IMG/VR virus record: IMGVR_UViG_3300020057_000086
Coordinates: 1 to 37,493 of that record
DNA: 37,493 nucleotides
Reading direction: 5' to 3' (one strand)
DNA from: a virus
The notes beneath the pieces were generated by a model. It was not told the origin of the DNA, made no database searches, and saw only the letters and a list, made by a program, of their open reading frames with translations. The translations under genes were made by a program, and so were the position numbers. Shown piece by piece: positions 1-37,493 of the stretch. The stretch's first letter is position 1. The number at the start of each line of letters is the position of its first letter.

Positions 1-1
1 C

Positions 2-217
2 GGTATAAGAATCGAGGGTATACACTCAGGACTTTCTGGAAACATTTCAGGACTTCATGGAGAAGTTTCAGGACTTTCTGGAGACATTTCAGGACTTTCT
101 GGAAATGTTTCAGGACTTTCTGGAAATGTTTCAGGACTTTCTGGAGACCTAGATGACTGTGAAATTTCAGATGAAGAGAGGGTGAAAGGTGTGAATGTTA
201 AAGACTTAATTAAATAA
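2..217 (+). CDS. C-terminal part of a heptapeptide-repeat protein (5' truncated by window edge)
   Basis: An open frame enters from the left edge and stops at TAA 215-217; no start is inside the window. The visible 71 residues hold six tandem seven-residue units of the pattern SGLSGNV/SGLSGDI, followed by an acidic, non-repeated tail that ends VKDLIK. Regular Gly/Ser/Leu heptads of this kind suggest an elongated repeat fold, but I do not recognise a characterised family. The next gene starts 4 bases after the stop, so the two are probably co-transcribed. Function is unknown; a surface or structural role is only a guess. Confidence 0.7.
   Translation, partial: GIRIEGIHSGLSGNISGLHGEVSGLSGDISGLSGNVSGLSGNVSGLSGDLDDCEISDEERVKGVNVKDLIK
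26..151 (+). repeat. Six in-frame 21-bp tandem repeats
   Basis: Six consecutive 21-bp units (26-46, 47-67, 68-88, 89-109, 110-130, 131-151) each encode a heptapeptide beginning SGL. Units 4 and 5 are identical and the others differ by a few bases. Because the unit is a multiple of three, copy number could change by slippage or recombination without breaking the frame. The array may continue left of the window. Confidence 0.9.
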
Positions 218-221
218 ACCT

Positions 222-566
222 ATGGAAAACAAAGACTGGAGAGAAGAAATACGATGCAACAGTAATGGGTGCAACTGCACAAAAGAAGAAAGAGCCACAA
301 ACAATGGGAATTGTAAACATTCTCTAATTGTTTCTATGGAAGACAAAAGCTGGTTAAAAACATTTTCAGGGGAATTAAGAAAGGATATAGAATCTTTGGT
401 TAAGGCGGTACTAAAATCAAAGCAAGAGGAGATAGAGAAAGCGATAAGTAATATGAAGAAAGATATTCCGTATACCCCTACCACAGATAGAATCAAAGAA
501 GACATAATTTACAACCAATTCGTAGACGACCTAAAACCCATTATCAATAACATATTAAACAAATGA
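222..566 (+). CDS. Hypothetical protein, 114 aa
   Basis: Starts at ATG 222, 4 bases after the previous stop, with no Shine-Dalgarno sequence. The N-terminal third has a cluster of cysteines (C12, C17, C19, C31) that could bind a metal, but the spacing does not match a family I know. The rest is charged and predicted helical (residues about 45-80). Its stop overlaps the next start (ATGA at 563-566), which supports a real translationally coupled gene. Base composition is AT-rich, like the neighbouring small genes and unlike the morphogenesis block. Function unknown. Confidence 0.65.
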   Translation: MENKDWREEIRCNSNGCNCTKEERATNNGNCKHSLIVSMEDKSWLKTFSGELRKDIESLVKAVLKSKQEEIEKAISNMKKDIPYTPTTDRIKEDIIYNQFVDDLKPIINNILNK

Positions 567-808
567 CTCCCACAGAAATCAAACCAGACCTATGGAGAAA
601 TGGATACGACCAAGGATATAAAGAGGGAAAAAGAGATGCAGAGCAATCTATTCCACAAGTCCTAGCAGAGGAGAGGGAGAGGGGAAGAAAAGCGTGGATA
701 CAAGGTAATGTTATTTCTTATAGCAAACCAACTTATCAATCAGCGTTTTTTGAGGCAGAGGAAGTGGTTATCCTCGCCTCTCTAGACACTAACCCTAAAA
801 ATATATGA
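563..808 (+). CDS. Hypothetical protein, 81 aa
   Basis: Coupled to the preceding gene by ATGA (563-566) and to the following gene by ATGA (805-808). The N-terminal half carries a charged run, GYDQGYKEGKRDAE, of a type common in small phage proteins of unknown role. No signal peptide or membrane segment is visible. Function unknown. Confidence 0.65.
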   Translation: MTPTEIKPDLWRNGYDQGYKEGKRDAEQSIPQVLAEERERGRKAWIQGNVISYSKPTYQSAFFEAEEVVILASLDTNPKNI

Positions 809-1059
809 ACAAACAATACATAATAGAAAAAACTTATAATGGATTCATTATAAAATTTGACCACATAAAACTTGCTTACCAATCCCAAAACATTCGTATC
901 GCAAATACATTGGTCGAAGTTGTAAGAATAATAAAAAATGACTTACAAAAACAAGAGATAAAACTTGAAATAGGAGAACAAGTGAAACTTAGGGAGGGGG
1001 ATGTTTTTCCTTCAGTAGAAGGAGTTGACGACAAAGATGTTGAATTCAAAGCAAAATAA
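805..1059 (+). CDS. Hypothetical protein, 84 aa
   Basis: Starts inside the previous stop (ATGA) and ends at TAA 1057-1059, right at a hairpin that probably ends this operon. The protein is small and mixed alpha/beta by eye, with an acidic C-terminus. I see no recognisable domain. It is the last of three overlapping small genes, so it probably shares their transcript. Confidence 0.65.
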   Translation: MNKQYIIEKTYNGFIIKFDHIKLAYQSQNIRIANTLVEVVRIIKNDLQKQEIKLEIGEQVKLREGDVFPSVEGVDDKDVEFKAK

Positions 1060-1092
1060 AAAGATGAGCCATAGACCTATGACACATCTTTT
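1059..1092 (+). terminator. Hairpin after the first small-gene operon
   Basis: Arms AAAAGATG (1059-1066) and CATCTTTT (1085-1092) pair perfectly. Inside, CATAG (1070-1074) pairs with CTATG (1077-1081), separated by a symmetric three-base internal loop. The A-run on one side and T-run on the other would allow termination in either direction. The T-run is short, so strength is uncertain. Confidence 0.6.
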
Positions 1093-1152
1093 CAGATTAT
1101 TATAGCATATAACCTCTCCTCCCAAGACACTAACCCTAAAGAATAAAGATAT

Positions 1153-1437
1153 ATGAATAAATGCCAAATATGTAAAAAAATGTTCAGTGATAGTGATACT
1201 TACGAATACCGTGGTGCTATGTCTTGCTCGCCCCATTTTGAAGAATTACAAGGTAAACGAGATTATCAACGCCAAGAAGTAATAGAAGAAAACGAACGCC
1301 AGACAGCACCATTCAAAGGATTGAGTTTGGGCGATAATGTTATAGGTCGAGCAAATAGACAAATCTTAAAAGGAAGTATTGAAATTGCCAAGAAAGAAAC
1401 AATGAGAACGAAACTTTATGAGCAAGGCATTTTGTAG
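1153..1437 (+). CDS. Small zinc-finger-like protein, 94 aa
   Basis: Starts at ATG 1153 after an AT-rich leader and ends at TAG 1435-1437. The N-terminus holds C4-x2-C7 and a later C25/H28, which together could form a zinc site; the C-terminal two thirds are charged and helical. It is one of several small Cys-pair proteins in this genome. The exact family and function are unknown. It stands alone, separated from both neighbours by non-coding sequence. Confidence 0.65.
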   Translation: MNKCQICKKMFSDSDTYEYRGAMSCSPHFEELQGKRDYQRQEVIEENERQTAPFKGLSLGDNVIGRANRQILKGSIEIAKKETMRTKLYEQGIL

Positions 1438-1473
1438 CCCTCTCTTCCCTAGACAAACCATTAACAAAATAAT

Positions 1474-1527
1474 ATGAAAAAAATAAAAACAACAGAAAAA
1501 TACACAGACAAAAATGATGCCTACTAA
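1474..1527 (+). CDS. Possible 17-aa small ORF
   Basis: ATG 1474 is followed by 17 codons and TAA 1525-1527 (MKKIKTTEKYTDKNDAY). The A-rich start context resembles those of real genes here, but the frame is too short to judge; it may be a peptide or a gene remnant. The rest of 1438-1563 holds only a short hairpin, AGTCCA-TGC-TGGACT (1539-1553), without a T-run. Confidence 0.25.
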   Translation: MKKIKTTEKYTDKNDAY

Positions 1528-1563
1528 GACGCCATGCGAGTCCATGCTGGACTGCTGGTTTAG

Positions 1564-1607
1564 TTATCCACTCCAAGAATTGACAAGGGTTAATAAGAGA
1601 GTAAAAT
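1564..1607 (+). promoter_or_regulatory. Box-promoter cassette 1 (DnaA-box-like site + sigma70 promoter)
   Basis: TTATCCACT (1564-1572) lies 7 bp upstream of -35 TTGACA (1580-1585), which is 16 bp from -10 TAAAAT (1602-1607). Positions 1562-1615 are identical over 54 bp to 34555-34608. The ATG at 1614 falls 7 bases after the -10, so the transcript may be leaderless. The box differs by one base from the DnaA-box consensus TTATNCACA. Confidence 0.75.
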
Positions 1608-1613
1608 GTAGAT

Positions 1614-2255
1614 ATGACAAAAAAAAGCAAAGAAGAATTCCAAGCAAGCAAGTTCCGACCAATCGTTCAGATCGTGGCGAGACTAGTGCAGAAACACCCG
1701 GACATGGCAGACAACATGGACTACCTATGGACGAACATTCTACAGCTTATACCGGAGTTAAAAGACCGCACGCACTGCGCCAATTGCGGAGAGAGCATGG
1801 CAATATACCGATACAGAGTAACATACCTAGACGCCAAGCTCCTCTGCGCAATGGCAGAAGTAATAAGCAGACGCATGCATAAGGGTATGAGCTTCACTGA
1901 CGCAAACAAGGTACACTTACAAACAGAGATCAAAGACTTCACACTCGGAGCGAGAGGTAACATCAGCTCCAAGCTGGGATTGATCGCCAAAGTTATGAAG
2001 AAAAACGGAGACAAAGATACCACACACGACAGGAAATCATGGTGGTCAATCACTCGCAGGGGGTTCAATTTTCTAAAAGGAGAAGCAGTGCCGCGCACAG
2101 TTAAGGTTTTTCACAACAAAATCCAAGAACACTTCGAAGAAACAATCACCATAAAACAAGTGTACGTAAATAAGGGCAAGGCAGAGACGGACTCCCTCGA
2201 AGCGATTGCTGGAGTATTTATAGACTCCTACGAAAGGCCTAGACTCCTCGGATAG
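1614..2255 (+). CDS. Putative DNA-binding regulator, 213 aa
   Basis: First gene behind box-promoter cassette 1, with its ATG at the expected transcription start, so translation may be leaderless. The protein has a single CxxC pair (C55, C58) near the N-terminus. The central region (about residues 100-170), ending in a segment reading WSITRRGFNFLKGE, looks like a winged-helix DNA-binding fold. I do not recognise the family. Its position as promoter-proximal gene, and the promoter at its 3' side, suggest an early regulator, possibly acting on the repeated cassettes; that is inference. Confidence 0.65.
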   Translation: MTKKSKEEFQASKFRPIVQIVARLVQKHPDMADNMDYLWTNILQLIPELKDRTHCANCGESMAIYRYRVTYLDAKLLCAMAEVISRRMHKGMSFTDANKVHLQTEIKDFTLGARGNISSKLGLIAKVMKKNGDKDTTHDRKSWWSITRRGFNFLKGEAVPRTVKVFHNKIQEHFEETITIKQVYVNKGKAETDSLEAIAGVFIDSYERPRLLG

Positions 2256-2261
2256 CACAGG

Positions 2262-2319
2262 TTATCCACATAAAACATCCTTGTTGACCTTTGCAAACTC
2301 TTGTGAGTAAGAGTATACT
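2262..2319 (+). promoter_or_regulatory. DnaA-box-like site and promoter upstream of the HTH replication-like gene
   Basis: TTATCCACA (2262-2270) matches the DnaA-box consensus exactly. It is followed by a candidate -35 TTGCAA (2291-2296), a 17-bp spacer and -10 TATACT (2314-2319). A second -35-like TTGACC lies at 2284-2289 but is badly spaced. The start codon is 40 bases further on at 2359. Confidence 0.6.
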
Positions 2320-2358
2320 AAGTGCAGGAATTTATTAAAACTTTTATAGAAATTTATT

Positions 2359-3030
2359 ATGCCCGAAGACAACCTAGAAATCAGAGACCTACGCCACCAA
2401 GAATGGCTATGGACAAGCAAAGAGCTACTTTTTCATGGATCAGTGGACGAGAAAATGTACAAGGTTTATTCCGGTCTCGCAGCATACGCAAATAACCACA
2501 CACAAAAAGCATTCCCATCCATCGCCACCCTGATGGAAAGATTACACATGGGACGCAATACAGTCATACGAGCTCTCCAAAATTTAGAAAAGGAGGGTTT
2601 TATTTCTGTGGAAAGAGAGCCGGGAGCAAACAACATTTATTCTTTACTTGAAATTAGACGAGTAAAAAAAGAAACTACCAGCACACTTGCTGACATACAA
2701 ATTATAGTACCGTCTCAAAACACAAAACTATTCTTCGGGGGAGTGCAGGACTTGAGAAGCAAAACGGAAAGCGAGAATGGAAAGAGAGTCGCATCATTTC
2801 TTTTGTCACTCACAGTGAAGTACCCTAATGCACCAAAAGGACTGATATGGGGAGAGGTGCAGAAGTTTGAAAGATACTGGACAGAGCAGAACGGCACCGG
2901 CACTAGGGAGCGATGGCAGATGGAAAAAACATTCCAAATAGATCGACGACTCGTCACATGGTTTACTAAAAAACAGCATTTCAAAACAACAGTCGGAACT
3001 GCTGGTAAAGGTAACAAAATAATAGTATGA
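2359..3030 (+). CDS. Helix-turn-helix (HTH_36-like) protein, possible replication initiator, 223 aa
   Basis: Residues about 30-95 form a recognisable winged helix-turn-helix of the HTH_36 type: a helix with YSGLAAYAN, then FPSIATLMERLHMGRNTVIRALQNLEKEGFI-like helices with a basic wing. Phage replication-initiation proteins often start with this domain and carry a second domain after a linker, as here (about 120-223). The gene has its own promoter next to a perfect DnaA box, which fits a replication role but does not prove it. A transcriptional regulator is the alternative. The stop overlaps the next start (ATGA 3027-3030). Confidence 0.65.
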   Translation: MPEDNLEIRDLRHQEWLWTSKELLFHGSVDEKMYKVYSGLAAYANNHTQKAFPSIATLMERLHMGRNTVIRALQNLEKEGFISVEREPGANNIYSLLEIRRVKKETTSTLADIQIIVPSQNTKLFFGGVQDLRSKTESENGKRVASFLLSLTVKYPNAPKGLIWGEVQKFERYWTEQNGTGTRERWQMEKTFQIDRRLVTWFTKKQHFKTTVGTAGKGNKIIV

Positions 3031-3320
3031 GGCAAGAACGACGGTATAAAATATATTGCATGAATAATAAGAACTATGACATCGACGAGGAGGACTTACA
3101 GAAGCTCAAAGCAAACTCGGAAAAGATGCTCGTACAGCTAAAGCAAATCATAGTGCATCCGTCGAGCGTGATAGTAATAGAGCCATACTTCAAGGACTGG
3201 TACCAACTCACAATAAAAAATAAAGAAAATAACACATACTATCTCGGAGAGCCAAAGCCACCATCAGAGATAAAAGATTTATTTGACAACACCGTGCTCA
3301 AACTAACAGGGAAAAAATAA
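3027..3320 (+). CDS. Hypothetical protein, 97 aa (or 86 aa)
   Basis: The ATGA overlap at 3027 favours this start; an in-frame ATG at 3060 would remove the basic MRQERRYKIYC leader and also fits. The protein is charged, with a helical N-terminal half and a beta-rich middle containing VIVIEPYFKDWYQL. No domain is recognised. It lies in the replication/early block between an HTH protein and a zinc-ribbon protein. Confidence 0.55.
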   Translation: MRQERRYKIYCMNNKNYDIDEEDLQKLKANSEKMLVQLKQIIVHPSSVIVIEPYFKDWYQLTIKNKENNTYYLGEPKPPSEIKDLFDNTVLKLTGKK

Positions 3321-3321
3321 C

Positions 3322-3564
3322 ATGAAAAACTACGGACTAAAAATAACAGGGACAAGAATACAGGAGACAAAGGACGGCAAGAAAATGACGATCGTTGAAA
3401 CCATGACAGCGGACAGGCCACGCCTATGTAAGCAATGTGGAAAGTATCCACGCAATCAAGGATCAAGCCGGTGCGAGGGATGTGTCCAAGACTATCGTAA
3501 ACAAGAGTTCGAAAGTAACCGTCTTCGGAAAAAGGTCGAGGAGGCGACAAAGATTAAAAATTAA
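3322..3564 (+). CDS. Small zinc-ribbon protein, 80 aa
   Basis: One base separates it from the preceding stop. Two clear knuckles, C36-x2-C39 and C51-x2-C54, form a four-cysteine zinc ribbon, preceded by a short beta-rich segment and followed by a basic helix (about 58-76). Such proteins often bind nucleic acid or partner proteins; the specific role here is unknown. Confidence 0.65.
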   Translation: MKNYGLKITGTRIQETKDGKKMTIVETMTADRPRLCKQCGKYPRNQGSSRCEGCVQDYRKQEFESNRLRKKVEEATKIKN

Positions 3565-3573
3565 TTGTATAAT
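3544..3573 (+). promoter_or_regulatory. Weak promoter with perfect -10
   Basis: TATAAT at 3568-3573 is a perfect -10. The only -35 candidate, GCGACA (3544-3549, 18-bp spacer), is poor. The next ATG (3582) begins 9 bases after the -10, so a near-leaderless transcript is possible. No DnaA-like box is present. Confidence 0.35.
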
Positions 3574-3581
3574 ATAAATGT

Positions 3582-3764
3582 ATGGCAAAAATTAAAACTA
3601 AAGCAACCATCGTGAAAATTGTACAAGCGTCAGGCAAAGCAGAAGCCCAAGCACTCGTAACATTTCCAGTCTCACTAGCATCCGAAATGCTAGTAGGAGC
3701 AGTCAGCATCGAGGTAGAGACATTGCAGTCGGCAATGTTTAAAGAAGTAAAAAGTAAAAAGTAA
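3582..3764 (+). CDS. Hypothetical protein, 60 aa
   Basis: Short gene starting just after a TATAAT sequence and ending one base before the next ATG. The sequence alternates beta-like hydrophobic stretches (ATIVKIVQ, AQALVTFPVS) with a lysine-rich C-terminus. No membrane segment or known motif is seen. Tight spacing with its neighbours supports its being real. Confidence 0.5.
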   Translation: MAKIKTKATIVKIVQASGKAEAQALVTFPVSLASEMLVGAVSIEVETLQSAMFKEVKSKK

Positions 3765-3765
3765 A

Positions 3766-3885
3766 ATGGGTATATTTATAACGGACAATGGTGCTCCTGA
3801 TGCAGACGTTAGAGAGGACAAAAACAATAGGACTCCGGACACCGAAGACGTGTCAGGAGATATGGACTTAAACGTACAGAGATAA
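3766..3885 (+). CDS. Hypothetical small acidic protein, 39 aa
   Basis: ATG 3766 follows the previous stop by one base and the frame ends at TAA 3883-3885. The product begins MGIFITDNGAPDADV and is rich in Asp and Asn. It fills the gap between two genes on the same strand, in register with the tight packing here. No family is recognised. Confidence 0.45.
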   Translation: MGIFITDNGAPDADVREDKNNRTPDTEDVSGDMDLNVQR

Positions 3886-3911
3886 ATTAAAAATTAATTA
3901 ATATAAAAATT

Positions 3912-4346
3912 ATGGACGACAATAAAGTAAGTGCGATGCCACCTTTAAAGGAGCTAATTGAAACAAACCTAGAGCCAAAACAGTGGCTCATTTATTACCG
4001 TAACGTTTGGAAACGAAACCTCATAGCTCGAACGATCGATATGCAAAGTGATACAACACGCAAGGAGGCGAATCCTGAAGACCAAGTTATTATGGACGAC
4101 GGCTCACATAGACCAACGACTGTTAAGGAACGTCTAGAGTCAAGAAAAATACTTATTCAAGACGCACTAGAGATCCTTTCTTCAATTGAAAAATTACTAG
4201 AAGTATGCGAAAAACAAAAAGGAGAATTTGAAAAAACATACTGGAGTGACGAAGCTTTGAAAGTAGCAGAAGACATGCTACCGAAAAAAGAAGAAAGTAA
4301 AGAAGTAGAAGCAAAACCTGAAGCAGGAGACGAAGCTAAAGTATAA
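3912..4346 (+). CDS. Hypothetical helical protein, 144 aa
   Basis: Starts after an AT-rich leader without Shine-Dalgarno. The protein is largely helical, with charged amphipathic segments (about 75-115) and a Glu/Lys/Ala-rich tail. No catalytic motif is visible. It lies five bases upstream of the methyltransferase gene and may be its partner, but there is no direct evidence. Confidence 0.55.
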   Translation: MDDNKVSAMPPLKELIETNLEPKQWLIYYRNVWKRNLIARTIDMQSDTTRKEANPEDQVIMDDGSHRPTTVKERLESRKILIQDALEILSSIEKLLEVCEKQKGEFEKTYWSDEALKVAEDMLPKKEESKEVEAKPEAGDEAKV

Positions 4347-4351
4347 AAGCT

Positions 4352-5617
4352 ATGGAAACAAACCTAACGGTCGAGCAAGTACCAATCGAAGAACTAAAGC
4401 CAGCTGACTACAATCCACGCAAGTGGACAGACAGCGCGAGAAAGGGACTCACTGAGTCGCTAGATCAATTCGGTTTTATACAACCGATAGTCGCCAACAG
4501 CGCACCGGCCCGAAAGGGAATAATTATAGGAGGCAACTTCAAACTAGACATCGCCAAGAAAAAGGGGATGAAGACCGTACCGGTGGTATGGGTAAACATC
4601 CCGGACATCGCAAAAGAAAAAGAGCTCAACCTCCGCCTGAATAAAAATCAGGGAGAATTTGATAACGAACTGCTCTCAGAATTTGATGAAGAACTGCTCC
4701 GAAAAGTGGGGTGGGAAAGTAAAGAACTTGACAAGATCTTTAATGAAGACGGAGAGGACGACTTTGACGGAGACAAGGAGGCAGGAGCGATAGTAACGCC
4801 TGTGTCGAAGCAGGGCGAGCTGTACGAGCTGGGGAGGCATAGACTGATGTGTGGGGACAGCTCAAACCCTGACGACGTAAAGAAGCTCACGGGGGGGGGT
4901 ATGGCAGATATGGTCTTCACGGATCCACCTTATAATGTCAACTACTCCGGACGAGGAAAGAACACCAGTAACAAAATCAAAAACGACAATATGGACGAGG
5001 AGAACTTTCGAGTAATGCTCTTAGCGTGGTTTAAAAATTATCACACATACCTAAAAGAGAATGGCGCACTTTATACTTGCTACGCATCAAGAACACATCG
5101 AGAGTTTGAAGATGCACTCAATGATGCCGGATTTGACGTACGTAACCAAATCATATGGGTCAAGAAAGTGGCGAGCATGGGATGGGGCGACTACCGATGG
5201 AAACATGAGCCGATACTTTACTGTCACAAAAAAGACGCAAAGCTGAATTTTTACGGAGACCGGAAGCAATACACCGAGTGGTCAGAAGAAATGAGTGACG
5301 AAGAACTCCTGAAGATGGTCAAGAAAAACATCACCAAAGAGGAGGAGGGCGACTCAACTGTGTGGCGCCTGCACCGCGAACAGAAATATGATCACCCAAC
5401 TCAAAAGCCAATCAAGCTGGTGACAATAGCAATACGGAACTCTAGTAAGCGAGACGACGTGATACTAGATTTGTTCGGTGGAAGTGGGTCGACTTTAATC
5501 GCAGCAGATCAGATAACGCGGACGGCATGGCTCATGGAACTGGATCCAAGATACGTGGACGTTATAATTAAACGCTGGGAAAAAGCAACCGGTGAAAAAG
5601 CAAAAAAACTTAATTAA
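4352..5617 (+). CDS. ParB-like domain / beta-class DNA N4- or N6-methyltransferase fusion, 421 aa
   Basis: Residues about 5-85 match the ParB/sulfiredoxin-like domain often fused to phage methyltransferases (PADYNPR, GFIQPIV, IIIGGN). Residues about 155-415 are a SAM-dependent DNA methyltransferase. The catalytic DPPY motif (191-194) comes first and the SAM-binding FGGSGS (375-380) last, which is the beta-class order. The target-recognition region lies between them. DPPY enzymes methylate the exocyclic amine of adenine or cytosine; the sequence recognised cannot be read here. Likely roles are protection from host restriction or marking DNA for replication or packaging. A 9-G tract lies just upstream of the DPPY codons. 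No restriction nuclease is adjacent. A terminator follows. Confidence 0.9.
   Translation: METNLTVEQVPIEELKPADYNPRKWTDSARKGLTESLDQFGFIQPIVANSAPARKGIIIGGNFKLDIAKKKGMKTVPVVWVNIPDIAKEKELNLRLNKNQGEFDNELLSEFDEELLRKVGWESKELDKIFNEDGEDDFDGDKEAGAIVTPVSKQGELYELGRHRLMCGDSSNPDDVKKLTGGGMADMVFTDPPYNVNYSGRGKNTSNKIKNDNMDEENFRVMLLAWFKNYHTYLKENGALYTCYASRTHREFEDALNDAGFDVRNQIIWVKKVASMGWGDYRWKHEPILYCHKKDAKLNFYGDRKQYTEWSEEMSDEELLKMVKKNITKEEEGDSTVWRLHREQKYDHPTQKPIKLVTIAIRNSSKRDDVILDLFGGSGSTLIAADQITRTAWLMELDPRYVDVIIKRWEKATGEKAKKLN
4891..4899 (+). repeat. Poly-G tract (G9) inside the methyltransferase gene
   Basis: Nine consecutive G residues encode the end of Thr180 and Gly181-183, eight codons before the catalytic DPPY. 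A change of one or two G would shift the frame before the catalytic motif and abolish the enzyme. Tracts like this are typical slipped-strand phase-variation sites. Confidence 0.8.
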
Positions 5618-5635
5618 AATATAACATAGAGAATC

Positions 5636-5660
5636 AGAGCCACTTGGCTCTTTCTCTCTT
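5636..5660 (+). terminator. Rho-independent terminator after the methyltransferase
   Basis: AGAGCC (5636-5641), loop ACTT and GGCTCT (5646-5651) form a perfect 6-bp stem followed by a pyrimidine-rich tract (TTTCTCTCTT). It lies between the methyltransferase stop and the resolvase start. Confidence 0.7.
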
Positions 5661-5665
5661 CCAAA

Positions 5666-6040
5666 ATGATTAACACCATAACCCTACAAGGGAGAGTGCC
5701 AAGCAAAAAGAATAGCAAGCGCCGTATCCAACGAGGACATCATATTTTTATGGTGCCAAGCCAAGCACATGAAGACTGGCATGCAGACCAACTGAAGACT
5801 CTTCCGATATGGTGGCCACAAAAGAACATGCTGACAGGAGTGAGTCAAGTGGAGCTCGTGTTTTATGCCGGAGATAAACGCAAAGCAGATCTCTCAAACA
5901 AAGCAGAGAGCGTGATGGACTTACTCGTAGACACCGGAGTGATTGAAGACGATAACTGGTTTGTGATCCCGGAGCTTTTACTAAAGCTTGGAGGGGTGGA
6001 TAAAGACAATCCACGATGTTTAATAAAAATACTGACATGA
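5666..6040 (+). CDS. rusA-like: RusA-like Holliday junction resolvase, 124 aa
   Basis: The length and motifs fit the RusA endodeoxyribonuclease family. The N-terminal strand ends in PSKKNSKRR, acidic residues lie at D70 and D75 in GDKRKADLSN, and a C-terminal D95-D96 pair follows VDTGVIE. In RusA, acidic residues at the matching places bind the metal that cuts four-way DNA junctions. In phages these enzymes resolve branched DNA before or during packaging. Together with RecT and the nuclease-motor gene further right, it forms the recombination set of this genome. Its stop overlaps the next start (ATGA). Confidence 0.85.
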   Translation: MINTITLQGRVPSKKNSKRRIQRGHHIFMVPSQAHEDWHADQLKTLPIWWPQKNMLTGVSQVELVFYAGDKRKADLSNKAESVMDLLVDTGVIEDDNWFVIPELLLKLGGVDKDNPRCLIKILT

Positions 6041-6411
6041 AATTAATGAACTGGGAAAACCTAAGGAAAATGCTCTGTCCATACTGCGACAAGGAGCTCA
6101 CAAAGGACATCGAGGTCAGGTGTACTGAGTGCTTCTTCCACATCGATGAGGTACGCTTTAAATCGATTATAGAAAACCGAGGATTCCCAGACAGACCAAA
6201 GATAAAAATGAGATGGCAAAACCTAAAGGATGACAGATGCCCAATAGACGCAAACTTCTTACAACAAAACACGGAGGGAAAGGTTAAGGTGCTGAAATGC
6301 TCCAAGGATGACTGCGCTTTTAAAATTAAAGACGATCGTCTACAAGAAATACTCAAAGACGAAAAGCATTCGGCAAATATATTCTATAAACCACATGACA
6401 CTAGAACATAA
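6037..6411 (+). CDS. Double zinc-ribbon protein, 124 aa
   Basis: I chose ATG 6037 because it overlaps the resolvase stop as ATGA; an in-frame ATG at 6016 would extend it by seven residues. The first ribbon has C14-x2-C17 and C29-x2-C32, the arrangement seen in topoisomerase-type and other nucleic-acid-binding ribbons. A second, incomplete set (C68, C88, C93) suggests a degenerate repeat of the same unit. The role is unknown; DNA binding is plausible. Confidence 0.6.
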   Translation: MKLMNWENLRKMLCPYCDKELTKDIEVRCTECFFHIDEVRFKSIIENRGFPDRPKIKMRWQNLKDDRCPIDANFLQQNTEGKVKVLKCSKDDCAFKIKDDRLQEILKDEKHSANIFYKPHDTRT

Positions 6412-6778
6412 TAAAAATGATATACGTTGCATGGTCTGCCGGAGCGAATTCGTTGCAACCGTGGTGAGGCAAGCAAACGAGCCAACGTGCCCGAATTGTA
6501 AAACTAATATCAGCCCGATGCACATAGTCAACGACGGCTACATTAAATTAAACTGGGAGGAGATTCGGCTAGTGGCGATTTATGCACAGAGGTGGGCGAA
6601 TGGGTTCGATACAAGCAACACTTTCAACCTAGAGTATACGAGGGCGCTCCGGAACGTGATAACACAGATTCAGCAGTATATGCCGAGAGGGGCCAACACA
6701 CTGGATTCAACCGAAGAACTACCAAAGGACAAAGCCGGCAACTTAACCAAGCCAATAAAATCACCATACTACAAATGA
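6395..6778 (+). CDS. Zinc-ribbon protein, 127 aa
   Basis: The start at ATG 6395 overlaps the previous gene by 17 bases; a longer in-frame start at 6308 would overlap it by about 100 bases and adds a low-quality basic leader, so I rejected it. C12-x2-C15 and C32-x2-C35 form a zinc ribbon, followed by a helical region (about 48-95) and a polar tail. It is the second zinc-ribbon gene in a row. The stop overlaps the next start (ATGA 6775-6778). Confidence 0.6.
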   Translation: MTLEHNKNDIRCMVCRSEFVATVVRQANEPTCPNCKTNISPMHIVNDGYIKLNWEEIRLVAIYAQRWANGFDTSNTFNLEYTRALRNVITQIQQYMPRGANTLDSTEELPKDKAGNLTKPIKSPYYK

Positions 6779-7182
6779 AAATAATAAACGAAAAACCACC
6801 TATATTTAAAGAGGCACACAAGCACTTCGACATAGACGACAGCGCTACGATTTACACATGGGGAGACACAATCTACAACCCTGCTGGTATAGCTCTGCCA
6901 CAGGAACTGATAGAACATGAGATCGTACACGCACATCAGCAGGAAGCAGTCGGTGGGCCGGAAGTATGGTGGAGGAGATACTTCGATGATCCAGTATTCA
7001 GGGTAAACCAAGAAGCCGAAGCCTATCGTCGACAATATGCTTATTACTGCACCTTACAAAAAGACCGCAACGTAAGAAATAAATACCTCTGGGAAATTGC
7101 CAGTTTTCTAGTAAGCCCAATGTACAAAGTGAACATGAGTCACAGTGACGCTATGCAAGCCATTAAAGCTAACGTGAAATAA
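6775..7182 (+). CDS. Small HExxH zinc metallopeptidase-like protein, 135 aa
   Basis: Starts at the ATGA overlap at 6775. The motif H48-E49-I-V-H52, in the context IEHEIVHAHQQ, is the zincin active site: two histidines bind zinc and the glutamate activates water. The following glutamates (E80, E82) are candidates for the third ligand, which would make it a gluzincin. The HExxHxxxQ pattern recalls the DUF4157-type peptidase domain, here free-standing. There is no signal peptide. It lies just before the packaging genes; the substrate is unknown, and a role in virion protein maturation or host attack is inference. Confidence 0.7.
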   Translation: MKIINEKPPIFKEAHKHFDIDDSATIYTWGDTIYNPAGIALPQELIEHEIVHAHQQEAVGGPEVWWRRYFDDPVFRVNQEAEAYRRQYAYYCTLQKDRNVRNKYLWEIASFLVSPMYKVNMSHSDAMQAIKANVK

Positions 7183-7224
7183 GCAAAAACTAGGCATAAG
7201 AGAGGGGAGGGGAGAGAGGTTCAA

Positions 7225-7241
7225 GTGCATAGCGTATGCAC
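7225..7241 (+). other. Perfect hairpin upstream of the small terminase gene
   Basis: GTGCATA-GCG-TATGCAC is a perfect 7-bp inverted repeat in the 125-bp gap before the small terminase gene, next to a purine-rich stretch (7200-7219). There is no T-run, so it is not an obvious terminator. A GGAGG at 7244-7248 precedes an 8-codon ORF (7254-7280), one of very few Shine-Dalgarno-like sites here. The position is one where terminase recognition sites often lie. Confidence 0.45.
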
Positions 7242-7307
7242 ATGGAGGCGAAATGAGGTACGATAACAAAGAAAGCTAAGAATCGTAAAGAGTTTATAAG
7301 AAATGCA

Positions 7308-7985
7308 ATGACAACACAAACTAACAAACATCTGCATAAGGGCGTAGTTCGTTTCGTAGAATACGAAGAGTTTATTTTATGGTACGCAACACCATTCAAA
7401 GTCAAAGAAAAAATGGGCTTGGAGACACAGAAGTCATTCGCAGAATTCTACAAGCTCAATCAACACACACTCTCAGTATGGAAAGAACGTCCGGAGTTTG
7501 AAGTAAGAGTGCGCCATTTTAGAAAAAAGTGGGCATTTGAAAAAACAATGGATGTAATACAGGGAATGTATCACTCAGCAGTCAAAGGGAATCCCCTGTC
7601 GCAGAAACTATGGATGCAGGTGTTTGAAGACTTCTCAGAAAAATCGGAAACGACAGAAATAAAAAAGGTCGAAGTCGGAGTAAACGATATTCGTTTTCTC
7701 ATCGACGCATTACCAGAGCCAATGAAAACAAAACACTATGATAACCTTAGAGAACTCCTCGACGATGCCAGCGCGATTCGAAACGCTAGACTCGTTGAAA
7801 GCAATCGTTGGGACGAGAGACCTACGGAAACAATACCTAACGAAACCGATCAAGATGCATATAGCATTTCCAGCGATGGAGCCAATGCAATGGCCGGACG
7901 TCATACGGAACGCGTATGCGAAAATTTGGAGTGGAGAGTATCCGAGAATAATAATCAAAGCACCGCGAGGAGGAGGGAAAAGTAA
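7308..7985 (+). CDS. terS: Putative terminase small subunit, 225 aa
   Basis: Located directly before the large terminase. Residues about 40-75 contain a helix-turn-helix-like segment (QKSFAEFYKLNQHTLSVWKERPEF) of the kind found in phBC6A51-type small terminases, which bind the packaging site and feed DNA to the large subunit. A second helical region follows. The last about 75 codons overlap the beginning of the large subunit in another frame. That tail is rich in Arg, Ser and Asn and may be poorly constrained. Confidence 0.65.
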   Translation: MTTQTNKHLHKGVVRFVEYEEFILWYATPFKVKEKMGLETQKSFAEFYKLNQHTLSVWKERPEFEVRVRHFRKKWAFEKTMDVIQGMYHSAVKGNPLSQKLWMQVFEDFSEKSETTEIKKVEVGVNDIRFLIDALPEPMKTKHYDNLRELLDDASAIRNARLVESNRWDERPTETIPNETDQDAYSISSDGANAMAGRHTERVCENLEWRVSENNNQSTARRREK

Positions 7986-9342
7986 ACTACTGGGAACGGT
8001 GGGCTTTGACCTGTGGTATTTAAAAAAATATAAAGTAGTAAACATGGCAGGTAGTGCGGTGCAGGCGACGATCGTGTACAACTATTTCAAAAGCTACTGC
8101 GACATAGACTCGTCAGTTATGTCAAGTGTAGCTGGAAAACTGAAAGCCATAGAAACTGCTGGAGTAGACGGTAACTATTTCTCCAGTGTAAACGCATCAA
8201 CCAAGCAAGTCCGTGGAAAGCACCCGGACGCTTTAATAAGCGACGAGACATGCGAGACCGCAGACGAACTCATACACGCAGCACTTCCGATGGTGGACTC
8301 AAGCCAACACCCTCTAGTAGTTATGGCGAGTACGTTCCATAAAATATACGGTATCTTTCAAGAAACGTGGGACAACGCAGACGAGCGAGGATACCTACGA
8401 CTACAGTGGGACATCTTTGACGTATGCAAACCATTCCCAAAAACATTCTGGGAGCAACCGGAGATTGCACGCATAAGTGGGATAGATAAACTCAAGAAGC
8501 ACGCCAAAGGACGCACCGGAGATACTCACGGATGGGTGCCGATTGAAAACGTGATACAAGCGTGGAAAGAAAAACCAACCGAGGACTGGTTTGAAGTGGA
8601 GTATCTCGGAAGTAGGCCGTCAGCAGCCGGGCTTGTGTTAAAACCTGAAGATATTGACAGGTCGCTATTTGATTCACAGATAGATAAAAGGTATAATTAT
8701 ATTAAGGGCGCAACAGACGTTCTCGGAATTGACTGGGGATTTTCTTCTATGACATCCGTTGTAGAATTAATGAAACACAAAGACGAGGTAATAGTTATGC
8801 TCGACAATAAAAACTTTCACCAAACACCCAGCGAAGAAATAATCAGGTACGTTGTGGAAAAAGTGAGAGCGCGAGGTATCCGTTTTATATACGCAGACAG
8901 TGCTGGAAAATTTGAAAACAACGCACTGCAAAACGCTCTCGCAAAAGAGAAGCTGGGATGCACCGTAGTAGAGGTAGTTTTTTCAAAAGAGAAAGAGGGA
9001 ATGTTAGGAAATTTTAGAGCTCACTTCGAACAGAGTAAAATAAAAATACCGCGCAAGGTTTGGAGAATAGACGAAGACGGAGCAGGCACGTGGGTAGAGA
9101 ATCTAGAATGTTACTGGCAGTATAAACGATATCGGTACCAAGATGGAACGGACAAACCAGTAAAGAAAGACGACCACATACCGGATGCTACAATGTGTGC
9201 CCTCCAACACTTCAAGCTCGGACAATTTGCAAGATCAATACCACAGCGAGAAACAACCATTGTGAAAAAACAAATCGACAAAGAAAAAGATAGAGGGATA
9301 ATAAAACCAATCACTGCGGGTCTCTTAAAAAAACAATTTTAG
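7738..9342 (+). CDS. terL: Terminase large subunit, 534 aa
   Basis: The packaging motor-nuclease. Walker A is APRGGGKS (75-82) and the Walker B-like acidic pair is in DALISDE (164-170), followed by the coupling motif VVMAST (194-199). The C-terminal RNase H-like nuclease has acidic residues D332 (GIDWGF), D387 (YADSAG) and D479/D483 (DDHIPDA). It cuts concatemeric DNA and pumps it through the portal. The start at 7738 overlaps the small subunit by 248 bases; ATG 7765 is an alternative that still overlaps by 221. The length is usual for the family. Confidence 0.92.
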   Translation: MITLENSSTMPARFETLDSLKAIVGTRDLRKQYLTKPIKMHIAFPAMEPMQWPDVIRNAYAKIWSGEYPRIIIKAPRGGGKSKLLGTVGFDLWYLKKYKVVNMAGSAVQATIVYNYFKSYCDIDSSVMSSVAGKLKAIETAGVDGNYFSSVNASTKQVRGKHPDALISDETCETADELIHAALPMVDSSQHPLVVMASTFHKIYGIFQETWDNADERGYLRLQWDIFDVCKPFPKTFWEQPEIARISGIDKLKKHAKGRTGDTHGWVPIENVIQAWKEKPTEDWFEVEYLGSRPSAAGLVLKPEDIDRSLFDSQIDKRYNYIKGATDVLGIDWGFSSMTSVVELMKHKDEVIVMLDNKNFHQTPSEEIIRYVVEKVRARGIRFIYADSAGKFENNALQNALAKEKLGCTVVEVVFSKEKEGMLGNFRAHFEQSKIKIPRKVWRIDEDGAGTWVENLECYWQYKRYRYQDGTDKPVKKDDHIPDATMCALQHFKLGQFARSIPQRETTIVKKQIDKEKDRGIIKPITAGLLKKQF

Positions 9343-9355
9343 AATAAAAATAAAC

Positions 9356-11779
9356 ATGGTAAAAATACTAGGCATCGAAATAGTAAGATCACAAAAAAAC
9401 AAGGAGGTCGTAACCGTGCCAAATAAAGACCTTCAAACAAAACCAAGCATACCACTAAAGCGAGCATACCCACGTGCAGAACTTGGAGACTCTGGAACAC
9501 GTGCGACAAAAGGAAACATCGCAGAGGAATACAACCCAAACCTTCAAGGAGTAGCGGCAATAAAAATATACGATGAGATGCGAAAGGGAGACGGAACAGT
9601 ACGTGCAGCAATGCTTGTCACTTCCCTACCGATCCGTAGAGCTAAATGGTTTGTAAACCCAGCAACGCAAGAAAAGCAGGATGTAGAGATTGCGGAATTT
9701 TTAGAACATGCACTCTTTGACTGGATAGATAACTCATGGGACGACATCGTCCGTGAGGCACTTCTCATGCTACCGTTTGGAGTTATGCTATTTGAAAAAG
9801 TGTACGGAGTAAAAGACCACGATGGAAAAACATACGTGACGCTACAAAAACTCGCACCAAGACTACCGAAATCAATTCAAGCATGGGAACTCAGTGACGG
9901 AACATTCGGAATCCAGCAAATCACGCAGACAGGTGGAATGGCAGAAATACCCGGAAGCAAACTCTTGATTTTTGTAAACGAAAAAGAGGGAGGCAACTGG
10001 TGGGGTACGTCAATGCTAAGAGCGGCATACAAGCACTGGTATCATAAAAACAATTTTTATAAAATAGACGCAGTCGCATTCGAACGTCAAGGACTCGGTG
10101 TGCCAATGATTAAAATGCCTATGGGCTACACAGAGACCGACGAGCAAAAGGCAATCACCGCAGCAAGTAATTTACGTGCAAACGAAAGTGGATATTTGAT
10201 ACTTCCTCCCGGATACGAGGCAGAGTTTATGAATATGGGAGCAGGGACAACACGTGACCCTGAGCGATCAATCAATCACCACAATAAAGAAATTTTACAA
10301 AGCGTGCTAGCGCAATTTTTAGAACTCGGACAAACACAGTCCGGAGGTGGAAGCCGTGCTTTGTCAGAAGATCAAACAGATCTTTTTTTGAAAGCGATGG
10401 AATCAATCGCAAACAGTATCGTAACTGTAATAAATAAAGATCTTATCCCGGAACTTGTTGACATGAACTTTGACAACATAGAAGTGTATCCAAAGCTAGA
10501 CTACTCCAGTATAAGCCGAGTAGACATAACTGCCCTTGGAAACGCATTCAGTCAACTTGTAACAGCAAAAGGAATAACTCCGACAATGAAAGACGAGATA
10601 TACCTGCGTGCGTTGCTTGGACTGCCGGACGTTACTGAAGAAGAAATCGATACAGAACTAGACCACATAGACATAGACGATCCTATAGGGGCCAATGCAG
10701 AAAAAAAAGACGGAACACTTGAAAAGAAAGTAGAAGACGGTAAAGAAGAAGATCCAAGCAAAGAAGAAAAGAAAGTAGTGGATGATGCCGTAGACGAGAA
10801 AGGAAATAAAAAAAAAATTGAAGCGCATGATTACGTAAAACAGGAGCGTAAATTTGACGATGGGAAAGGATTTATAAGCTGGAGAAAACTCACATTCACT
10901 GAAGAAAAAGTATCATTCAAAAACATTGAAGACAAAATGAATGCGTTGCAGGAAAAATTCGAAAAAGAAGCAACTGAATTATTGAATACCGCTAAGGATG
11001 CATTCGTAGCCAAACTACAGAAAGCACTTGAAGACGACGACAAGAAAGCTGTGGTAGCTTTAGAAATTAAATTTGTATCCGAATACAAAAAACTTTTAAA
11101 AGATTTCATGAAGCAGGCATACGAATACGGAAAGAGCAACGCATCCACAGAGATGGAAGTAGGCACTCCACCAAACAGCGCCGACACATTGGCGAGCATA
11201 GACCTCCTAGCAGATGCAATAGCATGGAGGGCAGCAGTCGAGCTAGAGAGCAAGGCGAAGATAAGCGCAGTAAATGGACTCAAAAAACTATCAGCAAAAC
11301 CGAAGACTGAAAAATACACCAGCTTGATTCAGGTGATAGGGGCCATAGACATCCTGTTAGAGAATGCCGTAGGGAAAGCCGTAGGTGCAGCCACTGGGCT
11401 GATAATAAACCAAGCTATCAACATGGGACGCAAAGACGTCTTTGACCGTAACGAAAGTAAAATCTATGCACTCCAGCGAAGCGAGATCCTAGACTCAGAC
11501 ACGTGCGATTTCTGCCTATCAATGGACGGACGCATCGTAGACCTAAAAGACAGCTGGGCAAGTGAGGATAGCTTCCATAGCAACTGCCGTGGCATATGGG
11601 TAGAGATACTACAGGAGGAGCCGGATAAACCGGACATAGATGGAGTACCGGACAACGTGAGCGATTACTACGGAGGAGAGCCGAACGCACTAATACAACC
11701 ACCGAAGCCGATCGTACGAACAGACTCACCGGCAAGCGACGAAGTCGAGCGACGTAAAGAGGAGAAGAAAAAGAGATAG
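9356..11779 (+). CDS. Portal protein (DUF935, Mu gp29-like) fused to a MuF head-morphogenesis domain, 807 aa
   Basis: Residues about 1-440 resemble the DUF935 portal family: a VRAAMLVTSLPIRRAKW-like helix, AFERQGLGVP, and SRALSEDQTDLF in the stem/crown region. An acidic-basic linker follows (about 445-500). The C-terminus carries a MuF/SPP1-gp7-type domain with C717-x2-C720 (CDFCLSMDGR) and H741-x-C743 (FHSNCRG). In Mu these are two separate proteins. The portal is the dodecameric DNA gate, and MuF proteins are minor head components ejected or used in assembly. A short Lys/Glu/Arg tail ends the protein. Confidence 0.88.
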   Translation: MVKILGIEIVRSQKNKEVVTVPNKDLQTKPSIPLKRAYPRAELGDSGTRATKGNIAEEYNPNLQGVAAIKIYDEMRKGDGTVRAAMLVTSLPIRRAKWFVNPATQEKQDVEIAEFLEHALFDWIDNSWDDIVREALLMLPFGVMLFEKVYGVKDHDGKTYVTLQKLAPRLPKSIQAWELSDGTFGIQQITQTGGMAEIPGSKLLIFVNEKEGGNWWGTSMLRAAYKHWYHKNNFYKIDAVAFERQGLGVPMIKMPMGYTETDEQKAITAASNLRANESGYLILPPGYEAEFMNMGAGTTRDPERSINHHNKEILQSVLAQFLELGQTQSGGGSRALSEDQTDLFLKAMESIANSIVTVINKDLIPELVDMNFDNIEVYPKLDYSSISRVDITALGNAFSQLVTAKGITPTMKDEIYLRALLGLPDVTEEEIDTELDHIDIDDPIGANAEKKDGTLEKKVEDGKEEDPSKEEKKVVDDAVDEKGNKKKIEAHDYVKQERKFDDGKGFISWRKLTFTEEKVSFKNIEDKMNALQEKFEKEATELLNTAKDAFVAKLQKALEDDDKKAVVALEIKFVSEYKKLLKDFMKQAYEYGKSNASTEMEVGTPPNSADTLASIDLLADAIAWRAAVELESKAKISAVNGLKKLSAKPKTEKYTSLIQVIGAIDILLENAVGKAVGAATGLIINQAINMGRKDVFDRNESKIYALQRSEILDSDTCDFCLSMDGRIVDLKDSWASEDSFHSNCRGIWVEILQEEPDKPDIDGVPDNVSDYYGGEPNALIQPPKPIVRTDSPASDEVERRKEEKKKR

Positions 11780-11782
11780 TGG

Positions 11783-11843
11783 TTATACACACCCCTGACT
11801 TGTTAACAGAATAGTAAATGTTGTGTTATAATTAAAGTATACT
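11783..11843 (+). promoter_or_regulatory. DnaA-box-like site and promoter before the protease/scaffold/capsid genes
   Basis: TTATACACA (11783-11791) is a perfect match to the DnaA-box consensus. A possible promoter follows: -35 TTAACA (11803-11808), 18-bp spacer, -10 TATAAT (11827-11832). A second -10-like TATACT (11838-11843) lies 5 bases before the ATG at 11849 and could give a leaderless transcript. The segment is the only sizeable gap in the head operon. Confidence 0.6.
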
Positions 11844-11848
11844 AAGCG

Positions 11849-13096
11849 ATGAATAAAAAAACATTTAAACAATCAAAAACAAATGATAAGTTCCGTGGAG
11901 TATTTCCTTTTGAATTTGACGATAAGGGTGACGACTCACCGGCAATCCCGGAGAAGATTCACCTTGTACCAATCGGACAGTGGGAGCATGACCTTTACGG
12001 CCCGATAATTATAAACAACGCAGACATTAGAGAATTTATACAAAACTTTAATGCAGGTGTACGCAAGGGAGTATTCATAACGGCAGGGCATGAGGGGTTT
12101 GAAGAACTCCCAGCAGTCGGATGGATCAAAGAGGTCGAGTCCCGCGATAACGGACTATGGGGAGAAGTAGAATGGAACAATCGAGGATTGACATCACTAC
12201 AAGAGAAAGAGTTTAAGTTTTTCTCACCAGAAATGTGTCGTGACTACGAGGATCCGGAAAGCCATGAGTATTATAGAAACGTGTTGACAGGAGGAGCGCT
12301 CACGAAGTCACCGTACTTCAAAGAGTTACAAGCAATAGTGTTCTCGGATAAAAACATTAAAAGTAATTTAAATAAAAAAGAAACCATGACAAAAACATTA
12401 GAAGAAGTACTGGCATTAGAAGTAGACGTATTGACCGACGAAGACAAGGCGGTCTTGGAAGAAAACAAGGCGACGCTCACTGACGAGCAACGCACAAAGT
12501 TCGGCATCACTGTCGAAGCACCAGCAGAAACTGAAAAAGAAAAAACTGCACGTGAAGTGAAAGAAAAAGAAGACGCTAACGTAGTAGCTGGATTAAACGC
12601 AGACGGATCAGCGAAGTCCACAGAAACACAAGAACACTCAGAAAAGAAAATGGTGACAATCAACGCTAGCGAACTAGCAATCCTACGTGCGAAAGCAGAC
12701 GAGGGAGCGCAGGCATTCGCAGAGCTTGAAAGGAAAAACGTGGACGGCATCACTGCTAATCTCGTATTTAGTGAAAGCAATAAAGCTGGTAAGTTTCTAC
12801 CAAAGAGCAAGGACAACCTCCGTGCCTTTATTGAGAAATTGAGTAAGGAGCAAAGAACTTCTTTCTCAGCGATTACCAGTCAATTGCCGTCGCTTGTAGC
12901 ATTTAAAGAGGTGGGAGTAAGTCACACCGCAACTGAGGGAACTGCTCAAGCTGAAGTCGAAGCAAAGATCGCAGCGAAAATCACTGCTAACCCTAAAATG
13001 AGATACTCAGAAGCTCTGAAAGAAGTCATGAGTGAAAACCAAGGGCTAGAACAGAGATACGATGAGGAGCTTCCAACAGTAAAAGGTAAGAATTAA
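11849..13096 (+). CDS. Mu gpI-like head maturation protease with scaffold C-terminus, 415 aa
   Basis: Residues about 30-175 resemble the Mu-like prophage I protease (IHLVPIGQWEHDLYGPI, VFITAGHEG, ELPAVGWIKEVE, FFSPEM), which cleaves scaffold and shell proteins during head maturation. The second half (about 180-415) is acidic, Lys/Glu/Ala-rich and helical, as expected for a scaffold. An in-frame ATG at 12386 probably starts the scaffold alone. The gene lies between its own promoter and the decoration/capsid genes, as in Mu-like head operons. Confidence 0.85.
   Translation: MNKKTFKQSKTNDKFRGVFPFEFDDKGDDSPAIPEKIHLVPIGQWEHDLYGPIIINNADIREFIQNFNAGVRKGVFITAGHEGFEELPAVGWIKEVESRDNGLWGEVEWNNRGLTSLQEKEFKFFSPEMCRDYEDPESHEYYRNVLTGGALTKSPYFKELQAIVFSDKNIKSNLNKKETMTKTLEEVLALEVDVLTDEDKAVLEENKATLTDEQRTKFGITVEAPAETEKEKTAREVKEKEDANVVAGLNADGSAKSTETQEHSEKKMVTINASELAILRAKADEGAQAFAELERKNVDGITANLVFSESNKAGKFLPKSKDNLRAFIEKLSKEQRTSFSAITSQLPSLVAFKEVGVSHTATEGTAQAEVEAKIAAKITANPKMRYSEALKEVMSENQGLEQRYDEELPTVKGKN
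12386..13096 (+). CDS. Nested scaffold protein from an internal start, 236 aa
   Basis: ATG 12386 (Met180 of the protease gene) is preceded by an A-rich leader, AATAAAAAAGAAACC, almost the same as the one before the decoration gene (13134). Use of this start would give a free scaffold lacking the protease domain, the arrangement known for Mu I/Z and lambda C/Nu3. The helical, charged content supports a scaffold. Expression is inferred. Confidence 0.6.
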   Translation: MTKTLEEVLALEVDVLTDEDKAVLEENKATLTDEQRTKFGITVEAPAETEKEKTAREVKEKEDANVVAGLNADGSAKSTETQEHSEKKMVTINASELAILRAKADEGAQAFAELERKNVDGITANLVFSESNKAGKFLPKSKDNLRAFIEKLSKEQRTSFSAITSQLPSLVAFKEVGVSHTATEGTAQAEVEAKIAAKITANPKMRYSEALKEVMSENQGLEQRYDEELPTVKGKN

Positions 13097-13133
13097 TAAC
13101 TTATAATTATAAAAATAACCTAAAAGAAAAACC

Positions 13134-13517
13134 ATGACTAAATTTGTAAAAGATTTTGAATTCACTTTACCATGTGGTGCGACGTCCCTAGCGACAAAAC
13201 AATACTTCATAGTAAAGCAACACACAGACGGCACAGTGATTCTCGCCGCCGCCGCAACTGATAAAATTATTGGAGTTGTTAGGAATAAACCAGCAGTAGG
13301 ACAGGGAGCGCTCGTGCAATTCCTTGGTACAGCGAAAGTAATCGCAGGTGGAGCTGTCTCCGTTGGAGCATGGGTGACATCAGACGGTTCGGGTAAGGCA
13401 GTCGCAACAACGACCAATAGGGACGTTGTGATTGGAAAGTACATCGGTACAGCATCAGCAGCGAGTGGAGACATTATAGAAGTCCAGCTCGGAATCTTTA
13501 CATTGTCAGTCGCTTAG
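13134..13517 (+). CDS. Head decoration protein (DUF2190-like), 127 aa
   Basis: The protein is beta-rich and Ala/Gly/Val-rich, with motifs typical of the DUF2190 capsid-cement family: IVKQHTDGTVILA, IIGVVRNKPAVGQGALVQFLGTAKVIAGGAVSVGAWV, and a closing IIEVQLG. Such proteins stabilise the shell after expansion. It lies directly upstream of the major capsid gene, the usual place. No Shine-Dalgarno; the leader is A-rich. Confidence 0.75.
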   Translation: MTKFVKDFEFTLPCGATSLATKQYFIVKQHTDGTVILAAAATDKIIGVVRNKPAVGQGALVQFLGTAKVIAGGAVSVGAWVTSDGSGKAVATTTNRDVVIGKYIGTASAASGDIIEVQLGIFTLSVA

Positions 13518-13561
13518 TCCCAGTCGAACTATTAAAATAATTAACCTAAAAATAAAAAATC

Positions 13562-14482
13562 ATGTTAGTACAACAAGACGTAGTTATAGACCCAGCTCTT
13601 TCGAACGTATCAGTTAAATACACCAACGGTGCGTTCATTGCAGACTCAGTGTTCCCAGTAGTAAAAGTAAGTAAGCAAACCGGCAAGTATTACATTTATG
13701 ATAAGAGTAATCTTAAAATAGATGCGAGCTTGCGTGCAGCCGGCTCTCCGTCAAACGAAGTGGACTTCGGGCTTTCAACTGCTAGTTTCATAACAGACGA
13801 CCACGCACTCAAGGGCTTCGTTGCAGACGAAATTCAAGACCAAGCAGAGGCGTCTCTTAATCCAATAGTAGACGAAACAGAAATGCTAACCGAAAAGCTT
13901 CAGCTTGACCGTGAGCAAAACCTTGCAACGATCCTAACCGACACAGGGCTAGTAACACAGAACACAACCCTATCCGGAACATCACAATGGAGTGACTACA
14001 ATAACTCCGATCCAATTGGGGACATCCGAAAAGCACGCTCAGACATTCAGTCAGCAACATTTAATAAGCCAAACACATTAATACTCGGACAGCAAGTATT
14101 TGACGTGCTCGTAGACCATCCGGATATTATCGACCGCGTGAAGTACTCAGCACTCGGAGTGATAACAGCAGACCTTTTGGCCCGTGTATTCCAGCTTGAA
14201 AAAGTACTTATCGGAGAGGCAGGAAAGAACACTGCTGTTGACGGTCAGACAGACAGCTTGTCATACGTATGGGGTAAACACGCAGTCATAGCTTACGTAG
14301 CTCCAAAGATGGGTATCAAAACTCTTACCGCAGGACTTACATTCGTATACGGAACTCGAACAGTAAAACGTTGGAGAGACGAAGACCGAGAGGGTACATA
14401 CGTGCGCGTAGGTGGAGACAACTACATTCAGAAAATTGTAGCAGTAGGTGCTCTGTACCTTGTCAAAAACGCAGTAGCTTAA
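13562..14482 (+). CDS. Major capsid protein, 306 aa
   Basis: The length, position after protease/scaffold and decoration genes, and sequence features (ADSVFPVVKVSKQTGKYYIYDK, RKARSDIQSATFNKPNTLILGQQVFDVLVDHPDIIDRVKY, then a C-terminal TFVYGTRTVKRWRDEDREGTYVRVGG) fit a HK97-fold major capsid protein of the short type without a large N-terminal delta domain, the scaffold being encoded separately upstream. A structured element follows the stop. Confidence 0.85.
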   Translation: MLVQQDVVIDPALSNVSVKYTNGAFIADSVFPVVKVSKQTGKYYIYDKSNLKIDASLRAAGSPSNEVDFGLSTASFITDDHALKGFVADEIQDQAEASLNPIVDETEMLTEKLQLDREQNLATILTDTGLVTQNTTLSGTSQWSDYNNSDPIGDIRKARSDIQSATFNKPNTLILGQQVFDVLVDHPDIIDRVKYSALGVITADLLARVFQLEKVLIGEAGKNTAVDGQTDSLSYVWGKHAVIAYVAPKMGIKTLTAGLTFVYGTRTVKRWRDEDREGTYVRVGGDNYIQKIVAVGALYLVKNAVA

Positions 14483-14495
14483 TAAAATAATAACA

Positions 14496-14542
14496 TCGCT
14501 CGCAGAAATGCAGGACGGAACTCAAAGCTCCGCCCATAGCGA
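14496..14542 (+). other. Branched hairpin element after the capsid gene
   Basis: TCGCT (14496-14500) pairs with AGCGA (14538-14542). Inside are two hairpins: GCA-GAAA-TGC (14502-14511, GNRA-type loop) and GG-CGGA / TCCG-CC (14513-14534) with one bulged A. There is no T-run, so it looks more like an mRNA-stabilising or processing element after a highly expressed gene than a terminator. Confidence 0.5.
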
Positions 14543-14554
14543 ATAATAAAAATC

Positions 14555-15085
14555 ATGACAATTCAACGATCAAACCAAGCACAACTAGCACCTCAATACC
14601 GAGTAAAGAGAGGAGGCGTCACATTTGCAAGTGGAAACTCTGTAAGGTATCTGGCGCAGGCACTCTTTGATCCATCAGCAGACTCTACAAAGAGACCAAC
14701 AGCGACATATGGATTGGGGGTGTATTTGCCAGTAGGAGCAATTATAACCAACTCATGGTGGGATGTTATAACTACATTCACAACCGCAGGTGCAGATGCA
14801 GGTACAATCGCAATTCAAGCACAGGCGGCCAATGACATCGTATCAGCAATCGCAGTATCCGCAGCAGGAGACGTATGGGACGCAGGTATCCGCGGAGGTC
14901 TGCACGGAAGCTCTGCAATGGCAACTGTAGCAGGAGACACGACAGTCCTAGATGCAGCGCGAAAGGCATTGTCATACTTGAAACTAACAGCAGAAAGAGA
15001 AATCTCAGTAGTAGTAGGGGGTCAAGCATTGACTGCCGGGAAAATGATAGTATTCGTCGAATACGTAATCAGCTCCACAGCTTAA
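14555..15085 (+). CDS. Virion structural protein, 176 aa
   Basis: Follows the capsid gene after a branched hairpin. The protein is Ala/Thr/Val-rich and mostly beta by eye (YGLGVYLPVGAIITNSWWDVITTFTTA; ISVVVGGQALTAGKMIVFVEYVI). This type of sequence is common in head decoration and minor head proteins. I cannot assign a precise family. Confidence 0.55.
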   Translation: MTIQRSNQAQLAPQYRVKRGGVTFASGNSVRYLAQALFDPSADSTKRPTATYGLGVYLPVGAIITNSWWDVITTFTTAGADAGTIAIQAQAANDIVSAIAVSAAGDVWDAGIRGGLHGSSAMATVAGDTTVLDAARKALSYLKLTAEREISVVVGGQALTAGKMIVFVEYVISSTA

Positions 15086-15110
15086 TAACAATTAATTCAA
15101 AATAAAAACA

Positions 15111-15602
15111 ATGACAACATTCTTTCTAGTAAAATCAAACATAAAGCACAATGGAATCGTCTACCAAAAGGACACAATCATAGAGGGGGTAGAATTTGAA
15201 TTCGGATCTCTAGTCACTGACGGATTACTCCGAGTGATACCGGCGGTAGACTCACTAGCAAAAGCCCAAGAAGTAATTGCTGACGAGAAAGAAATCGTAG
15301 GCGATGAGCCAGCAGAGAAAGAGCCGGAGAACACGTGGGGGCCAAAGAAAGACGAAGACGCTGTTGCGGAAGATGGAGACGGCCTTAATACACTAAATAA
15401 AAAGGAATTGCTGAATATCGCAAAGAAAGAAAAAGTGGAGGAGGTAAAGGAGACCACCAATAAAGTAGACATCATAAAAGCGATCAGAGCAAAGCGTCTA
15501 GCTGACGCAGAGCCAGTAGAAAATAACACAGACGCACCTGTCGACGCGCCTGAAGACAGTAAACTAAAAAAGGAAAGTACCGGAGACGGAGCTGACCTTT
15601 AA
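15111..15602 (+). CDS. HeH/SAP-like helix-extension-helix protein, 163 aa
   Basis: The N-terminus (about 1-55) is beta-rich with VYQKDTIIEGVEFEFGSLVTDGLLR, recalling small phage head-tail proteins. After an acidic linker, residues about 92-128 (LNTLNKKELLNIAKKEKV ... NKVDIIKAIRAKR) form a helix-extension-helix/SAP-like motif that usually binds nucleic acid or a protein partner; the C-terminus is acidic and disordered. The place between structural genes suggests a virion or assembly role. Confidence 0.6.
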   Translation: MTTFFLVKSNIKHNGIVYQKDTIIEGVEFEFGSLVTDGLLRVIPAVDSLAKAQEVIADEKEIVGDEPAEKEPENTWGPKKDEDAVAEDGDGLNTLNKKELLNIAKKEKVEEVKETTNKVDIIKAIRAKRLADAEPVENNTDAPVDAPEDSKLKKESTGDGADL

Positions 15603-15614
15603 ACATAAACCACA

Positions 15615-16298
15615 ATGGCATCGAATCTTAAACAAATCCTTAGAGCATCGGCAGCACTCGCTACGCCTACCACAGAGTACGGCACCAGCTACGAGGACTT
15701 GCGAAAGTCCGGAACAGCAACCGCGTCAACCGCAAACAAGCTAACATCCTCCGCTGGAGCATTTACTACAGCCGGAGAGAACGGCTTGATCGCTGTCGGT
15801 GACATTATAAAAAATACAACTACAGGTAAATTTGCCTTAGTAACCGGCATAGATAGCGCTACAGAGTTGTCTATTAGCGTGGATATTTTCTTAGATACAA
15901 ACACATATAGCATCTACACTAACCACGGATTAAAAATAAATGACACCTTTGACCTCGCGCTGGCAGTGCTGAACGTAACCGCAGCGGCAACAGACGTAGG
16001 CGACACCTTAGACGTGTACCTAGACACATCATTCGACGGAGGGGTATCATTTATAAACATCGGACACTTTACTCAAGTGCTCGGTAACGGAGGAGTCAAG
16101 AAATTTATAATGAGCTTCAAGGCAACACCTATCACTACAGCTAACTCCGTAGCGTTTACAGCAGATCAAGCGGCATCCGCAGCACTCCAAATAGGATTCG
16201 GAGACAGATTCCGATTCCGCACAGTGACCGTAGACGCAGATGGAGACGCAACATTCACCTACTCATTGGATTTATTCCTAAAGAAAACATCTAGATAA
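15615..16298 (+). CDS. Virion structural protein, 227 aa
   Basis: A beta-rich, Thr/Ala/Asp-rich protein with a repeated strand-turn pattern (LALAVLNVTAAATDVGDTLDVYLDTSFDGGVSFINIGHF) resembling phage surface or decoration modules. No enzymatic motif is present. The gene lies one base before the next start in the head operon. The specific function is not recognisable. Confidence 0.55.
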   Translation: MASNLKQILRASAALATPTTEYGTSYEDLRKSGTATASTANKLTSSAGAFTTAGENGLIAVGDIIKNTTTGKFALVTGIDSATELSISVDIFLDTNTYSIYTNHGLKINDTFDLALAVLNVTAAATDVGDTLDVYLDTSFDGGVSFINIGHFTQVLGNGGVKKFIMSFKATPITTANSVAFTADQAASAALQIGFGDRFRFRTVTVDADGDATFTYSLDLFLKKTSR

Positions 16299-16299
16299 A

Positions 16300-16623
16300 A
16301 TGATTGAATACAAAGCAAAAATCAAAGGAATAGAGAAAGTCAGACATCAGGCAACTGGAACTGACTTCTTGGAGGTTACAGTGGACGTGATAACAATCAC
16401 GGAGGAGGGTGAAGAAGTAGTCAGTACCCAAAAGCATGCACTCGATCCAGTAATAACTACAGACGAACTAGTGGAGGTAGTGGAGAAGATCCGCGCTGGG
16501 TGGCAATTAGAGCAAGAACAAAAAGAAGCAAACAAGGAAGACAATGCTATCAACGAAAACGTCTACGCTTTACAAAAAGAGTTAATTGACGCCGAAGTGG
16601 TCAACGGAGAGGTGACAAAATAA
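16300..16623 (+). CDS. Hypothetical small protein in the structural operon, 107 aa
   Basis: Separated from the previous stop by a single base. The first half is beta-rich (MIEYKAKIKGIEKVRHQATGTDFLEVTVDVITI); the second is helical and Glu/Lys-rich. Its placement suggests a virion or assembly role, but no family is recognised. Confidence 0.5.
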   Translation: MIEYKAKIKGIEKVRHQATGTDFLEVTVDVITITEEGEEVVSTQKHALDPVITTDELVEVVEKIRAGWQLEQEQKEANKEDNAINENVYALQKELIDAEVVNGEVTK

Positions 16624-16630
16624 AAAACAC

Positions 16631-17293
16631 ATGAATAAAGTAGAAAATTTAAAAAAGAAAACATCAGGTTCTAAGGTGGGACTGACAGAAAACGTCATGT
16701 ACCGTCTTATAGATAAAGACGGAAAGCTAAAGTCAATGTTCCAGCTGAACTCATTCGGACGTTCAATTATGGAAAAAGCTCGTGAGGGTTTTAGTCCATA
16801 TGACAAGAATGGAAACGTAAAGCCGGGACACAGAGCGCAGTTAGCACTTTACGGTTTGCGTATCAACGGAATCACAGGAAACTGGGTGACTGAAATGCAC
16901 GTATCAAACGGAGTACCAACTGTGGGCAAGGCGCTAGTAGCAGGACGAATCAACGGATCAGGTACACCAGCGGCGGCGGCTTGGATCGGAATCGGAATCG
17001 GCACTACGGCATTTAATATAGCAGACACAGCACTAGAAACAGAGAGGGATGAGGGTGGAGCATCAAACACCACTCACAAAGCAGCATCGGTCTCATTGGT
17101 AACCACAGACACTACAAACGACACAGCACAACTGGTGACTTCTTTCACAATCACAGCAACCCTAGCAGTCACAGAGTCAGGAGCATTCAATGCGACACCA
17201 ACCGGCACGATCCTATGTAGGCAGACATTCTCCGCGATTAACGTAGTATCAGGCGACACATTGCAAATCACATGGAAGATAGACGTCGATTAG
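16631..17293 (+). CDS. Virion appendage or decoration protein, 220 aa
   Basis: An N-terminal basic region leads into a beta-rich domain (about 90-220) with IGIGIGTTAFNIADTALETE ... VTESGAFN ... ILCRQTFSAINVVSGDTLQITWKIDV. The same plan (GxG-T-A, 'DTAL-TE', an F-N/I-D-G turn, a final amphipathic strand) recurs in the C-terminal half of the protein at 25887-26462. This suggests paralogous surface domains, perhaps at head and tail. No catalytic motif. Confidence 0.6.
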   Translation: MNKVENLKKKTSGSKVGLTENVMYRLIDKDGKLKSMFQLNSFGRSIMEKAREGFSPYDKNGNVKPGHRAQLALYGLRINGITGNWVTEMHVSNGVPTVGKALVAGRINGSGTPAAAAWIGIGIGTTAFNIADTALETERDEGGASNTTHKAASVSLVTTDTTNDTAQLVTSFTITATLAVTESGAFNATPTGTILCRQTFSAINVVSGDTLQITWKIDVD

Positions 17294-17314
17294 TAACTTA
17301 ATTTTTTATAAAAA

Positions 17315-17815
17315 ATGTCAAGATATAGAATATATAATGGTGCGATGCCAACGACTGCGAAGTTCGTTGCCGTAACTACTGGTACTGCTATCAAAACCTT
17401 GCTTCAATTAAAGGCTTTTAACCAATGTAAAATTGTTGCTTGGGGAATTTCATTTGATGGAAGTGCTGCGGCTACTCCCATACCAGTAGAATTACTGGAA
17501 ACAGGAACAGTTTTCGCAACAGTGACAACACTCGCTGATGCAGATTGTCACAAGTTAGCTGGAGCAGATCAAGCAGTAGCATCTGTGGCAGGTCTTACAA
17601 TGGGAACAGCAGCAACAGGATTTACTGCATCTGCTGAGGGTACAATTACAGTTACTCGTTTGTTTGATGCTCAACTCGTAGCTCCAACAAATCAATACAT
17701 TTACCAATTTCCACTCGGACAAGAACCAGTCTTGGTTATAGGTAACTCTTGCCGTATTCGTACTCATTCAGCCGCAGCAGTAAACGCAGTTTGTTGGATT
17801 GAAGTAGAAATCTAA
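17315..17815 (+). CDS. Virion structural protein with divergent codon use, 166 aa
   Basis: A beta-rich protein with Ala/Thr/Val-rich strands (FVAVTTGTAIKTLLQLKAFNQCKIVAWGISFDG) like a jelly-roll or decoration fold. Codons end in T far more often than in the surrounding head genes, which prefer A- and C-ending codons; this change starts here and lasts through the next gene. That suggests a recently acquired pair. Function unknown. Confidence 0.55.
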   Translation: MSRYRIYNGAMPTTAKFVAVTTGTAIKTLLQLKAFNQCKIVAWGISFDGSAAATPIPVELLETGTVFATVTTLADADCHKLAGADQAVASVAGLTMGTAATGFTASAEGTITVTRLFDAQLVAPTNQYIYQFPLGQEPVLVIGNSCRIRTHSAAAVNAVCWIEVEI

Positions 17816-17829
17816 AATGGCAACTCATT

Positions 17830-18567
17830 ATGGCAATAACATTCACAGACCAAGATACTCCTGACAAAGTAGACGGAACTGATGCAGCTAGTTATGCTTC
17901 TTCGTCTTGGACACCTCCAAATGAGCTGATTATTTTATTTGTCTTTAATTCTAAATTTTCGGGTGCTTCTGTCATTCCAACTGTTTCGGGAAATAGTTTA
18001 ACTTGGTTTCAAATAGCGACTGTGAGCTTAACGAGTGAAAATGCAGGATATATGCGTTGCACTTTATTTGGTGCAAATGGTAGTGGAGCTACTGATGGTG
18101 TTACAACATTTGATTTTGCAGGTGAAACTCAAATGGGTATTCGTGCTTTCTTTATGAGTGCATCAGGAACTGATGTGGCTAATGGAGTGGTTCAATCCTT
18201 CATTCAAGCTCCAACTGGAACTGTTACAAGTGCAAATTCCATTTCTATTGCCTTATCAGCAGCAGGTAATAGTGAAAATAGACCAGTCGCTGGATTTGCC
18301 AATGACCGCAATAATCCAATAACACCAAGAACTAACTGGACAGAGATGGATGAAATTACCAGTGCTTCTGGTTTTGACCAAAGAGCAGAAACACAAGTCC
18401 GCACAGGTACATTTGAAACAACTGCAAGTGCTTCTGGGAGTGAAGCAGGTGATGAATGGATAGGTGAATGGATAGGTATAGCAGCAGAAATAAAAGCACC
18501 TGCCGCCGCAGTCTTTCTGCCTCCAAAACGATTCAAACAAGCAATTAATAGAGCTTCAACTTACTAA
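17830..18567 (+). CDS. Virion surface protein, 245 aa
   Basis: A Ser/Thr/Ala-rich beta protein with a jelly-roll-like pattern (LIILFVFNSKF..., RCTLFGANGSGA, IGIAAEIKAPA). It ends with a basic PPKRFKQAINRAS tail. Codon use is T-rich like that of its left neighbour. It probably displays a surface domain on the head or neck; no known family is recognised. Confidence 0.55.
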   Translation: MAITFTDQDTPDKVDGTDAASYASSSWTPPNELIILFVFNSKFSGASVIPTVSGNSLTWFQIATVSLTSENAGYMRCTLFGANGSGATDGVTTFDFAGETQMGIRAFFMSASGTDVANGVVQSFIQAPTGTVTSANSISIALSAAGNSENRPVAGFANDRNNPITPRTNWTEMDEITSASGFDQRAETQVRTGTFETTASASGSEAGDEWIGEWIGIAAEIKAPAAAVFLPPKRFKQAINRASTY

Positions 18568-18568
18568 T

Positions 18569-19120
18569 ATGGCAAGATTCGGTAGAACATTTCCAATAAA
18601 GGCACACATAAACTATCAAGGAAGACAGGGCATTTATTTTAATCGTTCACTTTCGTCTACTTTAATAGAATCTACTGTACTTGTGGATACGGTAAACAAA
18701 CTCACAGCAAGAACTTTAACGGACATCGCCACACTTGTAGATACGATCCAAAAAAGCACAGCAAGGACAATCGTGGAAGTGGTCACACTAGTGGATACAA
18801 TCACGCGCCAAATGACAAAGGTACTCACGGACGTGGTGGCGTTAGTAGACGTAGTAAATAAGCAGACGGCGAGAACACTCACAGAGGTAGTGACCGTAGT
18901 GGATACAGTGGTAAAACAACTAGGTAAAACACTCACCGAAACTATCACTCTGGTAGATTCAATTATAAGCTCTGTTATAAGCTCTGTTATTACTAAGGCG
19001 AAGAAAGGAATCACCGTACTTTTTTCAATCGTATACAAACAGGACATAAATGTGTTATTATTAAAGAATAAGGATCGCCATATTTTGACAACCAAGAGAG
19101 ACGATAAAACAATAATATGA
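18569..19120 (+). CDS. 18-residue tandem-repeat protein, 183 aa
   Basis: After a basic N-terminus (1-37), residues 38-127 are five tandem 18-residue repeats of the form LVDT-x2-K-x2-ARTLTE-x-VT, then a shortened sixth. Each unit alternates a hydrophobic strand with a polar turn, suggesting a fibrous or solenoid structure. The C-terminus is basic. The stop overlaps the next start (ATGA 19117-19120), tying it to the connector genes. It could be a spacer-like neck or whisker component; that is inference. Confidence 0.6.
   Translation: MARFGRTFPIKAHINYQGRQGIYFNRSLSSTLIESTVLVDTVNKLTARTLTDIATLVDTIQKSTARTIVEVVTLVDTITRQMTKVLTDVVALVDVVNKQTARTLTEVVTVVDTVVKQLGKTLTETITLVDSIISSVISSVITKAKKGITVLFSIVYKQDINVLLLKNKDRHILTTKRDDKTII
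18680..18967 (+). repeat. 54-bp tandem coding repeats
   Basis: Five 54-bp units encoding the 18-residue LVDT repeat, plus a partial sixth (LVDSII). Units are diverged at the nucleotide level. A smaller 12-bp direct repeat (TTATAAGCTCTG twice) follows directly. Confidence 0.7.
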
Positions 19121-20031
19121 GAACACTACTAGCACCAACCGAAGATTTTATAAAACTAGAACGCACTACACTAGACGCAGACGTAAGTGCCGGAAGTAGC
19201 GTAACACTTGTACTAAAAAATAACGGAGGTATTGCAGAAAATACTTTCATAGTGATAGGTAGAGAGGGTAGTGAAAAAGCTGAACTCCAAAAAGTAAATC
19301 AACTAGTGGTACTCGGAACAGACGTGCGAGTAGCAACGCTTTTATTTGCACACAAAAAAGGAGAGCCAATAACCGTCTACCGATACGACAAAAGAAAATT
19401 CTATGGGGCGCTTACAGCTAATGGAGCGTACACAGAACTAACCGGAGACGGCTCACCGGTAGCAATACAAGTAGACGATCCACAAGGAACACTTCTAGAA
19501 TACTCCGCAAGCTCTTATACCTACTTCAAGGCAACATACTACAACTCAGTATCACTTCTTGAAACCGATGCGTCAGATAGCCAAGCAGTACTAGCGGACG
19601 AAAGCGCACGGTACACATCGCTCTACGCAATACGAGTACAGGCAGGACTCACAAATAATCCATATATCGACGATGGACGAATAGAAAGAAAAAGAATGCA
19701 AGCAGAAAACGAAATAAATTCGTCGCTTTTTAGAATTTATACATTACCTCTAGCAACTATACCACCACTCGTTCAAAGAATTTGTGAATTACTCGCAGCC
19801 GGATACATAGACTTTGAAGAATACGGCCCTGATGGGCAAGGCGTGAAGTGGCTCGGAGAAGCACGTGGTATATTAAAATCCCTTAGAGACGGTGTACAAT
19901 TTTTAATCGCCACAGACGGTACTGAATTTACACGAAACACAAGCGACGGTAGAGGTATAGTAGGATATCCTGACGAGGTCGACGATCACTCAGGGCCGGC
20001 TCAGTTTTTTAAGATGGGACAAAAATTCTAA
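19117..20031 (+). CDS. Head-tail connector (DUF1320 / gp36-like) with an N-terminal extra domain, 304 aa
   Basis: The first about 85 residues form a beta-rich module (TTLDADVSAGSSVTLVLKNNGGIAENTFIVIGREGSEKAEL). After this come residues YSASSYTYFKATYYNSV, and then the helical part: RKRMQAENEINSSLFRIYTLPL, PPLVQRICELLAAGYIDFEEYG and WLGEARGILKSLRDG. This second part matches the gp36-like/DUF1320 connectors that attach to the portal. Its position, directly before the tail completion genes, agrees. Confidence 0.65.
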   Translation: MRTLLAPTEDFIKLERTTLDADVSAGSSVTLVLKNNGGIAENTFIVIGREGSEKAELQKVNQLVVLGTDVRVATLLFAHKKGEPITVYRYDKRKFYGALTANGAYTELTGDGSPVAIQVDDPQGTLLEYSASSYTYFKATYYNSVSLLETDASDSQAVLADESARYTSLYAIRVQAGLTNNPYIDDGRIERKRMQAENEINSSLFRIYTLPLATIPPLVQRICELLAAGYIDFEEYGPDGQGVKWLGEARGILKSLRDGVQFLIATDGTEFTRNTSDGRGIVGYPDEVDDHSGPAQFFKMGQKF

Positions 20032-20487
20032 ATGTTAGATCTTACTTGGAGCATTGAGGGAGATGCCCAGCTAGTGCGTCGCCTTCGTGGAATTGGGAAA
20101 GAAGTAAAAGACTGGACACCAGCATTCGGAGAAGCTGCGGAGAAGCTAAAAAGTATTTTTGAAAACGATGTATTCCGAACAGAGGGAGGAGCGATACAGG
20201 AGAAATGGCAACCATTAAAACCACAGTACCTAGCGCAGAAGCTGAAGCAAGGATACCCAGCAGACATTCTCATTCGGACAGGAGTCATGAAAAATAGTTT
20301 TTTTACAGAGTCTAGTAGGATGCAGGGGGTAGTTTCAAACCAATCACCATACTTCAAGTATCACCAATCAAAAACACCACGCAGTAAACTCCCTCGTCGT
20401 ATTATAATGAAGCTAGGAAACAAGCAAAAAGAAATCGTAGTGAAAGTTTTTCATACTTACTGGTACAAAAAAGTAAACAATAAATAA
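20032..20487 (+). CDS. Phage virion morphogenesis / tail completion protein (gpG-like), 151 aa
   Basis: The order of motifs fits the phage virion morphogenesis family: an N-terminal strand and helix, then F-RTEGGAIQEKWQPLKPQYLAQK, then ILIRTGVMKNSFF and a final YFKYHQSK segment. These proteins complete the head-tail joint. The ATG follows the previous stop immediately, so translation is probably coupled. Confidence 0.75.
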   Translation: MLDLTWSIEGDAQLVRRLRGIGKEVKDWTPAFGEAAEKLKSIFENDVFRTEGGAIQEKWQPLKPQYLAQKLKQGYPADILIRTGVMKNSFFTESSRMQGVVSNQSPYFKYHQSKTPRSKLPRRIIMKLGNKQKEIVVKVFHTYWYKKVNNK

Positions 20488-20488
20488 A

Positions 20489-20986
20489 ATGTACGAAGAC
20501 CCAATCATAAAAAAATACCGACAACTAATAGAAACCGCAATGCCGGGCATCTTTAGAAGTTTCTTTCAAGGAGACCCATTCCGGATACCGGCATCCAACC
20601 TGCCAGCGCTGATAATTTCAAAATCAAACACATCCGTAGGCACACACAGCAACGCCGAAGACTCTCATGAAATAACACTCACATTGACGGTCGTAACAGA
20701 CATCAGGGCAGAGAGGAGCGATGAGCAGAGCATGACTCCCGGTATAGCGCAACTTTATGATATAATAGAGGGGAGGGAGGAGACCACATATAAGCTGAAA
20801 GACGGCAAATGCATACTTGATATTTTACGAAGAAATCAAATCGTCGACGCAGCGTACAACCTCCGGACGAATCTAGGATCAATAACTCAAGTGAGCTACG
20901 GCTTGACACAAGGGCGAAGATCCGCAGAGGGATACGCAACGGAGGGACAGGTCGAGTTTATAGCAACTTATTCACAATTAAGATAA
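20489..20986 (+). CDS. Putative tail terminator protein, 165 aa
   Basis: The size, position (after the tail completion protein, before the tail tube) and fold-like pattern fit a gp37-like tail terminator: an N-terminal helix, a LPALIISKS strand, HEITLTLTVVTDI, and a final GQVEFIATYS strand. These form the ring that caps the tail tube at the neck. No diagnostic motif exists, so the call rests on context. Confidence 0.6.
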   Translation: MYEDPIIKKYRQLIETAMPGIFRSFFQGDPFRIPASNLPALIISKSNTSVGTHSNAEDSHEITLTLTVVTDIRAERSDEQSMTPGIAQLYDIIEGREETTYKLKDGKCILDILRRNQIVDAAYNLRTNLGSITQVSYGLTQGRRSAEGYATEGQVEFIATYSQLR

Positions 20987-20993
20987 TAAAAAA

Positions 20994-21188
20994 ATGACAA
21001 AAGTAACATCAACAAAAGCAATATCGTTTCCAAAATTAGAATGGGCAATATCAGAGGGCGAGACAAAAGAACTTCCACATGGAGAAGAAGCCCAAGCACA
21101 GATACTAGCGTGGCCGGAGATCACTCCAGTCGGATCAGAAACAAAAGTCGAAAAAGAAGAATTTAAAAATAAAAATAACAATAAATAA
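20994..21188 (+). CDS. Hypothetical small protein before the tail tube gene, 64 aa
   Basis: A short gene in the tail operon; the N-terminal half (SFPKLEWAISEGETKELPHGEEAQAQIL) may be structured, and the tail is Lys/Asn-rich and low-complexity. Two bases separate it from the tail tube start. No family is recognised. Confidence 0.5.
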   Translation: MTKVTSTKAISFPKLEWAISEGETKELPHGEEAQAQILAWPEITPVGSETKVEKEEFKNKNNNK

Positions 21189-21190
21189 AC

Positions 21191-22195
21191 ATGGCAAAAA
21201 CAAGTGGAACACAAGTAGCAGTCGGACTAGGTATCGAGGGATACGCAACACCCGGCACAGCTGTCGCAGAGACAGTTTTTATTCCTTGGACAGAGTTCTC
21301 TCTCCAAGGGATATCTGAAAAGTCACATTTTACATCAGCGAGAGGACTTCGAAACATGTCCTCCAACTCAATGATACGCAGGAAGTATGCGCAAGGGTCA
21401 CTCGGATTCGTTCCGGACGTAAAGAACATGCCATATGCACTATCACTAGCGCTCGGAGGAGTCTCAAGTTCCGGTATCTCTGATTCAGCATACACTCACA
21501 CATTCACCGTAAACAACACCAACGCTATACCAAGAACAGCAACCCTAACAATCGAGGAGGGAGGCGTACAGACCGTCCAGTACCTAAACTGCGTCTGCAA
21601 CTCGCTGAACTTTGAAGTAGGAGACGACTATGCTAAATCAACCATAGAACTCATCGGACAATTCCCCGGTACAGATACGATCAGCGAATCATACGCAAAT
21701 GAAACAGAATTCGCATACCATCAATACACTGCGAAATTTGGAACATCACTATCTAACGCAACAGGCAACTCAGCGACACCACTCAAAGCATTCACTTTAA
21801 GTATAAATAACAATGTACTTCTTGACGAAGCATTCCTATCTGGATCTAACGAAATCACCGATGGCAACCTAGTGATGGGACGCCTAGAAGTAACCGGAAG
21901 TTATACTCTACACTTTGAAAACACCACAGAGCTAGCGAAGTACCAAGCCAACACGAAGAACGCATTGATAGTTTCATTCATAGGGTCACTCATAGGGTCA
22001 TCCTCACTAGAAACAATCCAATTCAAACTAGGTCGCTTAATCCTAACCAAGCCACCAGTAGAATACAACATAGACGGACTCCTAGTGCTGACTCAAGAAT
22101 TTACAGTAGAGTACGAAGCGACAGACCTAGAAATCCAAGCAGTCGTAATAAATAACGTGAACAGTGCATCGACTCGTGTGTACGACAAAGCATAA
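21191..22195 (+). CDS. Major tail tube protein, 334 aa
   Basis: N-terminal motif GIEGYATPGTAVAETVFIPWTEFSL is typical of siphovirus tail tube proteins. It is followed by an alternating beta pattern (YTHTFTVNNTNAIPRTATLTIEEGG; FTLSINNNVLLDEAFLSGSNEI) and a C-terminal tube strand region. Hexameric rings of such proteins build the tail. It lies directly before the frameshifting chaperone genes, the standard position. Confidence 0.82.
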   Translation: MAKTSGTQVAVGLGIEGYATPGTAVAETVFIPWTEFSLQGISEKSHFTSARGLRNMSSNSMIRRKYAQGSLGFVPDVKNMPYALSLALGGVSSSGISDSAYTHTFTVNNTNAIPRTATLTIEEGGVQTVQYLNCVCNSLNFEVGDDYAKSTIELIGQFPGTDTISESYANETEFAYHQYTAKFGTSLSNATGNSATPLKAFTLSINNNVLLDEAFLSGSNEITDGNLVMGRLEVTGSYTLHFENTTELAKYQANTKNALIVSFIGSLIGSSSLETIQFKLGRLILTKPPVEYNIDGLLVLTQEFTVEYEATDLEIQAVVINNVNSASTRVYDKA

Positions 22196-22222
22196 TTATT
22201 AAAACTTTAAATCAAAAAACCA

Positions 22223-22606
22223 ATGACAACACAAACAAGAAGTACAAAAGAAATCGTAACACCTAGTGGAAACAAAGTAGTCGTCTATGACTACATCACA
22301 GGAGGAGAGATGCGAAAGATAACGGCACTCTACATGCGAGACATAACTGCCGGAGATTTTAATGGAGTAGGAGAGAAAAAGGCAATGAGCAAAGTGCCTG
22401 TTTTGGCCGTGTTTGAAGCACAGGAACTAGCACTCAAAATGCTGATAGTTTCCGTAGACGGTGGAAGTAAAGAAGAAGCATATGACAGCGCGATGGCACT
22501 AAGGGAAGAAGATCTAGCGGTATTAATGACGGAGATAGATCAGTACACTTCCGGGACGACCGAAAAAAAAAACGAATCCTCACCAACTACATCGCAGGAC
22601 GCCTAG
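22223..22606 (+). CDS. Tail assembly chaperone G (unshifted product), 127 aa
   Basis: Lies between the tail tube and the tape measure, the invariant position of tail assembly chaperones. The protein starts with TPSGNKVVVYDYITGGEMR and is helical afterwards. The frame contains a slippery A_AAA_AAC near its 3' end. The unshifted product ends at TAG 22604-22606. The chaperone coats the tape measure during tail assembly. Confidence 0.75.
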   Translation: MTTQTRSTKEIVTPSGNKVVVYDYITGGEMRKITALYMRDITAGDFNGVGEKKAMSKVPVLAVFEAQELALKMLIVSVDGGSKEEAYDSAMALREEDLAVLMTEIDQYTSGTTEKKNESSPTTSQDA

Positions 22607-22743
22607 TCGACGAAATGATTGTAGTCACAATCTGTGAAGCATATGGATGGGACTGGCAGACTTATGAAAACCAACCGCTATGGTTTATTGATCTCATAAA
22701 AAAGAAGATGGAAATTGACGCTAAGAAATCAAAAAGCAAATAA
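22223..22743 (+). CDS. Tail assembly chaperone GT (-1 frameshift product), about 173 aa
   Basis: A -1 shift at 22567-22573 joins the G frame to a downstream frame that has no good start of its own. That frame encodes about 56 residues (RILTNYIAGRLVDEMIVVTICEAYGWDW ...) and ends at TAA 22741-22743, 4 bases before the tape measure ATG. The helical, Trp-rich extension fits a T domain that binds the tail tube subunit, as in lambda gpGT. Confidence 0.8.
22567..22573 (+). promoter_or_regulatory. Programmed -1 frameshift site A_AAA_AAC
   Basis: In the G frame the codons are AAA AAA AAC; the preceding A completes the X_XXY_YYZ heptamer. Slipping back by one base allows reading of the T extension. 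A run of ten A residues (22563-22572) surrounds it. I did not find a strong downstream hairpin by eye. Confidence 0.8.
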
Positions 22744-22747
22744 CAAA

Positions 22748-24379
22748 ATGAACGGAGACCAAACACTCAATATAATAATCAAAGCCAAAGACCAAGCCAG
22801 CGCCACGCTTGATAAATTCAAAGGCAAGGTGGAGGGCATGCAACCGGCATTCAGAACGATGGCAGCTGTGGGGACTGCGGCGTTTGTTGGTATTGCAGCG
22901 GTAGCATATAAAAGCATAACGGCATACGCAGAAGTAGAGCGATCGCAAAGACAACTCGAACACGCCATCATTGGAATATCAAAAGGTACACGTGAGCAAG
23001 TAGTAGAAATAGAAAGACAAGTAACTGCACTCGAAAAGAAAGCAGGGGTGGATGCCGACAGCTTAAAGATGGGAGTAGCCCAGCTCGCTACTTTTGGATT
23101 ACAAGGTAAAAACGTAGTAGCTCTGACGAAGTCACTTGCAGATCTAACTGTTAATCAAAACGGACTGAACGCAAGCGGAGACCAGTACGTGGCAAGTGCC
23201 AACATTATGGCAAAAGCAATGCGCGGAGAATTTGGAATGCTCCAAAAAATGGGAATCCGTTTCACTGAACATCAACAAGAATTAATAAAGACAGGAACGG
23301 AGACACAAAAAGTAGCAGCAATCACAGAGGGGCTAGCACAAAATCTGAGAGAGACCACAGACACAGTAGGTGGGGTGGACTTAGCGATGGCAAAGCTCCA
23401 AAGAGCGCAGGAAAACATTACAGAGGGCATCGGCAAGGCACTGGCTCCAGCACTCGCAGGTTTACTGGAAAAACTCCAACCAATAATTGAAAGGTTTGCT
23501 GACTGGGCAGACAAACATCCGGAACTGATAGCAAAAATCGTATTATTGGTAGGAGGACTCGCAGGACTGGTGGCAGTGATCGGCATAATAGGAATAGCAC
23601 TACCGGCAATCATTGCTGGGTTTGCCCTCTTAGCAAGTCCAATAACCCTAACCGTGATAGCAGTCACAGCAGTGATCGCTGGCTTTGTTTTGGCCAAGGA
23701 TAAGATGGTAGAACTAGCAGACGCACTAGACGAGAAGACTGGAATCATAACTTTATTTAAATGGGCATGGGATCAAATATATGCGATGTTCGTTAACAAC
23801 CTAATGCCAGCAATCCAGCAACTATGGGAGTCCCTCAAACCACTAGAGCCGATACTTACACTCATCGCAAAAGTGGTGGGGGTAGTTTTAATCGGAGCGG
23901 TGTATGCGATTACCCTCGCAATAACTGGATGGGTTCAAGTCATTGGAAACATCATAGCCCTCGGCTCAAAATTTGCAGCGAACATCATCGACTTTTTTGT
24001 ATATCCAATTAAAACTTTTATAGACATGGTAAAGAGCGCCATCGAATACGTGGGATACTTGATCGACAAAATGTCAGAAGTAGGCGGAGGCATTAAAGGT
24101 GCAGTATCAAGCGTTGGTAAAAAGGTAGGGAAAATACTCGGCTTCGAACACGGAGGCACCGTACCGGGAGCAATAGGACAAGCAGTGCCGATCATAGCAC
24201 ACGGAGGCGAGGAGGTTATCCCGGCAGGTAGAGCGCGAAACGGAGGAGGGGGGTCAAACATAATACTCAACTTAAACTATCCACAATTCAAAAGCAAAGA
24301 AGACATCGATGTGGTTCGGGCCCAATTGGAACTTGCGATGCGAGACGTAGTGCGAATTTATAAATTACAACCAGCATAA
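22748..24379 (+). CDS. Tape measure protein, 543 aa
   Basis: I chose ATG 22748, giving MNGDQTLNIIIKAKDQASATL, the typical start of short tape measure proteins; an in-frame ATG at 22715 overlaps the T frame. The N-terminus matches phage-related minor tail proteins (LNIIIKAKDQASATLDKFKG ... MAAVGTAAFVGIAAVAYKSI). A hydrophobic block at about 255-330 contains several membrane-like segments, and the C-terminus has GGGGSNIILNL. At about 1.5 angstrom per residue, a rule known for tape measures, the tail would be roughly 80 nm. Confidence 0.85.
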   Translation: MNGDQTLNIIIKAKDQASATLDKFKGKVEGMQPAFRTMAAVGTAAFVGIAAVAYKSITAYAEVERSQRQLEHAIIGISKGTREQVVEIERQVTALEKKAGVDADSLKMGVAQLATFGLQGKNVVALTKSLADLTVNQNGLNASGDQYVASANIMAKAMRGEFGMLQKMGIRFTEHQQELIKTGTETQKVAAITEGLAQNLRETTDTVGGVDLAMAKLQRAQENITEGIGKALAPALAGLLEKLQPIIERFADWADKHPELIAKIVLLVGGLAGLVAVIGIIGIALPAIIAGFALLASPITLTVIAVTAVIAGFVLAKDKMVELADALDEKTGIITLFKWAWDQIYAMFVNNLMPAIQQLWESLKPLEPILTLIAKVVGVVLIGAVYAITLAITGWVQVIGNIIALGSKFAANIIDFFVYPIKTFIDMVKSAIEYVGYLIDKMSEVGGGIKGAVSSVGKKVGKILGFEHGGTVPGAIGQAVPIIAHGGEEVIPAGRARNGGGGSNIILNLNYPQFKSKEDIDVVRAQLELAMRDVVRIYKLQPA

Positions 24380-24385
24380 AAAACC

Positions 24386-25864
24386 GTGGCCAAAACATTA
24401 ACCATAGCCGGAGTCAACTATCTCCCATACTACAAAACAGACTCCGCAGTAATTAAAGAGACACTCCGAAAGACCAACGTCATGAACTTGGAGATTGTAA
24501 CCAAGGGCATAGCGAACGCACCACAGGAGGGAGCAGAAATCATATTTAAAGATGGCTCTCGCTTTTTGTTTGCTGGATTTATATCTAGAGTCCAACCGGA
24601 AGAATACGGCAAAGGGAGTTTATTTACTTTTGCAGTAGAGGCATCGGACTACTCCTACATTTTCAATAGCAAGATCGCACGTAGAGCATACACCAATCAA
24701 ACCCTAAACTATATCGTAACAAACCTGATGGGAGAATATGTCGCAGCATCATACGGCTTTGACCTGACAAACGTCGCCACTGGCCCAACGATAGACACAG
24801 TGAGCTTCGATCACATCAGCATGAAAGCGTGCCTTGACAAGCTGGCAAAGCTAACCGGATATGTGTGGTGGGTGGATTACGAGCTCAAGCTATACTTTAA
24901 AACACAAACAGCTACCGCAGCACCGGAGAACTTTACAGATGCTGGTACAAATCTAGACAGTTTAAATATCTCATACGACACCTCACAAGTCAGAAACTCC
25001 GTGATCGTAATCGGTAACACTGATGGAGTGGGGTCGCTAGCGTCTATCTCTGAACACAACGAGGGGGATGGCACGACGCGATCGTGGGAGCTAGAAGAAA
25101 AGCCGCATGCTGTGGTGAGCATATCACTCAACGCAGTAAACGGACAATTCTCACTAGACGTAAATGAACGCGACACCGACATATACGTCTACAGTTTCTC
25201 TGGAAAAAGTTTCCGACAAACGGATGCACAGACAACACCGATCGTAGGGGCTGATATTGATATTGTTTATTATCCAAGAATACCAATCGTCCAGCAACTA
25301 ACTGATCCAGCAAGCATCGCATTCTTTGCAGCACTCGACGGAGGAGACGGAATCTATGAATACACCATCAAAGACAACTCTATAGGATCACTTGAAGAAG
25401 CCCAAGAACGTGCGATGCAGGAGATCGCAGAATTTAGTATGCCACTCGTAGATGGAAAGATAACTACACGCTCAGGACTTCTAGCGTCGCCAACGAACGT
25501 ATTCAAACCCGGACAGTACATCACAATAACATCAGCAACCCAAGGACTCTCCTCTGCTACTACTTTTTTAATTCAAGAAATGACAATAAAAGTATTGGAC
25601 GGATCAAGTACAGAATATCTTTATATGATACGCTTCGGTGGAAAAATTGTAGGCATTCAAGAGTTTTTAGAAAACCTAGCAAGCCAGCAAGCAGAGGGAG
25701 TAGATGCATCCACGCAGGCGGAAATTGTAACCATCGAACACGTCACAGACACATTGCAATTCCAAGATGCAGTAGTACCAGCATCGGCATCCATACAAAC
25801 GCCACCATTTAAATACACATCGGGGTCGCCATTGGGAAAGTGGAATTTGTCTGAGTGGGCTTAA
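24386..25864 (+). CDS. Tail hub / baseplate protein, 492 aa
   Basis: Begins at GTG 24386, the only clear GTG start among the large genes. The protein starts MAKTLTIAGVNYLPYYKTDSAVIKETL and continues with beta-rich gp27/gpD-like hub features: LEIVTKGIANAPQEGAEIIFKDG, FAGFISRVQPEEYG, FDHISMKACLDKLAKLTGYVWWVDYELKLYF and a late FKPGQYITITSATQGL module. The hub closes the tail tube and carries tip proteins. It follows the tape measure directly. Confidence 0.75.
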   Translation: MAKTLTIAGVNYLPYYKTDSAVIKETLRKTNVMNLEIVTKGIANAPQEGAEIIFKDGSRFLFAGFISRVQPEEYGKGSLFTFAVEASDYSYIFNSKIARRAYTNQTLNYIVTNLMGEYVAASYGFDLTNVATGPTIDTVSFDHISMKACLDKLAKLTGYVWWVDYELKLYFKTQTATAAPENFTDAGTNLDSLNISYDTSQVRNSVIVIGNTDGVGSLASISEHNEGDGTTRSWELEEKPHAVVSISLNAVNGQFSLDVNERDTDIYVYSFSGKSFRQTDAQTTPIVGADIDIVYYPRIPIVQQLTDPASIAFFAALDGGDGIYEYTIKDNSIGSLEEAQERAMQEIAEFSMPLVDGKITTRSGLLASPTNVFKPGQYITITSATQGLSSATTFLIQEMTIKVLDGSSTEYLYMIRFGGKIVGIQEFLENLASQQAEGVDASTQAEIVTIEHVTDTLQFQDAVVPASASIQTPPFKYTSGSPLGKWNLSEWA

Positions 25865-25876
25865 AAATGTTATAAT
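25847..25876 (+). promoter_or_regulatory. Possible promoter before the tail appendage genes
   Basis: TATAAT (25871-25876) is a perfect -10, with a weak -35 TTGTCT (25847-25852) at an 18-bp spacing that lies inside the end of the hub gene. The next ATG is at 25887. No DnaA-like box is present. Confidence 0.35.
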
Positions 25877-25886
25877 TTAAATACAT

Positions 25887-26462
25887 ATGACACTAGAAAA
25901 AACTATCCACGAAAAAAAGAAATTTGCAAAAGGATTGGTAACCATGACCAGCTTCAAAATCGAATGCCAAGAAGCAGTCGACATTGACGCGTTCTTAAAT
26001 CTAGCAATTGACATACTGGAAGAAGTGTACCAAGCCAAAGTAAATCGACTAAAAGAAATCTGCAAATTTAGAGAGCAGACATTCGAAAATCAGATTGTAC
26101 TAGTAGGACGTGAAGTCTTTGCTCGTCGACTTTCAAACGACACAACATACACCGGCATCGTGAACTACGGCGCACTAGGGACAAGCGCCACAGCAGTCAA
26201 TGACGCACAGACAACACTAGTAACAGAAGTAAAGAGAAAAGAGGTAGCAACTTATAGCCGGACAACAGACAGCGCCACACTTAGATTTTTCTACAGCAAG
26301 TCCGACACAAATGGAACATACCAAGAATTTGGAACATTCATAGACGGTACATCGACCATAAACACCGGTCAAATGTTTAATAGAGTCCTCACAGGGGGGT
26401 GGGTAAAATCCGCAAACGAATCGTTGACTGTGACGGTACAATTTGACCTTAACCCAGCATAA
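25887..26462 (+). CDS. Tail appendage protein, 191 aa
   Basis: Two parts are visible. Residues about 1-75 are helical and charged, with CQEAVDIDAFLNLAIDILEEVYQAKVNRLKEIC. Residues about 85-191 are a beta-rich domain (YGALGTSATAVNDAQTTLVTEVKRK ... FGTFIDGTSTINTGQMFNRVLTGG ... LTVTVQFDL). This resembles phage fiber/appendage domains and is structurally parallel to the protein at 16631-17293. Likely located at the tail tip. Confidence 0.6.
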   Translation: MTLEKTIHEKKKFAKGLVTMTSFKIECQEAVDIDAFLNLAIDILEEVYQAKVNRLKEICKFREQTFENQIVLVGREVFARRLSNDTTYTGIVNYGALGTSATAVNDAQTTLVTEVKRKEVATYSRTTDSATLRFFYSKSDTNGTYQEFGTFIDGTSTINTGQMFNRVLTGGWVKSANESLTVTVQFDLNPA

Positions 26463-26468
26463 AAATAT

Positions 26469-27785
26469 ATGGCAATAACAGCAGGAGAAAACATATTAGC
26501 ATCAGACTTCGTATCAGCATCCGCAGGTGCAGGAGATGAGGGAAAAGTAGCAAAATTAAACGCACTTGGAAAAGTTCCCGATGGATTTATTCACCCAGCA
26601 GATATTCAAATCTTTATTGCTCTAAGCGGAACATTCACAGTTACGATTGCATCACCTGCTGTATTTTCTAAAACAGCTCACGGATTTATCGCTGGAAATA
26701 CGATTGTGCTTTCAACAACTGGTGCATTACCAACTGGCTTGGCGATTGCTACAACTTATTATGTTATTTCTGCTGGGCTTACAGCAGACGCTTTTCAGGT
26801 TTCGGCCACGCTTGGGGGTTCGGCTATAAATACATCTGTTTCTCAATCAGGCGTTCATACAGTTAGTGGTATTTGGATAAAACCAACAGGGGCAAAAGTT
26901 GTAGAAGTAATTTGTATAGGTTCAGGAGGCGGAGGCGGTGGCGGTGGAATAGATGTTCCTTTTACTACTGGTGCAAGTCCTGGTTCAGGTGGTGGTGGAG
27001 GAGCTATAGCTAGAAAGATATTAATAGCAAGTAATTTGGGTGCTACAGAAACAGTAACTGTTGGGGTAGGGGGTACAAGTGGAGTAGGGGGTACTGGTGC
27101 TGTTGACCAAGTTGGTTCAAATGGGACAGCTGGAGCACTTTCTTCTTTTGGAAGTCATTTAACAGCTTTCGGTGGAGGATTTGGAGATGGAGGTGCAATT
27201 GGTCAAGTTGCAACTTCTGGTGGAGGTGGAGGTGGAACTGGTGGAGTGGGTGCAAATGCTTCAACTGCTGATGTTCTTGGTGGACTGCCAGCTAGTGTTG
27301 CTGGTGCAGATGGTATAAGTGGGCAAGGAGGAGGTGGTGATAGTGGATTACCCGGAAGAAATGCAGAATATGGTGGCGGAGGTGGTGGTGGAAATGCAGG
27401 TGCGGCTGACCCTGGAATAAAAGGTGGAAGTTCTTTATATGGGGCAGGAGGAGGAGGTTGTGGTTCATATGGTCAAGATGGTGCTATACCCGGAGGAGCA
27501 GGTGGTAAGCACGGGAGTTATGTGATAGGTGGTGGTGGTGCTGGAGGAACTAGTGGAGGGGATGGTGCTGCTGGGACTAGTCGTAGTGGATTTGGATGCG
27601 GTGATGGAGGTGGTGGGGGTAGTGCAAGAGAAGCTGGTCTTGCCGTAGCTGGTTCAGGAGGTGCTGGAGGAGCCCCCGGTGGCGGAGGTGGGGGTGGAGG
27701 TTCTAACTCAAGAACTACCACAGCTACAGCAGGAGCAGGAGGAGCAGGTGGTCGTGGAGAAGTGATAGTAATAACTTATTTCTAA
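26469..27785 (+). CDS. Glycine-rich tail tip / receptor-binding protein, 438 aa
   Basis: Residues 1-40 (MAITAGENILASDFVSASAGAGDEGKVAKLNALGKVPDGFI) look like a conserved virion-attachment segment. The region about 45-130 is a beta-rich domain. From about 150 to the end the protein is dominated by Gly-rich runs (GGGGGGGG, GGGAGG) with a closing GRGEVIVITYF strand. Such polyglycine-rich modules occur in phage adhesins that fold into Gly-rich helix bundles. Base composition changes from A-rich to T-rich around 26580, within the gene, which suggests an exchanged tip domain. Confidence 0.65.
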   Translation: MAITAGENILASDFVSASAGAGDEGKVAKLNALGKVPDGFIHPADIQIFIALSGTFTVTIASPAVFSKTAHGFIAGNTIVLSTTGALPTGLAIATTYYVISAGLTADAFQVSATLGGSAINTSVSQSGVHTVSGIWIKPTGAKVVEVICIGSGGGGGGGGIDVPFTTGASPGSGGGGGAIARKILIASNLGATETVTVGVGGTSGVGGTGAVDQVGSNGTAGALSSFGSHLTAFGGGFGDGGAIGQVATSGGGGGGTGGVGANASTADVLGGLPASVAGADGISGQGGGGDSGLPGRNAEYGGGGGGGNAGAADPGIKGGSSLYGAGGGGCGSYGQDGAIPGGAGGKHGSYVIGGGGAGGTSGGDGAAGTSRSGFGCGDGGGGGSAREAGLAVAGSGGAGGAPGGGGGGGGSNSRTTTATAGAGGAGGRGEVIVITYF

Positions 27786-27818
27786 ATAAGATAAAAAGGA
27801 GAAAACATTATAAATTAA

Positions 27819-28301
27819 TTAGAAAAAATCATACAAGAACTTCTAACAACACTGCCAAGTACTTTTATAGGATGGATCTCAGTCCTGACGATTTTTGTAT
27901 TTGGAGCAGTAGCGATATATGGATTGTTTGATAAGAGATCAAGGGAGAGAAAGAAAGAAGTGGACGGAAGTGAAGACCGGCTCATAGACATACTCAATAA
28001 AACTGTCAACGAGCTTCAGAAAAAGGTCGACAAGCAATCAGGAGACATCGAGAACTTGATACAAGAAGTCGGAGAATTAAAAAGAGACAATGAAAAATAT
28101 ATAGATATATTCAAAGGTAGAGACGAATCTACAAAAGAATTTTATAAGCAAGGGTTTGAATCTATGAAACTAGCTAGAGAGACTCATGATGCTGTTAGTA
28201 CTATGGTAAAAAATATGGAGATAACTAATCAAAATGCATCAAAATTAATAGAGCTTCTAGGAAAACATCTTGAAGTTTTAGATCATAAAACTTCAAGATG
28301 A
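27819..28301 (+). CDS. Membrane-anchored coiled-coil protein lacking a normal start codon, up to 160 aa
   Basis: The frame opens after TAA 27816-27818 and encodes LEKIIQELL, a convincing membrane segment (FIGWISVLTIFVFGAVAIYGLF), then a basic stretch and a long Glu/Lys-rich coiled coil ending at TGA 28299-28301. No ATG or GTG precedes the membrane helix; the first usual start is TTG 27924, which would remove it. A good AAGGAG lies at 27797-27802 but 16 bases before the frame opens. Either a rare start codon (TTA, ATC or ATA) is used or the ATG has been lost. Its position before the endolysin suggests a holin- or XhlA-like lysis role. Confidence 0.55.
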   Translation, partial: LEKIIQELLTTLPSTFIGWISVLTIFVFGAVAIYGLFDKRSRERKKEVDGSEDRLIDILNKTVNELQKKVDKQSGDIENLIQEVGELKRDNEKYIDIFKGRDESTKEFYKQGFESMKLARETHDAVSTMVKNMEITNQNASKLIELLGKHLEVLDHKTSR

Positions 28302-28325
28302 GGGAGGCAGAACGATGTTAGAACT

Positions 28326-28414
28326 AGTCCCAAAAAGTGACTACCCTAACCAGTCCCAAAAACAACACTGGGTAGTCCTAACGGGGGGACGGGAGTAGTC
28401 CTAACGGGGGGACT
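28326..28414 (+). repeat. Cluster of direct and inverted repeats
   Basis: A 19-bp direct repeat (28372-28390 and 28395-28413) ends in six G and C-containing bases. GACTACCC (28339-28346) is the inverted complement of GGGTAGTC (28370-28377), and AGTCCC (28326-28331; again 28352-28357) complements GGGACT (28409-28414). The region could fold into nested stems. It lies in the gap between the coiled-coil gene and the endolysin. Confidence 0.7.
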
Positions 28415-28460
28415 GTAACTAGACTAATTAACTATACTTACTAACTAAATATATATACAT

Positions 28461-30521
28461 ATGGAAAATGAAAAATTACAAGAAGGGATAGAACAGTTTT
28501 ATGACAACTATAACGGTGCTTCGGATCTAAGAACAGAGGAAGAGAAAGCCAAAGATTTTAATCAAGAAGAATTTGTAGCTGGTATTTCTCCTATTGACTG
28601 GATAGAAAAGTCACCTGAAAAATGGAGAAGTTTCCCAGAGCTTAATCAATTTTATACACTGAAATGCTTTCCATCATCAATCAATATTTTGATGGATTCC
28701 TTGAAATCTAAGAAAATAAAAGATGTTGTAGTCGGAGATATTGTTATGACCCATAATGGTAACAAGAAACAAGTAACAAAAACCTTTAGGAGAAAGTGGC
28801 AAGGAACTATGGAATCAATAAAGGTTAAGGGTTTGATTGATAAAATAGAATGTACACAAGAACATCCAATATTTGCAATAAAAACAATTAAAAAACAAGC
28901 AAAACCATATAACGAAGAAGCTAGGTTTTATGAAGCAAAAGAACTAACTAAAGATGACTGGGTTTCAGTTCCCATAAGTAGAGAAGTAAGAGACACTACT
29001 ATAAATTCAATAGAAAAGAATCCTGAATTTTTATGGATATTAGGTTTATATATGGCAGAGGGATGTATCAACTCTACAGACAGAAGTTCTATAACTTTTG
29101 GATTACATCAAAAAGAAACTGATTACTATGAAAGAATAAAAACATTTTTTAATAAAACTGGAGTAAATGTTAACTGTTATACATCCCCAAAACATAAAGG
29201 AATGTCTGTTAATGTTTACAGTAAGTATTGGGCTGAATTATTATCAGAATTGGGTGGCGAAAAATGCGACAAAAAGAAAATAAATCATCGCTTAATGTTT
29301 CTTGAGCCAATACTGCAAATGCAAATAGTTAAGGGTATAATTGATGGAGACGGTAGTACTTTGACAAAAAGTACTGTCTTAGTAAGTACATCATTTGAGA
29401 TGATTAAACAAGTCCAATTTCTCTTAATGAGAAATAATGTATTTTCATTTCTAAATAAAAGAAAAGATGAAAAAGGGAAAAAACCTGTTTGGACACTAGA
29501 ATTTAGTAAAGGATCTCACTCTTCTTTTTTAAGAGGTGATACTTTTTTTGTAAAAATACAAAACAAAGAAAGCATTAAAGGATTCACAGGTGGGTATGTT
29601 TACAACTTTGAAGTAGAAGATGATAACTCTTACATAGCAAATGGTGTTGGTGTTCACAATTGTGTTAGCTTCACTACCGCTAAATTAGCTCTTATTAGTC
29701 TATGGTTAAAGACAAAAGAAACACTGAGGTTTAGCCCTAATTCTATTTATAAGTATCGTTCAAACAGTCCGAGTGGCGGAATGATAGGCGATGATGCTTT
29801 TGGAATTTGGAAAGATAAAGGAATATCGCTAGATATAGTGTGTAAGAGTAATCAAGTGCAAGAGGGAGACCCTTATGAAATATCTAATTTTGCTAAAGCA
29901 GTGGCTCAAGGTTTTAAACTAGGAGGCTATATCACTATCACAGAAAAAGATTTTGATAGGGTAGCCTCTACAATTCAAACCACAGGCAAGGGAATAATGG
30001 TGTGGTTCTACTTTACTTCAAGGGAATGGAGTCTAGAAATACCTAGGGTTATAGACAATTTAACTAACCCTTATTTAAGTCAAGCATCAAGGCACTCAGT
30101 AACTGCTGTGGACTATGGTCTAAAAGATGGAGTAGAGGTTCTAAAAATAGAGGACTCTGCGTGGTTTGGAGGTAGAAATGTCCGATACATAACCAGAGAA
30201 TTCTTTAAATCTAGAAACTTCTTGATTAAATACCCGATGAACTTCGAGTACGAAGATCCTCAAGCAACTCCTGTAACACCACCTGTAACACCACCTGCAA
30301 ACTTTATATTCACTGAAACAATGAAATTCGGTTCTAGGGGCGAGCAGGTAAGGCAACTTCAAATAAGATTGAAAGCACTAGGATTTTTCCCTTCTAATAT
30401 AAATACCACAGGTTACTTTGGGAATATAACAAAGGCATCTGTAATAAAATTCCAACTATCACGCAATCTTGTCGGAGATGGCGTAGTTGGAAAGTTCACA
30501 CTTAAAGAACTTAATATGTAA
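28461..30521 (+). CDS. Papain-like (C1/C39-type) endolysin interrupted by an intein, with a C-terminal PG-binding domain, 686 aa precursor
   Basis: Before splicing the product is 686 residues; removing the 332-residue intein leaves about 354. The N-extein ends with PELNQFYTLK and the C-extein begins C401-VSFTTAKLAL: Q then C is the papain-like oxyanion Gln and catalytic Cys. A conserved histidine (RHSVTAVDYG) and EDSAWFGG complete the triad region. After a TPVTPPVTPP linker, residues about 620-686 are a peptidoglycan-binding domain (GSRGEQVRQLQIRLKALGFF). It should cleave peptide bonds in peptidoglycan at lysis. The catalytic Cys doubles as the +1 residue of the intein. Confidence 0.85.
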   Translation: MENEKLQEGIEQFYDNYNGASDLRTEEEKAKDFNQEEFVAGISPIDWIEKSPEKWRSFPELNQFYTLKCFPSSINILMDSLKSKKIKDVVVGDIVMTHNGNKKQVTKTFRRKWQGTMESIKVKGLIDKIECTQEHPIFAIKTIKKQAKPYNEEARFYEAKELTKDDWVSVPISREVRDTTINSIEKNPEFLWILGLYMAEGCINSTDRSSITFGLHQKETDYYERIKTFFNKTGVNVNCYTSPKHKGMSVNVYSKYWAELLSELGGEKCDKKKINHRLMFLEPILQMQIVKGIIDGDGSTLTKSTVLVSTSFEMIKQVQFLLMRNNVFSFLNKRKDEKGKKPVWTLEFSKGSHSSFLRGDTFFVKIQNKESIKGFTGGYVYNFEVEDDNSYIANGVGVHNCVSFTTAKLALISLWLKTKETLRFSPNSIYKYRSNSPSGGMIGDDAFGIWKDKGISLDIVCKSNQVQEGDPYEISNFAKAVAQGFKLGGYITITEKDFDRVASTIQTTGKGIMVWFYFTSREWSLEIPRVIDNLTNPYLSQASRHSVTAVDYGLKDGVEVLKIEDSAWFGGRNVRYITREFFKSRNFLIKYPMNFEYEDPQATPVTPPVTPPANFIFTETMKFGSRGEQVRQLQIRLKALGFFPSNINTTGYFGNITKASVIKFQLSRNLVGDGVVGKFTLKELNM
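28665..29660 (+). mobile_element. Intein with LAGLIDADG homing endonuclease
   Basis: Begins at Cys69 (block A: CFPSSINILM) and contains block B (ECTQEHPIFAI). Endonuclease helices LWILGLYMAEG and VKGIIDGDGS follow, and the element ends with VYNFEVEDDNSYIANGVGVHN before Cys401. Terminal His-Asn and the following Cys are the splicing residues. The element is 996 bp and in frame. Base composition is AT-rich. Confidence 0.92.
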
Positions 30522-30561
30522 AAAAGTCGGGAGCATTATTAGAATTAAATAAATAAAAACA

Positions 30562-30876
30562 ATGACAACATTTAAAAGATCATGGAATTGGATACTGCTG
30601 TCCTCACAAGACGCAAGTAAATTATCACTTATGATCAAAGGGGTGCTCCTTGGAGTACTACCAGCAGTCGTGGCGTTTGCTGGATTGGTAAACGTACAAC
30701 TCGACAGTGCCGCACTAGAACAGACTGTGGAATTAGTTTCACAAATTGTTCTATACGTCGGTGGAGCGATCAGTGCGCTAGTGACAGCTTACGGATTGAT
30801 TAGAAAGATATTGACTTCTGCTACGGGGACAAACGACGTGGTGGCAGGATGGAAGTACGAAGACGACGAGGGATAA
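30562..30876 (+). CDS. Putative holin, 104 aa
   Basis: Two hydrophobic segments (residues about 23-43, MIKGVLLGVLPAVVAFAGLV; about 58-80, LVSQIVLYVGGAISALVTAYGLI) with a short polar loop and a charged C-terminal tail fit a small two-helix holin. It lies directly after the endolysin gene, the usual place. The leader is A-rich with no Shine-Dalgarno. Confidence 0.7.
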   Translation: MTTFKRSWNWILLSSQDASKLSLMIKGVLLGVLPAVVAFAGLVNVQLDSAALEQTVELVSQIVLYVGGAISALVTAYGLIRKILTSATGTNDVVAGWKYEDDEG

Positions 30877-30888
30877 TAAAATATATCG

Positions 30889-30990
30889 GGAGCGCCACGC
30901 TGTCTATAAAACTATTTTTGGCGTCGTGTTGCCGCCTTTTGATAGGGAGTATCATACTTATGATTCTCTTTATGGACAGCATAGCGCTCC
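30889..30990 (+). ncRNA. Three-way-junction structured RNA
   Basis: Outer stem: 30889-30910 pairs with 30969-30990 (22 nt, 19 Watson-Crick pairs, one G-U pair and two C-A mismatches). It encloses two arms with almost no linkers: 30912-30945 (CTAT/ATAG and GGCG/CGCC around a loop) and 30947-30968 (GAG-T-ATCAT, loop ACTT, ATGAT-T-CTC). A terminator follows 13 bases later. No family is recognised. Whether it is a free RNA or a 3' element of the holin transcript is unknown. Confidence 0.7.
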
Positions 30991-31002
30991 GGAGGCAAAA
31001 CC

Positions 31003-31027
31003 AAGCCCTAGAATAAGGGGCTTTTTT
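31003..31027 (+). terminator. Rho-independent terminator
   Basis: AAGCCC (31003-31008) pairs with GGGCTT (31018-31023), followed by a run of T (to 31027). It ends the lysis transcript and the structured RNA upstream of it. The next promoter follows directly. Confidence 0.8.
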
Positions 31028-31037
31028 GCTGTCTGAG

Positions 31038-31092
31038 TTATCCACTTGTTTGCTTGTTAAGAATTGACAAGGATTGATAAGGGGGGTAAACT
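31038..31092 (+). promoter_or_regulatory. Box-promoter cassette 2
   Basis: TTATCCACT (31038-31046) lies 17 bp before -35 TTGACA (31064-31069), which is 17 bp from -10 TAAACT (31087-31092). The core AAGAATTGACAAG is shared with three other cassettes; here the box is moved 10 bp further upstream, about one helical turn. Transcription would start near 31099, ahead of the gene at 31143. Confidence 0.7.
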
Positions 31093-31142
31093 GTATGTGT
31101 AGCCGAGGGAAACAACATAAGACACCCGACCGGTTAAACAAA

Positions 31143-31352
31143 ATGAACAAACTAGTTGGTACATTAATTATAGGGTTTGCGATAGTTGGATTGATAGGAC
31201 TAGGGGTTAGGATCTCGAAACCGAGCAGGGCAGAGATAACAGTGCAGAATTTGAAATATGACAACTGCGTCACAGAAATGCAAAGAGCTATACCGGATCC
31301 AAACGAAACAGAAGAAAGGTCGAAATTTTTAGAAGCATGTTATGAAAATTAA
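31143..31352 (+). CDS. Single-pass membrane protein, 69 aa
   Basis: I chose ATG 31143; a longer in-frame start at 31074 lies upstream of the predicted transcription start. Residues about 4-22 are a membrane helix (VGTLIIGFAIVGLIGLGV), followed by a polar domain with two cysteines (DNC, EAC) that could form a disulfide in an oxidising compartment. A spanin-like or superinfection role is possible but unsupported. It is the first gene of a short membrane/transglycosylase operon. Confidence 0.55.
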   Translation: MNKLVGTLIIGFAIVGLIGLGVRISKPSRAEITVQNLKYDNCVTEMQRAIPDPNETEERSKFLEACYEN

Positions 31353-31614
31353 TATGGAAACAGAGTACAAGGAGACGCAACGCATATCACTCCGAAAGTA
31401 CTGCCCAAGCCGAAAGGTACCACTAGGAATGAAGGGAATACTACTAGAGCAGGTACAAAGAGAAGACGAGCTTAACCACGCCGGAGCAGTCCACAACGAA
31501 CTGCCGGATGGGATCAATGACAAAGAGAATACTAAAATAGAGAGGGATATACCCGGATGGATAAATTTTTATAAAAATATATTATTAAGTAACCTAAGCC
31601 AATTAATACCATGA
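31342..31614 (+). CDS. Hypothetical protein, 90 aa
   Basis: Overlaps the previous gene by 11 bases; an ATG at 31354 is an alternative start. The protein is charged, with a Trp/Tyr-containing C-terminus (GWINFYKNILLSNLSQLIP). No domain is recognised. Its stop overlaps the next start (ATGA 31611-31614), which supports it. Confidence 0.5.
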   Translation: MKINMETEYKETQRISLRKYCPSRKVPLGMKGILLEQVQREDELNHAGAVHNELPDGINDKENTKIERDIPGWINFYKNILLSNLSQLIP

Positions 31615-31781
31615 ACAGAATAGAGTCCACAAAAAAAGAAAACGTTTGTGAAGATTGTGGAGACACAGGCGAGGTAAGTAGAATGGAAGCGGTGTACCCC
31701 AGAGAGCCACACATGGCGAATGTAGGGTCGGAGTTATGTCATTGTCAGCAGAAAGAAGACGACGAATATGGGACAGATTAA
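31611..31781 (+). CDS. Small zinc-binding protein, 56 aa
   Basis: ATGA overlap at 31611; ends at TAA 31779-31781, inside the next gene. C13-x2-C16 (CEDCGDTG) and C43-x-C45 (CHC) form a probable zinc knuckle, recalling the CxxCxDTG pattern of DnaJ-type zinc ribbons. Acidic C-terminus. The role is unknown. Confidence 0.55.
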   Translation: MNRIESTKKENVCEDCGDTGEVSRMEAVYPREPHMANVGSELCHCQQKEDDEYGTD

Positions 31782-32430
31782 AAGAGAGGCAGTCAACCAA
31801 AAGCTGGAGGATATTGAGGAGGGTGTGATAAAGCTCAAATGCTTACCACGAAAGCCACCAGCTCAAGACCACTCATGGCGTAGGAGTATTAGCAACGAGC
31901 AGTGGAAAAAAAAAGGAAGGATAATGGCATGCGAAAATGGTAGAATTAAAGCATGGGACACACACCCACAAACAATGAAAAAAACAATAAAGCTAGTCAT
32001 ACTAGCAGGGGTAGTAGCATTACTTTTATCATTAAGTATTTACAACACAGCAGAGTCAGTGATTGTCTATGAGAAAGTCGAAGTTGTAAAAGAAGTAGTC
32101 AAAAAAGATCCACTCTCCTATCAACAAAGGGCATGGCTCGGAGCGCTGACATGGTGCGAGAGCACAGGTAATCCAAAGGCCGTCAACCAAAAGGACGCGG
32201 ATGGCACGCCAAGCTATGGGCTCCTACAATTCAAGCCCGGCACGTTTTACGGCTACGCCAAAATATACGGCATAGACGCAAGTAAAGGGTACATGGATCC
32301 CGACACACAGCTAGCAATCGTTGAGCAAATGATTATCCGAGGAGGGATCAAATGGAGCCAACAGTTTCCAGCATGCACGAAGAAACTCGGCAAACCACCG
32401 GTATCCACTCCAAGAATTGACAAGAAGTAA
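31768..32430 (+). CDS. Membrane-anchored lytic transglycosylase-like protein, 220 aa
   Basis: Residues about 70-95 (MKKTIKLVILAGVVALLLSLSIY) form a signal-anchor. The C-terminal half matches the transglycosylase fold: WLGALTWCESTGNPKAVNQ with the catalytic Glu, then DGTPSYGLLQFKPGTFYGYA. It should cleave glycan strands of peptidoglycan. An ATG at 31975 (Met70) would start exactly at the signal-anchor and is a good alternative start. The last residues (STPRIDKK) are encoded by a promoter cassette that overlaps the gene end. Confidence 0.75.
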   Translation: MGQIKREAVNQKLEDIEEGVIKLKCLPRKPPAQDHSWRRSISNEQWKKKGRIMACENGRIKAWDTHPQTMKKTIKLVILAGVVALLLSLSIYNTAESVIVYEKVEVVKEVVKKDPLSYQQRAWLGALTWCESTGNPKAVNQKDADGTPSYGLLQFKPGTFYGYAKIYGIDASKGYMDPDTQLAIVEQMIIRGGIKWSQQFPACTKKLGKPPVSTPRIDKK

Positions 32431-32444
32431 TAAGGGTATATAAT
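32401..32444 (+). promoter_or_regulatory. Box-promoter cassette 3 (overlaps the end of the transglycosylase gene)
   Basis: GTATCCACT (32401-32409, one change from the box) lies 7 bp before -35 TTGACA (32417-32422), 16 bp from a perfect -10 TATAAT (32439-32444). The gene at 32452 starts 8 bases after the -10, so its message may be leaderless. The first part is also coding sequence for the transglycosylase C-terminus. Confidence 0.75.
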
Positions 32445-32451
32445 TATTAAC

Positions 32452-32694
32452 ATGACTAAAGCAAAGATAAAAAACGAGGGATGGTACACCCTGCAAGACA
32501 TTGTGAGAGCGAAGATGTTTCCATGGGCGCACTCTTTCTGGTCGGTCAGGAACGTCGTCAACCTCGACAAGGATAAGAGCAACATCCTGAAAGCGGCGAT
32601 CACAGGCAAAGGCCGAGGGACAAAGTACCACTTCAAAGGGTCAAACATTATTAAATTCGTTAACCAAGTCGAAGCCGGAAAGGTCAGACTTTAA
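32452..32694 (+). CDS. Small HTH_17/excisionase-like DNA-binding protein, 80 aa
   Basis: WYTLQDIVRAKMFPWAHSFWSVRNVVNLDKDKSNILKAAITGKGRGTKYHFKGSNIIKFV follows the pattern of small MerR/excisionase-type winged helices, with a helix, a recognition helix and a wing containing basic residues. It could be a regulator or an architectural protein of the recombination operon it heads. The start codon sits at the predicted transcription start. Confidence 0.6.
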   Translation: MTKAKIKNEGWYTLQDIVRAKMFPWAHSFWSVRNVVNLDKDKSNILKAAITGKGRGTKYHFKGSNIIKFVNQVEAGKVRL

Positions 32695-32700
32695 ATCAAA

Positions 32701-32952
32701 ATGGAAAAAGCAACACACACATCAAAAAAGCTCAGACTAGTAGCACTGCTCTTGTGCTGGTTTTTAGGCATGCTAGGAGTGCATAGATTTTATGTAGGAA
32801 AGACCAGCACAGGAATCGCCATGCTCTTGATAACTCTAACCTTTTTTGGAATGATAGTAACAGGCATATGGGTATTGGTAGACATGATAATCATTGCATC
32901 AGGATCATTCACAGACAAGGACGGTGCAGTTTTAGAGAAATGGTCGAATTAA
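32701..32952 (+). CDS. TM2-domain membrane protein, 83 aa
   Basis: Two membrane segments (about 11-30 and 37-65) with the TM2 signature: LLCWFLGMLGVHRFYVGKTSTGIAMLL and a following WVLVDMIIIASG. TM2 proteins occur in many bacteria and eukaryotes; phage versions are uncommon and without known function. Here it lies in the recombination operon, two genes before RecT. No partner is evident. Confidence 0.8.
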   Translation: MEKATHTSKKLRLVALLLCWFLGMLGVHRFYVGKTSTGIAMLLITLTFFGMIVTGIWVLVDMIIIASGSFTDKDGAVLEKWSN

Positions 32953-32972
32953 TAAAAATTAATTAAAAAAAT

Positions 32973-33313
32973 ATGTCAACACAAAAATCACTAGAAAAAT
33001 ACACCAAAGCGTTCGAAGCACTAGAAGACTATAAGCAAAAACACCTCGCAGTATTTGACGGACACCAAACTCTCGTGCTTGCAATAATAGAATAGATGCA
33101 GAGAATGAACTCCGAGACGACGTAGCAGAAGCAGGAATTGGAATAGAAAACAACGACTTCAAAGTAACCGTAACTCCACAGACACAGACATTCGCTGACG
33201 TGGAAGCGATCGACAAACTGGTCAAGGACAAACTCATAAGCCCGGAGATACGTGCGAAGATAGTACAAACCAACCAACGCCCTCCGAAGATCAGCATCAA
33301 AAGAAAAGAATAA
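32973..33313 (+). pseudogene. Frameshifted gene (5-bp duplication), about 112 aa if repaired
   Basis: The first frame (32973-33095) gives 40 residues, MSTQKSLEKYTKAFEALEDY ... VLAIIE, and stops. A second frame continues to 33313 with DAENELRDDVAEAGIGIENNDFKVTVTPQ and a basic end. The break lies at a perfect tandem AATAG duplication (33086-33090, 33091-33095). Removing one copy restores one open frame through LAIIDAENELRDD. The intact protein would be a helical phage protein of unknown function directly upstream of RecT. Confidence 0.7.
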
Positions 33314-33346
33314 GTCGAATTTATTAAAAAATTAATAGCAACACAT

Positions 33347-34210
33347 ATGGAAAATACACACGTTACAACCAATCAAAACAAAAGACCACCAGTACCAATA
33401 GAAATACTACGCGCAAACATGGAGGGAGAATTTATAAAGACGGTCACTAATTACTACCGAGGCAATGAGCAAGAAGCTCTAGCATTTAAAACCGCAGCAG
33501 TCGACTACGTACGCAAAGTACCAAAGCTCCTAGATTGCGATCGCATATCACTCCTTTCTGCATTCGTGCAAGTTGCGTCCTTTAGATTTATGCCAAGCGG
33601 AGTCTCAGGCGAAGCGTACATAATACCCTACGGACGAGAAGCCAAGATGCAACTCGGCTATCAAGGAATCATTACTCTGCTATGGCGCACTGGCAAGGTC
33701 AAAAGTATCTCAGCGATTATAGTCTACGACAACGAACACTTCGAATATACCGAGGGCTTGGAGACACATTTAGAACACATCCCAACCAAATTCGGAGAGA
33801 AGAAAGGGCTACCGATCGGAGTCTACGCAGTAGCTCAGACGACAACCGGAGGACGAGTATTCAAAGTCATGAGCAAGGAAGACATCATGGACTTCAAAGA
33901 ACTCTCCAAAGCCAAGGCAACCAAGGACTCACCATGGAATAGCGATAAGGATCCGGAACTATGGATGTGGAAGAAGACCTGCCTATTACAGATGGCAAAA
34001 CTCCTACCGAAGACCATGGAGCTACAGAAAGCTATCGAGGTGGACAATGACGGAGAGGGACTAGAGAAGACACGGGTCGACGCAGGGGGCTCAGCAGTAG
34101 GAAAGAGCTTCCACACACCAGCGACAGACGTGATACCTGAAGACGAGTCGAATGGCGATGATGGCTTTGTGCCACCGGAGAATCCAGACGAGGAAGAAGA
34201 CATGAGATAA
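33347..34210 (+). CDS. recT: RecT-family single-strand annealing protein, 287 aa
   Basis: Residues about 25-235 fit the RecT family: FIKTVTNYYRGNEQEALAFKTAAVDYVRKVPKLLDCDRISLLSAFVQVASFRFMPSGVSGEAYIIPYGREAKMQLGYQGIITLLWRTGKVKSI, then VFKVMSKEDIM and LWMWKKTCLLQMAKLLP. The C-terminus is acidic. RecT anneals complementary single strands after a 5'-3' exonuclease has exposed them. Its usual partner, RecE or another PD-(D/E)XK exonuclease, is missing as a free gene, but a nuclease domain is present in the nearby fusion at 34636. Confidence 0.9.
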   Translation: MENTHVTTNQNKRPPVPIEILRANMEGEFIKTVTNYYRGNEQEALAFKTAAVDYVRKVPKLLDCDRISLLSAFVQVASFRFMPSGVSGEAYIIPYGREAKMQLGYQGIITLLWRTGKVKSISAIIVYDNEHFEYTEGLETHLEHIPTKFGEKKGLPIGVYAVAQTTTGGRVFKVMSKEDIMDFKELSKAKATKDSPWNSDKDPELWMWKKTCLLQMAKLLPKTMELQKAIEVDNDGEGLEKTRVDAGGSAVGKSFHTPATDVIPEDESNGDDGFVPPENPDEEEDMR

Positions 34211-34241
34211 ACTACGTTTTTATTTATAACCAAAAAAGAAT

Positions 34242-34400
34242 ATGAAAATTACAACAGGAAAAGCTAAGAAAAAAGAGAGAGCGCACTGCTCCACTTGTGG
34301 AGCAGAACTACCACCCGGACACCCTATGAGAACAGGGTTGCGGAAAAACGACGGTACAAAAGTCCAAATTTTTAGAAACGTTTCACGTAGGGGAAAGTAA
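34242..34400 (+). CDS. Small zinc-finger-like basic protein, 52 aa
   Basis: ATG 34242 to TAA 34398-34400, directly abutting the next ATG. C16-x2-C19 (CSTCGAELPPGHPM) is followed by a basic tail (TGLRKNDGTKVQIFRNVSRRGK). The second half of a zinc site is not obvious; H27 might take part. DNA binding is plausible. It is one of several small cysteine-pair proteins here. Confidence 0.5.
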   Translation: MKITTGKAKKKERAHCSTCGAELPPGHPMRTGLRKNDGTKVQIFRNVSRRGK

Positions 34401-34586
34401 ATGATAGAAGCAAAGGAAATAACCGAAGACAGGATCAATGAGATGTTTATAGATTTGATCCACTTTAAGATGGGTTTGTATCCTTTTTTTAAAAAGTACG
34501 GCATAGGCATTCAGACTGGAGCAGAGCTAAAGAAACACTTCCAAAAGATGCTGAAGTTATCCACTCCAAGAATTGACAAGGGTTAA
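34401..34586 (+). CDS. Small protein whose C-terminus is encoded by a promoter cassette, 61 aa
   Basis: Starts immediately after the previous stop. The first 50 residues are helical (DRINEMFIDLIHFKMGLYPFFKKYGIGIQTGAELKKHFQKM). The end, LSTPRIDKG, and the stop codon come from the box-promoter cassette at 34557. The same STPRIDK peptide ends the transglycosylase gene, for the same reason. No domain is recognised. Confidence 0.55.
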   Translation: MIEAKEITEDRINEMFIDLIHFKMGLYPFFKKYGIGIQTGAELKKHFQKMLKLSTPRIDKG

Positions 34587-34600
34587 TAAGAGAGTAAAAT
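34557..34600 (+). promoter_or_regulatory. Box-promoter cassette 4
   Basis: TTATCCACT (34557-34565), 7 bp, -35 TTGACA (34573-34578), 16 bp, -10 TAAAAT (34595-34600). Identical over 54 bp to cassette 1. It drives the nuclease-motor gene at 34636, with a short AT-rich leader. Confidence 0.75.
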
Positions 34601-34635
34601 GTAGATATTACTAGAAATTATTAAAAATTATTAAA

Positions 34636-36750
34636 ATGGATAACAACACACCAAAAGAAGAAGTCAAAAGCATACACATGCCTATTAATAAACTGTCCTA
34701 CTCAGGACTCACCCAGCTACTTCGTAACCCTCTGATCTTCAAGCTCAAACAGATCCTCGGAGTGTACGACTCCAAGATGGGAGTGAGTGCAATGATAGGG
34801 AGATCGGGCCACGAAGCCCTAAAATTTTACTACGGAGGTAATAAAGACCTACCAGTACCAGCAGACATCATAGAGCGCAGAGAAGAAGCAATCAAGGTCG
34901 GCATGGACTACCTGAACACTGTCGATGATGGATGGATAAAATACGGGAAGACCGGGAGCCGAGAGAGCATGTTGCAGGATTACCATAAAACCATGCGTCT
35001 CTACTTTGAATACGAGCCAACCTACCGGAACATCACATGCTGTGAGGAGCGCCTAGAGGCAGAGATAAAAAACCACGACGGGCAAGTGTTCCCACTTCCA
35101 GCAGTCGGAGTGCCGGATTTAATAAACGAATACGAGGAGGGCAAATACGAAATAGTGGATGCCAAATTCACAAAGAGCTTCACGAACTACACCAACGACG
35201 ACGGAGAGCCATACGAAGACTACGTCAAAATCATACAGGCGAAGTTCCTAGACTACCTAGTGAAAGCCACCAAGGACATCCAAGCGACTAGGGTGGTTTT
35301 TAGAGAAATCAAAAGGAGCATAAACAAAGACGGAAGCCCACAGATCCGAGACTACGTGATACCACTAGACCATGAGCCATATGATATTATTTTCACAAAC
35401 TTATACGCTGACGTTGTAAAATTTGTAAGCAACCCAAACAGCATATACCTACCAAACCTAAGCGATCCATTCGACGGAGAGCAAGCCGGACTCCTATATG
35501 CGCAGGGGTTATTGAATGCGGATATGAGCGACATTGAGGTGATGCACAAAGTAAAAGATGTGGCATTGGTAAGTCGAAAGTTTGTCTCAAGCCGACTAGA
35601 TAAAATAGAAAACCAATACCTCGCACCTGAAGAAAAGATAAAACTCCGAATGGCAGAATTCGGAATACCGATCGAGCCGGTAGAGACTAAGGTGGGAGCG
35701 AGCGTAACACAGTACCGATTTAAAGTGAGCGCCGGCATATCAATGAATAGATTTAAAAAACACAAAGATGACATAGCACGTGCGATAGAAGCAAAGACAG
35801 ATATCAGGATACTAGCACCGATCCCCGGAACGTCGCTTATAGGCATAGAGGTGCCGACCGCAGATCGCAAAATAATACACCTAGAAAAGAAGCACCTGAC
35901 ACCAAAGACTCTAATGCTACCGATTGGAGTAGACATACACGGAGAGGTAGTAAGGATAGCACTCAACGAGATGCCACACTTGCTGATCGCAGGATCAACC
36001 GGAAGCGGAAAAAGCATACTGCTCCACACCATTATAACCGCACTAAAGAAGCAAATGACACCAAGCCAAATGGAGATGGTGCTGATAGACCCGAAGCGAG
36101 TAGAACTGGTGGCATTTAAAAACATCCCACATCTCAAAGGTAAAAAAATAATATACGAATACACTGGAGCTACTAAGGCCCTCGCAACCTTGGTAGAAGA
36201 AATGGAGCGACGCTACGAGGTGCTGGAAAAACAAGCAGTACGAGACATCGGAGAATATCACAAAAAAATATCAGGAGGAATGCCCTACATCGTGGTAGTG
36301 ATTGACGAATTCGCTGACCTTATGATGCAGAGCAAACAAACTGAAAAACAAAAGAAAGGTAAAGGCGCGCTGAAGAAAATCGCAAATAAAAAGTTTGTAG
36401 AAGAATTCGCAAAGCAGGAAGCAAAACGAGGGCGCCAAGTAAACCTAGAGGAGCTAGATACTACTGAAGACTTAGCGGTGGACGAAATGATAATACGGCT
36501 AGCACAGATGGCGAGAGCGGTCGGTATCCACATGATCATAGCAACCCAACGCCCAAGCGTGGATGTGATTACTGGATTAATTAAAGCCAACTTCCCAACA
36601 CGAATAGCACTGACAACGGCATCGCATGTCGATAGCGAAGTTATTATTGGAGAGTCAGGAGCAGAGAAGCTGACAGGCAAAGGGGATATGCTACTGATGC
36701 ATCCCGGTGCAAGTGGAAAACAGAGATTGCAAGGTTTTCTAATTAAATAA
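34636..36750 (+). CDS. PD-(D/E)XK nuclease fused to an FtsK/SpoIIIE-type DNA translocase lacking the gamma domain, 704 aa
   Basis: Residues about 18-230 resemble the PDDEXK_1 (Cas4/RecB-like) nuclease: LSYSGLTQLLRNP, IGRSGHE (H59, E60), then VGVPD161LI, D175-A-K177 (EIVDAKF) and Q201. Residues about 335-420 match the FtsK alpha domain (VTQYRFKVSAGISMNRF, RILAPIPGTSLIGIEVP). The beta motor follows with Walker A GSTGSGKS (453-460), MVLIDPKRVELVAF, Walker B VVVIDEFADLM (553-563) and ATQRPSVDVITG. The protein ends at the end of the motor; the gamma (DNA-recognition) domain is absent. The gene lies near RecT and has its own box-promoter. A motor-driven exonuclease partner of RecT, or a nuclease guided along DNA, are possible roles. 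Confidence 0.85.
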   Translation: MDNNTPKEEVKSIHMPINKLSYSGLTQLLRNPLIFKLKQILGVYDSKMGVSAMIGRSGHEALKFYYGGNKDLPVPADIIERREEAIKVGMDYLNTVDDGWIKYGKTGSRESMLQDYHKTMRLYFEYEPTYRNITCCEERLEAEIKNHDGQVFPLPAVGVPDLINEYEEGKYEIVDAKFTKSFTNYTNDDGEPYEDYVKIIQAKFLDYLVKATKDIQATRVVFREIKRSINKDGSPQIRDYVIPLDHEPYDIIFTNLYADVVKFVSNPNSIYLPNLSDPFDGEQAGLLYAQGLLNADMSDIEVMHKVKDVALVSRKFVSSRLDKIENQYLAPEEKIKLRMAEFGIPIEPVETKVGASVTQYRFKVSAGISMNRFKKHKDDIARAIEAKTDIRILAPIPGTSLIGIEVPTADRKIIHLEKKHLTPKTLMLPIGVDIHGEVVRIALNEMPHLLIAGSTGSGKSILLHTIITALKKQMTPSQMEMVLIDPKRVELVAFKNIPHLKGKKIIYEYTGATKALATLVEEMERRYEVLEKQAVRDIGEYHKKISGGMPYIVVVIDEFADLMMQSKQTEKQKKGKGALKKIANKKFVEEFAKQEAKRGRQVNLEELDTTEDLAVDEMIIRLAQMARAVGIHMIIATQRPSVDVITGLIKANFPTRIALTTASHVDSEVIIGESGAEKLTGKGDMLLMHPGASGKQRLQGFLIK

Positions 36751-36751
36751 T

Positions 36752-36820
36752 ATGACCCACGAAGAAACAATAAAACGAATACAAAAGTTAGTTCCGAGCG
36801 TTATGGAGTTGCATAAGTAA
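36752..36820 (+). pseudogene. 5' fragment of a gene (22 codons) before the HNH element
   Basis: MTHEETIKRIQKLVPSVMELHK then TAA. The start matches a common phage-gene beginning, but the frame ends where an inverted repeat and an HNH gene begin. It may be a gene interrupted by the element, continuing beyond the window. It could also be a real micro-ORF. Confidence 0.45.
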
Positions 36821-36837
36821 GTTATGCCTGATATAAT
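36809..36837 (+). promoter_or_regulatory. Promoter and inverted repeat before the HNH gene
   Basis: -35 TTGCAT (36809-36814), 17-bp spacer, -10 TATAAT (36832-36837). The spacer contains part of a perfect inverted repeat GCATAA-GTAAG-TTATGC (36811-36827), which could be an operator. The HNH ATG is 30 bases downstream. Confidence 0.5.
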
Positions 36838-36866
36838 GAAGTTATATGAAATATAATTTTATAAAT

Positions 36867-37493
36867 ATGATTGGGTTAACTTTTGGCAAGTTAACAGCAA
36901 TATCTGAATTAAAAGAAAGATGCAGTAGTGGAGATGTTATGTGGGAGTTCTTATGTGTTTGTGGAAATAAGATAATAAGAAGTGGCTACTCGGTTCGGGC
37001 TAGCAAGACATATTCTTGTGGTTGCGTAAAAAGAGGCAGAGCTGGGCAACAAGTAACACACGGAATGACTAATACTAAAGTTTATCAAGTATGGGGAGGA
37101 ATGAAAAACAGGTGCAATAACCCCAAGAACAGACATTATAAAGACTATGGTGGTCGTGGAATAACAGTCTCTACTAGTTGGGATAAGTTTGAAAACTTTA
37201 TTAGGGATATGGGAGATAAAGCAGAGGGTCAATCATTAGACAGAATAGATAATAACAAGGGTTACTCTAAAGAAAACTGTCATTGGTCTTCGTGGTCAGT
37301 TCAACAAAATAACCGAAGAAACAATAAGTTGATTAAATACAAAGGTGAGATTAAAACAATGGCAAAATGGGCAGAGCATTTTAAAATAAATAAATCAACT
37401 TTTAAATCTCAAATACGTAAAGGCTGGTCAATTTCTAAGATACTTCAACGACCAGTCGGAGGAGACAAAGACATTTATAGGGGGATTATTAAC
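36867..37493 (+). CDS. HNH homing endonuclease (3' truncated by window edge), at least 209 aa
   Basis: ATG 36867; open to the last base. The first part has LTFGKLTAIS and a cysteine set (CVCG ... YSCGCV) like zinc-binding starts of phage HNH proteins. The HNH nuclease follows: TNTKVYQVWGGMKNRCNNPKN, HYKDYGGRGITVSTSWDKFENFIRDMG, SLDRIDNNKGYSKENCHW. The C-terminal part (KYKGEIKTMAKWAEHFKINKSTFKSQIRKGWS) is an AP2/HTH-like DNA-binding module. This architecture is that of free-standing or intron-encoded phage homing endonucleases. Confidence 0.85.
   Translation, partial: MIGLTFGKLTAISELKERCSSGDVMWEFLCVCGNKIIRSGYSVRASKTYSCGCVKRGRAGQQVTHGMTNTKVYQVWGGMKNRCNNPKNRHYKDYGGRGITVSTSWDKFENFIRDMGDKAEGQSLDRIDNNKGYSKENCHWSSWSVQQNNRRNNKLIKYKGEIKTMAKWAEHFKINKSTFKSQIRKGWSISKILQRPVGGDKDIYRGIIN

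Follow-up and report, generated by a model that had tools for sequence, protein, structure and literature searches.

The late lysis operon of an uncultured phage appears to end in a small RNA directed against the early recombination genes of the same genome. In the window, i.e., the whole 37,493-nucleotide stretch analyzed here (IMG/VR virus record IMGVR_UViG_3300020057_000086), a structured element in the 3′ UTR of a holin-like gene presents, in the apical loop of one of its hairpins, a short sequence complementary to the translation start of recT, and loop and target change together among related phages. We regard this element as a 3′-UTR-derived, trans-acting antisense sRNA of about 100–140 nt that represses the early orfX-recT genes, with a probability of roughly 0.77; judging from sequence, the late RNA probably pairs with the orfX-recT messages and turns them off.

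The record likely represents a circularly permuted genome, because the near-identical record L004 joins the end of the window to its start with ~270 extra bases. Its genes run in one direction from the structural genes via an intein-containing endolysin to the holin-like gene (30562–30876, plus strand), an ORF that closes the late/lysis operon and has relatives in L016 and L038 by position and weak similarity. The RNA is followed by an intrinsic terminator (31003–31027, plus; hairpin 31003–31023 and T run), the probable 3′ end of both RNA and late transcript, and then by a TTATCCAC box and a promoter for the early genes that follow, TTGACA-17-TAAACT (31038–31092, plus). Further downstream, a consensus promoter (TTGACA-16-TATAAT, 32417–32444, plus) precedes g32452, a TM2-domain gene (32701–32952, plus), the orfX region (32973–33346, plus), recT (33347–34210, plus), which encodes a single-strand annealing protein (RecT match 7.2e-32), and an FtsK-PDDEXK fusion. 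Besides this gene order, several features of the locus deserve mention. The endolysin-like protein (28461–30521), with a peptidoglycan-binding C-terminus, is split by an intein with a LAGLIDADG domain, and a near-identical copy occurs in IMGVR_UViG_3300015360_000302. The fusion gene (34636–36750) joins a PD-(D/E)XK nuclease domain to FtsK/SpoIIIE and is kept in relatives. The orfX frame appears shifted at ~33083–33110 (near 33090) compared with the near-identical record L002, which may be real or an assembly error. The plus-strand promoters at 1580, 31064, 32417 and 34573 have TTGACAAGNNNTNATAAG in common (0.01 expected by chance), most of the four with a TTATCCAC-like box upstream, and GAYAAG-type hexamers are repeated in the spacer; these hexamers, with variants in L059 and L062, suggest a co-evolving operator. 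Two of these early promoters form 63-bp repeats (1562–1624 and 34555–34617) that are 95% identical.

The 139 nt from the outer stem to the end of the terminator fold with −55.9 kcal/mol, compared with −35.4 ± 3.7 for dinucleotide-shuffled sequence (z = −5.5; 0 of 200 as stable), and within the record only a G-rich coding repeat forms a more stable 110-nt window. A sequence-only reading had proposed this comparison and had described a 22-nt outer stem enclosing two hairpins with one-base linkers, followed by a strong terminator. The stability beyond chance and the terminator were borne out. Each arm of the outer stem measures 21 nt, or 22 with one extra A-U pair, but the stem is interrupted: P1a (30889–30895 with 30984–30990, 7 bp) and P1b (30899–30909 with 30970–30980, 11 bp) are separated by a conserved 3x3 internal loop, with CAC (30896–30898) opposite AUA (30981–30983), so that the 3′ arms and their side of the loop occupy 30970–30990. 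Hairpins P2 (~30912–30945) and P3 (~30946–30968) do follow each other in the window, with linkers of 0–2 nt, but this arrangement is not universal, as L018 lacks P3, a plain hairpin. P2 contains a U-rich internal loop and carries the putative antisense seed GUGUUGC (30926–30932) in its apical loop, which is predicted to be mostly unpaired, with the exception of one base. The sequence-only reading did not include the role proposed here for this loop, that of a seed acting antisense to the recT operon of the same phage; its statement that the RNA belongs to no recognized family agrees with a search of the Rfam 15 covariance models, including Phage_pRNA, which gave no match, the sole hit being Trp_leader with 17.6 bits, well short of the cut-off of 41. 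This hit, found at relaxed thresholds, was discarded as driven by the terminator. An overlapping ORF (30849–31016) has no Pfam match and was judged non-coding because the fold covaries. A poly(A)-binding ENE-type triple helix formed by the U-rich loop was rejected since L038 is devoid of the 5′ U run and the 3′ runs of L018 and L036 are short, and a pseudoknot between the loop and a downstream GGCAA (~30994–30998) since it was, by eye, not conserved.

Relatives were sought with the terminase, g32452, RecT and FtsK proteins and with the core pattern of the element. The element occupies the same position in seven uncultured phages that are related yet diverged, namely the window, L016 (3520–3623), L018 (~10358–10265, minus strand), L036 (4322–4424), L038 (4309–4411), L059 (3224–3322) and L062 (2433–2523); the last was missed by the covariance model and was included on the basis of position, stem geometry (17–18 of 18 pairs) and seed. 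In these phages the gene in holin position is followed by the RNA, the terminator, a TTATCCMC box and a promoter. RecT identity to the window is ~44–65% in the relatives, and the 5′ arms are on average 42% identical, yet the stem of 7 bp, 3x3 loop and 11 bp and an apical loop fitting the target are constant, enclosing one or more hairpins. Across the seven phages 123 of 126 cells of the outer stem are paired, with 36 double changes, and 16 of the 18 pairs have changed on both sides. In a five-sequence alignment 88.6% of cells pair, compared with 72.5% in shuffled and ~40% in slid controls, and 21 pairs show two-sided change versus 8.3 in shuffles (0 of 500). Compensatory changes, whose absence from homologs the sequence-only reading would have counted against the structure, are thus abundant. 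Outside the internal loop G-U pairs are favored over A-C (12 versus 2), in keeping with an RNA made from the plus strand; the covariance model likewise scores 104 bits on the plus and 32 bits on the minus strand of the window.

The RNA was not found in L041, L042 and L058, and in L041 and L042 the terminator alone occupies its position; as phages without the RNA exist, it is not essential. L044 contains other long hairpins between the gene in holin position and the terminator (5190–5370) that are devoid of the seed loop and may represent a diverged or different late RNA. Pattern matches in L020–L022, L024–L027, L029–L034, L049–L051 and L053–L056 were rejected because their folds are unlike the element; the match in L027 was judged to be coding on the other strand, and the remaining ones were taken as chance without full follow-up. 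Among these, L030 (2341) and L031 (5779) are AT-rich contigs with a similar pattern match and no matching fold seen, and around the L030 match there are no ORFs of 60 aa.

A search of each phage for sequences complementary to its P2 loop led to the recT start, the main predicted target, which was picked after five phages had been viewed. In the window the seed pairs over 7 nt with GCAACACAUAUG at the recT start, where GCAACAC (33338–33344) lies just 5′ of the start codon. Other loops fit their own recT start: UCGUUGCUCA is complementary to AUGAGCAACGA in L036 (10 nt), GUUGCUCGG to AUGACCGAGCAAC in L018 (9 nt), GUUGCUC to AUGAGCAAC in L016 (7 nt), GGUAUUGC to GCAAUACCAUG in L059 (8 nt), and UCCUGUUU to AAACAGGA at recT codons 4–6 in L062 (8 nt). 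By inspection, the pairing in L036 can be extended, with a single mismatch, to ~18 pairs (GUUUUUUGG-C-UCGUUGCUCA with UGAGCAACGA-A-CCAAAAAAU). L038 pairs over 6 nt at recT and 8 nt at the preceding small gene, orfX, whose start also fits the loops of L018 (13 nt), L059 (8 nt), L036 (7 nt), L016 and L062 (6 nt each). In the window orfX (start ATG at 32973) offers 6 nt only, CAACAC at 32977–32982, and the TM2-domain gene a putative target GCAACAC in codons 4–6 (32710–32716). In most phages the pairing site overlaps the start codon or directly adjoins it. In L041, L042 and L058 no GCAAC-type site was seen by eye within −20 to +20 of recT; L042 carries GTTGC, with a score of 8 for the L062 loop. 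The recT of IMGVR_UViG_3300032562_000168, a record missing a part, starts with AUGGCAGAGCAACC. In one phage (L135, ~18903 and ~18952; L136, 2924 and 3261) the 8-mer GCAATACC is situated 5′ of several starts, endolysin included, far above chance.

The fit between each loop and its own target exceeds that obtained with exchanged or randomized partners. For recT, 8 of 5040 permutations of the loops reach the observed sum, and for orfX and recT combined the phages' own arrangement outscores all 719 swaps (720 arrangements in total), at 103 compared with 64 ± 3.2 for shuffled targets (0 of 3000). The held-out L059 and L062, which were looked at once the idea had arisen, agree (p ~0.006), and using one phage per loop type yields p values of 1e-5 to 1e-3, although the phages are related, so that the tests are not fully independent, and ORF calling was simple. 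The short seeds at recT in the window (7 nt) and L038 (6 nt) are not significant alone. When interaction energy is weighted by accessibility, recT ranks 2/48, 2/46, 1/44, 2/55, 1/30, 3/23 and 1/37 among the gene starts of the respective phages, while, if accessibility is left out, the duplex energy of the whole inner region is conspicuous in L036 only.

These data bear on how specific the loop is. It might mimic a general ribosome-entry motif and act on many phage or host messages, which we consider unlikely, if the least so of the alternatives: the L059 seed 8-mer precedes five ATGs, that of the endolysin included, and the TM2, ftsK and endolysin starts fit the loop in some phages, but in a comparison of 23 gene families recT ranks first and orfX second, and recT alone is clearly significant across phages. 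The distribution of the L059 8-mer nevertheless means that the target set may be broader than orfX-recT. The direction of the effect is a separate question, as the RNA might raise or protect expression of the early mRNAs, or act in cis on read-through transcripts bearing both. RNA and recT indeed lie on the same strand, ~2.3 kb apart in the window without overlap, and repression is deduced from the position of the sites; pairing at or beside a start codon, however, usually blocks initiation, and a terminator separates the RNA from its targets, which makes activation or cis action rather improbable.

A function restricted to the 3′ end of the message, with the stem shielding the late mRNA from exonucleases or serving as an RNase III site, in the manner of lambda sib or the T7 sites, and no target in trans, appears slightly more doubtful still. 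It would suit a long interrupted stem immediately 5′ of a terminator whose geometry is better conserved than its interior. It accounts neither for the covariation of loop and target across phages nor for the near constancy of the GUUGC-containing loop and its U-rich flanks in L016, L018 and L036 at only ~45–65% protein identity, and the stability element suggested by the sequence-only reading is therefore not the main function. That the inverted repeat acts as DNA, i.e., as a replication origin, recombination site or operator beside the DnaA-box-like TTATCCAC, is highly improbable: its arms are palindromic and TTATCCMC follows the terminator, but the excess of G-U over A-C and the covariance model favor one strand, L017 and L042 retain the box without the repeat, and the loop-target fit would be left unexplained.

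Under the preferred antisense reading, the RNA would be made as part of the late transcript once transcription has run through the lysis cassette, and would be freed by RNase III, to which the stem length seems suited, or another nuclease, or else act as the mRNA 3′ end. The seed would then pair with the ribosome-entry region of the orfX-recT mRNA and block translation, the simplest sign of action given the location of the paired sites on or next to start codons. Early recombination functions would thereby be shut down late in infection, when, with the lysis genes transcribed, recombination may be unneeded or interfere with packaging. No promoter-like site was detected on the plus strand from 29215 to 31064, although weak promoters may be missed. 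Together with the terminator and the conserved structure, this supports the kind of molecule that the sequence-only reading had suggested, a free small RNA from the lysis transcript, while we infer its release, as we do transcription with the late genes, pairing in the cell and repression. Whether the end of the lysis transcript itself silences the early recombination operon in this uncultured lineage, as a late-to-early RNA switch whose seed co-evolves with its targets, is in our estimate an even bet. If so, these phages, for which no cultured relative was found, would possess a timing device that needs no protein regulator, and mRNA targets of sRNAs could be read from loop/start-codon covariation in metagenomes.

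The host lineage is possibly Patescibacteria, a hint from sequence rather than an assignment: the only relative of g32452 in genome_contigs adjoins obgE in a Taylorbacteria MAG, and 2 of 380 Patescibacteria genomes contain a g32452 relative. The RNA model and the terminase found no match in 380 Patescibacteria genomes, and INPHARED contained no terminase relative and only distant RecT matches.

Phi29 pRNA (RF00044) is a phage three-way-junction RNA of similar size, but the present RNA has no Rfam match, its phages encode a large terminase-like protein, and its loops match mRNAs instead of each other. Lambda sib and the T7 RNase III sites are processing sites without a target-matching loop; they resemble the present RNA in having a long stem with an internal loop near the 3′ end and differ from it in that its loop matches targets. 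In sib-type retroregulation the structure forms only on terminator read-through, whereas here the element (30889–30990) lies wholly 5′ of the terminator. As in phage trans-acting base-pairing sRNAs, of which few with a conserved seed-target pair are known, a conserved structured RNA is encoded apart from its target, and a seed complementary to the target's translation start is kept by covariation. The lack of a visible promoter of its own and the terminator shared with the mRNA fit 3′-UTR-derived sRNAs, which are well known in bacteria and include RsaC, freed by RNase III (PMC9438474). Like these, the present RNA forms a terminator-ended mRNA 3′ end and is proposed to regulate other mRNAs via a short seed; unlike them, it is phage-encoded, with a conserved long closing stem, a seed in a hairpin loop, presumed maturation and no known chaperone. 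Our literature search for a late lysis 3′ UTR sRNA acting on a phage's own early genes found none, and neither does the consulted part of a review of phage sRNAs, which lists sar, OOP, aQ, PreS, VpdS and others, contain a late 3′ UTR RNA acting on early genes (PMC12197685). According to the same review, sar of P22 (68/69 nt) blocks the antirepressor translation start, and OOP of lambda (77 nt, with its own promoter pO) acts on cII through RNase III (PMC12197685). The RNA described here shares with sar and OOP that a phage-encoded small RNA pairs with a phage mRNA, but it is derived from a late-operon 3′ UTR, is not cis-antisense, and is predicted to target early recombination genes.
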